Shown here: in pieces, positions 1-64,000 of the stretch
Numbering within the stretch: the first letter of the stretch is position 1
Layout of the letters: the number at the start of each line of letters is the position of its first letter
Assembly (NCBI GenBank): GCA_961205875.1
Contig: OY540814.1
Location: 8,290,993 to 8,354,992, forward strand
Length of the DNA: 64,000 nt
Reading direction: 5' to 3'
Source of the DNA: Sialis fuliginosa
Taxonomy: Eukaryota; Arthropoda; Insecta; Megaloptera; Sialidae
Made by a program: the position numbers and the translations under genes
The notes under the pieces: model-generated
The model's input: only the letters and a program-made list of their open reading frames with translations
Told to the model about the DNA's origin: nothing
Databases searched by the model: none

Positions 1-415
1 TCAAAAATACAACGAACTTTATACTTCAACGTTTATCTCTTTACTTAACTATCATTTATTGTTACTAGGTGAACGCTATCACCCCCTTTCTCCCTGCAAC
101 TCTCACTCTAGCCCATCCCTACTCAATATAACTGTTTTTTTTGCGTGTTGCAAATTTTCAAAGGTATCAAAACAATTTCAATAAAACAATCAAACAAAAC
201 TGTGACCCCACAAAGTGACCTGTCACAACGTGTGTAAATACATTACTCATTTTATTTTATTATTCTGTAAAAAAATCTTTACTTCATTTAAATACATTAT
301 TGCAACAATTATGCAGGGTTTGTCAAGGACATTAAAACAATCGCTTTTTATCAATAAACCTATATCCGTAAACGAGTCGTTTTAGCAGTACCTAGAGGAA
401 ACGAAATGACCCCAT
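1..415. other. AT-rich non-coding flank
   Basis: No open frame, splice-bounded exon or recognisable repeat boundary is visible here. It is ordinary AT-rich intergenic or upstream sequence. Confidence 0.5.
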
Positions 416-910
416 AAAGGTGCGGTTACATCAAGCGCGCCGCGCTGCGCCGAGCAATTCGGCACAGCGCAGCGCGGCGCAAAATAAAAAAATTGTGTTC
501 GTGCAAACCTACCATTGTCAATAGACGTTAGCGTTTTTGTAGGTTCCATGATTAGTTCGCCATGAATTGCGATACAACTGTTAATTAATTAAACATTCTC
601 AAACGCATTAATACCTTGATCTGTACACATCGATTTCTTAGTTTACTTTAGAATGACACCAGTAATTCATTTTGTCAACTACAATAGTTCAATTCAAAAT
701 TTCAGTTAAAAGTTCTTCAACCCGTTTAAACTGAACGCGCACGAACGTGCATTTTTCTTTGATGTACCGACTCCGAGCGGATCGTAAACGTACGCGCACA
801 AACATGCGCGTTCGTGCGCGTTTTGCCGTTCAAATCAGACAAGCATAAACATTTTGCGTGTTCGGCCCAGCGCAGCGCGGCGCGGCGCGCTTGATGTAAC
901 CGCACCTTTT
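416..910. mobile_element. GC-rich terminal-inverted-repeat element (MITE-like)
   Basis: The left end begins AAAGGTGCGGTTACATCAAG and runs into a tract of GCGC repeats to about 480. The right end (about 862-910) is its inverted complement, GCGCGCTTGATGTAACCGCACCTTTT. The termini match over about 20 bp and continue as matching GCGC-rich subterminal sequence. The middle (about 480-860) is ordinary AT-rich DNA with no open frame. This is the architecture of a non-autonomous cut-and-paste transposon. I cannot assign a superfamily. A short TA-type duplication is possible but ambiguous because the flanks are A/T-rich. Confidence 0.75.
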
Positions 911-1724
911 AGAATACAATGAATTCTACATTTTAGTTGAAATTTTTTGTGGAAATGGTATGCTGATCAAAAGTTGTTAAGGGCGCAACCTACGAAAATC
1001 CATAATCCGTGTCCAGGGGGCATCGAAATATTTTATATTTAATACATAATTGTATGTTTATATTTATTTATATTTTCAACTTCTGAAAGGTCTACTTCTA
1101 GAAAAATTTTGAAAAGTACTTCGAATTAATCAATAAATACAAAGAAATTTTTTTAGAACATTTGATGACATTTTTTAGTTTTTTTGGTTGGGCTCTTTTG
1201 AACAAAACTAATAAATGTTATAAAAAAATATTTATTTTATTGTCTGGATAATCCTAAGATTTTTTATTCTTTACAAAACTTTCTAAAAATTGATTCTTTA
1301 GGAGATAAACATGAAAATAAACATAACCATAGAATGTTTAGGTTCCCCTTCGAGCAGAAATTATGGATTTTTGCAGGCTGTACCCATTACAAATTTGGAT
1401 TAGCTTAGTTTGAACTATAATTCCCTCAAGCTACAAAAAAGTTCAACCAAAAGGCAAAATCCATTGCTTTTGTACGAGGTTCTTATTTTTGTTTTACTGT
1501 TGAAACGGCTCGTTTGTGTACATTGGTTTATTAACAAAAAACGATTGTTTTAATATCCTCGACAATTTTTAAAAGTTTGTCGGTATGTTTACGGTTGAAT
1601 AAAAAGGAACGACGATTAATTCTGCAGCCTAAAAGATAAACATGAAAAAGTGTATCTAGTCAATAAACATTTATTGGTATACATTATTTGCAGTAACTTA
1701 GATAATTATCTTAATTTTTTAATG
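911..1724. other. Upstream non-coding DNA with a decayed inverted repeat
   Basis: About 976-1000 (AACCTACGAAAATCCATAAT) is matched in inverted orientation near 1345-1385 (AAATTATGGATTTTTGCAGG and flanks). This suggests an old inverted-repeat element of about 400 bp. Nothing coding is visible. The promoter of the UNC93-like gene should lie at or downstream of this stretch. Confidence 0.35.
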
Positions 1725-1912
1725 TGACGTCAAACTTCAGATATATGGCATCGATAACATCGACCTGTAGAATAGCACCCTGTATTTTTTATTGCACCAG
1801 TTAGACGTGTTTATTCTCTTTACATTCATATTAAAAATCATTCAAATTGGATAGTTATGCGATGCAATATTTTCTAAGTAACTAAATCACTGATGACGTC
1901 ATATATCTGAAG
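1725..1912 (+). promoter_or_regulatory. Two CRE palindromes with an inverted 13-mer
   Basis: TGACGTCA, the perfect CREB/ATF half-site palindrome, occurs at 1725-1732 and 1894-1901. Next to each is a 13-mer in opposite orientation: CTTCAGATATATG at 1735-1747 and its complement at 1900-1912. The pair lies 190-380 bp upstream of the UNC93-like start codon, a plausible promoter position. A regulatory role is inference; it could also be a relic of a small inverted-repeat transposon. Confidence 0.3.
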
Positions 1913-2100
1913 AATGGCGTAACATAACAAATTGAAATAGCTAAGTTGCGGTAAATAATATTTAACAATAAATTGTAGAATCGCAAGTGATTAAATTTTT
2001 ATTTACTTTGTATATTACTCGTAAACAAAGAACGTATTAGTAATAAAAGATATTATAATTAATAAAGTTAATTTCCTAACAGAAACAACAAATAACAAAC

Positions 2101-2390
2101 ATGGAAAAACAAATAAACGGTGGAGAAAAGAGAATCGAAATTCAACCATCGAACGGCGGCGTAAGAAGAAAATCATACTTCGATGTCGCAGACAGTACAG
2201 AAAAAGTCCGTATTCTCAAGAACGTGATGGTATTAGGGTTCGCGTTCATGATCCACTTCACAGCTTTCCACGGCACTTCTAACTTGCAGAGTTCTATAAA
2301 CGCCAGCGAAGCGTTGGGGACCTCTACCTTGGCCGCCATCTATGGATCCCTCATTCTGTCTAATATATTCCTTCCTGTACTTATGATAAG
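2101..2390 (+). CDS. UNC93-like exon 1
   Basis: This exon encodes the cytosolic N-terminus (starting MEKQINGGEKRIEIQ) and the first membrane segment. It ends in phase 2 (ATGATAAG) at donor GTCAGT. The split codon joins exon 2 as AGT (Ser), giving the family-typical transition to WLGCKW. A 3' splice-site-like tract (TTTCCTAACAG, ending at 2082) lies just upstream of the ATG, so an upstream non-coding exon is possible. Confidence 0.9.
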
Positions 2391-4287
2391 GTCAGTGTTT
2401 ATAAATTTACATTAATTTAAAACAATAACTGATTTATGTTACGTAGGTATATTAGTGCAAGGTACTTTTCGTAAAATTTTAAGAGAGCTTATTCAAACAG
2501 AAACATATCCATTTTCAGTTAAATAATATTAAGTATACTGGTCTATAACTAAATAAAAACGACCAAGTTCTATAGTAATTTTCACTCAGATTATATATAT
2601 AATATAAAAGACTTGTTTCAAAATTTTGCTATTTTTGCTACAGTGTTCGTTATAGTTTTCATTGAAAGTACTAATTAAAAGCTACGTTCTGGAATTTTTT
2701 GATTTTTTGAATTGATAGTTTAGAAATAAGAGGGGGGGGGGGAAGTTCTGATAACGACATTTAAAAGCTCATTTACCGTGACTGAAGAGTTAAAATCAAA
2801 AGATTAAATAACAGTTTTTGTTGTATTTTAGGAAACCTATCTAAAAACACCCCCACTCAATGGGGTAAGTGAAAAAAAATGAGTAGGTACACTTTTCAGT
2901 CTATGGGAGAGGGTCCAAAATTTGTTTAACAGTGTTCGTTATAATTTTCATTGAAAGTACTAATTAAAAGCTACGTTCTGATTTTTCTTCAGATTTTTTG
3001 AATCTATAGTTTAGAGATTAGATAACGACATTTAAAAGCAAATATATCGTGACTGAATGGTTAAAATCAAAAGGAAAATATCTATATAATTTAGAGTAGA
3101 AGTTTTAACTAATACAAACTAACTGATACAATTAAAATTTTTTATAACATTACGAGCATCTAAATTAAAAAATTAAAACTAAGTATAGCGATTTAAATAA
3201 AAATAATTTTCACAATCATATTCGTATAATGTATAATTAATACCCATAAATATTTTATTTTATTATATTTTTTAACGAAGTTAAACTAATTATAATTATT
3301 ATAATTACTGATTATATACAAAATCTTTGCCAACTTTATGTTAGAAATAATATTTACAAGAAGTATCTAATTATGTTATATAACACACATCAATTATAAG
3401 TAAAACAAATTATTAAGGGTTTCATACAACAATAACTAAATCTTATCTTTATTAATAACTAGCTGGGCCCACGCGGCTTCGCTCGCGTAGACTACGGAAT
3501 TATTGTTTAGGATTTTTGAAAAATATAGTTTAAATAATTAAGTACAAACACGATTAGTTATTATTGTAATAATAATTTATCAATACCTAAATTACCTAAC
3601 AAAAACGAATCAGAAGAAAAAAGTACAAATAATTTGTGTTCTGTTTAAATTTAAATGTTAATTATTGAAAACAAAATAAACACAAACGATCAGCCGAGGG
3701 ACTCCGAATAACAACCGAGCGTACGCGAATCCAGTCTGATGTACTTGCTTCGATGCGGCACGACACCATACATTTAAGATATTATCTTTATAAATATATT
3801 TTAAGATATTTTCTAAACTATACGACCAAATTGGATGCTGTAAATGGCAAACTATATCTACATTAAGTACTTATGACGATGAAATCATTTATTTCGATAT
3901 GGATTAATGTTTTGCAGGTCATAAGTCCATGTAAACAAAACCCAAATATTTTATGTTTTCTTTGTAACATAAAAGCAGTCATTGTGGCTAAAATATAAAA
4001 GTTAGACATATGGTGTCGCGGACTTAATTGAAGAACTTTTGATTCTACACAATTCTTTATTACATTATTTTGTTCTATATTGAACGGTTTAGGCAGCGTA
4101 TTACAAAACAGCGCGCCGACGGCAAAATTTTTTCCGACTTGATTTACTATTATCGTCACTGCTTTGTTGTTATGTTACCTAACGTAAAAAAATATAGCCT
4201 ATAACCTGGCCAGAGAACGTACCTATGAATTAAAAAAAAAAACTCGTAAATCGGATAAGTGGTTCTCGAGTGATAAGGTAACTAACG

Positions 4288-4321
<34 letters not shown>

Positions 4322-4363
4322 GAGACGTTGAGCTTCCTTAATATATATAAAGCTCAACGTCTC

Positions 4364-4413
<50 letters not shown>

Positions 4414-5271
4414 CGTTAGTTACCTTATCACTCGAGAACCACTTATCCGATTGACGTGTTTTTTTTTTTAATTCATAGGTACGTTCTCTGGCCAGGTTAT
4501 AGGCTATATTTTTTTAGGTTAGATAACATAACAACTAAGCAGTGACAATAATAGTAAATCAAGTCGGAAAAATTTTTGCCGTCGGCGCGCTGTTTTGTAA
4601 TACGCTGCCTAAACCGTTCAATATAGAACAAAATAATGTAATAAAGAATTGTGTAGAATCAAAAGTTCTTCAATTAAGTCCGCGACACCATATGTCTAAC
4701 TTTTATATTTTAGCCACAATGACTGCTTTTATGTTACAAAAAAAACATAAAATATTTGGGTTCTGTTTACATGGACTTATGACCTGCAAAACATTAATCC
4801 ATATCGAAATAAATGATTTCATCGTCATAAGCACTTAATGTAGATATAGTTTGCCCTTTACAGCATCCAATTTGGTCGTATAGTTTAGAAAATATCTTAA
4901 AATATATTTATAAAGGTAACATCTTAAATGTATGGTGTCGTGCCGCATCGAAGCGAGTACATCAGACTGGATTCGCGTACGCTCGGTAGATATTCGGAGT
5001 CCCTCGGCTGATCGTTTGTGTTTATTTTGTTTTCAATAATTAACATTTAAATTTAAACAGAACACAAATTATTTGTACTTTTTTCTTCTGATTCGTTTTT
5101 GTTAGGTAATTTAGGTATTGATAAATTATTATTACAATAATAACTAATCGTGTTTGTACTTAATTAATTAAACTATATTTTTCAAAAATCCTAAACAATA
5201 ATTCCGTAGTCTACGCGAGCGAAGCCGCGTGGGCCCAGCTAGTCCTTAATATATATAAAGCTCAACGTCTC

Positions 5272-5321
<50 letters not shown>

Positions 5322-6998
5322 CGTTAGTTACCTTATCACTCGAGAACCACTTATCCGATTGACGTGTTTTTTTTTTTTAATTCATAGGTACGTTCTCTGG
5401 CCAGGTTATAGGCTATATTTTTTTAGGTTAGATAACATAACAACTAAGCAGTGACAATAATAGTAAATCAAGTCGGAAAAATTTTTGCCGTCGGCGCGCT
5501 GTTTTGTAATACGCTGCCTAAACCGTTCAATATAGAACAAAATAATGTAATAAAGAATTGTGTAGAATCAAAAGTTCTTCAATTAAGTCCGCGACACCAT
5601 ATGTCTAACTTTTATATTTTAGCCACAATAACTGCTTTTATGTTACAAAAAAAACATAAAATATTTGGGTTCTGTTTACATGGACTTATGACCTGCAAAA
5701 CATTAATCCATATCGAAATAAATGATTTCATCGTCATAAGCACTTAATGTAGATATAGTTTGCCCTTTACAGCATCCAATTTGGTCGTATAGTTTAGAAA
5801 ATATCTTAAAATATATTTATAAAGGTAACATCTTAAATGTATGGTGTCGTGCCGCATCGAAGCGATGTACATCAGACTGGATTCGTGTACGCTCGGTAGA
5901 TATTCGGAGTCCCTCGGCTGATCGTTTGTGTTTATTTTGTTTTCAATAATTAACATTTAAATTTAAACAGAACACAAATTATTTGTACTTTTTTCTTCTG
6001 ATTCGTTTTTGTTAGGTAATTTAGGTATTGATAAATTATTATTACAATAATAACTAATCGTGTTTGTACTTAATTAATTAAACTATATTTTTCAAAAATC
6101 CTAAACAATAATTCCGTAGTCTACGCGAGCGAAGCCGCGTGGGCCCAGCTAGTTATATATATTAAGGACTAGCTGGGCCCACGCGGCTTCGCTCGCGTAG
6201 ACTACGGAATTATTGTTTAGGATTTTTGAAAAATATAGTTTAATTAATTAAGTACAAACACGATTAGTTATTATTGTAATAATAATTTATCAATACCTAA
6301 ATTACCTAACAAAAACGAATCAGAAGAAAAAAGTACAAATAATTTGTGTTCTGTTTAAATTTAAATGTTAATTATTGAAAACAAAATTAACTCAAACGTC
6401 AGCCGAGGGACTCCGAATATCTACCGAACGTAAGCGAATCCAGTCTGATGTACATCGCTTCGATGCGGCACGACACCATACATTTAAAATGTTACCTTTA
6501 TAAATATATTTTAAGATATTTTCTAAACTATACGACCAAATTGGATGCTGTAAATGGCAAACTATATCTACATTAAGTACTTATGACGATGAAATCATTT
6601 ATTTCGATAAGGATTAATGTTTTGCAGGTCATAAGTCCATGTAAACAAAACCCAAATATTTTATGTTTTTTTTGTAACATAAAAGCAGCCATTGTCGCTT
6701 AAATATAAAAGTTAGACATATCGTGTCGCTGACTTAATTGTAGAACTTTTGATTCTACACAATTCTTTAATACATTATTTTGTTCTATATTGAACGGTTT
6801 AGGCAGCGTATTACAAAACAGCGCGCCGACGGCAAAATTTTTTCCGACTTGATTTACTATTATCGTCACTGCTTTGTTGTTATGTTACCTAACGTAATAA
6901 AATATAGCCTATAACCTGGCCAGAGAACGTACCTATGAATTAAAAAAAAAAAACACGTAAATCGGATAAGTGGTTCTCGAGTGATAAGGTAACTAACG

Positions 6999-7040
<42 letters not shown>

Positions 7041-9696
7041 GAGACGTTGAGCTTTATATATATTAAGGATTATGATTACGTAAAAATTATAATTAGATTT
7101 TATTGAGTATATAGTGTACACCTACTCACATTTTTTTATTGTGTGTATTTACCAATTAATAGTATAAAAAATGTATGAGGTCTTGTGGCTAACTTGTAAA
7201 TTAGGCATGAACCTAAAGTTTTTCTTTATGTATTGTAGGCAGGTACTTGATAGCTTTCTACAAGTTATTAATGGAATTTTAACTGGTAAAGCTTACTTTT
7301 ATTTATTTAATTAATATTTGTAACATAATGGCACTGTTTTCTACAAAATATATTAATAGGTGCATAATATGTGTATAATACATATTTTATATACAGAATG
7401 TGTTTCCAAAAATCCATTACAGTTTATTTGATAAAATTTCAGACATATTTACATACATATCGTACATGCTTCAAGCATATTCTATGAAAAATTACATAAT
7501 AATTTTCTTTCGTGTTTTCTTAGTAGACATTATATTTACATATTTATAAAAGGAAGTAAATATTCCAAACATACTCATAGTTTAGATTAAAAATTTCAGT
7601 TTAATACCTCGATGTACTCGTATTTGAATTTGTGAATATAAACTTCCATAGTTTTATTATTAAAACAGCCATACCCCAAAGTTACGTCACCTTCACTTCC
7701 AGATGCCGAAAATTAAATACTGACGTTTTGTAATATAACTCCGTATTTAAAAATGTACATAAATGCGAAGCGACGTAAGTCAAAGAGCTATAACTCGGGG
7801 TATTATCATAACATAACGTATCTAATATTCTCAAGTAACAGTTAGGGACAATGCAGGGTTAACTAGCGCGCGAATCTTCATACATATTGGTTCACCTTAT
7901 AATATTTTGAATATATGTACTATAATGATTTTATAATGCTTTAAATTCCATTGTATTTTCAGAATTTTTTTATGATAATTCTTATTTTTTCTATTTTCAG
8001 TTGGCTTGGATGCAAATGGACTCTTTCATTGTCTTTCATTGCTTATATGCCGTTCATCTTGGCTCAATTCTATCCCAAGTTTTGGACAATGATCCCAGCG
8101 GGTTTAGCTGTAGGATTAGGGGGAGGCCCGTTGTGGTGTGCTAAATGCACGTACCTCTCAGTGATAGCTGAGGCTTACGCTAAAATCACAGGAGCCAACG
8201 CTGAAACGGTTGTCGTAAGATTCTTTGGAATCTTCTTTACTTTTTATCAGTTCGCACAAGTTTGGGGAAATTTGATTTCATCTGCTGGTTAGTATTTTAT
8301 TTCTTAGAATCGAATGGGCAATTTTATGTATATTTTTTATCGTTAATAATACTGATTTCATATAGAATTATTATATTGTATATTACTGCCTTTTTAAAAC
8401 GTGAGATTAATTAATATTTTATTTCTAGTTCTCTCTTACGGTACTGAAGTTATAAATATAACGGATTTCAATACAACAATGAAATACGAGAACATTGAAA
8501 ATATTTGTGGAGCTAACTTCTGTCCTGGAATCACCGTCGAAGATAATCCAAATCTTACACCGCCATCCGAATATAAAATCTATCTAATTTCCGCAATTTA
8601 TCTTGGATGTATGATAGTTGCAAGTCTGATTACAGCATTCGGTCTCGACTCTTTAACCAGGTACGTTATTTAACAAGGAAATATTAAGAATATGAAAATT
8701 AAACATTTGTTTTGTCTTTAGATACAGCCAAGGAAGATCAGGAAGTGGAACTGGATTATCAGGTTTCAAACTTCTTTCAGTAACTCTTGGCCATCTTCGT
8801 GAACCATATCAAATTTTGCTGTTGCCAATAACTATGTTCATAGGAATGGAACAGGCATTTATTGCTGCAGATTTTAGTGCTGTAAGTATTTATGCCCTTT
8901 TCAGTTAGTCTTTAAGCTTGCATAAGTCGACAGATAAATATAACTACATAATTCTATACTTTGGAAATAAAGGTTTTAAATTATCAATTTATGTTTTATT
9001 GTATTTTTCAGTCGTTTGTGTCTTGTGGATGGGGAATAAGTCATATTGGATATGTTATGATTTGTTTTGGCGTATCCAATGCTCTTGCAGCAGCTGCTGC
9101 TGGAGGAATTGCAAAAGGATCAGCAGGATCTCGACGTGGACCTCTAATATTGTTTGCTACAATACTGCATTCTGCTCTTCTGTTGGCTTTATTGTTATGG
9201 AAACCTACACCAGACAAACCTGAATTGTTCTTCCTTGTTGCTGCATTGTGGGGTGCTTCAGATGCTGTATGGCTTGTTCAGATAAATGGTAAGTGAAGTA
9301 GATAAAAAATCGTTTATGAACATTTTGTTTAAAAAATAGATTAATATAAATTAATATAATGTAACTTATTGAAAAGTACATATCATATTTTTTATTGTTC
9401 CAGCATTGTGTGGTATTTTATTCCCTGGCCGTGAAGAAGCAGCTTACAGTAATTTCCGATTGTGGGAATCGACAGGATCAGTGATTGCTTATTCATATAG
9501 CTCATATATATGTACTTCGATTAAACTTTATCTGCTCATGGGACTTATGTTGATTGGAGTTGCGGGATTTACAGGTATCGAGTATATGGAACATCGTGTG
9601 AAACCAGAACCAGCAATAACTAGCGGAGATTTTCATCTTGTTTCAACAGGGACAGAAGAGAAGAAGAATTTAAATACTTATACTATTGGCGAATGA
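2101..9696 (+). CDS. UNC93-like membrane protein, six coding exons, complete
   Basis: Coding exons are 2101-2390, 8001-8287, 8429-8660, 8722-8881, 9012-9288 and 9404-9696. All introns are GT-AG and the phases agree at every junction, giving 512 residues and a TGA stop. The protein is a polytopic MFS-fold member of the UNC-93 family. Typical stretches are KNVMVLGFAFMIHFTAFHGT and NLQSSIN in the first membrane region, GLAVGLGGGPLWCAKCTYLS mid-protein, and a conserved FPGREEAAYSNFRLWESTGS near the C-terminus. The N-terminus is short and hydrophilic, and about a dozen hydrophobic segments follow. C. elegans UNC-93 is a regulatory subunit of the SUP-9 two-pore K+ channel; the substrate or partner of insect UNC93A-type proteins is not evident from sequence. 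The start is favoured by an in-frame TAA at 2077-2079 and the context AAAC-ATG-G. Downstream poly(A) candidates are ATTAAA at 9813 and AATAAA at 10633. Confidence 0.93.
2640..3080 (+). repeat. Direct repeat of about 170 bp, two copies
   Basis: CAGTGTTCGTTATAGTTTTC with the following ~165 bp (to about 2815) recurs at about 2930-3080. The second copy lacks the G-run and has many small differences. About 115 bp separate the copies. It looks like a local duplication or two tandem relics of one element. Confidence 0.75.
3459..4334 (-). mobile_element. Helitron-like copy A (minus), split 5' end
   Basis: Read on the minus strand, the element ends CCCAGCTAG just before a T, as Helitrons do. It has a short ACGCG...CGCGT hairpin about 10 nt upstream of the CTAG. 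Toward its 5' end lies a (GTCT)n tract followed by GACGTTGAGCT. The terminal 16 bases of the 5' end are missing here and sit instead at 6153-6168, beyond the inserted copies B and C. It shares copy-specific variants with copy D (for example TTACCTAACGT near 4176). There is no Rep/helicase coding capacity, so it is non-autonomous. Confidence 0.85.
4335..5242 (+). mobile_element. Helitron-like copy B (plus)
   Basis: It begins TCCTTAATATATATAAAGCT, continues through a (GTCT)n microsatellite and CCGTTAGTTACCTTATCACT, and ends GGGCCCAGCTAG with the 3' hairpin. Its CTAG (5239-5242) directly abuts the TCC start of copy C, with no base between. It shares variants with C against A and D (for example AAGCACTTAATG and TTAGATAACATAACAACTAAG). 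Confidence 0.9.
5243..6152 (+). mobile_element. Helitron-like copy C (plus)
   Basis: It is nearly identical to copy B and in the same orientation, with complete TC start and CTAG end. It is followed directly by the 16-base terminal remnant of copy A (6153-6168). B and C together form a head-to-tail dimer inserted into copy A. Confidence 0.9.
6153..6168 (-). repeat. Displaced 5' terminus of Helitron-like copy A
   Basis: These 16 bases (TTATATATATTAAGGA) are the reverse complement of the family's 5' end. Placed after 4334 they complete copy A exactly as seen at the intact end of copy D (7054-7069). They directly abut the CTAG end of copy D at 6169. Confidence 0.85.
6169..7069 (-). mobile_element. 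Helitron-like copy D (minus)
   Basis: This is a full-length minus-strand copy: the CTAG end is at 6169-6172 and the 5' TCC end at 7067-7069. The base beyond each outer end of the A+D unit is A on the left (3458) and T on the right (7070). On the element's own strand that is A before TC and T after CTAG, the canonical Helitron A/T target. D shares subfamily variants with A, not with B or C. Confidence 0.88.
7070..7950. other. AT-rich intronic DNA
   Basis: Apart from the weak inverted repeat around 7672-7845, nothing is recognisable. It lies inside intron 1 of the UNC93-like gene. Confidence 0.5.
8001..8287 (+). CDS. UNC93-like exon 2
   Basis: The exon begins WLGCKWTLSL after the split serine codon. 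It carries the glycine-rich AVGLGGGPLWCAKC segment and the FFGIFFTFYQFAQVWGNLIS membrane segment. The donor is GTTAGT and the phase at the end is 1. Confidence 0.92.
8429..8660 (+). CDS. UNC93-like exon 3
   Basis: This exon encodes an extracellular-type loop with the two cysteines of CGANFCPG and potential N-glycosylation sites (NIT, NTT). A membrane segment follows (IYLISAIYLGCMIVASLITA). The donor is GTACGT and the phase at the end is 2. Confidence 0.92.
8722..8881 (+). CDS. UNC93-like exon 4
   Basis: It encodes RYSQGRSGSGTGLSG, a charged cytosolic loop, and the LLLPITMFIGMEQAFIAADF segment typical of the family. It ends in phase 0 at donor GTAAGT. Confidence 0.92.
9012..9288 (+). CDS. UNC93-like exon 5
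   Basis: It encodes SFVSCGWGISHIGYVMICFG and two more hydrophobic segments, ending ALWGASDAVWLVQIN. The donor is GTAAGT and the phase is 1. A different overlapping frame is also open here but has no family similarity. Confidence 0.92.
9404..9696 (+). CDS. UNC93-like terminal coding exon
   Basis: It encodes the conserved LCGILFPGREEAAYSNFRL, the last two membrane segments, and a hydrophilic tail ending NLNTYTIGE before TGA at 9694-9696. Confidence 0.92.
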
Positions 9697-12203
9697 GAAA
9701 TGGAAAGTTAAAATTATTTTTATAATTTATGTGATATGTATGACTAATTAAGTGTATTATGTATAACCAGACTAAGGGTACAGCTATACTATTATTGGTG
9801 GCTTCATTTGATATTAAATGAAATCTGGCATAATCTAGCCATGGTGACGCTACATTGAAAAAAACTGATGAAAGTAATAAGCTTCAATATTTCTGTCGCT
9901 GCGCTTGTATATAACAATAGTTCCTAAAATTAGTTTTGAATTTTAAAACATGAGTTGATTATTTAATATATTCAGCCTTTATTATGTATATAACAAATTT
10001 GAAATGAGAATGGATCGTGCAATTAGGTGTTTTTCTTTAAAAGGAACTTACTATTTTTTTATTACAGTATTTTTTATTATACATATGTATATTCGATATA
10101 TTTTATATTAAACATTAAGAAACATACTTATAATTTTGTGACCTGTATCAGGACTATTTAATAATTTAATATATATATTTTAAACATTTGAATGTCTATT
10201 TTATTTATTGAAAGAGATAACTAAGTTTTGGTAAAATTTCAAGTAAAAATGAAATACATTACTTTAAAAAATTAGATTCACAATTCACCCATAATAATGG
10301 ATGAGTTATTTCCTTTAATCTTTTCTACGCAGGTTCGCGATGCACTTATAGACACAACATTGTCTATAGTTTATCTTACAGTATGTACTAACACTACACT
10401 TGATTAATTAGCGTTGACGTGGGAATTAACGTCACCCAGTGTATATTCATATGTTATAAAAAGCTGTCAGAATCACAGAACGTATTGCCAACATAAGAAT
10501 AGTAAAAATGACGCTTCCCGAATAGACCAAATTGTCTGTGATAGCTTTTTTTATGATTTTGCAATGTCGAATTTGTATTTATATTTGATTGTATGTGTTG
10601 TTAAAATATCAAAAAATACAAAAACAAGGATAAATAAAGGAATTTTTTGTAATAGATATTCTATTATACATTCATAACATTTGAATATGTCTTCATGGTG
10701 ACGTCAATTCCCACACGGCCACTGATTGGTCAAGGAGAGACTACCTTATCTTTATATACCTTGACTAGCTCCCACATGATCCAGATTGACTCAGATTTAA
10801 TTTGATTTACGTAGATCTAAAATTTAATTTGGCCATCTTTGTTTCTTATGTCTCTGTAGATCTACATACCTAAGTAGAACTAAATTTTCAAAAATTGGAT
10901 CTATTAGATAATGTTTTTTTCATGTGATTACAACCTCTTCTAGATGGAATCACAATGGAATTTTGAAGTTTTTCAAACAAGATAGTTGATAGATAGATGG
11001 ATAAATAGTGTAAATAAAATTACTAGAATTGGTATTTATTTTGTTTTTATTCTTTCAATACATCTACAGTACGAACGACTCACATATTTTCTGAATGACT
11101 TATCTACAAACATTGACTCTTGAATTTAATTTCTACAAGTTTACAGTGGAACATAAATACTAAAATCTTGATGTAAAATATTTACATCGTGAATATTTAC
11201 AGTATATTCTTATTAAATGTAATAGGAACTTCGGTTGCAATCAACATTCACTCTTACATTTATACACAGTATAAAAATAATAAATAAATAAATAGCACAT
11301 AACTTCTATACATTTACTATACACTGTATTTTTATTTCTGAATATTATTTTAAAACAATTTTTTTAATTAACTGATAATTCAATTTTTATTTTGTGCTAG
11401 CACATTATGATCCATTATATGAAATGCACAAGGCTATATTATATTATAATAATTAATAATAATAGACAAAATCATTTTGATAATTAAATTTATGTTATTA
11501 ATGTAACAACCTATACTTTTGCTCACTTTCTGGGCATTTATTGTGTAATAGTAGATCAATTTATATTATGTACAACGTAAAATATTTTATTGCCAAATAA
11601 TGATTCGCTTTTATTATTATTAATTTAACATAAATATTCAGAATTAAAATAATGACTTAGTTTAAAAATAAACATAATACAATTTTAAATACAGTAAATA
11701 AACAAAATTTGAGTGTAAATAAAATCTATTAATAAATAATTAATAGATCAGTAAATACACTTTAAAATATCTTTCATCACACTATATCTTGGTCATTTTC
11801 CATTAAAATGAGAACTATATTACAACTGTAAGTATATTAATTTAAGGCAAATATATATTTTTTCAAATTTGTTATATTCTATCAACTCACAATCAGTTTA
11901 CAACAAAATGAGAAATAATATTTCAATTGTAATTAAAATTTTGACTAGAATGATTCATATACAATAGTAATATTTAAATTTGTATGCTTACTGTTCATTA
12001 TAAATGAAAATGTCTCTTTACGTAATACATATTCACCTTAAATTTTTCTGTATAAATTTGTGTACTAACTATATATATTTAATACTTAGAAACTACAGAT
12101 ATGAATTTGTACAGGTGATTGTAATAATTTACAATAGATTTTTGTGTTTTAATACTAATTTGTGAAGATTTTAATAATTAAATAATGTCCAATTATTAAT
12201 TAT
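9697..12203. other. Convergent intergenic region with both 3' UTRs
   Basis: The UNC93-like gene (+) and the POU gene (-) end toward each other here, so both 3' UTRs must lie within these 2.5 kb. The sequence is very AT-rich with many near-consensus poly(A) signals on both strands, so neither cleavage site can be fixed. One inverted-repeat element is embedded at 10397-10775. No open frame looks coding. Confidence 0.6.
10397..10775. mobile_element. Inverted-repeat element in the intergenic region
   Basis: The left arm (about 10397-10457: GCGTTGACGTGGGAATTAAC then GTCACCCA) is repeated in inverted orientation at about 10674-10775 (GGTGACGTCAATTCCCACAC). The right side extends into CCTTATCTTTATATACCTTG. 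A related one-armed copy lies at 12448-12580. No coding capacity is seen. Confidence 0.65.
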
Positions 12204-12328
12204 TTACACCATTCCTTTAGACATCATGCGGACGGTGTTTTTAAGAGCTTGACGTTTATTGCAAAACCATATTCTTATTACTTCACGTTCATACCCCAAT
12301 TGGTGCGCCAGTCCAGTTATTTCAGTAC
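12204..12328 (-). CDS. pdm3: pdm3 last coding exon
   Basis: It encodes the second half of the homeodomain, including recognition helix 3 (REVIRIWFCNKRQALKN), and the short tail TVRMMSKGMV before TAA. It starts with two bases completing a glycine codon split across the intron after HPS. Confidence 0.94.
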
Positions 12329-15300
12329 CTGAATATAAAAAATTAATTAATTTCTTTGTTAACACAATTTACTCAGCAATCAGAAAAAGTTTCTTTAAAA
12401 TTCCATAACTTAAATGTCTCGGAAATCACCCCGAATTAGACATTTACCAAGGTATATAAAGACAAGGTAGTCTCATCAGCTCTTTGACCAATCAGCGTTG
12501 GCGCAAGAATTGATGTCACCACGAAGACATATTCAAATGTTAGAAATGTATATAATAGAATATACAATAATAGATTCACGACAAAATAATATATAATATG
12601 TATGAATTGCTAATATTTATTATGATTTTATGATAATGATTTAATTTAAATATGAATTATGATTTTATAAATAAAATGTAAATGTATCATTCAAGATTTA
12701 TTAATGTTGAAAAAGAGATCTTGCAAATTTAATGATGAATTACAGAAACAATTTAGTTTCATTAAAAAAAACTTAACATTTCATATTAAAATTTTATAGA
12801 TATGATATGAGCTGTGTGGGTTTATAAATTAGTGGATAACAAAATTACTATAAACTCAATATTTTATTATTTATAAAATAAAATTTTTGTTACGTCAAAG
12901 CGGTGTGAATAAGTGGTACTGCCGCCAACCATACTACCAACTTTCCATCTCAGTTTCTTACTTGCATTGCGAGTAAGAACGTATTAACAATTGCCAGCTA
13001 AGACGAATGATTGTTAGTATGGTTGGTAGCAGTGAAACCAGAATTTTATTAATGAATAAGAATTGTTATTATAATTACCTGAAGGATGAGTGTTCCTTTC
13101 AAAATGAGCATTGAGCAACTCGAGAGCCTGCGGAGTGAATGAAGTACGTCTTTTCCGTTTCTTTGAAGGTTCAACACCTATGAAATCTGTTAGATGATTT
13201 TGTCCACTTTTGTATCTGGAACAGAGAGCACTTCTTTACTTCATTATGAGAAATACAGTATTATGTGTAGTAAATATGTTTATACATATACAAATAACCA
13301 TGTGCAAAAAAATATTTAAATGTATATAAAGTAAAATACCAAATACTAACCTTTCTTCAGCTTCTTTCATCCATCGTTCTAAAACTGGTTTAATTTTTTG
13401 TGCACTTTTTGGTGTGATATCCAATTTTTCAAACCTAAAAACATGAATTTTTAATGAGTACATATAACATTCAAAAATGTTTTTTTTTTTATAATAAAGA
13501 AAAAAGGGAGCACTAAAATTTTAATAAAGTTTATGATCGAAGCACAGGACATTGTCATTAGTAATCAACGATAGCAATATGAATAATATTTCAATTGTTA
13601 TATTTGTATTAATTACAATATGATAATATAAATTTAAAAAAATTTAATTATTCATGCCAATGCCCTGGCTTTGTTAATACTAAATGTGCTCCTCAATAAT
13701 TACAAGAAAGTGTTAGTAGAAGTGAAATAATAATATAAAAAAATGCAACGTACATTGCCTGTTGATGGGAGGTCAACTGCGCAGCACAGTACATCTGGGT
13801 AGCCAGGGCACTGGGGACAGAGTTTATAAATTATTAGAGGTTACGAACATACCTCGGTAGATCCAATGTCCTGGCGTAGATAAATAATGGTTTGGGAATG
13901 TCGAATACGTCAGGAGCATTTATTTTTTATATGTTCAAATAAAATTAAATCATTCTTAATATTATATACAATTATGCAATAAAATAAATAAATTGGACAT
14001 TATAACTTATATTATAAAAATGTACTAATAATTAAAATACTTATTTACAATTTACTAATTAAAAAAATCACATGCATTTTATAAATTTATTGAAATATTA
14101 TAATTGGAATAAATATAATATATAATATAGAATACATACCTACAAATGGCACTTTGACTGTAAGCTGGACCTTCAGTAATACTAAGGGCTTGTCCTACTT
14201 GAGTTTGTGTCAATCCTAAAGAAAGACGTCGTAATTTAAAAGCTTTAGCAAATTCTTTAATTTCGTCCAAGTTGATTCCGTCAACTACGTTACTGTTTGT
14301 TTGATTGATAGTTGGTTGATCTGTAAATAAGAAAAAGAAAAGTGTTTTTATATATTAAAAAAAATATATATATTACTGATGTAAATTGTTATTTGTTATT
14401 AATATTAGGGTGCGATATAATTTAAGACCTAACGATGGCTGATAGACATTAAGTAAAATATTATTAAGATTCAGTTTGTTTTGTCCAATTTGTTTGATAA
14501 AGTTAGTTTATATAAAAAATTAAGGACTGTTAAAAATATGAAACAAATACAGTAGAGCAGCGGTTCTTAAACTTATGTGGTCTAGGGACCCACTTTTGAA
14601 CAATTATTTATCAGGGACTCCCTCTGACAGAAAAACAAAGAAGGTCGTCAGATACTAATTAATCATTGGTAAATAGAAATGTAAAAGTACTTTAATTTAT
14701 GCCAAACATGTTTAAAGGATCCCCGGCAAATGTTCCGCGTACCCTAGTTTAAGAATATCTGCAGTAGAGCATCAACCACACAAAAAAAAGTTTCAAGTAC
14801 CAAAAAATATAGCATTGTAGTATTGGTCAAGCATAGTCAAAATCAAAATTTTTGAAATTTTCTGTTTACCAGTTTTTTTTATTTGAGTTTGAATTTTGGG
14901 TTTAGGTTGAATTTTTCCAAGTTGGTTAAACATCTAAAATCGTTTTTTTCATCTGTAAATTGGATTTTGTTATAGCTTTTACGTTCAAAAAGATTTTCCG
15001 AGTTTCGGTTATGAAAAAAAATTTTTTTGCAAAAGTTATAAACAATAAAATTATAATGTAAACATGATCAACATTTTTTTTGACTACCAACAAAATCCCT
15101 AGTTTCTAAGAATGAAATATCAGCACTTGGTTTTAAGGTAAGCAAATTGGTTATTCGAAAAATCAGTTATCAATGCTCTACACTCTACTGTATAATCATA
15201 TGGATAATTTGTAAAATAAAATCTTACTTGGTGAATCTACTAATAAATCCATAGTCGAATTATCAGTTCCAGTCGGAGATGATTGCGGTGAAGGTTTTCC

Positions 15301-18300
15301 TAATGTACTAGAAGTAGTTACAGTGACTTCACTGTTAATTGCTGCCAATCTATTGATAGCTGCTACTGCCGCAGCTGCAGGAGATGATGTGCATGCAGAC
15401 AAACCGTTAACTTGAGAATTTTCAGACGTATGCTGTGACTGCTGGCTGGCTCTGTGAGACAGGTTCTCCGGAGCGTTGATATCGGAGTTAGATGTCACAG
15501 GAACTGACATTTGTGGTAATTGTGACATTTGAGATACTTGAGGAAGTTGCGAGAACTGGGAAAGCTGATTGAGTTGAGGTAATTGCGGGATTTGAGGGAC
15601 TGTTGGAATTTGAGGTAACGTACTAAGTAATGATGGTTGAGGAACGGGTGAGTACTGTTGAGAAGGATGGTTTGATTGTTGTTGTTGTTGTTGCTGCAAT
15701 GCGTTCAAGAGTTGTTGGGCACTCGCCATTGCCGTACCATTTGATAGAAGGTGGTTTGTTGCGTTTAGAAGATTATTTCCTATGCCTGTGTTAGATGGAG
15801 ATACTGAAATTAGAACAGTAAATATAAACACATTACCTACTACATTACAATTACTTATAAAATTTATTAATGATTTTATTGATGTTTACAATCTGACCAC
15901 AATTTTCCTTTTAACTTTAATGTAGAGGTACTTTAAATGTCTTATTATTCTATTATTACTTAATTTAATTCATTATTACTTGCAATTTATAACAGTCAAT
16001 GCATTCAGTTAAATTATTTTAATATATTCAGTGTACTTTAGTATCATTATGGGTTATTCAAATACAAAAGTGACTAACTGCATTTTTTCTATTTCTGTTA
16101 AAATTTAGTACATGATACTTAAGAGAAATTCTTAAAAAAATCAAAACCTTAAGTCTGAAGGTGTAAGAGGGGGAGTTTATTTTCCAAAAATGGTCTCAAT
16201 AGGGGGTGGGGGGAGTAAAAATTTACAATAATTCATTGTTTTGGTTATATTATTTAATATTTTAATTTATGGGCGGCTAAATAAATGTGTGCTTTACTTT
16301 TTTTAATGAGACACAATGCGATCTTCAATCTCCTGAGTTTCGTTATTTATTTTTAAATTCAAAATTGTTATTTAAAATTCACTGCGATCGACTGATTGGC
16401 AACGCCTGTTTTAATTGGTTTGAGGAAGAGAGAGTGAATTCACATTGGCATCTTTCTCTTTGAATTTCTATTCTCAAAATAAATAAACTCAAACTAATAG
16501 AAGATATAAAGCATGTTACAGTGATACATTTTTTATCATGTAAATAATAAGTGTGTGCCTTTTTATCCACATAAGCACACGGTTGCAGTGAAACTTCTTT
16601 TTTTTTATTAACCATGCGAATTAAATAAATTAAGTAAACAATTATTAAATTAATAATGAAACGTATTATTTTAACACAAAAAGCGTATACAAAACACGTA
16701 ACTTTACATTAATATATTTACTCATCTCTTTCTCAAGCATAACCGTAATGTGACTTGTGAATCTGTTGAGGCCATTCCAATTCACTATTCTCGCTAAAGA
16801 AGTTTCACTTAAAAAAATTGACATGAAGTTGTTACCTCTGTGTAACGTTGTCAATAAATATATCAGTACTTTGTATAAAGCACCAATATAATAATTGTAT
16901 TGTTTTTATTGTAAATACTCACTCGTAGAATCAAGTAAATGATGATGTACAGGAATAGCTAGGATTGTTTGTGTCGCTATTCCCCGTGGCGTTGGAATCA
17001 AGAGCTGAGCTCCTTGAACACCATGTCCTAGCTGCCCAGAGGCTAAAATCAACTGTGGCATGCTTCCTTGTGTTGCTCCGCTACCGGAAATTCCGCTAGG
17101 ACATGACACTGTAAAATATATATGTTTTATTTAGCCAGTTGAATAAATAAAAAAGCATATCATTTTTATGATTTTATTTTCACGATTAAAGAGGAATAGG
17201 GTCTTTCTATATCAAATGATCTACTCTGGTTGCTTGACCATTTTTTTGTGTGCAAATCATGTTGGTTGTTTAATATTACTATTATTACTTATTATTTTGG
17301 CATTTTTTGCACTTTAAAGAGTTTGCGGATAAGTCGATACGATATGTCCACTGCAAAGTGTGACAAAAGTTGGATGATAGAACGACCAAATCAAAAATTT
17401 TGGGAGTATAAATACCAAGGCAGTACTACTCCATTTGTGATAATATTTAGTGTTATTTTGATTTTACCATAGTTGAAAGTGTTCCCCAACTAGGAAAAGT
17501 GGTCTAAAAACATCGACCGAAAATAAGACAAATGAAATATTTTACTTCCATAAGTCAAAAATAATACATAGTAATACATACATTAATTTTGGAAAAGTTA
17601 AAATATTTTTATTTCAAATAAAAAAGAATAGATATCATAGAAATTTTAAAAAGTTTTTTTACCTGGAGTTGGTGCTGCACTAACACTTAAATTTAATGGA
17701 GCGTTCACAACTGGACTTCCTGGAGCTGGAGATAAAGCCTGCATTGCTGTTACTCCTCCCACTAAAACAATATGCAAATTAGCTAATCGAAAAAGAGGAA
17801 TGATGTAAATTATTGAAATATATTTGTATTAAAGTAAATTATTAATGTAATAATAGTTATTGCATGCTCATTAAGAAAACTATAGGTTACATTTTGATAG
17901 CAACATATTTATATCTATTTTTTATTTATATCTGTTTTTGATATCTAAATCTAAGAGCCCAATTCATTTTATTATTAGTGATCGAACATCTTCAAAATAA
18001 TTCGCGAATTTTCATTTAAACATACTACATAGATAACAACAATCCGTCGGTCACCCTTATCAAATCCTGTGCATAATTATGATAATTAGAACAACCCAAT
18101 GAAATTTATATATAGAAAATATAGAGAAATATATAGTTTTAAAATATATCGGTTACCCTGAACTCATCTTGTGCAAACCACCTCGGCGACGTATTTGAAA
18201 GGGTGTGCAAGAGCTAATTCGGATGCCCATAGGTTTAATCCATTTTTTTTTACTCTTAACTATTATGCCGTATTTAGACCAGAAAGACAAAACAGCAACA

Positions 18301-19063
18301 TCCTGTTTTTTTGACAAAATAGCAACAAACTCTATGCATTTTCAAATACGAATTGTTTGAAAACACCACGTTGATGTTTTGTTTATTTATGTAAACACAT
18401 AAACATATAATAAAATAGTTACTAGTTGAATTTTTTTTCAGAAAATAGTTGTTAAATAGATTTTTTTTACGATTTAATAATAATTAGTGCATACGTAGTA
18501 TAGTTGGATAGTAGTTGCAAATAGTTGATTTCAAACCAGTTTTCTGAAAACGGTGGAGATATGTAATAAAATTACAATAAATGCATTTTTTCACAATAGT
18601 TGAAAAACTGTTTTTCCAATCTCTATATATTATACATTTTCTAAAACAGGGAAAGCAATACGAAAAATACCTGGCCCTTTAAAGCTGAGACATTCTGTGT
18701 AACTTAAAATACTTATTAAATTCACCCTTTTGACTACGTCCCTGTATCTGAACTATTATTCATCTATCTAAACTCATTGCTATTAGCATAAATTACTGCC
18801 ATTAATTCATGTGAGTAATTTAAATCCTTCTATTTAATTTACCCTTTTTTAAATTTCAATAGCCAACGCTGTTATTTTTAATTAATTTTTTATGCGTATA
18901 TTTAATTCGAATGACACTTACTGGATCCGTTCAGTTTAGCATTAAGTAAAAGTTGTTGTTGTCTCTGATAGAGGTTATTGGAGTTTGTGTTGGAGTCCTG
19001 CAGAACCCCCGCTGTCGTGGATGCTGACTCTGGACTGCCTGCACTGCTCTCACGGTCACTCTC
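12204..19063 (-). CDS. pdm3: POU class 6 transcription factor (pdm3/POU6F), nine exons, 5' incomplete
   Basis: Minus-strand exons in coding order are 19063-18922, 17761-17663, 17108-16923, 15803-15228, 14320-14140, 13434-13351, 13215-13079 and 12328-12204, preceded by at least one more exon upstream. All junctions are GT-AG and all phases agree, giving 509 residues to TAA. The first ~345 residues are Ser/Pro/Gln-rich with a 7-Gln run. They are followed by the POU-specific domain (about 349-425, with SLGLTQTQVGQALS and GPAYSQSAICRFEKLDITPK) and a homeodomain (about 441-500, with KKRKRRTSFTPQALE and WFCNKRQALKN). These are diagnostic of class 6 POU proteins, which bind DNA in the nucleus. Fly pdm3 acts in olfactory and other neurons and in pigmentation. 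No ATG begins the first exon listed, so the start lies upstream; 20140-20210 is the best candidate for the preceding exon. Confidence 0.93.
12448..12580 (+). repeat. Intronic copy of the 10.4 kb inverted-repeat family
   Basis: ACCAAGGTATATAAAGACAA through GATGTCACCACGAAGACATA matches the right arm of the 10397-10775 element in opposite orientation. It lies about 120 bp from the last pdm3 coding exon, inside the intron. Confidence 0.6.
13079..13215 (-). CDS. pdm3: pdm3 exon: linker and N-terminal homeodomain
   Basis: It encodes YKSGQNHLTDFIGVEPS, the linker, then KKRKRRTSFTPQALELLNAH and FERNTHPS of the homeodomain. The basic KKRKRR also looks like a nuclear localisation signal. Donor GTAATT. 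Confidence 0.95.
13351..13434 (-). CDS. pdm3: pdm3 exon: C-terminal POU-specific domain
   Basis: It encodes FEKLDITPKSAQKIKPVLER and WMKEAEE, the last helices of the POU-specific domain. The exon is 84 nt, phase-matched on both sides (split Arg codons), with donor GTTAGT. Confidence 0.95.
14140..14320 (-). CDS. pdm3: pdm3 exon: N-terminal POU-specific domain
   Basis: After a short Asn/Gln-rich lead-in it encodes DGINLDEIKEFAKAFKLRRL, then SLGLTQTQVGQALS and GPAYSQSAIC. These are the helices of the POU-specific domain that contact the ATGC half of the octamer. Donor GTATGT. Confidence 0.96.
14558..14761. mobile_element. hAT-like MITE with perfect 8-bp duplication
   Basis: The element begins CAGCGGTTCTTAAACT and ends AGTTTAAGAATATCTG, an imperfect terminal inverted repeat. 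It is flanked on both sides by CAGTAGAG (14550-14557 and 14762-14769). The 8-bp duplication and CAG start fit the hAT superfamily. It lies in the pdm3 intron between the 15228 and 14320 exon ends and has no coding capacity. Confidence 0.85.
15228..15803 (-). CDS. pdm3: pdm3 large Gln/Ser/Pro-rich exon
   Basis: This 576-nt exon encodes 191 residues of low-complexity sequence. It has a run of seven glutamines (LLNALQQQQQQQSNH), then repeated short motifs of the type QLPQ/QMSQ/QLSQ, an alanine run (PAAAAVAAINRLAA) and a Ser/Thr-rich end. Such regions in POU6 proteins are thought to act in transcriptional regulation. Donor GTAAGA; an open extension beyond it is intron read-through. Confidence 0.92.
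15804..16922 (-). other. pdm3 intron
   Basis: AT-rich intron with T-runs, a short G-rich stretch at about 16201-16212, and no recognisable element. Small open frames here have no domain or splice support. Confidence 0.6.
16923..17108 (-). CDS. pdm3: pdm3 exon, low-complexity activation-type region
   Basis: It encodes SCPSGISGSGATQGSMPQLI, then LASGQLGHGVQGAQLLIPTP and the rest through HHHLLDST. The segment 'Q-x-LIPTPRGIATQTILAIP' resembles the hydrophobic Gln/Thr-rich repeats of vertebrate POU6F proteins. Donor GTGAGT, phase 1. Confidence 0.9.
17663..17761 (-). CDS. pdm3: pdm3 small exon
   Basis: The 99-nt exon encodes 32 residues (GGVTAMQALSPAPGSPVV, then NAPLNLSVSAAPTP) plus split codons giving Met before and Val after. 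A POU octamer (ATGCAAAT, 17772-17779) lies in the intron just outside its acceptor. Confidence 0.9.
17762..18921 (-). other. pdm3 intron
   Basis: AT-rich intron of about 1.2 kb without a bounded repeat or exon that I can support. Confidence 0.6.
18922..19063 (-). CDS. pdm3: pdm3 most upstream confident exon
   Basis: It encodes ESDRESSAGSPESASTTAG, then VLQDSNTNSNNLYQRQQQLL and LNAKLNGS. The acceptor is GTTCCAG and the donor GTAAGT. It begins in phase 0 with no Met, so an upstream exon ending in phase 0 is required; the open frame ending at 20140 meets that condition. Confidence 0.88.
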
Positions 19064-19342
19064 CTGGAACAATGTTTGCTTTATTAATAACGTTCAGTAT
19101 GTTTGAATAGATAGATTATTAGTTTATGGATAAAAAAAAAAACGGGAACAAAGTATAGGAAAGATATAGTACTAATAGTAATAGACAGGAATTACATCTG
19201 GAATAAAAGTATTCGATGTAACTTTATTCTTTTTTTGAAGTTGTGATTCCCAATTTGTTAACATGAATTTGTAATATTATGAAGCTCGAATATTTTTTGA
19301 CTAATTATACTTTATCCGTATTTTATATATATATTATATTTA

Positions 19343-19722
19343 TCTATATACATATATTATAAAACGCAACGTTTCTCCGTCTGTCTGTCCGTTAGTGCGC
19401 TTATCACTCGAGAACCACTTATCCGATTAAAGTGTTTTTTTTTTTTAATTTAAAGATATGTTCTTTGCCCAGATTTTAGTATTTATTTGGATAGGTTAGG
19501 TAACATAAGAAGCAGTGACGATAATAGTAAATAAGTCGGAACAAAGTTTACCGCTAGCGCGTTTTTTTGCAATACGCTGCCTAAACCATTATATATAATG
19601 TAGTAAATATAATAATAAAGTATACAATACAACGTAGTAATGAATTGTGTAGATTTAAAAAAATTCAACTATATTTTTCAAAAATCCGTAGTCCACGCTA
19701 GCGAAACTGCGGACACAGCTAA
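19343..19722 (+). mobile_element. Short decayed Helitron-like copy E
   Basis: It starts TCTATATACATATATTATAA after an A and ends ACACAGCTAA before a T. Inside are the family's CTCGAGAACCACTTATCCGA and the CAATACGCTGCCTAAACCAT segment. It is much diverged from and shorter than copies A-D. It lies in the pdm3 intron between 19063 and 20140. Confidence 0.75.
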
Positions 19723-19974
19723 TAAAATATATTTCCAATCAACATTTTCATTAAAATTAATAAATGAGTTGTATATCACAGCGCATATTTTTATAGGGCA
19801 TTAAAATATTGCATAGTAAAATAGTTGAATATGAATTATGAATATGCAGACATATATTTTTCAATTAACTCATATATGAGTATTAATACCATAACATAAT
19901 ATCTACAGAGAGAATAATGTATAATTTATAATCATTCCATGCAATATATCATACATACACACACATACTGTTGT

Positions 19975-20290
19975 AGAGAATATCTCGTCCAGTGCAGTCA
20001 AGTGTCCAGCACGGAGTCCTTTGTCTAGTTAGTGTAATTAGTCGGGCGGGCGCTCCCCCACGTCCCCGCCACCCTGTAAGCCGCCTCCTCACGCAAACCA
20101 CTGCACCACCGGCCCTGCACCCACCACTCCGCGCCATACCTTATTTAAATGCAAATGAGCTTCATTTCGCAATATTAATGCCCCCACCTCCAACGGCGTC
20201 ACCCCAACCCCTTTGCGCTCAGAAATTGAACTGAACCCTTTGCTTCGTATACCCTCTTACCCCTTACCACCCCCTCTTGCGTAGGTACCT
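19975..20290. promoter_or_regulatory. GC-rich island next to the candidate pdm3 exon
   Basis: This stretch is strikingly C/G-rich against its AT-rich surroundings (GGGCGGGCGCTCCCCCACGT and similar). It contains homeodomain-type TAATTA on the edge of the GC core and the octamer at 20149-20156. It may be a promoter or enhancer, or simply flank the exon above. Frames open through it on both strands are low-complexity and unconvincing as a separate protein. Confidence 0.35.
20140..20210 (-). CDS. pdm3: Candidate upstream pdm3 coding exon
   Basis: The frame ending AALILRNEAHL-type sequence (observed VTPLEVGALILRNEAHLHL then NK) stays open and ends in phase 0 exactly at AAG followed by GTATGG. This is the phase the 19063 exon needs. 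Its GC content is well above its surroundings. The acceptor is uncertain: CGCAAAG just upstream of 20210 gives phase 1, while CTGAG near 20217 gives phase 0, and neither has a strong pyrimidine tract. No in-frame ATG exists. The octamer ATGCAAAT at 20149-20156 falls inside it, so a conserved regulatory element is the main alternative. Confidence 0.42.
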
Positions 20291-22963
20291 ACTACATCTT
20301 CTGTAAATCACAAATACGGTGCCTTTATTATAATATGTATTATTTTCAAGTGATTATATTATAAAATCAATACGACGGGGGTTCAGAAATAAGCGGTGTA
20401 AAATTTATTCACCGGGTTATTTGCAAGTAGAGTCGGTTGTATGTATGTATGTTTAGCCTACTCCATCCATAGTGTCTGCAAGAAGTATTATGTAATCAAA
20501 CTTTATGACGAACTGGTGACTCTACTTGAACGTATGTATGTATAATTAAACTGATTGTTTATGCGTGGTTCATGGAACTGTAATTTTATGTAATGATGTA
20601 GTTTTTTATTGAGTAAAAAGTTTAATTATTTTTATAGAAGTAATATAATAATCGATTAATGTATATAATATGTAGTCAACAAATTAGCTGAATTATACAT
20701 ATATGGTATTAATAAAAAGAAACCGTGGGTTCGACCTTTGAGGTCCACACAGTCAACTTCCCAACATATGGTAAGACTATAAATACTTGAATACTGATTA
20801 TTTATTGTTTCCACATAGTTTATGTGAATAAACTTTTTTAGTATGTATATTATTTATATAAATTTTTTTAATGGTATTTGTTATAAATAAAACTCATCTT
20901 TGTATTATGAATAATAGTTTTCTATTATTCCTAATATCCATATTATAATACATATTTTTAGAGTAACTAATCTGACAATTTGAATTTTTGAATTTAATTT
21001 CGTTTGATTAAATTAGTAAACGTATTTATTAATATTTTAAATTTAAACTTTGAGGGTGGTTTTCACTCCTTAACTTGCTGTTTAGGCACGTATAAAAAAA
21101 TACTGAAGTACATATTTCATTATTTGTATTGTAGAATATTTATTCAAGTAAATCCGACCAAAAATTTTTTTTTACCCACACAAACTTTTACACCCTTTTT
21201 TACGCTCGTAGGGGTTAAATTTCGAAAAAATATTTCTTTCAGATCATATTCACGTCAAGACGCTTCGATTGGCACCCCAACGAAGTCAATAGCATTTTTT
21301 ATTTGCGAGATTTCGTGCATGTAAAAAATGACATGCACATATGTACGTACATATACAGTATACACACACACACAAATACAGTACTTTGAAAATAATGTAA
21401 ATATACTATAATGACCTTGGAACGTAAAAATATGTTGAAATTTTTGATTTTCGGACCGATTACAATAACTTCCTAACGGAAAACTTCCTAATTAGAAAGG
21501 AATGATTGATTATTTAAATTTTTTTGCAAATTAAATTAATTTAATAATAAATAAAGCATTAAATTAAATTTTTAAATATGTGATGTATGTATGCCACTAC
21601 GTAAGTTAAATACCAAAAAAACATAAAGCTATATTGGTGTAAGTAACAAAACCATTATAACAAAACTTAATTAAAAAATAATAAAAGATGAAATAACAGT
21701 ATCTTATTCTATTCTCGTTTGTAAGTAATTACACGTTATTGAAGATTAGTTAGATTCAAATTATAGATAAATATTACTGATATTTTTAATTTTCCACATC
21801 GGTTTCCACAGATGCTAAACAATTGATGCATCTTCGTGTAAATAACAGAATAGTTTTTGTTCGAGTAATTTCAATTTCGATACAAATCATTACGATTTTT
21901 GGAGTAAATTTATTTTATAACTGGTTAGATTTATCATAACAAAGTAATTGCTTATTCAATTAATTTATATTTTTTATTATCATAAACGAATTTGTTTTTT
22001 ATAGAGTTTGAAACGACAGTTCGTATGTACTATATAATGTGATACGAAATATAAATATAAATAAATATAAACATATTGTATATTGTCTCGAATTTTCCAT
22101 TAAACATTTATTTGAATTTCAGTAGAACTTATACTCCACATGCTTTCTGAAATCATGAAATTTTTAGCTATAAAGGTTCAATTCCAAAATCTTCGTTAAC
22201 GCATAGAAAATGAGTAAAAAATGAATGTTCATTTTTTCTATATACATAAATATATATTATATATATGAGCCGTTTATTTTGAAAGTGGCCTAACTCCATT
22301 TATGTTTAAACTGAGATATTAAAGAGTTAGCGTTTCAATAAAATTAAAAATATACGTGTAAGATACCAATGCGCCACATTGCTTAAGTGTTTCTGAGAGT
22401 TAAATTTACAATTACTATTAAAATAACATCAATTATTAAGTGAATAATTACATTTGTTATAAATTTAAAAGAACTCAAGTCCATTTGTTGTTATTTAAAA
22501 TACTTCAAATTGAAAAAAACCATTTTATTTTACAATTAGATTATTTCTTCATAAAAAAATTATACAATTCAGGAAATCTAAGTATGTATACAGGTTGATT
22601 TTTTAATTTTGAGATTGTTTAATATCTGGAAAATTATGGATTTTTAGGGAAAATATTTGGTACAAAAGTTTAAGGATTTAGAGGGGTAAAATCAATGACC
22701 TTGAGTGGAGTTTTGAAGGTCATTTTGTCAACAAATTTTTTTCAAAAGAAATCTATTTATTTTTTTGAAGATTTGGAAAATATTAAAAAAGGGGATATTT
22801 GCCATCATATAATATGTGAAGATTCTGACGCGAGGCCCCCTTTCACTTCAGAGCCCTAGGCTAGTGTCTAAAGTGCCTACCGTATATCGCGCCGCTGTTG
22901 GTACGAATACAAAATGTTATAGAGATAGAGCCAATAACGTATTTCGAGTTATTATTTCAACAC
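20291..22963. other. AT-rich non-coding DNA, probable pdm3 intron
   Basis: The stretch holds one dispersed-repeat copy (20727-20815). A block at about 21045-21300, with AACTTTGAGGGTGGTTTTCA, is loosely mirrored at 36740-36790. No coding feature is recognised. The segment 22836-22905 (CCCTAGGCTAGTGTCTAAAG) resembles one at 53665-53705. Confidence 0.5.
20727..20815 (-). repeat. Dispersed repeat, inverted partner at 56.5 kb
   Basis: GGTCCACACAGTCAACTTCC through ATTGTTTCCACATA is the reverse complement of 56452-56530, with a few differences. This is a shared interspersed repeat of unknown class. Confidence 0.7.
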
Positions 22964-23190
22964 ACAGGTAGAAAAGTGTCTTGGTCTAAGAAAATCTTGT
23001 TTTATATATTATTTTCTTGATATAAGAATATATTCTTAATATTATTATTTTCGTCCGACAATATTGCTCTAAAATAAAACAATAATTTCGTGGATTAAGA
23101 ACATATTCTTATATTAAGACAATATTATTTTCGTTATACATATATAAAACAAGGATTTTTTGGCTCAAGTCAACTTTTCTACTCGTGCAG
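22964..23190. mobile_element. Foldback MITE-like palindrome
   Basis: CACAGGTAGAAAAGTGTCTT and the following ~45 bp are mirrored by AACAAGGATTTTTTGGCTCA...AACTTTTCTACTCGTG at the right end. The interior is also palindromic (ATATAAGAATATATTCTTA and its mirror). The whole unit would fold into one hairpin. Non-coding. Confidence 0.65.
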
Positions 23191-23699
23191 TCATTAAAAT
23201 TTAGGTACTAAATCTTGTATATCTACTGAACAATAAAAGTTGATTCTGGTAGCCTCCTGCGATCGGGGTATACTACTCCAAAATTACTAAGAGGGTGAGA
23301 AATAAGATTCAATTTCAATTTTTTTAAAGTAAAAGTCATGAAATTTCAGGAGGTTACTGAAATGTAAATGTGTAAATGTTTATATAGAAAAATATCATTT
23401 TAGTATCGTTTCACTTTCAGTATAAAACTTAACTAAAAAAGTCGATGAATTAATAACCCCTAATTCATTAATTCATTAATTAGAAACTAAAATCAAAATT
23501 ACTAACTTAAATATTATAAAACCTTAACTTACAATGTACGTTTTTTTTGTAAAATATCTGAGACTGTATGTATCTATCATATTTTACGTAAAATAGTTAA
23601 AATTTTGAAATAATATTCCACGTGTACGAATAGTCCTAAATATCGTAACTTTATGATTCATTTGAAACTTCGCATCGCATTCTAAATAATTATTCTCCG

Positions 23700-24080
23700 A
23701 ATCAAATACCGTAAACTCACAGATATATATTTATATATTTTCAAGAATACAGACGAATGATATATGATATAAATTACATTAATGTATGCAAACTTGAATC
23801 ATTATTCAAGCGCGTAAATATTAATGGAAAGAGGCGCAGAGAAAATTCTAATTATATATGCATGTGTACACGGGGATTGCCGCCTCTATTTGAGTGTTAT
23901 TTATTCGTCTATTGAACTAACAGATTATGCAGAAGTGGATCACGTGACTGCGAACAGCGCACTGTTCGAGAATAAACACGAGTCTAATTTGTCTCTAATT
24001 AAATTCACTGTGATCGACTCAGCAGCAGTGCCAGTATTAGAGAATGCTGCACAATTATATTTACGTTAATGTTATTATAA
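23700..24080. promoter_or_regulatory. Higher-complexity island, candidate conserved non-coding element
   Basis: From about 23820 to 24070 the sequence is mixed and non-repetitive, unlike its surroundings. It has TAATTA-type and E-box-like (CACGTG) motifs. An 81-codon frame is open here but lacks domain similarity or splice sites. I read it as possible regulatory DNA in the long pdm3 intron. Confidence 0.25.
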
Positions 24081-24190
24081 GTGGAAATCTACGTACACAC
24101 AGTGATCGGTATTTGAATTTCTTATCATTCAGTTCACAAGTTATTATAAATTAGTTAATTTAATATAATTGCATTATATGTAGTTCTAAT

Positions 24191-24757
24191 CAGGGACTTC
24201 AACCGGATTTATTTATGGTTCAGGTTTGGTTCGGGTTCAGGTTCAGCATGGTGTAAACTAATTGGATTCAAAAACCGTTATTTTTTAAGTTCAGGTTCAA
24301 TTTTATAATTTAAAGAAAATTATTTTGTTCGAAAAAAAAATTATAATTAACAAATAAAACATTTTCTGGACAAGAAAAAACATTAATAATCTATAAAATA
24401 TGACTAGGAAAAGGGCAAACATTAAAATAAAATTTTAAAGATTGAAATCTCTACTTTTTAGATTTTTTTGCAAATTGAAATGTAATTTAGTTATAGAATT
24501 AAAAAAAGAAAGTAAAAAATATGTAAATTTAAATATTCATAAATTAAATACTTTAAAATTCAAACAGATTTCGAGTTTTAAATTTAAATTAATTTTAAAT
24601 CATTGGAGAAAAATATAAAAATAATATATTGAACCATTTAAAAATATGAAAAGGTTCGCGGATTCACATTCAGGTTCGTAGACTTTGAAATATAGCGGTT
24701 CGGTTCGGGTTCAGGTTAATGAAAAATACGGGGTTCGGGTTCAGTTTCAATTCCTTT
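24191..24757. mobile_element. hAT-like non-autonomous element
   Basis: It begins CAGGGACTTCAACCGG and ends near CAGTTTCAATTCCTTT. GTTCTAAT occurs at 24183-24190 and again at 24758-24765. The subterminal regions are full of GGTTCGGGTTCAGG repeats, as in the element at 31458. An 8-bp duplication with CAGGG ends suggests hAT. No transposase frame remains. Confidence 0.7.
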
Positions 24758-25035
24758 GTTCTAATATATATGTACAGATTATTTAATATGTATAAATATA
24801 GATTTTTAATTAAAAGTATTTAATGGTCATCTATAGTTCGACTCATTTGTATTATAAATATAAATCTAAATGGGTACTAATGAATATGATTTAATTACTT
24901 ATAGAAAACCCATTATTAGTATATCTACTGTTACTGTTTGATGTTATACACAAAATATATCATTTATATGAATCTGAAAATGCGGTTCTTAGAATAAACA
25001 GTTTCAAGAAATAAGTCATTGTAGTTTCCAAATGA

Positions 25036-25559
25036 GGAACAGCAGAACAAAGCTTGATAAATCCACTTTGAATCGAGGTAACTTTTTTTTCGATTTGCCA
25101 TTTTCAACCATCACAAAGATCACGGGTCAAATATTGCTAAAACCCCTTTAAAAATGGCATTAAAAACGTGTCTCGGAACAAAAGCTAACAAATTCAGTAT
25201 GAAAAGACAGAAATGGGTTGTGTGCGATTATTACGTTTAAATTTCTTTGCCAAAATGTGCCTTATTGATTAAAATGTTTAATTATATAATTATTTTTTTC
25301 TTTCACTTACAACGTTTTGCCATTACAGGTTATGATGTCTCTGTGGTTCAAATGTGGATAAATCCAACTTGTAATGGAACAAAACCGGTTATCTAATTTA
25401 TCCAACTTCCAAATTGTTCAAAATTTGAGAATTAAAAAAATCTCCATTGTACCTACTTATAACCATACTCAAAAATTTAAAAAGTACATGAAAATAGGGT
25501 AGTTACCTTTCCTGCAAAATTTACAAAAATAGATTTATCCGGTTTTGTTCTGTTGCTCC
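25036..25559. mobile_element. Inverted-repeat element, about 520 bp
   Basis: The left end GGAACAGCAGAACAAAGC and the right end GTTTTGTTCTGTTGCTCC are inverted complements. Subterminal TGATAAATC / GATTTATCC continue the match. Family not recognised; non-coding. Confidence 0.6.
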
Positions 25560-25769
25560 TTAAATTATAGAAGGTTTAAAAATAAAATGGTTAAACAAAG
25601 ACTGAAGTAATTATTACCCCGAAATATATTTAAATTAGCCGTCTTATTTCTAATTGTCATCAGCGATAAATGAATAAGGGGACTAAAATTACCTTGAACA
25701 TTGCCGCAAATGTATAAAGACTAAGAACCTCTGGCTCCGAGTGGGTATAATTATCGAAAAATGTTGAAA

Positions 25770-26120
25770 TTTAATTTACGAGGAAATTGAAGGGTGGGCG
25801 GGGCGCATTCGTATATACTTTCCCGTTGAAATCAACAACCAACTAAAATAAAACATAGTTTGAAAGAGACAGAACTATTTGACCAAGTCTTTTGTGTAGA
25901 TTATGTTGGTCACCCACCGCTCATAATTTTAGTTTCAACGCTTTGATACATTAACATTGGTAATTACACTGATGATGTAATTATAAATATAATTTTAGTT
26001 GTTACTCGGGGCTATTTACTCGCCACTTGGTCGATTATAGCTGTAGACAAGTAGACGCACGGAAACGAACTACGGCTCGGGCTGTTATTAGATACGGCTA
26101 CTAATTATGTGTATGAATAA
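25770..26120. promoter_or_regulatory. Higher-complexity island
   Basis: GGGTGGGCGGGGCGCATTCG near 25795 and a run at 26005-26100 (CTCGGGGCTATTTACTCGCC and onward) stand out from AT-rich flanks. GGTAATTACACTGATGATGT supplies homeodomain-type sites. Possible regulatory DNA; nothing coding seen. Confidence 0.22.
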
Positions 26121-26489
26121 ATTGAGATATATATTGTTTATATGATAAACGTATGTCTTAACTTAACTGCACTGTGTGATAATTCATAGTTTACGATTTC
26201 TTTATGGTTTTATAAATTACTATTGTCTTATTATCTAAAAACACTGCCATGAAATATGTGTAAATAAACATGTTTTGGAAAAATACCTATTAATAAGCAA
26301 TTTGATATTTCGCAATGACATATTAATTATTATTACGGCTGATTTTATTTAACCAGCCTTCGGAATCGTATGATAATTAAAAGAAACATTTTATTACCAT
26401 TAATGATTTTTCCTGTAATCAAATACCTGAGTGCATGATTTTTCAAAATTTTAATTTGTTAACTGGTTTGCTTTGCTTCATTCAATTAT

Positions 26490-26850
26490 TAGAGTTTCGA
26501 AGAAACCCTATTAATCTCACTTTATCGTCCGTCCGTCCGTTTCGATCAATATCTCGTAAACTATATAAGACATGCAATTTTTACTAATATGTAAAATGAC
26601 GTCCTCTAGTAAAATATGTAAACATTTTTAAGATGGGGCTAAAGTAACACAAAAAAAATATTTTTTTATACTTAGGCATGTGGCACGTCAAAATGTATAA
26701 CCAAACCAGTGGAATTTGACCCTTTCTCTTATTTTTTCTAAATCAAAAATGGCGCCTGCAGGGGTCTTTAAAGCAAATAAAAAAAATGTACTTCGGAACC
26801 CGTATGGCATACATCCGTGTATATCTTAACCGAATTATTATTTTATAGAT
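26490..26850. repeat. Probable interspersed repeat
   Basis: A stretch with CGTCCGTCCGTCCG and a TTCGAAGAAACCCTATTAAT lead-in has the look of a dispersed insect repeat. I cannot define its boundaries within this window. Confidence 0.3.
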
Positions 26851-27479
26851 ATTTTTGTTTTGTATTTAGCGATACATACTCGTATATAAAATTGAAGAAC
26901 TGTGTATTTACAAATAAAAATCAAATTGTCATTATCGTCTTTTTACATATAAATAAAGCGGTTTGTTTTGAAGATAAATATTGAAGAAATTGATTCGCAA
27001 TATACACAGCGGAACTGGATAGGGTTTTAATTGTTTTTATATGATCAGTATGTATGAAACACATCATAAGAATATTAAAACAGACAAACAATTCGTTATA
27101 AATTGGTTATACTCGATACGGTTTCCTTTGTTCTTCAGTATTTTTATTAAATTTATTTAATTGAAACAGGATTTTTGTGTCACACATGAAATTATTAAAT
27201 ACTAAGAGACAATGAAGATGAAAGTTATTTTATCTGATAGCCAAAACCTCATTTATTTCTGTGACGGGGATATATAAAAATGCTTATACGAAGCCGCTAC
27301 AGGGAATATTATACAAAAGTGAGTCAACAAACAATAATTTTAATTAATATTTTTTACTTTGTTTTTCATTTCATATAAATGGAGCCGGGAACCGTTCGGA
27401 ATTGATCACCCATCATATTTATTTATATTTATACGAGATCAACCAAATGGAATTAATTTTCGATATATTCAAGAAAAAA

Positions 27480-27780
27480 CGAGCTGTTGGAACAAGTCCG
27501 TGTGTGAAAGAACGCGTATGTTTATTCAGTGAGTTTAATACGGTCGCATTTCAAATTCTCTGATATATCCTGCGGGGAAAAATAGACAGATAAATTATTT
27601 TGCGAAGAGGATTTGATGACATTTTTCGTCGAACGCTAATTCAAAGCCGAACTCCGAGTACGTATGCATCTATATATACATACATGTATACTGTGACAAT
27701 TTACACACATACACATACACCTCCACCCACACACCCGCTTTCGAACTCATCGTACCGCTGGGGTATTAATACCACCCTTG
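27480..27780. other. Mixed-composition island with CA repeats
   Basis: Sequence of intermediate GC ends in a short CACACAC tract near 27703-27735. A 72-codon frame across it is low-complexity and not supported as a gene. Confidence 0.25.
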
Positions 27781-27950
27781 TCTTTTGTACTAAATTCAGT
27801 AATCTTATTACTCAATAAACTTGTTTTTCAAGTAATTAGTCATGCATTTAGCTATTAAAAAGCAGCGTCTGGCATTTTTTTTGTATAATCATTAAATATA
27901 AGGTAATCAATTATTATCGCATTTAAATAGTTGACTCTTTTAATATTAAT

Positions 27951-28214
27951 ATATATGAGGAGGTGAGTTCTAAAACTCGTTTGTTCCATTTTAAAAAATA
28001 ATCGAGATCCAGTGGATTTTGAAAGAATTTTTGACATTCTTTCATATTTTAATGTCAGTTTATAATAGAGTAAAAGTCGCTCAATTATAATATGATTGAG
28101 CGATTTTTTCTCAAAACTGACATTACAATATGAAAGAATGCCAAAAATTCTTTCAAAATCCACTGCATCTCGATTATTTTCTAACGAGTTTTGGAATTCA
28201 CGTCCTCATATATT
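27951..28214. mobile_element. Foldback MITE, copy 1
   Basis: It starts ATATATGAGGAGGTGAGTT and ends AATTCACGTCCTCATATAT. Almost the whole left half is mirrored by the right half (GACTTTTACTCTATT...versus GAGCGATTTTTTCTCAAAAC), with arms of about 125 bp. TA at the ends suggests a TA-targeting Tc1/mariner-type parent. A second copy lies at 41764-42003. Frames read through it are artefacts of the palindrome. Confidence 0.8.
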
Positions 28215-30448
28215 TTCAATAACAATATTATACATTTTATTTTATTATGATCCGGTCCTGACATTAAATAAATACATATTTTAAAACATCCGGTTAGAAA
28301 TGAGGAAATGTACGCATTTGTTTATTTACGCCAAATAAATAATACTCGTAGTATATAAATTTGATTTTATATCAATAATTTTATTTAATTTATAAATAAA
28401 AATGAAAACACTCGTATATAAGCGTCCCTTGAGTGAATATATAAACAAATACTGTTTGATAATTAGAAACCCTGTTAGAAACATGCAAATGTAAAAATGG
28501 ATGGCGCCCTTGAGCAAAAAATTATAAAATGTCCAAAAATAGAGTAGAAGAAAATTATTCTTGTGCTTTAAGACAACATTTTTTTTGTTTTGAGTTATCA
28601 TTTTCGAAAATTGCAATGATAGAATGCACGATTTTCCCAATACTTGACCTCCTTACCACACACCAAGTGACACCGCAACAAAAAGAATAAGCAATAAAAA
28701 ATACTAACTTTACTCGTTAAATATCGTTGAAACTATATTGTACTTTTGGTTAAATGAAAATTAATTTTATATTTAAACAACTGTGTAAACAAGTGTAAAA
28801 ATATTGTATTAATTGCTATGTTGAAATTGTTCATTAAGTAAATACTAAGTACTTTTTAAATTAAAAAATTAAACTTAATTCATAAATTTTGCATTTTTAA
28901 AACAAATGTAGGTACATTAAATTTATTTGATTAAAAAGATATGCATTTACTTATTAATAGGTCTACGACAGAATGCCAACTTCCAAAAGACCGATATTGA
29001 ATAAAGACTAAAAGAAAACAAACCATATCCAGAAATTAGTTCATTTTTTAACTAGCTCAGGTGTGTATTAAGGAACATTTACAATTGATACATTTTTGTT
29101 ATAATTGTTATAATTGATTTTCACGAAAGGGTATGGGCACCCTACATTGCTTGATGCTGGGGGGTCCAATAGGAACTGTGTATAGGCATAGTACTTATTT
29201 AATTATTATTGAATTTATTAATTTGGTGGAAATAGGTATATAAACATTTTTAGGAATATACAGGTAATAGAAAATAATTTCTTATTTAAAATTTAATTTA
29301 AGAGTAAATCATTCTCAGATCGCGTAAGAACTGTTGTAATATGTGACAAAATCCTGAATAATATACAGATTACAGATACTAACATAATATAACAAGAATT
29401 TTATCAAAGAAAGAACATTGTAATAGATTTGAAGCTTGATATTGTTAGAAGAATAGTAATCACTTGTCAACTAAAAACATTATCATTAAACTTTTAATAA
29501 AAAAACAACTAAAAAACACGCCATTGAGTAGTCCCTATGACCACCTTCCACCTCCGTCATCATACAAGCTCGATGGTGACACATTATTGTATGGTCACCA
29601 CATTTGCATAAGTTTGTAGTTTCAGATCGATAGTCTTTGCACATTACACACGCCTAAACGTCCTCTCTTTTGTTTATTAGTATATATGTAGATAAGAGGC
29701 TCTCAAAGTATAGGTCGCAATGCATACTTCACATACTCTTCATTATTTGTAAGAGAAATAAAATTTAAATTGGTAAATGCCGTCATGTCATGGTTTTTAT
29801 CTAATAAAAAAGTGATCATTCAAAATGTATTTATTTTATTAATATTTAAACAAAAAACTGTAAAAGTATAACGCGACCTTTTTCCGTTTCTATCACAAGT
29901 CGCAAAAGTTTCTATTTTTAGAAGTGGGCCCCGGTTCATATAAGTTTGAAAATACCTGGTATAGATGATTGTATTTTTGTCTAAAAATCTTTGTTAAGAT
30001 TATTATTATTATTTAAAAAAAATCATATCGACAAACGAAATAAATTCAAAAATGCAAATAATAATTAGTAATATTGCATTGATGCAAGATTTTACGATAA
30101 CATCGAATAAATCATTAAGTTAATTACACTATACGCTACTTCAAAACTTAATAACAAAGATGAAACCAATTAATCTACTGCTGAAACAATTAATTCATAC
30201 GCCGCTTCCTTTCCGAACTAACACAATTAGCTTAATTATAGAGGTGTTCTTCCTAAACATATATCATTCACTATTATTCGCACTTGTTTACTATCCTGGC
30301 CTGCATACCTCTGTATTATGCACGTGCTATAGTTATAGATAGTCGTTACACCGTTTTCAAATAATTAAAACCCGTAACGGGATAAAATGCAAACATCGAT
30401 TGCAAAGTACGATATTATTATTACGAGTATGTATACAGCTTGTCCGAT
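28215..30448. other. AT-rich non-coding DNA
   Basis: Nothing coding is supported. Octamers ATGCAAAT occur at 28483-28490 and 30052-30059, and ATTTGCAT at 29602-29609, without an obvious island around them. Confidence 0.45.
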
Positions 30449-30470
30449 TCAGGTGGGAGCTGTACAAATA

Positions 30471-31345
30471 TACAGTGTGTCCCAGGATAGATGTAACAAG
30501 AGGTGTATTTTGAAATGACATTTAGGAATCGAGTCCTGCTTGATGTTAAACGAAGGTATAGCAATAATCAATTCATTCGGTCCTATACAGGCTGTTTTAT
30601 AAGCAAAGTTGTAAAAATAACCAAGAACGCGATTAATTCGTTCCAAAAGTTATATCTTATTATATCAATACAAAGAATACAACATTATTTAAAATTATGT
30701 ATTTCTTAAAAAGGAGTGAAATACATTACATTATACGAAATTGTCTATTCTGCTTTTCCGTAATTTTCGCACTTTCATAAGATCGATTATTTCAAATAAA
30801 TAGTTTGTTTATCATACGTTCTTTTCGATCATATAAATTACATTTGTAGTGTTTAATTATATGGAATAAATCGAAAACGATAATTCGGATATTTAGAAAT
30901 TGTGTTACCATTTTGTACAGTAAAGTGTCGGAGTCGGACAGTAAAAAAATAAAGGAGTCAGAGTCGTAGGTTTTTGTACCGACTCCACAGCCCTGCTTAA
31001 AACCAAAGTATTAAAAAAATAAGGTAAATGTTTTATTGTATTGTTCAAAAATAAAATGCAATTTATTTAATTTCTTTCGTTTTAATTTTTTTGAAGTTAT
31101 TTCTGAAATTGGGTATGAGGTGCCAAAATTACATTTTAAACAACTTTTCTTAGTATTTTTTTTTTTATTTTGAAAAATAAGGTGAGGTGTTTTATTCTTG
31201 GTAATTTTTTCTACCCAGTAGAGGATTAAATTAACTAATTTTAGTTTTACATCAAGCAGGGCTCGATCTCCAAAAATACATTCCGAATTTTGAAAATTTT
31301 TTGTTCATAATATCTCTTGTTACATCTATCCTGGGACACACTGTA
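30471..31345. mobile_element. TA-flanked inverted-repeat element with a nested repeat
   Basis: The ends are TACAGTGTGTCCCAGGATAG (continuing ATGTAACAAGAG) and the exact inverse, CTCTTGTTACATCTATCCTG (continuing GGACACACTGTA). These terminal inverted repeats are at least 32 bp and lie next to TA dinucleotides, as in Tc1/mariner relatives. No transposase remains. At about 30920-31005 it contains a second repeat, which on the minus strand starts CAGGGCTGTGGAGTCGGTAC. Confidence 0.8.
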
Positions 31346-31457
31346 TATGTTTAGCTGTACTCATATAATTAATTTATTCTATTAGTTGTTGCACGAGATG
31401 TAAAATTGGCAGAATAAATAAATAAATAATAATTATAATCTTACTGTGTACTAGAAC

Positions 31458-31800
31458 CAGGGCTTCGAACCGTAATTTATTTTGTTTCGGTTTTCGTTCC
31501 GGTTCGAGTAAAAAAATATATTTCGGTTCAGTTCCGGTTTTCGTTCCGAAAAAAATAACGGTTTTCCGGTTTTCGGTTCAGCTCCGACTGATTAATTAAA
31601 AAAAAATTATTTGTATTAAAAAATTTTTTTCTACCATAATTTAGAATATTTTATGGTACGACAATTGATGTGGGAAATAAGATCATGTTAACGCGCGTAT
31701 TTTAACATGTACTGAACAAAAAAAAACGATATTTCTATTTCGGTTCGGTTCCGGTTTTCGTTCCGGCAAAAAATAACGATTTTTCCGGTTCGAAGCCCTG
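31458..31800. mobile_element. hAT-like MITE
   Basis: The terminal inverted repeats are CAGGGCTTCGAACCG and CGGTTCGAAGCCCTG. The 8-bp flanks are ACTAGAAC and ACTTGAAC (one mismatch). The body is rich in CGGTTCCGGTTTTCG repeats and resembles the element at 24191. Confidence 0.85.
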
Positions 31801-32327
31801 ACTTGAACTATACCTGCGGTTTCGTTGACCTGTATTTAAAAATCATTGATTGGCTTAACATCAACATACAACTGCCATTGATTGATCTATTTTATTTTTC
31901 TACATTTTCTACAATATTAATTGTTATTTTTTGATACGTGCCTAATCTAATTATTCAATATATAATGTTGGTTTTATTATATACTCCCCTTACGAAAAGA
32001 ACTATTTAATTTAAGTTAATTTAAACTTTATATTTTGTTCAAATAAATGTTTTTTGGTTCAATAAATAACTTTTCATTCGATTTCTATTTTTCTTCGCGC
32101 CTCCTCTTTAGTCACTTTAGGTTCCCTTGGGAGCATGCCCCATAAGTTGCGAATCAATCAAATCAATCAAAATCATTTTAATTTTGTTATGTAAATTTTC
32201 ATTTCGCATAAAGGTAATTAGAAAATATTTTATACTACATTTGAGGATATTTTCACAAAGCAATTATGCATCTTATTTGAAGCAGAAATATTATATGATT
32301 AATATGATTATAAGTATATGTTTATCT

Positions 32328-32867
32328 TTAAGGGGTTACATCTAATCGTCACATCGAAAATGATACTTTTTTAGGATTTTTTTAGAATAATAAAAGAAGA
32401 AATTAAATGAAATTTAGAGGGTTTATAGTACAGTCTTAAAAATACTGAACTTTTCTAAACCAATTGTAAAAAATCGTGTGTACTTCGATGTAAAATCTAT
32501 CTAAGAAGTTACAATTAAAATTTCAAATCGATCGAATGGAAAATGGCGTTTTTCACAGTTTTTAAAAACGTAGTTTCGATAAAAATTAGTTTAAAGTTTG
32601 AAAACTGTTTTACTACATGCAAAAGTCGACGTTAGTTCCGACCTTTTTTCGAGACTATGTCGGTTTGGCGGTTTTCGGTTGCTTATTTTGCTTCTGTTTT
32701 GGCTTGAGACCAAATTACATTAACATATACTTATAATCACTCATTTTTCACAACATTCACCATTTAGGTTGTTTCATTCGTTCAGAGATAGTAAAAAAGT
32801 AAAGCTTTAAAAATATTTTTTTTTTGCTTATAATTAATTAATATATAAGTTAGATGTAACCCCTTAA
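32328..32867 (+). mobile_element. piggyBac-like TTAA MITE, copy 1
   Basis: TTAA followed by GGGGTTACATCTAATCG, and on the right TTAGATGTAACCCC followed by TTAA, give mirror-image termini and the piggyBac target site. Copies 2 (60394-61145) and 3 (62121-62860) share the body. In this copy the shared internal block is present at about 32600-32710 but shorter overall. Confidence 0.85.
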
Positions 32868-33039
32868 AAATTAACTTTATCAAAAATTACTAATTAAAAT
32901 ATAAGACTACCATCTATACTTTTTGAACATTTTACTAGTAGTTCTTTGATGACTCCACCCTATACATTTTCACACACCCATGTACACACACATATATACA
33001 CACTGACTTGGTTCCTCAATTAACAAACTCAAACTTGTG

Positions 33040-33270
33040 TAGGTACATACATTACAAGTCTTGGGCTCGTAATTAAAGGAGTGGAGATTGTATAGGAGTT
33101 TAATTTGAATTGACAATTGGAAACTAATTACAGCGCACAGCGGTCTGCGAACAAAGTGCATTACAACAAACATTACTGACCAACATGCAAATATACTAAT
33201 TATTCTAATTTTCACATGCACCACGCACAAGCCGATGATGAGTGGAAAAATGCAATAGATTATATTGGTA
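33040..33270. promoter_or_regulatory. Candidate enhancer-like island with POU octamer
   Basis: Non-repetitive sequence with CGTAATTAAAGG, ACTAATTACAGCGCACAGCG and the octamer ATGCAAAT (33185-33192) close to more TAATTA-type sites. It is embedded in AT-rich DNA. Clusters of homeodomain and POU sites in a POU-gene intron suggest a possible (auto)regulatory element; this is inference. Confidence 0.3.
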
Positions 33271-33322
33271 AACAATTTCTATATATTTACATAAATATTT
33301 CTAGTAATGTATGTACATAGAT

Positions 33323-33528
33323 CAGTGCTTTCCAAACAGTGCACCGTGGGTATGTATGTATTATTTTTTCAACCGGCATGGTATAAATAGTTAAATTGTC
33401 TGTATCTATTATTAGACAAAGCGCCACACCGTGAACTGAGAATCTTATATATATTTTTACTGTATTTTTGATTTCAGTACTTTAGGTGCACGTTGTATCG
33501 GTTTTGATTTGTCAAACGTTTGAGAACC
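33323..33528. mobile_element. hAT-like MITE, decayed
   Basis: It starts CAGTGCTTTCCAAACAG and ends GTTTGAGAACC. The flanks ACATAGAT and ATATAGAT differ at one position. It resembles the common CAGTG-type hAT MITEs but its ends are degraded. Confidence 0.5.
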
Positions 33529-33941
33529 ATATAGATGTTTACTGTCATGAAACGTTAGTTGAAATAACAACTAACTAAATATCACTGCAGAAGCCTTATT
33601 GTTTGAATAGCAATATTTTAATTTACACAAAAATTATTTTTTTGTGAATAATTGAATTTAATTATTATTATAATAGTTCACGATCGTTATTGAAAAATAT
33701 CTGCACTTTCTGGCATAGGATATAATATTATGAAGTCGTGTAGCAGATGTTAAAAATACCGGGTGTTGTGTATTGGTAACTCAGTAATGCGTAAAATCTA
33801 TTATTAATAATATTAATTTATTTAGCGACATAAAAGTTCTACAATGACATAATACATATTGATACATTCATGCCCGGTATTATCAACAATTTAATGCTCA
33901 TTTAAAGTTGATTTGGTGTATTACCAACGTGATAAGTGTCA

Positions 33942-34743
33942 TCCTTAATATAAATAAAATTCAACATCTTTCTGTCTGTCTATCCGTTTGTGTGCTTATA
34001 ACTCGAGAACCACTTATCCGATTTACATGTTTTTTTTTTCATAGATATGTTCTCTGGCCAAGTTATAGGATATATATAGATTATAGGATATATTATATTA
34101 CGTTAGGTAACATAAGGAATAAGCAGTGACGATAATAGTAAAATAAGTCAGAAAAAGTTTGCCGCCAGCGTGCTCTTTTGCAATACGCTGCCTAAACTGT
34201 TAAATATTGAACAATATAATGTAGTAAAGAACTGTATAGAATAAAAAGATCTATCTTATATCTAACTTTTATATTTAAGCCAAAATGATTGCTTTTATGT
34301 TACAAAGAAAATTAAAAATGTTTGGGTTCTGTTTACGTGGGCTTATGACCTACAAAACAGTAATCCTTATCGAAATAAATGATTGTCGTCATAAGTACTT
34401 AATGTAGATATAATTTGCTCTTTACAGCATCCAATTTGGTCGTATAGTTTAAGAAATAACTTTAAATAAGTTATATACGGTAAAATATTATTAATATAAC
34501 GCATGACACTAAAGATGTGCCGCGTTGCAGAAGGTCGTTGCTTTTTGATCTTCAATTGTTTATCTTGTTTTCAATAATTAACTTCTAAATTTAAAGAGAA
34601 CAAAAATTATTTGTACTTTTTGTTCTGATTCGTTTTTGTTATGTAATTTAGGCGTTGATTAGTTACTAAATATTACAATAATAACTAATCGTGTTTGTAC
34701 TTAATTAAACTATATTAAAAAAAAAATCCTAAAAAATAATTCA
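33942..34743 (+). mobile_element. Helitron-like copy F, 3' truncated
   Basis: After an A it starts TCCTTAATATAAATAAAATT and follows the family through CTCGAGAACCACTTATCCGA, CAATACGCTGCCTAAACTGT and the TAACTAATCGTGTTTGTACT segment. The terminal hairpin and CTAG are lost. Instead it runs into an AT-only palindrome at about 34745-34800. The internal frame seen in copies A-C is broken. Confidence 0.75.
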
Positions 34744-35039
34744 AGATATAATTATAAATTAAATATAATATATTATATTTATAATTATAAATTAAAAATT
34801 ATATTTAGTTAAATGTATTGGTTAGGTTCTGTTGGTAATACGATACAAAATTTAAATGCAGATCTAAACTATAAATGATATTTAGTTAAAATTGGTAATA
34901 CCGGGCGTCATATTAATTGATTTTATGTAACCAAAAATCTTTAAAAAAATATTATATATGGTTTATAAAAACCCAAAGCGTTTATCATTAAACAAGTGCA
35001 TGATTAAAACAAAAACTTCAAGTTCCGAACACTACCCCA

Positions 35040-35360
35040 CGATTTCCAATATCCCTTTCACGCGGACATTCCCCTACCTAACCGAAACGACAGCTAATTC
35101 AATTAATTTTTTTGATTAATTCGATGTATCTTTTTCCCTTGCACTATGCATCTGAATCGCTTGCTGGACATACATAATTACAAAACTTGCGGATAAACAA
35201 TAGAGCGAAATGCTGAACCCTAAATCGCTGTGGCATCCATCCGCGGAGACAGTAACACAAAGCCCTGCTACATTCCCTCCCACCCACAACAGCCCATCCA
35301 AAGCGCCCCATGAATAAACATAACCTCACAACTACTTGCGTATGTATATGTGTGCGCGGC
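35040..35360. promoter_or_regulatory. Higher-GC island
   Basis: Around 35145-35330 sequence such as CTTGCTGGACATACATAATT and CCATCCGCGGAGACAGTAAC is of higher complexity than its surroundings. Two overlapping minus-strand frames (about 61 codons each) are open. Two frames open at once, with no splice sites of note, argues for non-coding DNA. Candidate conserved element. Confidence 0.25.
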
Positions 35361-36317
35361 GAGTTCTGATTTATATTGTATTAGATATTTTCTATGAGTG
35401 CTCGAAAATGTTTGCTGATTTTAAATGTAATATTTTCATTGTTCGTTGAAATATTTTGCCTTAATGAGATGTGTGATGTTGGTTTTAAATAATGATTGAT
35501 GAATATACTGTAATAGTTTACTGCAGTCTTTTTGTAACTTACAATGTCCATGAGTTATTCGAGTTTTAGTGGTTTAAAATTACTATTATATGGAGATTTG
35601 TGATTATATTTCAATATTCAAGAAATGAAGATAAATCTATTTTTGTTTAATTAGCTTCGCTCTAATTTGTGATGAAACATTGACGAGATTGGAAGAAGAA
35701 AAGACTGCAGTATATTAAAGAAACAAATTCTACCCCCCCTAATAAATTAATCATTCTGATAAAGTGACCAATAGTGATCATAGTAGATAACGTAGATTTG
35801 TAATAATATAATTTCAAAAAAGATACTTTCTTAAAATTCAGATTTTTTGCCATCTATGTTAAATGCATTTAGAATAGGAAAAAAGTACACTGTAAAAATA
35901 ATCACAAACTATTTCTTCTAAAAAAAGTATAAGATTAGTTTAAAAGTTTGTCGACCGTGTTATTTCAAAACCATGCAAAACAGAATTGGGTATATTAAAT
36001 AGCAAATAAAATAGTTTTATGTTATTTGAATCAAATAATGCTTGATTAAGTTTTAATTTTTCACCCTTATTTCTTTTGCAGCTGGTACAGATGAAAACTT
36101 AATGTTTTATTGGATGAATTAATTATAATTTTTATATTATATTTAAAAATTTCAAATCGCTGTTTGGGTACTTCAGAAGGGTTCAAGTTGGTGGCAGAGT
36201 GACCACTGACCAAAGCGAATTAGGTCAACGAAATATTTTCAGTGATGAGTTTTGTACATTGAATAGTGAAGTAGTTGAATAAGAATAATATTAGTTGAAC
36301 TAGGTACTTATTTTATC

Positions 36318-36480
36318 TTCCATGTTCTGAAAGATATGGAAGTATTGTAATACCGTCGAAAAATCGTGTCCGAGATAAGGGCAGATTCTAATTGTACTAC
36401 CTTCAAAACTTAAAGAAAAGTTAATTTTCGCATGACGGCTGTGCGTGTGCCTGTGTGTGTCTGGATGTAGAATTTTCTTT
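36318..36480. repeat. Dispersed repeat 'TTCTGAAAGA-ATGGAAGT', copy 1
   Basis: CTTCCATGTTCTGAAAGATA then TGGAAGTATTGTAATACC begins a block with GTGTCCGAGATAAGGGCAGA and a GTGTGC tract. Related copies are at 38080-38120 and 51520-51605. The family was not recognised. Confidence 0.65.
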
Positions 36481-37734
36481 AGTTCATGATAACTACTGAA
36501 AAAATGCACCGATTTGAATTAGTTTTAGGAAAAATGTTTGTCTCAATAAGTACTCCTGACCTATTGATTTTGGAACTAACCGAGTTAGGGGTTTTGGAAA
36601 TATTCGAAATTTTGTAACTTTTATCGTTTAAAAAGTGAACGTTGAGAGAGTTATTATCGTACTCATTTTCATAAGACTTGGTACATATTTGCAGTTTAAT
36701 TGAACCTAAGGGACATTGTTTTTGTACGTTCCGAAAAAGCTATTGAAGGGGTGAAAACCACCTTCAAAATTTAAATTTTAAATACTAATTAATACGTACA
36801 CTAATATTCATGTTGCCTTAGAAACTAAATTCAAATTGTCCTATTAGTTATTCTACGAATAAAATAAAGTTAATGTTTTTGAGGACAATTAGTTTAGATT
36901 ATTTGTTTTAGGACATTAGAAAACTAATATTTATAATACAAATGTGAGTTTTATTTCTAACAAATCCCACTTTAAAAAGATATTAAAGAACATGGAAGTC
37001 ATGTATGGTTCTCCATACCGATATTTTTTACTTTAATGCCTCGCATTATAAAGAATTTTATCAAAACTCTAGACCTTTTGGTACGCTGTCTTGAGGGTAT
37101 ACTTAATTATATGTAAAAACTAAGGTTGCATGCTGATATGAGACTTTTCTCGATCTGGTATCGGTCTCAGTTTCGAAATAAAATTGAGACTGAGAGTGAC
37201 ATAAATTCTGACGAGACGACATTAACTTTATTTATAAGTCTTGTAGAGATTCCTTATAGGTATTAAATTTTTGTTTGTTGGAAAAATATTTTTATAAAAA
37301 AATTCACACGAGACTGAGATTTTTCTCGGTATCTATCACGTGTACTCGACGATATCAGCTTATTTTTTTTAAAACGAAACCGTAACGAGATAGAAACGAG
37401 ACGAGTACAACCTTAGTAGTAACTAAATTGCCAAAATCCAGAACAGTTGTAAAGCACTGGAAATTCCTCGTAAATGTTTTGGTGGCTAGTAAATTGTACA
37501 ATATATAACATTTAAATAAAATTCTCAAGCTAAAAATTGTATTAATAGTATATTTTTTATAATTAATTAAATGATGATTTAATTTTTGAAGTAACATAAA
37601 AAGTGTATAGATAAATTACACTTATAGTAAGAATAAAATCCTCAACTCTAAATATGAATATAACATATTTCAATTTAAAGTGTAAGTTTAAAAGTATACC
37701 TATCTACTTTTACTAATTTGAGTATAATAGTTTG

Positions 37735-37945
37735 GAATACAGCTCTGTGCAGTCCAGTACTTATGTCCGAACTATGGGGGTGAGTTTGAAAGATCAATAA
37801 ACGACTGTTGTAACCTGGCGGGGATGCAACATCCCTCACGTCATCTCAACTACCCCTGCATACATGTATAGTCTGTCTTGCAACCACTACATTTATTTGC
37901 AGTGAACGTCAGTGTGAAGGAGCACATGACTGGCTGATGAATCAT
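37735..37945. promoter_or_regulatory. Higher-complexity island
   Basis: Non-repetitive sequence including GTAACCTGGCGGGGATGCAA and CATCCCTCACGTCATCTCAA is flanked by AT-rich DNA. No frame of note. Candidate conserved regulatory DNA only. Confidence 0.22.
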
Positions 37946-38079
37946 AGTTAATTATAATTTCAATAATTAATTATTAGTTTCGTAATGTTAAACAGTTCTT
38001 GTAAGAGATAACTGATGGATAATTTAAATAAGTAATTCTTATAATCTGCATGTTTTTTGGAAAAATCTATTTTTAATTT

Positions 38080-38125
38080 TACTTCCATGTTCTGAAAGAA
38101 ATGGAAGTATTGTAATACCATCGTT
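38080..38125. repeat. Dispersed repeat 'TTCTGAAAGA-ATGGAAGT', copy 2
   Basis: ACTTCCATGTTCTGAAAGAA and TGGAAGTATTGTAATACCAT match the block at 36318. Confidence 0.6.
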
Positions 38126-38930
38126 TTCTTAAAATTTATATGTAAATTATGTAGGTATAATCTTTTTGACTCAATTATCATTTAAAGTAAATATTTTTAC
38201 CCATATTTCCTTCCCTTAGGTTTCTTAACATTTGCAATGAATGTACTATAACATTTTTTATAAAAAAATTACGTAAAACTGTAAATTCAGGCACAACTTT
38301 TCTTTTAAGAAAATATTATACTTTAGAAAAAAATTGAAAAATTAATTATTAAATTATATGCACAGAAAAAAAATGCATTGGGTCAAGACAATCTTTGTTA
38401 CATATTTTATAATGAAAAAAATATTAGGTATCTTAATTAATATGATAATACAATTTCAATCCACTATATTATTGTTACTCTTTAAAACAATATTGTTGAA
38501 TAAAACAATAAATTATCTGTTTTAAACAATATTTTGAAAAAAATATTTTATAAACTTTTTTATGCGTGTGGTAAATAGAGAAATGCCCTCTTGATTTCTT
38601 TGTTGTGTCTGCCACTGTGTGAAAATTTATATTACCTCTTATAGAGTATACATTCTTTTGTACCTACACACTTCTCAAAATGATGTTTTTACTAAGAGTT
38701 TTATTATCTTTTAAGTGGACCTATATGTTTGTGAATTGAGAGCATCAAAAGAATAGGGTGTTGTTGAAATATGTACCTATACAATTTTATAGATGTATTT
38801 AAAAAGGAGAGCTTTTTCTACTTTTAGTTTTATTATTAAATCAAGATTTATTTTCATTTTATTTCATTCGACAATTTTAAAATTATTACATACATATTGG
38901 TTAAAAGTTTTTTTACTTAATGTGTTTCTT

Positions 38931-39335
38931 TTTGTAATTCTAATGAGCTCATGTTATTAACAAAATGAGTACCTCTTTGTTAAATCAATTTAATTACCAA
39001 AGTCCACAAATATAGTTTTTTTTTAAATTATAGTCTTTTATGTTGTTTATATTTTTTCTCCAGTAACGGCCACTTGCTAATAATTACAAAATGATAAGTA
39101 TTATGGCACAAAATTTATAAAAAAAAATAGTAAAATTGTAGATAAAGTAAAGCAGATGCTATGGTTATATAATAATTAACAAATAAAATACACTAATAAT
39201 TAGTTTAAATGTCCACTATTTTGATATTAATTGACCGTTTTTCATTAAATAAAGCTGTTTTACTGTGTCTATGAATCCAACACTGGGGTATTATCCACGA
39301 CTGGTGCCACTACGTTAACTTATTGTTAGCATAAT
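38931..39335. repeat. Dispersed repeat 'CTGGGGTATT', copy 1
   Basis: It contains TTGTTAAATCAATTTAATTA, the block GCTAATAATTACAAAATGAT, ATTAGTTTAAATGTCCACTA and the signature ACACTGGGGTATTATCCACG-ACTGGTGCCA. Related segments lie at 55230-55470, 56215-56680 and 63575-63690. Class unknown and boundaries approximate. Confidence 0.65.
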
Positions 39336-41763
39336 AATTTGTTTACTTGGTAAAACATTTTTTTTATGTCTGCAGTATTCATTATAATCAGAGTGGTCAT
39401 CAAAAGAGATATAAAATAAATATAGATATATCAGTTTGACATTTAAAGAAAGATTATATGACATATATTATGTATATGTACATATTCATGTATGTCAATT
39501 GTTTATTTGGCTTCCTTTGAATTTTTTCGTATTTGATGAAATTCTAAAAATGTATTTACATATAAATATACTTCGGACAGATACGAAAAGCAATTTCTTG
39601 AATAAAATTCAAATATCATATAATACCGATGAACATTGTTACAAAGGCCAATCGTTCAACAGAGCCGGACTTTGACTTTTTATTGGACATTATTTAAATA
39701 TATATATATGTATATATATTATTGTATATATGGTGTTTTCTTTAAAACGTAAGTGTACTGTCTAAAAAATAAAATAAATGACTCAAGAATTTATTTCTAA
39801 GTGTAATACTCATGCCTTAATCTTATTTATATTATTTTTAGACATGAAATACATTGATGAAAATTCTTCATTAAAATAATCAAAATTATACAAACAAAAT
39901 TAGAGTTTTGATTTATAATTAAACTTGTCTTCATGATAATTTCAAAGAAAATAATGTATTTATATACAAAATTTATTTATAAAATTTTAATTTTGTACAA
40001 CATAATGGTCGATGTATGATAATATAACTAAATAAGTACTACATACATATATATAAAAAAACCTGTGTAATAATTACAAGCGTAATTTTAAATTTAAATT
40101 AAAAGTATAATTTTAAAGGTAGTTTATCTTTAAATTAAATCATAATTCAACAAAAGTATGCTATGATTTAATTACATTTAACGTTTATTTGGTTTACACC
40201 AAAAGGGTTGCATATTTGATTTTCGTCTCAAGTTTTAATACTTGTTATGAGCTCAGAAATTATGTACAAAGATCCTAATCAAGTGTAGAATATCTCTGGT
40301 ATCCACATGGCTGTTTTGTTTGCTTCAAAATGCAATAAAGTGAAGAATTATAATGCTTTACAAATAACTAAGTTGAAGAATTTACATATCTTAATAACAA
40401 TTTAGAACTTGACCTTACACGGAGAAAAATGGAGTCGATTTTTTAATAAAAATTACAGTTGCCGATTAAAAATTTCAATTTTGAATCAAAAAATATTATC
40501 AGTTTTAACATGTAGGTACTGCTAATTCAGTAACTTTTACAATCTCCATTGTAATTTTTATAATATGCTAATCTTACTAGATTCATAAATATCATTTACA
40601 TGATTTATTCAACTAATAATTCTCAATTTGAATTATTTATTAAGTGCTATAAAAATTATTTCATTTGAATTGTTAGTACATTTTTCTATTCGATACTTAA
40701 ATTTTTATTAAAATACAATACAATAAATACACGATTATGTAGAATTAATTATATTAATAGTATATTTTTTATTAGTATAACAAATTAAACTATACCCAAT
40801 AATATAGATTTCGATCCTACACTGTAATTTTAGTAACACGTGGCCCAGCAACTAATATGTTATTGTATAGAAATAAACACAAGTTAACTCTCGTCAGTAC
40901 TGTGTTTTCAGTTTGATTTTATAAGTAGAAGATCTTAGAAAAACCAAACAAATGGTAAGTTACAATACATTTAAAATTAATATTTAAAGTATACATATAC
41001 ATAATAATATGTATTTAGTTACAGATCCCCCACCACCGGTACAACTATATATATAGTGTATTTGTGAGAGAGAGAAATGTGTTTATACTGTCCATTGCTG
41101 AATAAAGATGGGTAGACTTGTCTCAACAATTTTTTTATATACAATACAACGTTTAATTTTTACGATGCAGCATAGTAAAATTTCACCAGATCCTTTACAA
41201 TCTATATTTTAATTAATATGCAAAATTATCCCCCATTTTAAGAATACTGAATCAAATAGTAAAATTTCTTTAAAAATTTAGTGATTGTTATGAAATATTT
41301 TTCTGTGTATATTAGATTATAAATATAATATAAGTTCAATAAGTATATCATAACATATTACTACTAAAATTATAATATTATTGATATTAGTAGTACGTGT
41401 AAATATATATGTATACCTATATCAGTTTACTGGGTATATGAATTTACGCCATCTTGTTTACAGATTAACTGTGATGTAATGCAAGTTTATTAAATATTGG
41501 TTATGCTGTGTAATTAATTAATTAATTCAACTTGATTCGGTGCAATAAGTGAATTAGTAGACTTGGAATAATCATATTGATTAAATTATACTTGATTTAC
41601 ATATGGTTTAACTATAATAGTAGTACAAATAATTTTATTTCTATGGATTATATTATTGGGTGTTATTTTTAGATAAATAATAAGTATGTAACTTAACTAA
41701 ATATTGACATATACGACATAAATAACAGGATATTTTTTAATTATAGATATATTTATTGTAAAG
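39336..41763. other. AT-rich non-coding DNA
   Basis: No coding exon or bounded element is supported. The 79-codon frame near 39436 is in AT-rich low-complexity sequence. Confidence 0.45.
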
Positions 41764-42003
41764 ATATATATGAGGAGGTGAGTTTCAAAACTCGTTCGTT
41801 CCATTTAAAAATAATCGAGAAGCAGTAGATTTTGAAAAATTTTTTGGTATTCTTTCATATGGTAGTCAGTTTTGAGCAAAGCTCGCTCAATCATATTATC
41901 ACTGAGCGACTTTTCCTTAAACTGACATTACAATGTCAAAAATGATTTCAAAATCCACTGCATCTCAATTTTTTAAAAAATTTGGAACTTACCTCCTCAT
42001 ATG
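41764..42003. mobile_element. Foldback MITE, copy 2
   Basis: TATATGAGGAGGTGAGTTTC at the left and TTACCTCCTCATAT at the right, with the same internal palindrome as 27951-28214 (GAGCAAAGCTCGCTCAATCA, ACTGAGCGACTTTTCCTTAA). It is somewhat more decayed than copy 1. Confidence 0.8.
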
Positions 42004-42170
42004 ATCCATTTCACTGAATTAAATTATATAATTTATATATTATTGTAATAAGTTCATTTACGATTTTGACTCATTTAAATATATTTTTCGAAATACATAG
42101 GACCTAAAAAAGAATACAGTATAAGTACAAGTATATGTACATACATTAGGGTGTCCGTTCATATTGAAAT

Positions 42171-42816
42171 ATTAACGAGAAACCCCTTTAATCTGTTCTT
42201 TGTGACCAAAAAATAAGGTAGCCGCTAATTCAGTGTTGGCAATTAATATTTAGACTATAAATAACACTTTTTTCCCAACCTTACCTATTTTTTCGTGTAT
42301 TATGACTTTTTCTAAACTGGCAAATTTTTAAAGAAATTTATTAATTTATTAATTGCGTCTCCCCAAAAATTAGAAATTTGTTAAACTAAAAAAAAGAGTA
42401 TATTAATATAATTAGGTTTTTAATCAACTTTATTTTTATTATTTCTGAACATTCGTGCGTTAGATGACATACTTCTTAGCTTACTATTATACCTATGTCA
42501 ATAAGTATTTACAAGAGTACTCGTTATTTTTTTTTTTTAGTTTAACAAATTTCGATTTTCTGCGGAGACGGAATTTATAAATTAATAAAAAAAACTAAGG
42601 ATCTTCTTTAAAAAAATTTCAGCTACCAGAAAAGTTATAATTTACAGGAAAAAATTGGAAAGATTGGGAGAAAAGTGGTATTTTTAGAAAAATGTGAAAA
42701 TTGCTATTTAAATTTAAAATTCAATAAATTTAGCCTTAATAATTGTAAACACTGAATTTGTGGCTACCTTATTTTTTGGTCACAAATAACAGATTGAGGG
42801 TGTTTTCTCTAGTATA
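42171..42816. mobile_element. Foldback element with ~290-bp arms
   Basis: The left arm (from ATTAACGAGAAACCCCTTTA) and right arm (to CAGATTGAGGGTGTTTTCTC) are inverted copies over most of their length. Matches include GTGACCAAAAAATAAGGTAG and, further in, GTTAAACTAAAAAAAA. Only a short centre is unpaired. Non-coding. Confidence 0.75.
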
Positions 42817-43114
42817 CATGTACGAAGAAAATCTTTATAGAAGTTACTGACACAATAAGGTAATCAAGAATTTTCTCTCTCTCAAATAGATTTTGAACTA
42901 CCTTTGAATATACAGATTAATTTAATTATAATCATGGAGACCTAAAATAATCACAGCAATAGATTTTCGCAACATTCAATAACAACTACATAACTGATTC
43001 ACATACACTGTATCTATTACGGTTTAATTTTCATTTAAAATACGGCCAAGCGAGCTTACGAGATTATAAAGTAGGTATTGAAACAATAATTGAATGATTA
43101 CAATGAGTACAGAC

Positions 43115-43172
43115 CTGTGGATGGTTGGTCAGTATAGTACATGTTAGACGTTGGAGCCAGCACTGCGTACAT
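43115..43172 (-). CDS. Weak candidate first coding exon of pdm3
   Basis: An ATG at 43172-43170 opens MYAVLAPTSNMYYTDQPST and then meets GTCTGT in phase 1. This would join the 20210 acceptor (phase 1) in frame. Codon third positions are richer in G/C than the surroundings. The minus frame stays open over the whole stretch 43098-43433. Against it: the donor lacks the consensus purine at +3, and I cannot compare with an orthologue. It could be a conserved non-coding element or chance. Confidence 0.18.
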
Positions 43173-43439
43173 AATGCAATTCCATGTGCCTTGGGGATAT
43201 TTCAAGCTTGTGATTGGAACAGGGAGATAGCTAGCAAGATGGAAATAGGGTGATGGAAATGATCTGACCACGGTATTTGTTATGCATTGCTGGATATGTG
43301 TATGTATGTACATCTCCAACTCAAGAGACAGCGCTCTGGAAATATGCGAGAAAAAGAGCGTGATATGTAAAGTGCATGTAACTCGCATATTGTATCTCTT
43401 TCTTGTAACACGCTGGTTGGCTGGACGTATCATTATGCG

Positions 43440-44460
43440 TGTCCAGTATCCATGTATAATATTTCAATATCTATCTTATATATTTATTTTCTCAAACTAT
43501 TTCCCTATATACTTGGGGATCTGATTGCTACCGAGTATTATTCTGATATATGGTTTGAATTTTATATGGGGTAGATGAGGTCCGCGAAGAAATGTATGGG
43601 TTGTGTGTAGTATGTGATCATGTAACAATGTACAAAATATAGGCTCAAGTTTATTTATGTGTATCTAGTTTACACACTCTTTTATATGCATATATTTATT
43701 TAATATACTGACGTAAACTATATACAGTATATCATCGAAATATATCTCAATTTATGAAAGGAATATTATGTATGAATAGTTCATACTGCATATAAATATA
43801 AAATTATTAATTAGGAGTTTGGGTAGTTACGTCAAACCAGTAGTAATAAGTTGAGATTTCTTTCTATTGTTTAAATATTCAAAATGAATGAAATACTGAA
43901 ATTTTAGACTTTTTGACTAATAAGAAAATAAAATTTAAAGTTCAGTTGTAATACATGGTACTAAATGGTAGTTTATGAAAATAGATTGTTAAGAGATTGA
44001 AAAATTATAAAAATCAATTTAGAAAACAATAAGATTGATTTGAAAATTAAGGATATTGTAAAGTATACATACATTTATGTAATTATTTAAATGAAAATTA
44101 GATGTTTTGACCATACCATTATTAAAAAAAACAATATAAGAAATTCGAAAAATATATGAAATGATGTATAAATATTTATAATTAATGCGTGATATGGCAG
44201 CAGCGCTGGCATTAAAAAATGACAAGTAATGACAAATATATGAGTGCAAGTGAGAAAGACAGGTCGTAGATTTGGCAACAGCGAACACTGTGTCCTACTC
44301 CACCGCCTGCCCATCAAAAGTAACTTCCCAATCTTTATTTTAAGTACAATGGTAAAATATTTTTCTTCTTCGCCATATAGAAGATACGAGAAACTTTGTG
44401 ATCGTTTTAAAATGAAAAAAAAAGGTTCTCCGATTTCAAAATTTTAACTTGACCTTTCTT
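43440..44460. other. AT-rich non-coding DNA
   Basis: Overlapping short frames on both strands at 44019-44447 show no domain and contradict each other. No gene is supported. Confidence 0.45.
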
Positions 44461-44479
44461 TTCCAGGACAAGACAAACA

Positions 44480-45040
44480 CTGTTCGTTCCGTGTCTGTTT
44501 GTCTGTATGTGTGTCTGTGTGTGTGTCTGTTCCTTGAATTTTTGTCACACGTATAACTCATGAACCAATGAACCGATATTAATGAAACTTGGTTGGTTGG
44601 TTCTGGCTTGAGGACGGTCTTATCAAAAAATTATTAAAATTGTGTGTTAAGGAGAGGAGTGATACCCCAAAATATTAATTTTTTGAAGATATCTAAAGAA
44701 ATACACAATTTACGTGACAATTTTATAGATTTTTTTTGTAGAGCACTAAACTTCCTATAATATAGGTCACCACAACGTTTGTTGTAAAATAATCCCTTAT
44801 AGAGATTTATTTCAATTTGTTTTAAAAAATCGTCGATTTAGATTGAAATTGTCAAAAAATTAAAAACATACTAAAAAATAATCATGTGCGTCTTAAGAAA
44901 TTTCGAACTAACATTTTTTAGTAAAAATGTATAAAAATTAAATGGTGAACAAATGCCAGGCAATTTATCTGAACAGTTTTTATAACTAACTTTGGTGAAT
45001 ATAGCACGAGGAAGCACTTTACATTTACTTGCCAAATGTT
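44480..45040 (+). repeat. Interspersed repeat, inverted partner at 55 kb
   Basis: A GTCTGTTTGTCTGTATGTGT lead is followed by ACCAATGAACCGATATTAAT. A block at 44846-45018 (AATTGTCAAAAAATTAAAAA to TATAGCACGAGGAAGCACTT) recurs in inverted orientation at 55020-55222. Probably a decayed transposon; class unknown. Confidence 0.65.
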
Positions 45041-45232
45041 TTTTTAATACACTATCCCATTAAAAAAATCAAAAACAAGTGCATAGAAAAACATTAAGTG
45101 CATAAATCAAAAAGAACTTAATTAAATGCAGATTTCTTGATAAAGTCAAAACACATAAACAATGTGTTATAATATATTAAACAGTTTTATTGAAATAAGA
45201 AAAGAGGTGCAAATATCATAATTTAAAAGAGT

Positions 45233-45315
45233 TTAATCTGCATCATATCTGCGGTCGCCAGGACTGTAAACACTGTTAGGGGAGGGGAATTGGGGGCGTG
45301 ACAGGGGAAGGAAAC
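45233..45315 (-). CDS. Candidate terminal coding exon with poly(A) signal
   Basis: On the minus strand a strong acceptor (TTTGTTTTCTCTTGCTACAG) is followed by an open frame, FLPLSRPQFPSPNSVYSPGD then RRYDAD and stop at 45235-45233. AATAAA follows on the same strand at 45191-45186. The composition is much richer in C than its surroundings. I do not recognise the peptide. It could be an alternative 3' exon, the end of an unseen minus-strand gene, or chance. Confidence 0.22.
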
Positions 45316-46599
45316 CTGTAGCAAGAGAAAACAAACCACTCGACGTTTCATTGTCGTTGATGATGTAAATTCTGTTTTTAGTTATGAATATGTTTATTAG
45401 TTTTTTTCTCAAACATTGTGAAAACAAAATGCAGTATCATTAATGTGATTTTATTCTTTTTGTTTATTTAAAAAAGTAGCAATTAACATTACAGTTGAGC
45501 TATGTGATTTTTTTAATCAAAAAAAGTGTGAATAAAAGAGTAAATAGTTGGTGAATTATAACGTACAGCATTCAGGTTTAAAGTTCAATATCTTTCTTAT
45601 CGTAGGGTCATGTTAAAATAATTTTGATTTTCAATTATAACTTATTCGTGTTGATTTCATTTATTGCTGTTTCGATTTATAATATATTATACATATATAC
45701 CTATTTTTTTATTATAAATATTTATATTAATAATACACAAATACAAATAAACATATACTAATTAATAAATATATCTTCATGTAAATAAACAAAATATAAA
45801 TTGCTTAGAAGGTTTAAGCTTCTACCATTAAAAAAAGTTCATGTAAATATATCTCCAAAAATGCACCCTTATCATCAGATAGCAATTTTTAATTTCTTTT
45901 TTTAGTCAAATTAGTCAAGTACGTATTGCAGTTATACAACTGGCTATAGGTCTATGAGGATTTATGTATATTAAGAGGAATATGTACATGAATTTTTCTC
46001 TTATTTTTTATCCTAGAATATGAATATAAATTTATTTTATATAATTTGAAGCATCCGTATTAAGTCAAATTCTGCAATTCTATCTTTTTTTCGTATTTTT
46101 CGTAAACGGTTGATCTTATGACAAATTAACAAGGTATATTTCTGTGTATTTTTTGCCATATAACCATATAAATTTGCCAAACATATGAAAACATTTAAGA
46201 AATAAAAAATACTAGCTAAAAATCAAAGGACCCACTGGTTCCATATCCCTGGTCTTAATAATCATTTATTGATACTGGAAATCGATAATACAAATTAATA
46301 TTAAATTGGGTATCAAATTTCATTACTGTATCACAATGGGTTCTTCAGATATTAAATAAAACTAATATTAGGTAAAATCTTTGGGAGTCTGTAGCTCAGA
46401 ATCAATGTTCATATGAACTTTTTTTCTTGAAATATTTTTCCCGATCAACCGTTCAAGTTTGTTCCACCTGATATGACTCATCCTGTATACATAATAAGTG
46501 ATTATTAAAATAATAACCTAATAATAATTATAAACTATAAATCGTTTCGTATTTACATAGGCGCATACATATCAGAATCTCGTTTATCTTTTATACCCC

Positions 46600-46930
46600 A
46601 AACACTTTATATCTACAACAACAGCGGCAGCTAATAGAAAACACATCTCTTCCATACCGGGCTAGGTATTTACCTATCACACAACATAGTAAATGTGCAA
46701 TCCGGAGTAGGGCTTGCGTATAATTAAGCGTCCGTCGTCACCCAATTATTCTATTTATTTGCACAAACGTCATCCCTCGCGTACACCAACCTCCATGCGC
46801 CATCCCACAGTGTCCCACACTCACACCTACCCACCCACTCTCACACACATACACGCACACTCACGTAAACTACTTCTATTCACATATATAATAGTAGCGC
46901 TCGCTGGTGTACAGAAGGGTTAGGTTAGTA
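46600..46930. promoter_or_regulatory. Higher-complexity island with CA/CCA tract
   Basis: AATCCGGAGTAGGGCTTGCG, CGTATAATTAAGCG and TTATTTGCACAAACGTCATC stand in otherwise AT-rich DNA, followed by a CACACAC-rich tract. The frame through it is low-complexity. Candidate regulatory DNA only. Confidence 0.25.
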
Positions 46931-47035
46931 GATACCGAAGTAGGCATGGGCGCGTGTAGGATTTTTTTAAAGGAGAAAATCATATTGGTACCTACTACAA
47001 AAGCACCACTCTTTTGTACTCTGTACATAACGATA

Positions 47036-47681
47036 TCCTTAATATATATAAAGCTCAACGTCACTCTGTCTGTCTGTCTGTCCGTTAGTGTGCTTATCAC
47101 TCGAAAACCACTTATCCGATTTACGTGTTTTTTTTTAAATTCATAGGTACATTCTCTGGCCAGGTTATAGGCTATATTTTGTTACGTTAGATAACATAAC
47201 AACTAAACCGTTCAATATTGAACAAAATAATGTATTAAAGAATTGTGTAAAATCAAAAGATCTACAATAGAGTCAGCGACACTATATGTCTAACTTTTAT
47301 ATTTAAGTCACAATGACTGCTTTTATGTTACAAAGAAAATTTAAAATATTTGGGTTTTGTTTACGTGACCTGCAAAACATTAATCCTTATCGAAATAAAT
47401 GATTTCATCGTCATAAGTACTTAATGTAGACATAACGTGAAATATACATACAATAACATATTATTCGCGGCAATTCGCGCGAACTTTGATGAAGTGTCGC
47501 GGGGAGAGGGAAGATTTGTAATTTTAGTTCTGATTTGTTTTTTTTTAGGTACGTTAGGTTTTGATTAGTTATTATTACGATAATAATTAATCGTGTTTGT
47601 ACTTAATTCAACTATATTTTTCAAAAATCCTAAACAATAATTCCGTAATCCAAGCGGGCGAAGCCGTGCGGGCCCAGCTAG
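47036..47681 (+). mobile_element. Helitron-like copy G, both ends intact
   Basis: A precedes TCCTTAATATATATAAAGCT and T follows GGGCCCAGCTAG (47670-47681). The body is diverged and about 260 bp shorter than copies B/C. The (GTCT) tract has only a few units. It shows the family also sits singly elsewhere in the window. Confidence 0.85.
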
Positions 47682-48327
47682 TTTAATTATATAAACTGGT
47701 CGGAAAATAAAGCATTTCATTGTGATGGTTAAAGAATCAAAATCATATTAAGAGTGCAAACCACATTAAGAGGCTGATTTTATTATTATTATTATTTAAA
47801 CTTTATTCATGTTTTGAACTTCATGTCAGATTTTTTCAAGTCGTTTTTGACGGAAAAGTCAAAGTTATAAACTGCTGCCCATTGAAGGTCGTAACATGTT
47901 AACATGTTTTCTTATTAGGTGAACCAGGTTTCAGCTAAAAATGTTGAAAATTGAATGTTTTACGGGAATTTGAAAAAAAAATGTAATTTTGACCGTTTTT
48001 TTTCAGTTCTTTTTCAAATAAAAAATACACTTTAAATTATATCATTCCAAAAGTTGGTTCAATTAATAGATAACTTAATAAAGAATAACCACAACTTTGT
48101 TTTATAAGGATCGGTCAATAATTTTTTGAGGTAGAGTGCACGCAAGTCAAAAAAATGTCGTTTCGAGAAAAATATATTCGAAATAATGCCGACGCTTCTA
48201 CACAAGCCCTCTATAGTGAGCATTTACAAACAAAAACATCCGGAAAAATACCCTCCCTTCTCTTCTAATATCACGAAGTACATTTATTGTATTGAGCCAA
48301 GTAAGTAAGTAAGGGACAACCTGAGTG

Positions 48328-48376
48328 ACCGCTCCATTTTACCTGCTGTGCGCTCCAGCAGGTAGAATGGAGCGGT
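48328..48376. other. GC-rich perfect hairpin, ~21-bp stem
   Basis: ACCGCTCCATTTTACCTGCTG pairs with CAGCAGGTAGAATGGAGCGGT across a 7-nt loop. There is a single T:G-type mismatch, and weaker pairing extends about five bases further out. It is far richer in GC than its surroundings. It could be a small-RNA hairpin, a protein-binding palindrome or a repeat fragment; the loop is short for a canonical microRNA precursor. Confidence 0.5.
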
Positions 48377-49399
48377 TGCTCCCTCATATACTCATAACAT
48401 AAGAAGGACTTCGAATTTCATTTTGAAATCTTGAATAGTTATACTTACGATTTATATAATAAAAAAAATCGATTTTTGAACCATCTAATGTGGTTTCTCC
48501 CCTTAGTTAAAAATTAATTCGGAAGGGGTATATCAGACCCCCACTACTAAATAACTACGAGCTGATCTGCACTGCAGGTGTCAAATGTTTAGTACCTTCC
48601 TGGAATAAGACTAGTTCTTACTCATTACTAAATTTGTTACAAAGTAAGCACTTCTTCAAAAGAGATACGCATGAAATTTGAAAAATATAGAGGGGTAAAA
48701 GTAGAAAAAAACAAAACAAGAACCCATTCAGTTTGTATCTAAATCTCGATGCACACGAAGTAAAGATATAAAAACCAAAAGTTTTTGCAACAAATGTTTC
48801 AAAAAGATGTGTTGGAAGCATATGAAAAATATTTGCGAAATACGTTTTCATCCATCAGCTACAGACTCTTCTTTTTCGTTATTATTATTATTATAATTAT
48901 TATATGTTTAAGATTTAGTTTTATTTTTTAAATTACTGTTTTTTATTTGTTCAGATTAAAAAAAGTTATATTTCAAGTTAAATAATAATCAAACTAAAAA
49001 TTTTAATGGGGGTCTACAAACACCCCACGTGGTTATAACTGTTATAAATGTCCACTTGGTTTCTGTTGGGTTAAATAAAAATATGTTTTTAATTTTGAAT
49101 GATACAAGCAATAATCATAGAATATGAATATTGATAATGTTATCTTGCACAATACACAGTTTCAATTTTGTAATTTAACATGTTTTACGATCGAATGCCA
49201 AAATATTCTTTCAAAACTGTTTAGTTTTATGATTAAATTTTTTTATTAATTTCACTGTAATAAATTGCATTATTATACAATGCAAGGTGAAATTTAACAA
49301 AATAAAAGTTTCGATCTTCAAATCTGTATAAATCCACAAAATATATGATTTATAACAGTCAATTTTTTAATTTATGATGATTTTATTAAACATTTTTTT

Positions 49400-49950
49400 C
49401 GAGTTCCCCTGTTTACCGTTATCTGCGAACGCCCATGGAGGAAGGGGTTCCAGTCAGATGAGTAGAATATAGGGAAGAGGTGGGGGTGTACACTCCGTGG
49501 TGTAAAACAGTAGGAGGGGTTGTATAGGTACAGCCAGCAGTCGTCGCTGGCTAGATGGGTATGCCCCACCTCATTTGAATTTCTAATTAGCAAACCTCCA
49601 TGCAATTATTGGATTAATGTAAATTACGAGGACGCGTTGTGCGCACTGGTAAAGGTGCGGGAGGGGGCAGACAACGCCGAGGGGTTGAGGATAATTAAAA
49701 TCCGTTGATTAATATGTAAATTTAATAAGATTACAGTTCCAGGAACGAATGAACACTCGCCTCCAGTTTGCATTACTCGCGCGCGTATATATTATACAGC
49801 CGATGTGTATTCTTGTTGTCGCTTTGTGGTGAGAGATCTCTACACCGGCTCTACAGTTGGACATCGGTGTGCAGACATCACCGCCTGAACTGCCTACACT
49901 TAATTCTATCTGATCTAGATGCTCGGGCCACTTAATGCACTTCACCGTTT
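49400..49950. promoter_or_regulatory. Long high-complexity island, best candidate enhancer
   Basis: About 550 bp of mixed sequence includes CATTTGAATTTCTAATTAGC, CTCCATGCAATTATTGGATT, GTAAATTACGAGGACGCGTT and GATCTAGATGCTCGGGCCAC. Homeodomain-type TAATTA/ATTA cores and POU-like ATGCAATTA are dense. Minus-strand frames are open in two adjacent parts but without a coherent protein. Read as candidate cis-regulatory DNA of the POU gene; a non-coding first exon is the alternative. Confidence 0.35.
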
Positions 49951-51222
49951 TTTAAATACCTGTTTCAGTTGTTTTACTTTTTGTATCCAGATATAAGTCC
50001 AATACGATAAGGTAAAATAAAAAATAAAAACAAAACTATCTTTGTAATATTATTATTATTAAAGTCTATAATAATAATAATAATGAATAGTAGGTACATA
50101 CCTACATACCCAATACATTTTGATATTGTATCATTTTAAATGAATAAAAAAATGTATATAAATTTGAATTTTTGTAATTGATTCATCCAGAATTCAAAAA
50201 ACCTAAAATAGATCATAACATCATCACCAAGTAATAACGTATCTGAAAAAATACGTGATTTTACAGGAGAGCAAAAAGAAAAATTGAAATAGAAAATATT
50301 ATTCAGTTGCGATTGTTCTATAAAATGAAAGAATGTAAAAAGATATATCGAATAGTATACAACTAAATATTGAAAGTTTTGCAAAGATGATCATTTTATA
50401 CTATATGATACTTGGCATTTTCCATTATTATTATATACCTATGGTTATTCGTTTGGTAAATTCATGATATTTGTATTCATTCGAGAAATATAATCTAATG
50501 ATAAATTAGCAAAACAAGTACACTTATATATATACACACTTTTAAATTATTTACCTGGAACTTTTCATGTTAACGTTAATATAATATAAACGCTGATTGA
50601 AGAAGTTAATCAAGGATTATGTTAATTCTCCGTTAAAAAACTGTTTTTCTGTTGCACAAAACATTTTTCCCTTAATTGAGGATTAAAACGTCCGATTAGT
50701 TAATTGATCAGAAATGGTCAATTAAGATCTCAAATCAATGATTAAAAATGACGACTGTGTATGACAGATTAATATTATAGTGCGATTATTGTGTGGTGTA
50801 TTTTTCATATAGTTTAATTATTTCATAATTATAATATATATAAAATAATTATTGAATATTCTCATTATTATAACACAACGTTCATTTTTTGGTTTTTAGT
50901 TATTCCTTTAGTCTTTTTGTAATCAATAACGTTAATAATTTGATTAATTATAAATAGTTAAGTACTCTTAACTTGGGATGAATATTTTTCTCCTTATATT
51001 ATTTTTAATCATTGAAAATCTTTATTTTTGATCAAAAGAATAAAACATTTGATAATTATTGTAATGTGGTATAAATAACCGCGAAAGTCTAAAATTGAGT
51101 TATACATATATACACAAATTTAATCAATACTCACAGGTAAGCGAATTTCTACTTAAAACTAATCATAGAAGCATTGTTACGTGTTTGTTTTTTTTTGTAC
51201 AAAAAGTGTTTCTTTTGTACAG

Positions 51223-51292
51223 CGATAATGAGTTTGAAACTGCTGTAGATATGAAGTTTAACGTTGCAGAAATCACATGGACAACTTCGGCG
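51223..51292 (+). other. Splice-bounded open segment of uncertain status
   Basis: A good acceptor (TTTCTTTTGTACAG) is followed by an open frame DNEFETAVDMKFNVAEITWT then TSA, and by GTAACG in phase 0. It looks protein-like, but nothing upstream or downstream on the plus strand joins it. It may be coincidental or part of a conserved island. Confidence 0.15.
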
Positions 51293-51519
51293 GTAACGTC
51301 CGAGAGTTCTAAATACAACTACTATACATACATACACTAATTCGCTTACGACTTCCACTGATAGATGCATACGCGCGTACCTTTGTTGAATCTCAAATTA
51401 CCAAGTTTGTACTGAAATTTAATTGTTATATTACGTTAACAATATTATCATTGTATTGTATCCTATATACGTTCTGCGTATATCATTAATCTATACAATG
51501 TATATACTTTTAATTTTAA

Positions 51520-51605
51520 TTTCATGTTCTGAAAGAAATGGAAGTATTGTAATACCATAAAAAAGTGTCCGAGATAAAAGCAGAATCTGTACTACCTTCT
51601 GTGTA
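51520..51605. repeat. Dispersed repeat 'TTCTGAAAGA-ATGGAAGT', copy 3
   Basis: TTTCATGTTCTGAAAGAAAT, TGGAAGTATTGTAATACCAT and GTGTCCGAGATAAAAGCAGA match the block at 36318. Confidence 0.65.
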
Positions 51606-52039
51606 TCTTCATATCATTGATCCAATAAATATTAATAAATATAATAATTATTAAATATTAAATCTTCAATATATTTTTATATTTTATTTACTAGTACATT
51701 TTTAATTAATGCGTTATTTTAATATTAATATTAATTAGATAAATATTTCTATTAAACACGTTAGTTTCTTGTACAAATGCACTAAGTCCGTGTGCGTGTA
51801 TGTGTTTGAACATTATGTGTCGAGTAATTTCACACGTCAGTAAATTTGATGTTTGAGGTTTAAATTAATTTCGTAGTGATTATACCAAGAATTAATGTAA
51901 AAATCGTATGCATTTAAATAATTATACATACAAATATAAACACTATAGATATGATAGAACGAATGCATTGTTAGTTGTGTCAATAAAAATCGAACGTATT
52001 TATAAAATTGGTTACTCCAACAATAAATATAGGGAAGAA

Positions 52040-52815
52040 TGGGGTAATCGCGAATTCAGTGGTTTCAGTGTGTTAGAAGAGGAAACAACCTAATACATAT
52101 TCTCTCTGTAGGTACCTACTGACAGTTGGACCTACGTCTAGTACCGGACCGTTAACGTTCAGTGTAGATCACGCTTACAGTGTAAAGTAAGCTTAATTCC
52201 ATTTTTATATCATAATTATCAAATTTTTTATTAAAATAAAGCAATGTAATAACTAATATTTAATTAAGTAATGCTCAAGTAAACCTCGATCAAACAGTAT
52301 TTGATGTCATCCGTATTGTTTATTATATGATACTAACCTCAAAAAAATGTTTTTTTAAGTTCGTGGGGTAAAGACGAACGAATTAAATGGGGCAATTCAA
52401 AACGTTGTTAAGAGACTGATAAAAACTAAAACTAGAAAAAAGTGCGAGGATTATCAGTAATTTTAAAAAGAATAACCAAATGAAGTACTAAATAAAAAAA
52501 AAATAAAAAGCGAAGATGTTGATAAAGAAAACAACTATTTTTGTTATTGTAATGAAAAATATCAAGTTCCTCTTGTTGAAGACTAGGTAATGTGCTACAA
52601 GTGCAATTTATGGGCATTTGATAAGTGTACAAATGGTCAAAGTACATACAGATGCTTTTATTGTTCGTGATTACCCCATGCTAGTTGAGTAATCACGATC
52701 ACCTGATTAAAATTTGAACTAATGAATTATTTAATAATAATACACAATACATATATTTATTACTCAAGTTTTAGTTTATTTGATTTTTCCCTTATGTGTT
52801 CGTAATTACCCCATT
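52040..52815. mobile_element. Remains of a pogo-like DNA transposon
   Basis: TGGGGTAATCGCGAA near 52040 and TTCGTGATTACCCCA ending near 52679 are near-perfect inverted repeats. Similar sequences occur near 52365 (TGGGGTAAAGACGAACG) and 52800-52815 (TTCGTAATTACCCCA). A broken transposase tail lies just inside the 52679 end. The doubled ends suggest nesting or a second copy. Confidence 0.55.
52512..52670 (+). pseudogene. Broken C-terminal zinc-finger tail of a pogo/DDE_1 transposase
   Basis: The plus frame reads ...NNYFCYCNEKYQVPLVED, a TAG stop (52584-52586), then VMCYKCNLWAFDKC and TYRCFYC before TGA. The spacing of Cys pairs and the aromatic/acidic pattern match the Cys-rich finger at the C-terminus of pogo/jerky-type transposases, where the position of the stop is usually Trp. 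The rest of the transposase is absent or unrecognisable upstream. It is non-functional. Confidence 0.6.
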
Positions 52816-53929
52816 TTCACTTAATATTAAAGAACTATATAGGTATATTAATGTATAAAATAAATGCATTAAAATGCAAATGATAACAAGGTAACTTAAG
52901 AACAATGTAAAAATCACATATGTATAACACAAAACTAAATTGATTTGTTTGAATCGAATAACAGCATTTCACATCCCTTATTGTTTAGCTATGCAATTGA
53001 GCCAATTAAACTTATAAATGTCGCACTGAAAAGAGAATGCTTTCTTGCACTAGTTTAATGAATGCTAATTTATCCAGAGCCGTGTCTTTCTTTTAGAACG
53101 TCACTAACACACATTAATATAAAATAATTATTAATATACATTTGCGAAAGTACAGATGATTTTATTATACATTACTATCTATGTAGACATACCTATTCAT
53201 TATTATTTGGGACTGTTTTAATTTATATTATTGTTGATTGATTCATTATATGTGTTCAAATATAATAACGGGGGTAATTATTACTGGTTTAGACCTATAT
53301 TTTGATACCTCACAGGCCTAGGTATCAAAATTTTCCAAAATTTTGATACTTATGTTTGGGGGTTTTAACATTACATGGTTTTTATAAAATTTTTTTGCTT
53401 ATATATGCAGTTTATGAGCTATTTTGCCATGTTGACATAAATACATACATATAGAGGGCGCGTTATGATAGAAATTTTCTAAATGTTGACAAAAATTTTA
53501 TGAAAATTGTTACCAAAATACGTGATAACTTGTTTTTGTTCGTCGAATAATTTCCATTGTCATATCATCAAAAAAACGGATTTTTTTAAGACCTAAAAAA
53601 AGGTAATCGTCATCAAAAATTAATTCAAAAGCGAGAAAAATACAATAGCTCGGGCCCACCCTTCACCCCGTAGTCCTAGGCTAGAGCCTATAGTCACTAC
53701 TGTATAACGCATCGTTACTTACATACAGATGGATAGACAAACAAATCACAAAGTGAGATGCAGGCTTCTCTAAAAAAAACGAGCTTTTGACAGTAATATT
53801 GGGATTAAATTTATAATCATAAGAACATCACTCGATAATTAAACTTTTAAATATATAAATTTGACCACGCACCTTTATATAAGCCTTTGATATTTATTAA
53901 TATTTTTCCAATCAGTTAATTAACATTCA

Positions 53930-54130
53930 TGTAGATTGGTACACACGAACAAACATGATACAGATGCCCACCCATACTGAGAGATTATTTGCATACTGGT
54001 CTTATTGCACCCCTGTACAATGTGGCACATTCTTTTGTAGTTGTACTGTTATGCATGTATTCACTAATTCGATATCGGAGCTGACCAGAAATACTGATAA
54101 TTATTCTAATGAAGGAAGACTCGCTCTTTA
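53930..54130. promoter_or_regulatory. Candidate enhancer-like island with POU octamer
   Basis: GTTAATTAACATTCATGTAG, GAGATTATTTGCATACTGGT (octamer ATTTGCAT at 53987-53994) and TTATTGCACCCCTGTACAAT lie in 200 bp of non-repetitive sequence. The combination resembles other islands in this probable POU-gene intron. Confidence 0.3.
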
Positions 54131-54989
54131 ATTTCAATCCTGAACCCTATTTAATTAATACCGCTTATATTATGTATCTACGGTATGTAAATTATTACTT
54201 ATGTATTCTTACTCGACGAGTTTAAACGTGGTAAAGTTTACCAATTAATGTTGCTCCGTGATTTAATCAATTTAATGAAATATGCAAATTAAATATTTGT
54301 ATTATTTATTTGTAATGCAGATGCTGAAAGTTTAGTTAGTTTATATTGCATATTTTATGGAAAGCGTGTTTAAAAAAATATACATAATTCTAAACGTACT
54401 GAAAAATATTGTAATCAGTGCACTAATTAAATAATTTTTACATCTCATTTATATTGCAAAGTGATTATTTGAAATGTGTGAATAAAAAATACAAGTTCGT
54501 TAATGAATCTGCAGATATTGCAACTGATTAATTGATAATTAAGAGTTAGAAAAACTAATAGAATGAATGAGTTGTTCAGAAGTAAAAGCGACTAATTACA
54601 TAAAACGAAATAAGAAAATTGTTATAGTTTATTAATCAAATAAATCTAAAATATAAAAAGTGATTAAATATTTAAATATCACGACAGCTTAAATAAAACA
54701 TTGCATCATTTTATAATAAAAACGTCTGGCGACAAAGTACCTACTCTAGAGCTATGAATCATGAAAGCTCTGGAATAGTTTAAAATGGGATAATTTACTA
54801 GATCGATGTAATGTTATAATTCTTTTCGAGTTTGGAATTTCTAAAAATGTTTCATATTTTAGATTTTCGAATTTTTCAAATTTAAGCCAAACGGAAAAAT
54901 TTAGGTTGGTACCACTTTGGTATTAGAGTCAAATGAGCGATTGTGAGCATCATTTATTAACTTGTTTTTAAATAATCAAACGTATTACA

Positions 54990-55225
54990 AACAAAAAAAC
55001 ATCTGTCATGTAAATGCATAGTGCTTCCTCGTGCTAAATTCACCAAAGATAATTAATTATTGAACAATTTAAATAAAAACCGATGCTCAGATAAATTGCT
55101 TAAAATTGGTTAACCATTTAATTTTTATACAATTTTACTAAAAATATTAGTTCGAAATTTTTCTTAAGACGCACCTGATAATTTTTTCGTATATTTTTAA
55201 TTTTTTGACAATTTCAATCTAAATT
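54990..55225 (-). repeat. Inverted copy of the 44.8-45.0 kb repeat
   Basis: AGTGCTTCCTCGTGCTAAAT, ACCATTTAATTTTTATACAA and TCTTAAGACGCACCTGATAA are the reverse complement of segments at 44846-45018. Confidence 0.7.
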
Positions 55226-55229
55226 GAAT

Positions 55230-55470
55230 ATTAATATAATGATTAATAACTAAATTATACTAATAATTAGTTTAAATGTCCACCATTTTGACACCTATTG
55301 GCCGATTGTCATCAAAACATGCTGTAAGACAGTTAAGTGTATATAGATTAATATTCAGAAATGGTAGTAATCAAATAACAAATATTTCTAATTCAGTACA
55401 TTTTAGATATGACCCCATTACTGGGGTCATATCTACGACTGGTGCCAGTACCTTATCGCCAAATAGGAGA
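55230..55470. repeat. Dispersed repeat 'CTGGGGTATT', copy 2
   Basis: AATTAGTTTAAATGTCCACC and the later CATTACTGGGGTCATATCTA-CGACTGGTGCCAGTACCTTA match copy 1. A short frame (89 codons) runs through it by chance. Confidence 0.6.
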
Positions 55471-56214
55471 CGTTGTTTTTATCTACTTTGTATATATACA
55501 TTTATTTCCAATCAATTTAATATTGATATGTACATAATCAAATAGTTTCAGTTCCCTTACAGTTAGTCAGGTCAACTTATCCAATATCCACATACATACA
55601 CTCTTTACTACAAACATTCTACATTAGACTACATTATTACTAACATTCCTTGTGAACCGATAAAACAAAAATCTCGTAGGTACCTAGCACATACATATAT
55701 CAAAGCAATGTCTCACATAGGTAAAGAGAATAGAGAGAGAAGTGAAATGTGACAAATTGCAAGCTTGTTAATACTTACGTAAATAGTTCCAATAGACGTA
55801 CCTCTTTGACCGATGGTTCAGAGAGCGGTCTGTGATGTTCACCGACCAATGGTCACTCGATTTAAGCTATTCAAATTATTTAAATATAAATCTATTCATT
55901 TGAATCAAACGCTTGAAATCTATGTTTGACGATTCACAGTGTGTGCACGTATTCGGAACTATCTGCAATATACAATATGCATCTCGTGGTATGTATGTAT
56001 TTTATATTCGATATAAAATATATTGGAATTCATATCTTGTTCATAGGTGACTACAGGTAACCCCCGTATAATACGGTCATTAGGTTCCTAAAAATGCTGT
56101 ATTATGTGAATTCCTGTGTTACGAAAAAGAGAACTAGTAAAAAATATTAGATAGCAATTTAACAAAATCATACTACGAGTATGATTATTGCAAATATACT
56201 TTAAAAACATAGAC

Positions 56215-56690
56215 GAACTCATATTATTAATAAAACAACTAACTTTTTATTAAATCAATTTAATTACTATATTCCGCAAATATATTGTAGTTTGTTTTTT
56301 AAATTATAGCTTTTTTTCCAGTAATGAACAACGTAAAACCAGTAATAAACACCTGCTAAAGATTACAAAATGATAAGTACTTCGACACGAGTTTTATTTC
56401 TGACCAATTCCATTAAAATTTCTCATATACATATTAAAAAAATATTCACTATATGGAAACAATAAATAATCAGTATTCATGTATTTATAATCATACCGTG
56501 TTGGGAAGTTGATTGTGTGGACCTAAAGGGTATCACTCTAACCCAAAGCATGTTTTCAGTAATGGCATAGTAATCAAATATCAATAAATATTTCTATTTT
56601 AGTACATTTAATTTTAAAACGTACAACACTGGGGTATTGTTAAAGACTGGTGCCAGTACCTTAAGATTGTTGTTTGTAAAAGATTATTTT
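56215..56690. repeat. Dispersed repeats: 'CTGGGGTATT' copy 3 and the 20.7 kb partner
   Basis: TTTTTATTAAATCAATTTAA and GCTAAAGATTACAAAATGAT match copy 1 at 38.9 kb. ACACTGGGGTATTGTTAAAG-ACTGGTGCCAGTACCTTA closes it. Segment 56452-56530 is the inverted partner of 20727-20815 and seems inserted in or adjacent to it. Confidence 0.6.
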
Positions 56691-57189
56691 TAGTTGTTAA
56701 AAATTAAATTTCTAATTATATTTTTGTTGAAAAATTGTAATTTTTGGGTAAAATAATCTTAATTATTTAATTTTCGAACTGTGTATGAAGGAAACCGTGT
56801 TATGGAAATACCATATTACACATATGATATTATTTAGAAGAAATATTTTTTTTTTTTCCAAAATATATATTATTATAAATTGTCCTACTTATCATATTTA
56901 TTAAAAAAGAAACAGTACTTTAAATTCAGAGATTTTTAGGTTCTATTCTGCACTTTTTTTAAACTATTGGTTAAATTTTCATTTTTTTACACAAAATTAT
57001 GATAAAAGAAAACTAATATATTGTACCTAATCGGTAGTATAGATAATTCTACAATCTAATCTCCGTACACCACAATTCAAATCCAAATCTAAACAAAAAC
57101 AATAAATAAATACCTAAACAAATTAAATAAATTTCATAGACGTGTATAACATTCGCACATACATCTATAATAACTAAATTAACATATAT

Positions 57190-57440
57190 TTTTCGGGAAT
57201 CCGAGCAACGCGAAACTCTACATTAATTCAAGCGTTCGTGACAAATTCGTGAGCATTGAAACGTCTGTTCGGACATCATTAGCACAGTCCGCTGGTCGCG
57301 TTCAAAGTTTGAGGTGGTGTTCAAATCTCCCGCCCGAGACTCACAACTTATACCCGGCAAACATGCAAATCGAGCCCACCAAGACACGGGATCCGAACGT
57401 GGCTGGATCATTGTTGTTACCCTTGTTTGTTTCAATACAA
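57190..57440. promoter_or_regulatory. Candidate enhancer-like island with POU octamer
   Basis: About 250 bp of mixed GC sequence includes AGCACAGTCCGCTGGTCGCG, GTTTGAGGTGGTGTTCAAAT and the octamer ATGCAAAT (57363-57370). Frames are open on both strands at once, which argues against coding. Candidate regulatory DNA. Confidence 0.3.
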
Positions 57441-57650
57441 TTATATACCGAAGCACAGACATACATATTATATAATGCAAGCTATTTCCATATTTTATTT
57501 TCAATATATTAACACATCTTTATAGTTAATGATTGTTTTTCTTTTTATTATTTATGTATATGTACAGCTGTCATTATTTGTACTGGGATACGAGAAATTT
57601 AGACGAGAATATCACAAAATCTATGAAAGTTTTTCAATAGAGGACCCTTA

Positions 57651-57892
57651 TCTATACTAATATTACAAATGCGAAAGCGCGTCTGTCTGTCTGCTACCTT
57701 TTTGGCAGGAAGATAGCTTGCATCCTGAAAAAGGATAAAGGCTACTTTGTATCCCGAAAATTTATTAAATAAACAATGAGTGTGTGACATTTGTATGCGC
57801 GATAAGTTATACTATTTTGGCGTAGATCTCTAGCGTGTAGACGCGAAACTAAAAACTTGTTTTATCGATTATATCGCGAAGGTAACATCTAG
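57651..57892 (+). mobile_element. Second Helitron-like family (TCTATACTAATATTA), 242 bp
   Basis: After an A it begins TCTATACTAATATTACAAAT, has CGTCTGTCTGTCTGC and AAAGGCTACTTTGTATCCCG, and ends AAGGTAACATCTAG before a T. The start motif is common to short non-autonomous Helitrons of many insects. The body differs from copies A-G. Confidence 0.8.
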
Positions 57893-59840
57893 TTTAAAAT
57901 TGAATATTTTTTACGACATCTTATTGTACCCTGTGATTTAAAAAAATAAAATGTTTTTTACTCATTTATGTATATGAACATAATACATTTTCAAATATAT
58001 TATTCCATACTTTAGTATTTGTATAAACAATCGCCGAATGGATATATTCCCAGCACCATTTTGAGGCATCTGCGGCACCCCGCTTGAGAATAACTTAATT
58101 ATATATGTACATACATGTACAATGTACATACCTGTATATCTAACTATATAATATGTAGTACATGTAACATTCGTATACTTTTTTATCAATTTTTATCATG
58201 TTTAAATTTGCAAATATTAATTTATGAATGAATTAAATAATAATATACATATGTATAAGATATCATATTAATGTAAGAGCATCTGTGAGTACGTAATATG
58301 TGTTTTTATTTAAATGAAATGCATATATCTTAATTACGAGTCATTTGGAATTTGGGTTTAATATTCATAGTTTACATACATCAACGACATTCATTTCCAT
58401 AATTATATGAATGAAACATAGGATAGATTCTAGATGATATATTAAGTCATTATAAATGTAATTAGTTGTGAAATTAAAATATCGAAATAAACGTACATGA
58501 CTTAATTTTTTTTGCGAAGCATTAAGTGGGTTAATACTTGAAAAAAATTATTAGGAATGTTGGTATTGATTTACATATAAAAACTTGATTTAAATTAATT
58601 TATTGAAACATCGAACTTTCCTATATAAAAATATATTTTTTATGTAATTGGTGTTAAAGTTCAAAACACATGACTTTTCCATTTTTGCAATCAAGTAAAA
58701 TATTATAGGTAGAGTAAAGTCGGTTAATATGGACACCTTTTTTCTGCTCTATTATAAATTTTATAAACACAAAATTAATATGTATTTAAGTTTACACCTC
58801 TGACTAACTACGTCAGTTGACATACAAGTGTTTGGAGTACTGATATGTAATTGAGAGCAATTTAATGAAATTTTCCATTTTTGATTATTTATGTTAAGGT
58901 AAGTTAGCTTATATTTTTATTTAATTAAATTGTTTATATTGCTGTTTAAAAATGCAGGTATAGCGTCTGACCGCATGGATAGTGCCTTTAATCCACGTAA
59001 TAACTGTTGCCTTGGTACTTACAATTTTTTTTTAAATATGATATGTGATTGCGAGTATTACGGAGAACGATTATGAAATGTAATAATTAACCAGAATCCT
59101 GATGAGGCAAATAGTGCGAAAAATATATTAAACACCGAGTACTTCATAACTATCCACTTCCACAAAAATTATTTTTTATGTAGTACAAAATCTTCATGAT
59201 GATGCCCATTAAATGGGGTGCCTATTACGGAGGTTCTGTCCGTATATTCCATGCCACACCACTTCTATTTTTTATAGTGGCAACGAGTAAGTTTGAAATA
59301 AAAACAACTAAATACATTTAAAAAACAAATGTTTAACCACCTAATGTAAATAATTGTGCGTTATGGTAACAAGCGTTTTTGAAGAAACTGATTCTCTGTT
59401 TTAGATTTTTTTAATTTTTTTAATTTAAGAATTCTATTTTTGCCTGGTCGATTTCGTTAAAAGATTTAATTCTCTGTCCAATGAAATGATAAGGGTTAAT
59501 TTAAAATAATAAGCCAGAGTTTTATTACCTAAAGCAAGAACACTGTTCCATCTATATCGACTTCACTCTCTGATACCATTCACATTGTATTTTGCCAGAT
59601 AATTTTATTATGTAAACTAAAATCAACTGCAAACAACATAGTGTAAATATTCTGTAGCATCATACGATTCAACAGTATGACAAAATATATCCAATTCAAT
59701 AATTACATATCAGTCTAATACAAGAACTAATTGCACTAATTATTCATTTAGCAGCAAGACATAACATTGCACAGCAGCATACAATATAAGTAGCAGTATA
59801 ACTAAAATCAATGACAGTGTAGATAATGAATGTTAGTACA
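57893..59840. other. AT-rich non-coding DNA
   Basis: No gene supported. ATATGGACACCTTTT at about 58728 and sequence near 59215 (GGTGCCTATTACGGAG) may be traces of an inverted-repeat element, but I could not define it. Confidence 0.4.
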
Positions 59841-60110
59841 TAAAGCATCTAGAGCGTGTGTGTAGGGCGAATTGGGTGTAGTGCGGGATGTGGGGGATGT
59901 ACGATGGGGTGGCCTGCAGCTAGGGGCTGCATTCGGACATCAGTCTGTGTAAAACATTTGTCTTCGTTTATTGTGAACAAAGTCGACGTAAACATAGAAC
60001 TGAACCGGTGAACTTGAGCAGAATACCAAATCAACCTTTGAAAAACTGTTGCCCTCTCTGTTACTCTTCTCCCGAAAATACACCCGAGAAACAAATGGCT
60101 ATTGATTATA
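59840..60110. promoter_or_regulatory. GT/GC-rich island
   Basis: GCGTGTGTGTAGGGCGAATT to GGGGTGGCCTGCAGCTAGGG is G-rich on the plus strand. A minus frame reads a Pro/His-rich peptide (AAGHPIVHPPHPALHPIRPT), but low complexity and lack of a partner exon make coding doubtful. Confidence 0.22.
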
Positions 60111-60393
60111 AAATGTGTGAAGATGCAGTGGTGCAGTACTGAATATAAAACAGCAGCCTCACGTGAGAGATGTGTTAGTTCATTTGATCTGGGTTAACAA
60201 AGATTAGAGTTATCCAGTTTCTTATTACCCACTCCACAGAGTGCAGATTTAAAAAAGTAATTACTTTTGGAATGGTTAAGGATATTAGATAGTATTTAAT
60301 TAAATATATGTATGTATCTACGGTTCTATTACTATAGAAGTGTAGGATACAATATTATTGAAACAACAAATGTGACTTGATTGTTTCATTGAT

Positions 60394-61145
60394 TTAAGGG
60401 GTTTCATCTAATCGCTACATCGTAAAGTGATACTTTTTTAAAGATTTTTTAGAATAATAAAAAAAGCAATCGAATGAAATTTGGTGGGTTTATTGTACAT
60501 GTACATGTCTCAAAACATAAAAAAATTTGGTGACTTTAACAGAACTTCCATGGATCAATATCCAGAAAAAAAAAATTTCGTTATTTACATAAGTTTTCCC
60601 ATTGAATTTTGTATCACTTTGACGAAAAAAACGAAGTTAAATTGTTTATAAAAGTCGTAATTGTTAACCAATCGTAAAAATCATGTGTGCTTCGATGTAA
60701 AATCTATCTAAGAAGTTACAGTTAAAATTTCAAGTCAACCTGATGGAAATTGGCTAAAATACGTTTTCCGCAGTTTTTAAAAACGTAGTATCGATAAATA
60801 TGAAGACAAAGTTTGAAAACTGTTTTACTACATGCAAACGTCGACGATAGTTTCGACTTTTTTCGAGTCTATGTCGGTTTGGCGGTTTTCGGTTGCTTAT
60901 TTTGCTTCTGTTTTGGCTTGAGACCGAATTTCAGTGTTCCTTTATATTACCATATACTCATTATCATACTTTCACCATCTAGGTTGTTTCCTTCGTTCAA
61001 AGTCACTTTTAAAAAAGAGCTCTAAAAATAATTTATTTTTGGTGTATAATTCCTTTTGAATATCATTTTTAAGATGTTTGTACATCATTCAAGCCAATAA
61101 AAAAAATGTCAAAAATTAATTAATACATTAGATATAACTCTTTAA
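60394..61145 (+). mobile_element. piggyBac-like TTAA MITE, copy 2
   Basis: TTAAGGGGTTTCATCTAATC at the left and ATTAGATATAACTCTTTAA at the right are mirror termini with TTAA. It has the same body as copies 1 and 3, including the segment coding in one frame FFRVYVGLAVFGCLFCFCFG (at 60860-60925). Confidence 0.82.
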
Positions 61146-61329
61146 GTATTGTAGCAAAAAAGTTATTAGAAAAATGAGTCAAAGTTGAGGTTAACGAACT
61201 AACAAAATTTAATTTCGTAAACATATACCCAGAAAATTACAGGTGTAGTACACCTTAGGTAAACAAACGGTAATATTAATATGATATTTATATTATAAAA
61301 TATGTAGGTGAACATAATGTATAATTGGT

Positions 61330-61520
61330 AGCTCATCTGCATAATATCGATACGAGATCTAAATGCACATCACGTCTGTTTTGTGTTCGTCAACTGTTCC
61401 GCCCATGCCCCGCACCGCTCCCGGCACCCACCCCAGGTCCCACCCGCGCCAATCCCCCGCACGCCGCACCCGCGCGTCTCTCGCGCGTATCTTTCGCTTC
61501 AACTAAAACTTAATTATAAT
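61330..61520. promoter_or_regulatory. C-rich island between inverted MITEs
   Basis: From about 61395 to 61500 the plus strand is very C-rich (CCCATGCCCCGCACCGCTCC, CCCACCCGCGCCAATCCCCC), followed directly by TTAATTATAATTAATTAATG. The 62-codon frame through it is Pro/Ala low complexity. It lies between copies 2 and 3 of the TTAA element. Possible regulatory island or CpG-rich promoter. Confidence 0.3.
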
Positions 61521-62120
61521 TAATTAATGCTACTGCCACTGTCTTACTGTATAGGCTCCTATGTGCTATGTAATTAGAAACCTTTATATAAAATGAATAC
61601 TGTTAATTAACGAACCTAAAAGACATTATACTCCACGACAGAGATTTTCAAAATAAGTACGAATATAATTATGGAAATTTTCATCGCCAACTATAATAAA
61701 CTTGTAAATGGGTACATCATTGGCGTAGGAAGTGGCATTAATTATACAAAGTTCATTATGTGTGTTTTGAATTGAACGTCGTTTCTATAGATTACTGTGT
61801 ATATATAACTCAAAATTAGCAAATTTAATTTTCTATACTGGTGCTGAATATATATTAACTTTTGTATAGTAGACAGTTGTATTATATTACACATATATAT
61901 ATACATAAATTCAATATAAATATATGTATTTGTATAACATTATCATCCAATTTTTACCCCATTCCTATCATTTCATGTACATAATATTTTCAATTGGCAC
62001 GAAGTAGTAATAACATATTACATTTATTAACAATCAATAAATTATATTAAAAAATAAAATATATATTTTTTAAATATTATTTCAGGAATATATAATAGAA
62101 AATGGGTGATAATTAATGAA

Positions 62121-62860
62121 TTAAAGGGTTTTCATCTAATCTATTAATTAATTTAAAAAAAATTAATTAACTTAAATTAAAAATGATATTCAAAAGGAAT
62201 AATAAGCAAAAAAAAATGGATGGTGAAAGTGGTAAAAAATGAGTGATAAATGTGTATATGGTAATATAAAGGGGCACTGTAATTCGGTCTCAACCCAAAA
62301 CAGAAGCAAAATAAGCAACCGAAAACCGCCAAACCGACATAGACTCGAAAAAAGTCGAAACTAACGTCGACGTTTGTATATAGTAAAACTTTTTTCAAAC
62401 TTTATCTTAATTTTTATCGAAACTACGTTTTTAAAAACTGCGGAAAAAGTATTTTGGCTATTTTCCATCCTATCGACATGAAATTTTAACTGTAACTTCT
62501 TAGATGACTTACATCGAAGTACACACGATTTTTACGATTGGTTAATGATACAAAATTTGAAAACATTGGTATTTTTTAATTATCGTGTGTACATCGATGG
62601 GAAAACTCATGTAAATAACGAGAATTTTTTTTTTCGTTCTGGATGTTGATCCATGGAAGTTCTGTTTTCCGCAATGGTGCACATAACAAAAAAATGTTGT
62701 CAATGTAGCAATGCTAAAGTAACCATTTTGTTTTATATTTCATTAAAACAATTTTTTTGTATGTTTTGAGACATGCACAATAAACCTTCCAAATTTCATT
62801 TGATTGCTTTTTTTATTATTCTAAAAAAATCCTAAGTGACGAATAGATATAACCCCTTAA
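62121..62860 (-). mobile_element. piggyBac-like TTAA MITE, copy 3 (inverted)
   Basis: TTAAAGGGTTTTCATCTAAT at the left and AGATATAACCCCTTAA at the right; the body is in the opposite orientation to copy 2. With copy 2 it forms an inverted pair separated by about 975 bp. Confidence 0.82.
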
Positions 62861-63574
62861 ATACAATCTGCCCCACATTTATATTTTCGCAATATCTTAC
62901 ATTCAGCTCTAATAATCCAAAAATTACTTTTTTGAAGAAATACTTTCTGATGTTAGTTAGATCACACTCAATATGTTATATTAAATATATATTTAGAATA
63001 TAATATGAATTATTATAGTGTTTTTAATCAACACAAAACTCATTTTTCAAACTTGATTTTTTCGTTATTATAATTTCAAAAAGGCGAATTATGTGACATG
63101 AATGACATTTGTTCATTAATTAAGCAATCGTATATTAACCAAATGAACCAGTTAATAATCTTAAACGATTAAATAACCTGATACGAAATGAATTAATTGG
63201 AATTAAAAACAAGTATTATTAATATGAGCATTGAACTTGTGAAAATGTATACTGATTTGATTTTTGACGTTAATACATTAATGACGTAAACGTTTAAATA
63301 AAATAATTATGTGTTTCAACTCGCATAATTAGTACACATTTTTAAATATACATTTAAATATATGCAAATTAACACAGTAATAGTTTTTTGTATTACGTCA
63401 GATATATTTATGTAGTGTATCTATATACATATCTATATTAAATCATTTGAGATTCTTAGAAATGGAAATGTTTTTTGAGCAGATTATTTTTTTGTTTGAA
63501 GTACATTTTTTGGTCAAATTACAGAAGATATATACTGAGATTTGAAAAATAAAATAAAAATAATAAGTATAGTT

Positions 63575-63690
63575 AGTATATTAATATCCAGTAATGGCAG
63601 TAATCAAATATCAACAAATATTTATAATTCAGTTAATTACTGGGATATTGTTCAAGATTGGTGCCAGTATCTTAGTTGGCCATAAAAATT
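63575..63690. repeat. Dispersed repeat 'CTGGGGTATT', copy 4
   Basis: AATGGCAGTAATCAAATATC, TTACTGGGATATTGTTCAAG and ATTGGTGCCAGTATCTTAGT match the other copies; the left side is missing or too diverged to follow. Confidence 0.55.
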
Positions 63691-64000
63691 AGAAGATATC
63701 CGTTAGAAATAAATTAAGGATTATTTTTTGTATTTACTTAGTTAATTGTTTAATATTAGAAAGTGCATATTACTGCATATATTTAAAATAAAATTTATAT
63801 AAAGACGCAATTAAAACAATTTGTGGATGTATGTATTATTTGAAGTAATAAAATAAAATTGCTAACGATTATAATAATGTGAAAATGTTATTTTAATTAC
63901 GATACGTACAACTTTTCAACTAAGTAAATAATTATAAGTAGGTAACAATAACTTAATTTACTTCAAGATTTTTTTGGTATTTAAGTACTTATAATTTATT
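63691..64000. other. AT-rich non-coding end of window
   Basis: Nothing recognisable in these last bases. Confidence 0.45.

Follow-up and report, generated by a model that had tools for sequence, protein, structure and literature searches.

Probable preferential insertion of a Helitron family into the 5' ends of its own resident copies in Sialis fuliginosa

Hel-2, a non-autonomous lepidopteran Helitron, begins with 5'-TCC, ends with CTAG-3', is flanked by A and T, and carries a 3' stem-loop and a variable (CTGT)n array near its 5' end (PMC4344730). Pritham and Feschotte (2007, as cited in PMC2267711 and PMC5876387) ascribed the tandem Helitrons of bats to rolling-circle replication, and tandem arrays with perfect head-to-tail junctions are cited as support for rolling-circle transposition (PMC5876387). 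In maize AF466202, unlike Helitrons lie adjacent and head-to-tail with a CTAG/TC junction, and insertion at the A^T formed by the host A and the element's own T is one of two models given for this pair (PMC2267711). Self-insertion has been described in Fusarium, where a three-copy tandem is attributed either to two 5'-end insertions or to a rolling-circle product (PMC5148889), and maize Helitrons are cited as preferring sites near or inside other Helitrons (PMC3288121). In vitro, purified Helraiser transposase cleaves the 5' end at TC in the top strand and at an internal AT in the bottom strand; of 1,751 Helraiser insertions, 46 lay at dinucleotides other than AT, TT being one of the most frequent of these (PMC4778049). 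Further Helitron literature includes PMC6544945, PMC13286980, PMC6927752, PMC4067079, and PMC4038834.

Here we describe a Helitron family found in a 64,000-nt window of Sialis fuliginosa DNA (the whole stretch analysed), which belongs to contig C6 of a 392-Mb assembly in 20 contigs. Copies of this family start with TCC, end with CTAG, and carry a (GTCT)n array just inside a 5' end that also contains a short AT palindrome. Both the TCC start and the CTAG end are present in copies A-E of the window and in 47 of the 51 aligned copies overall, the exceptions being copy F of the window, L041, L045, and L031up. An 11-pair hairpin that stops 8 nt short of the 3' end is predicted in B and C, with a stability no better than that of shuffled sequences (z -0.72), and the predicted fold of copy E lacks it. 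Comparison of the initial 120 nt of C with its final 150 nt gave inverted matches of at most 7 nt. The copies hold no long open frame, the longest stop-to-stop stretch being 103 codons.

In all, 64 loci were fetched, some of them overlapping. We counted as ordinary sites those of 29 of these loci together with copy E and the outer site of the window cluster, leaving aside the window copies, any locus with a tandem, nested, truncated, or 5'-duplicated arrangement, and the whole L046-L064 series. These 31 sites comprise 30 A^T, 1 G^T, and no T^T. The first search covered 30 loci, of which 26 have A^T; the rest are B (T^T), C (which follows B), the truncated L005, and L029, which has G^T on the element strand. 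The first-pass annotation of this DNA had called the copies Helitron-like, and the 5'-TC and 3'-CTRR ends and the A^T sites bear this out; judged by its TCC/CTAG ends and A^T sites, the family is a non-autonomous Helitron of the canonical type. Assignment to the Helentrons or HINEs was rejected, since subterminal inverted repeats of at least 11 bp are absent (as measured in C) and none of the ordinary sites is T^T. The likeness to Hel-2 in TCC/CTAG ends, A/T flanks, and an array near the 5' end is one of description; Hel-2 is also described as having a 5' inverted repeat and subterminal inverted repeats, the latter not found in C (PMC4344730). The A^T target and an AT-rich 3' flank are shared with Helraiser (PMC4778049).

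Three further copies in the window, all on the plus strand, served as outgroups. Copy E (47036..47681) is a single copy of 646 bp in A^T flanks, copy F (33942..34770, end approximate) is older (about 77% to A), with an A at its 5' flank and a degenerate 3' end, and copy G (19371..19690, ends approximate) is short and decayed. Elsewhere, L013, L017, L024, L041, and L045 carry a short 5' duplication, TCCTTAA/TCCTTAAT or TCCTTAA/TAATATAT, and these are perhaps repeated 5' tips. Viral contigs gave no matches to two patterns. As to the surroundings, stop-free plus-strand stretches at 7945-8292 and 9373-9696 match UNC-93 weakly, with E-values of 0.0079 and 0.0013 that fall short of the Pfam cut-off; the Helitron cluster lies just upstream of them and may be intronic in that gene. 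Two stop-free minus-strand stretches, at 13236-13520 and 14079-14354, jointly span a POU domain.

The cluster occupies 3459..7069. Copy A, the resident and A-type, lies on the minus strand at 3459..4334, and the 16 nt at its 5' extremity (on the element strand TCCTTAATATATATAA) are displaced to 6153..6168, also on the minus strand. Between these two parts lies a tandem pair of plus-strand B-type copies, B upstream (4335..5242) and C downstream (5243..6152), joined as CTAG/TCC. Copy D (6169..7069, minus strand), whose type also occurs on other contigs, is joined to A by the same CTAG/TCC junction. With its tip restored A measures 892 bp, and B, C, and D measure 908, 910, and 901 bp; all four start with TCCTTAATATATATAA and end with GGGCCCAGCTAG. 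This agrees with the first-pass annotation, which had reported four near-identical copies, the outer two on the minus and the inner two on the plus strand, two CTAG/TCC junctions (B to C, and D to the tip of A) with no intervening base, and the missing 16 bases of A at 6153-6168, the last of which proved an exact match.

The 5' junction of the inner insertion (4334..4335) reads GACGTTGAGCT^TCCTTAAT and falls 16 nt inside the 5' end of A, and its 3' junction (6152..6153) reads CAGCTAG^TTATATATATTAAGGA. The inner pair stands between GAGCT and TTATATATATTAAGGA, that is, at T^T and not at the usual A^T. No target-site duplication is present at this insertion, where the uninterrupted sequence is known from D. 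Excising B and C (4335-6152) restores A base for base, with D at its 5' end, and the annotation's claim of a nested insertion, with the second event in the terminus of a resident copy, is upheld. The outer flanks are canonical: on the element strand the 3' junction (3458..3459) has a host T and the 5' junction (7069..7070) a host A, giving ...AATCATAA^TTATTAAT..., an A^T site. What remains without B and C had been described as an A-D dimer in such flanks; the head-to-tail arrangement and the A^T site stand, and a single-template dimer does not, since the two copies come from different templates (see below).

The tip of A is still in its original orientation, which indicates that the nesting arose by insertion and not by simple inversion; inversion of a tandem array would have flipped the tip, and this origin was rejected. 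Inversion more generally, template switching, or an assembly error behind the palindromes can hardly be credited. The two long palindromes are a classic trouble spot, but the orientation of the tip is impossible by simple inversion, all breaks fall at exact element ends save for the cut inside A, and L047 repeats the layout with other copies, with L048 showing a simpler one. An assembly error at 3.4-7.1 kb appears unlikely given that L047, on contig C3, repeats this layout around one inner copy. Integration of a circle via homologous crossover was also rejected, as it predicts a direct order of copies and the cluster shows an inverted one.

B and C differ by 2 substitutions in 908 positions and by 2 single-base indels, and the other pairs by 17/892 (A-B), 22/891 (A-D), and 23/899 (B-D). 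Nine substitution columns split A and D from B and C, and none splits A and B from C and D; two indel columns, each of a single base, show the latter split. When E, F, and G were included as outgroups, the topology (D,(A,(B,C))) came out best. Both the substitutions and this tree make B and C the closest of the four, as the annotation had proposed, and the AU test rejects the tree that it had set against its own reading, in which A groups with B and C with D (p 3e-5 and 1e-5). A sister relationship of A and D is disfavoured without being rejected (AU p 0.077 with all columns but the array, 0.094 with the well-aligned columns), as is a position of A outside D, B, and C (0.219 and 0.071, respectively). 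The variants said to set A and D against B and C do exist, at the nine columns, but they do not make A and D sisters. In seven of the nine, the state of A and D is that of the majority of outgroups (E, F, and three old copies with a base there) and is mostly ancestral; the exceptions, columns 238 and 465, could be shared derived states of A- and D-types. At these nine columns 40 or 41 of 41 B-type copies have the state of B and C. The likeness of B to C mainly reflects the general likeness among B-type copies.

In a tree of 51 copies, the B-type copies and C form one group (support 96.9/98), A stands apart and joins the B-type (88.9/84), and D pairs with L033dn (92/97). L033dn, on contig C4, differs from D by 0.56%, versus 2.47% between A and D. 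Of 14 columns at which D differs from A, B, and C, L033dn has the D state in 12, and these states occur in 0 or 1 of 41 B-type copies. The D-type states of L033dn place the differences between D and A before the entry of D into this locus. For this reason the divergence of B from C relative to that of A from D was rejected as a clock, the A-D difference being older than the insertion. Close relatives of each copy are found elsewhere. The 876-bp A query, from which the tip was left out, reaches its full bit score in at least six other places among the best 40 scored of 2,602 first-look candidates. B is matched with equal bit score and length by a copy on contig C7 (best 40 of 3,197) and has no substitutions against at least eight copies. 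The best other match of D is 100% (rounded) and the next 99%, on other contigs (best 40 of 2,274). The existence of near-identical or identical copies of A-type and D-type elsewhere indicates that the D/A pair is not a single template copied twice, and by sequence comparison A and D belong to two different young subfamilies and come from different templates. A and B agree over a run of 8 variable sites (permutation p 0.017), with comparable runs for A-C (0.047) and A-D (0.045). Gene conversion between the palindrome arms was rejected as the cause, as 5 of the 7 D-only states in that run also occur in L033dn, and conversion is needless there; a T indel common to C and D could derive from gene conversion.

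The first-pass annotation had read the cluster as two rolling-circle dimers formed by read-through at the 3' end, the second inserted in the first, and had pointed to other CTAG/TCC junctions in the genome as a check. We collected 14 perfect tandem junctions (CTAG/TCC; CTAGTCCTTAAT), the window's two included, from loci around the best A, B, and D matches and from the search for the inner site described below; they are a sample and not a census, and genome-wide denominators (tandem junctions, T-flanked copies, all 5' ends) are estimates. Such junctions do exist, and 10 of the 14 join copies of unlike subfamily or age. The unlike pairs are D/A in the window, L057, and L059, A/D in L058, a mixed type with A in L056, and D with a mixed type in L062; L031 and L032 each pair a B-type copy with one diverged by 11-13%, L033 pairs a B-type copy with a D-like one, and in L047, where 164 bp of the upstream partner were fetched, a young copy adjoins an old one (83%). 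Only four pairs are alike, and among them B/C alone has equal microsatellite lengths (49/49, against 45/21 in L034, 57/61 in L061, and 17/25 in L046). Where one partner is clearly old (L031, L032, and L047), it is downstream in all three cases, as predicted by insertion at the A^T of the resident's 5' tip. Most of the tandems examined probably arose by such insertion and not by run-on copying. A further junction is likely at C2:2480683/2481563, by coordinates alone, and is outside the 14.

Other arrangements were observed at several loci outside the 14. L060, a near case, has a parallel copy within the first bases of an 86% copy. In L035 and L064 a complete copy follows a 167- or 836-nt piece from the 5' part of another, whose remainder was not seen. 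This arrangement is familiar from composite Helitrons, and the two loci are read as composite elements that have a single 3' end but two 5' ends.

We consider it very improbable that both pairs in the window are read-through dimers. The perfect CTAG/TCC junctions speak for such an origin, as do the 2 substitutions and equal arrays of B and C (equal lengths being found in 7.8% of pairs among 41 B-type copies) and the need for just one T^T event if B/C entered as a unit. Against it, A and D belong to different subfamilies, most tandems are unlike, and three of the four like pairs have unequal arrays. As the product of a single template, the D/A dimer by skipped termination that had been proposed is refuted. 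C also departs from B in states that are rare among B-type copies: its G-to-A base at column 423 is found in 1 of 41 (L031up), and its extra T in GCGATGTAC is absent in 40 of 41 (the last was not scored) and present in D.

That B/C alone is a true dimer, entering in a single step, with D/A built by successive insertions, has in our judgment an even chance, and would fit the explanation that we prefer. The equal microsatellite lengths favour it, and so does the T^T site, since a lone B would again need a T before TCC. On the other side, C differs from B by states present in other copies, which suggests that C may stem from another template, and 10 of the 14 tandems require no dimer. A query with C found no match better than B and the C7 copy among the best 40 of 3,255 candidates.

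The D/A pair could also have moved as one unit, a two-part element mobilised by read-through, which we regard as improbable. The D/A order is common to the window, L057, and L059, and composite Helitrons have been reported in silkworm and maize (PMC3789558, PMC3288121). However, the arrays differ among the three loci (41, 49, and 37 in D; 33, 29, and 21 in A, in the same order), and the three D halves are 4-7 substitutions apart, no closer to each other than to D-types elsewhere.

The T^T site 16 nt inside the 5' end (+16) recurs in the genome. The pattern AGCT/TCCTTAATATATATAAAGCT has five genomic occurrences, one of which (L050) is outside any recognisable copy. A genome-wide search for antiparallel arrangements with GACGTTGAG-N(0-20)-TCCTTAATATATATAA gave 8 matches, and a control pattern gave none. 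The exact GACGTTGAGCT^ 5' junction is present in five of the eight (the window, L047, L048, L049, and L051). The other three (L053, L054, and L055) have an A before TCC; among these, only in L053 does the rest of the tip follow CTAG, and the resident of L054 is recognisable for about 29 bp. Both sides of the +16 site are seen in three of the five, the window, L047, and L048, each with an intact 16-nt tip behind CTAG. In L049 the 3' side agrees only in TTAT, the resident being barely recognisable, and no 3' side could be located for L051 within the sequence fetched. Residents at L047, L048, and L051 are 7-17% apart from each other and 10-15% from A, and the inner copies are D-type in L047, B-type in L048, and old in L049 (that of L051 was seen for 227 bp). 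With residents and inner copies differing in this way, the +16 cases are not one event that was copied. At L047 an old minus-strand copy is followed by a plus-strand inner copy, the tip, and a young minus-strand copy, the window layout thus recurring with one inner copy instead of two.

T^T insertions also occur outside copy ends, in L050 and, inside a copy, in L063, both in the context CT^TTATA, which suggests that a secondary target motif may contribute. In L063 (C1:27259600-27261470), one copy lies antiparallel within another at an internal T^T, ATTATCT^TTATAAAT. In L048, viewed together with L052, the inner copy contains, near position 611, roughly 1.5 kb of other sequence.

A simpler account would be that there is no self-targeting and that the AT-rich 5' end just fits the target motif. 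At ordinary sites the target consensus is A^T-N5-ATAA: 20 of 31 have ATAA at +7, as do 1.6% of the window's AT slots (p 1e-28). The start of the element itself fits this motif in register but for the last base, its +7 being ATAT, as is likewise the +7 of the +16 site, and the tandem slot of the window ranks in the top 1.4% of AT slots. In a weight model built on the 31 sites, the tandem slot is favoured about 24-fold over the mean slot and the +16 slot is disfavoured, at 0.07-fold. Even so, a motif-aware random model expects just 0.14 tandems and 0.0004 +16 insertions for 3,000 copies, or 1.5 and 0.005 for 10,000 copies, against five +16 insertions seen; the weight model is small and the copy number guessed, so that these expectations are orders of magnitude. 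We therefore hold motif fit by itself to be an unlikely explanation.

The reading that we prefer, with fair confidence and with strong support from the loci examined, is that copies of this family probably land preferentially in the 5' ends of resident copies. For the window, A would have inserted first, into a host A^T. D, of another subfamily and in the orientation of A, would have entered the A^T made of the host A and the first T of A, which would yield a perfect head-to-tail pair with no concatemer. B and C, of a third subfamily, would have entered antiparallel at the T^T that lies exactly 16 nt in from the 5' terminus of A, as one dimer or successively. D and B/C would both be later than A, in either order.

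A transposase supplied by a putative autonomous RepHel partner may bind resident 5' ends as it binds those of a donor, and we infer that it could nick them, the top-strand nick lying before TC and the bottom-strand nick at +16. A circle arriving there would then be joined at the nick, taking the orientation of whichever strand was nicked. A top-strand nick would give a parallel tandem and a bottom-strand nick an antiparallel nest, and both kinds of product are seen. More tentatively, and with somewhat less than even confidence, we propose that the resident 5' end may act as a docking site with two positions, a top-strand nick at the terminus and a bottom-strand nick 16 nt in, from which tandems and antiparallel nests would both arise by one end-directed reaction, with arrays by themselves being no proof of concatemers.

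The accounts of Fusarium and maize place Helitrons near, inside, or in the 5' ends of others, as here, but the portions of these accounts available to us mention no base-exact recurring site inside the 5' end (PMC5148889, PMC3288121). Maize AF466202 is a single pair, whereas the Sialis family offers a majority of unlike pairs, the older partner downstream wherever age is clear, and an antiparallel class in addition (PMC2267711). The bat tandems have perfect head-to-tail junctions like those described here, but in Sialis the partners are mostly of different subfamilies. The internal cut in the Helraiser 5' end is at AT, versus T^T here, and the portion of that report available to us describes no insertion of Helraiser into its own 5' end (PMC4778049). 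No report of a recurrent +16 site was recognised among the papers that the literature searches listed, as judged by titles and the openings of abstracts. As far as this search goes, insertion at the 5' end is known, the new details being a base-exact +16 site, a target motif longer than AT, and subfamily evidence from many pairs.

The 10 of 14 junctions between unlike copies mean that a perfect junction alone is no proof of read-through. The motif A^T-N5-ATAA suggests a target longer than the AT dinucleotide, and the recurring +16 site offers a concrete prediction of the positions at which the transposase acts on its own 5' end. If true, end-directed insertion would account for the clusters and palindromes of this family.
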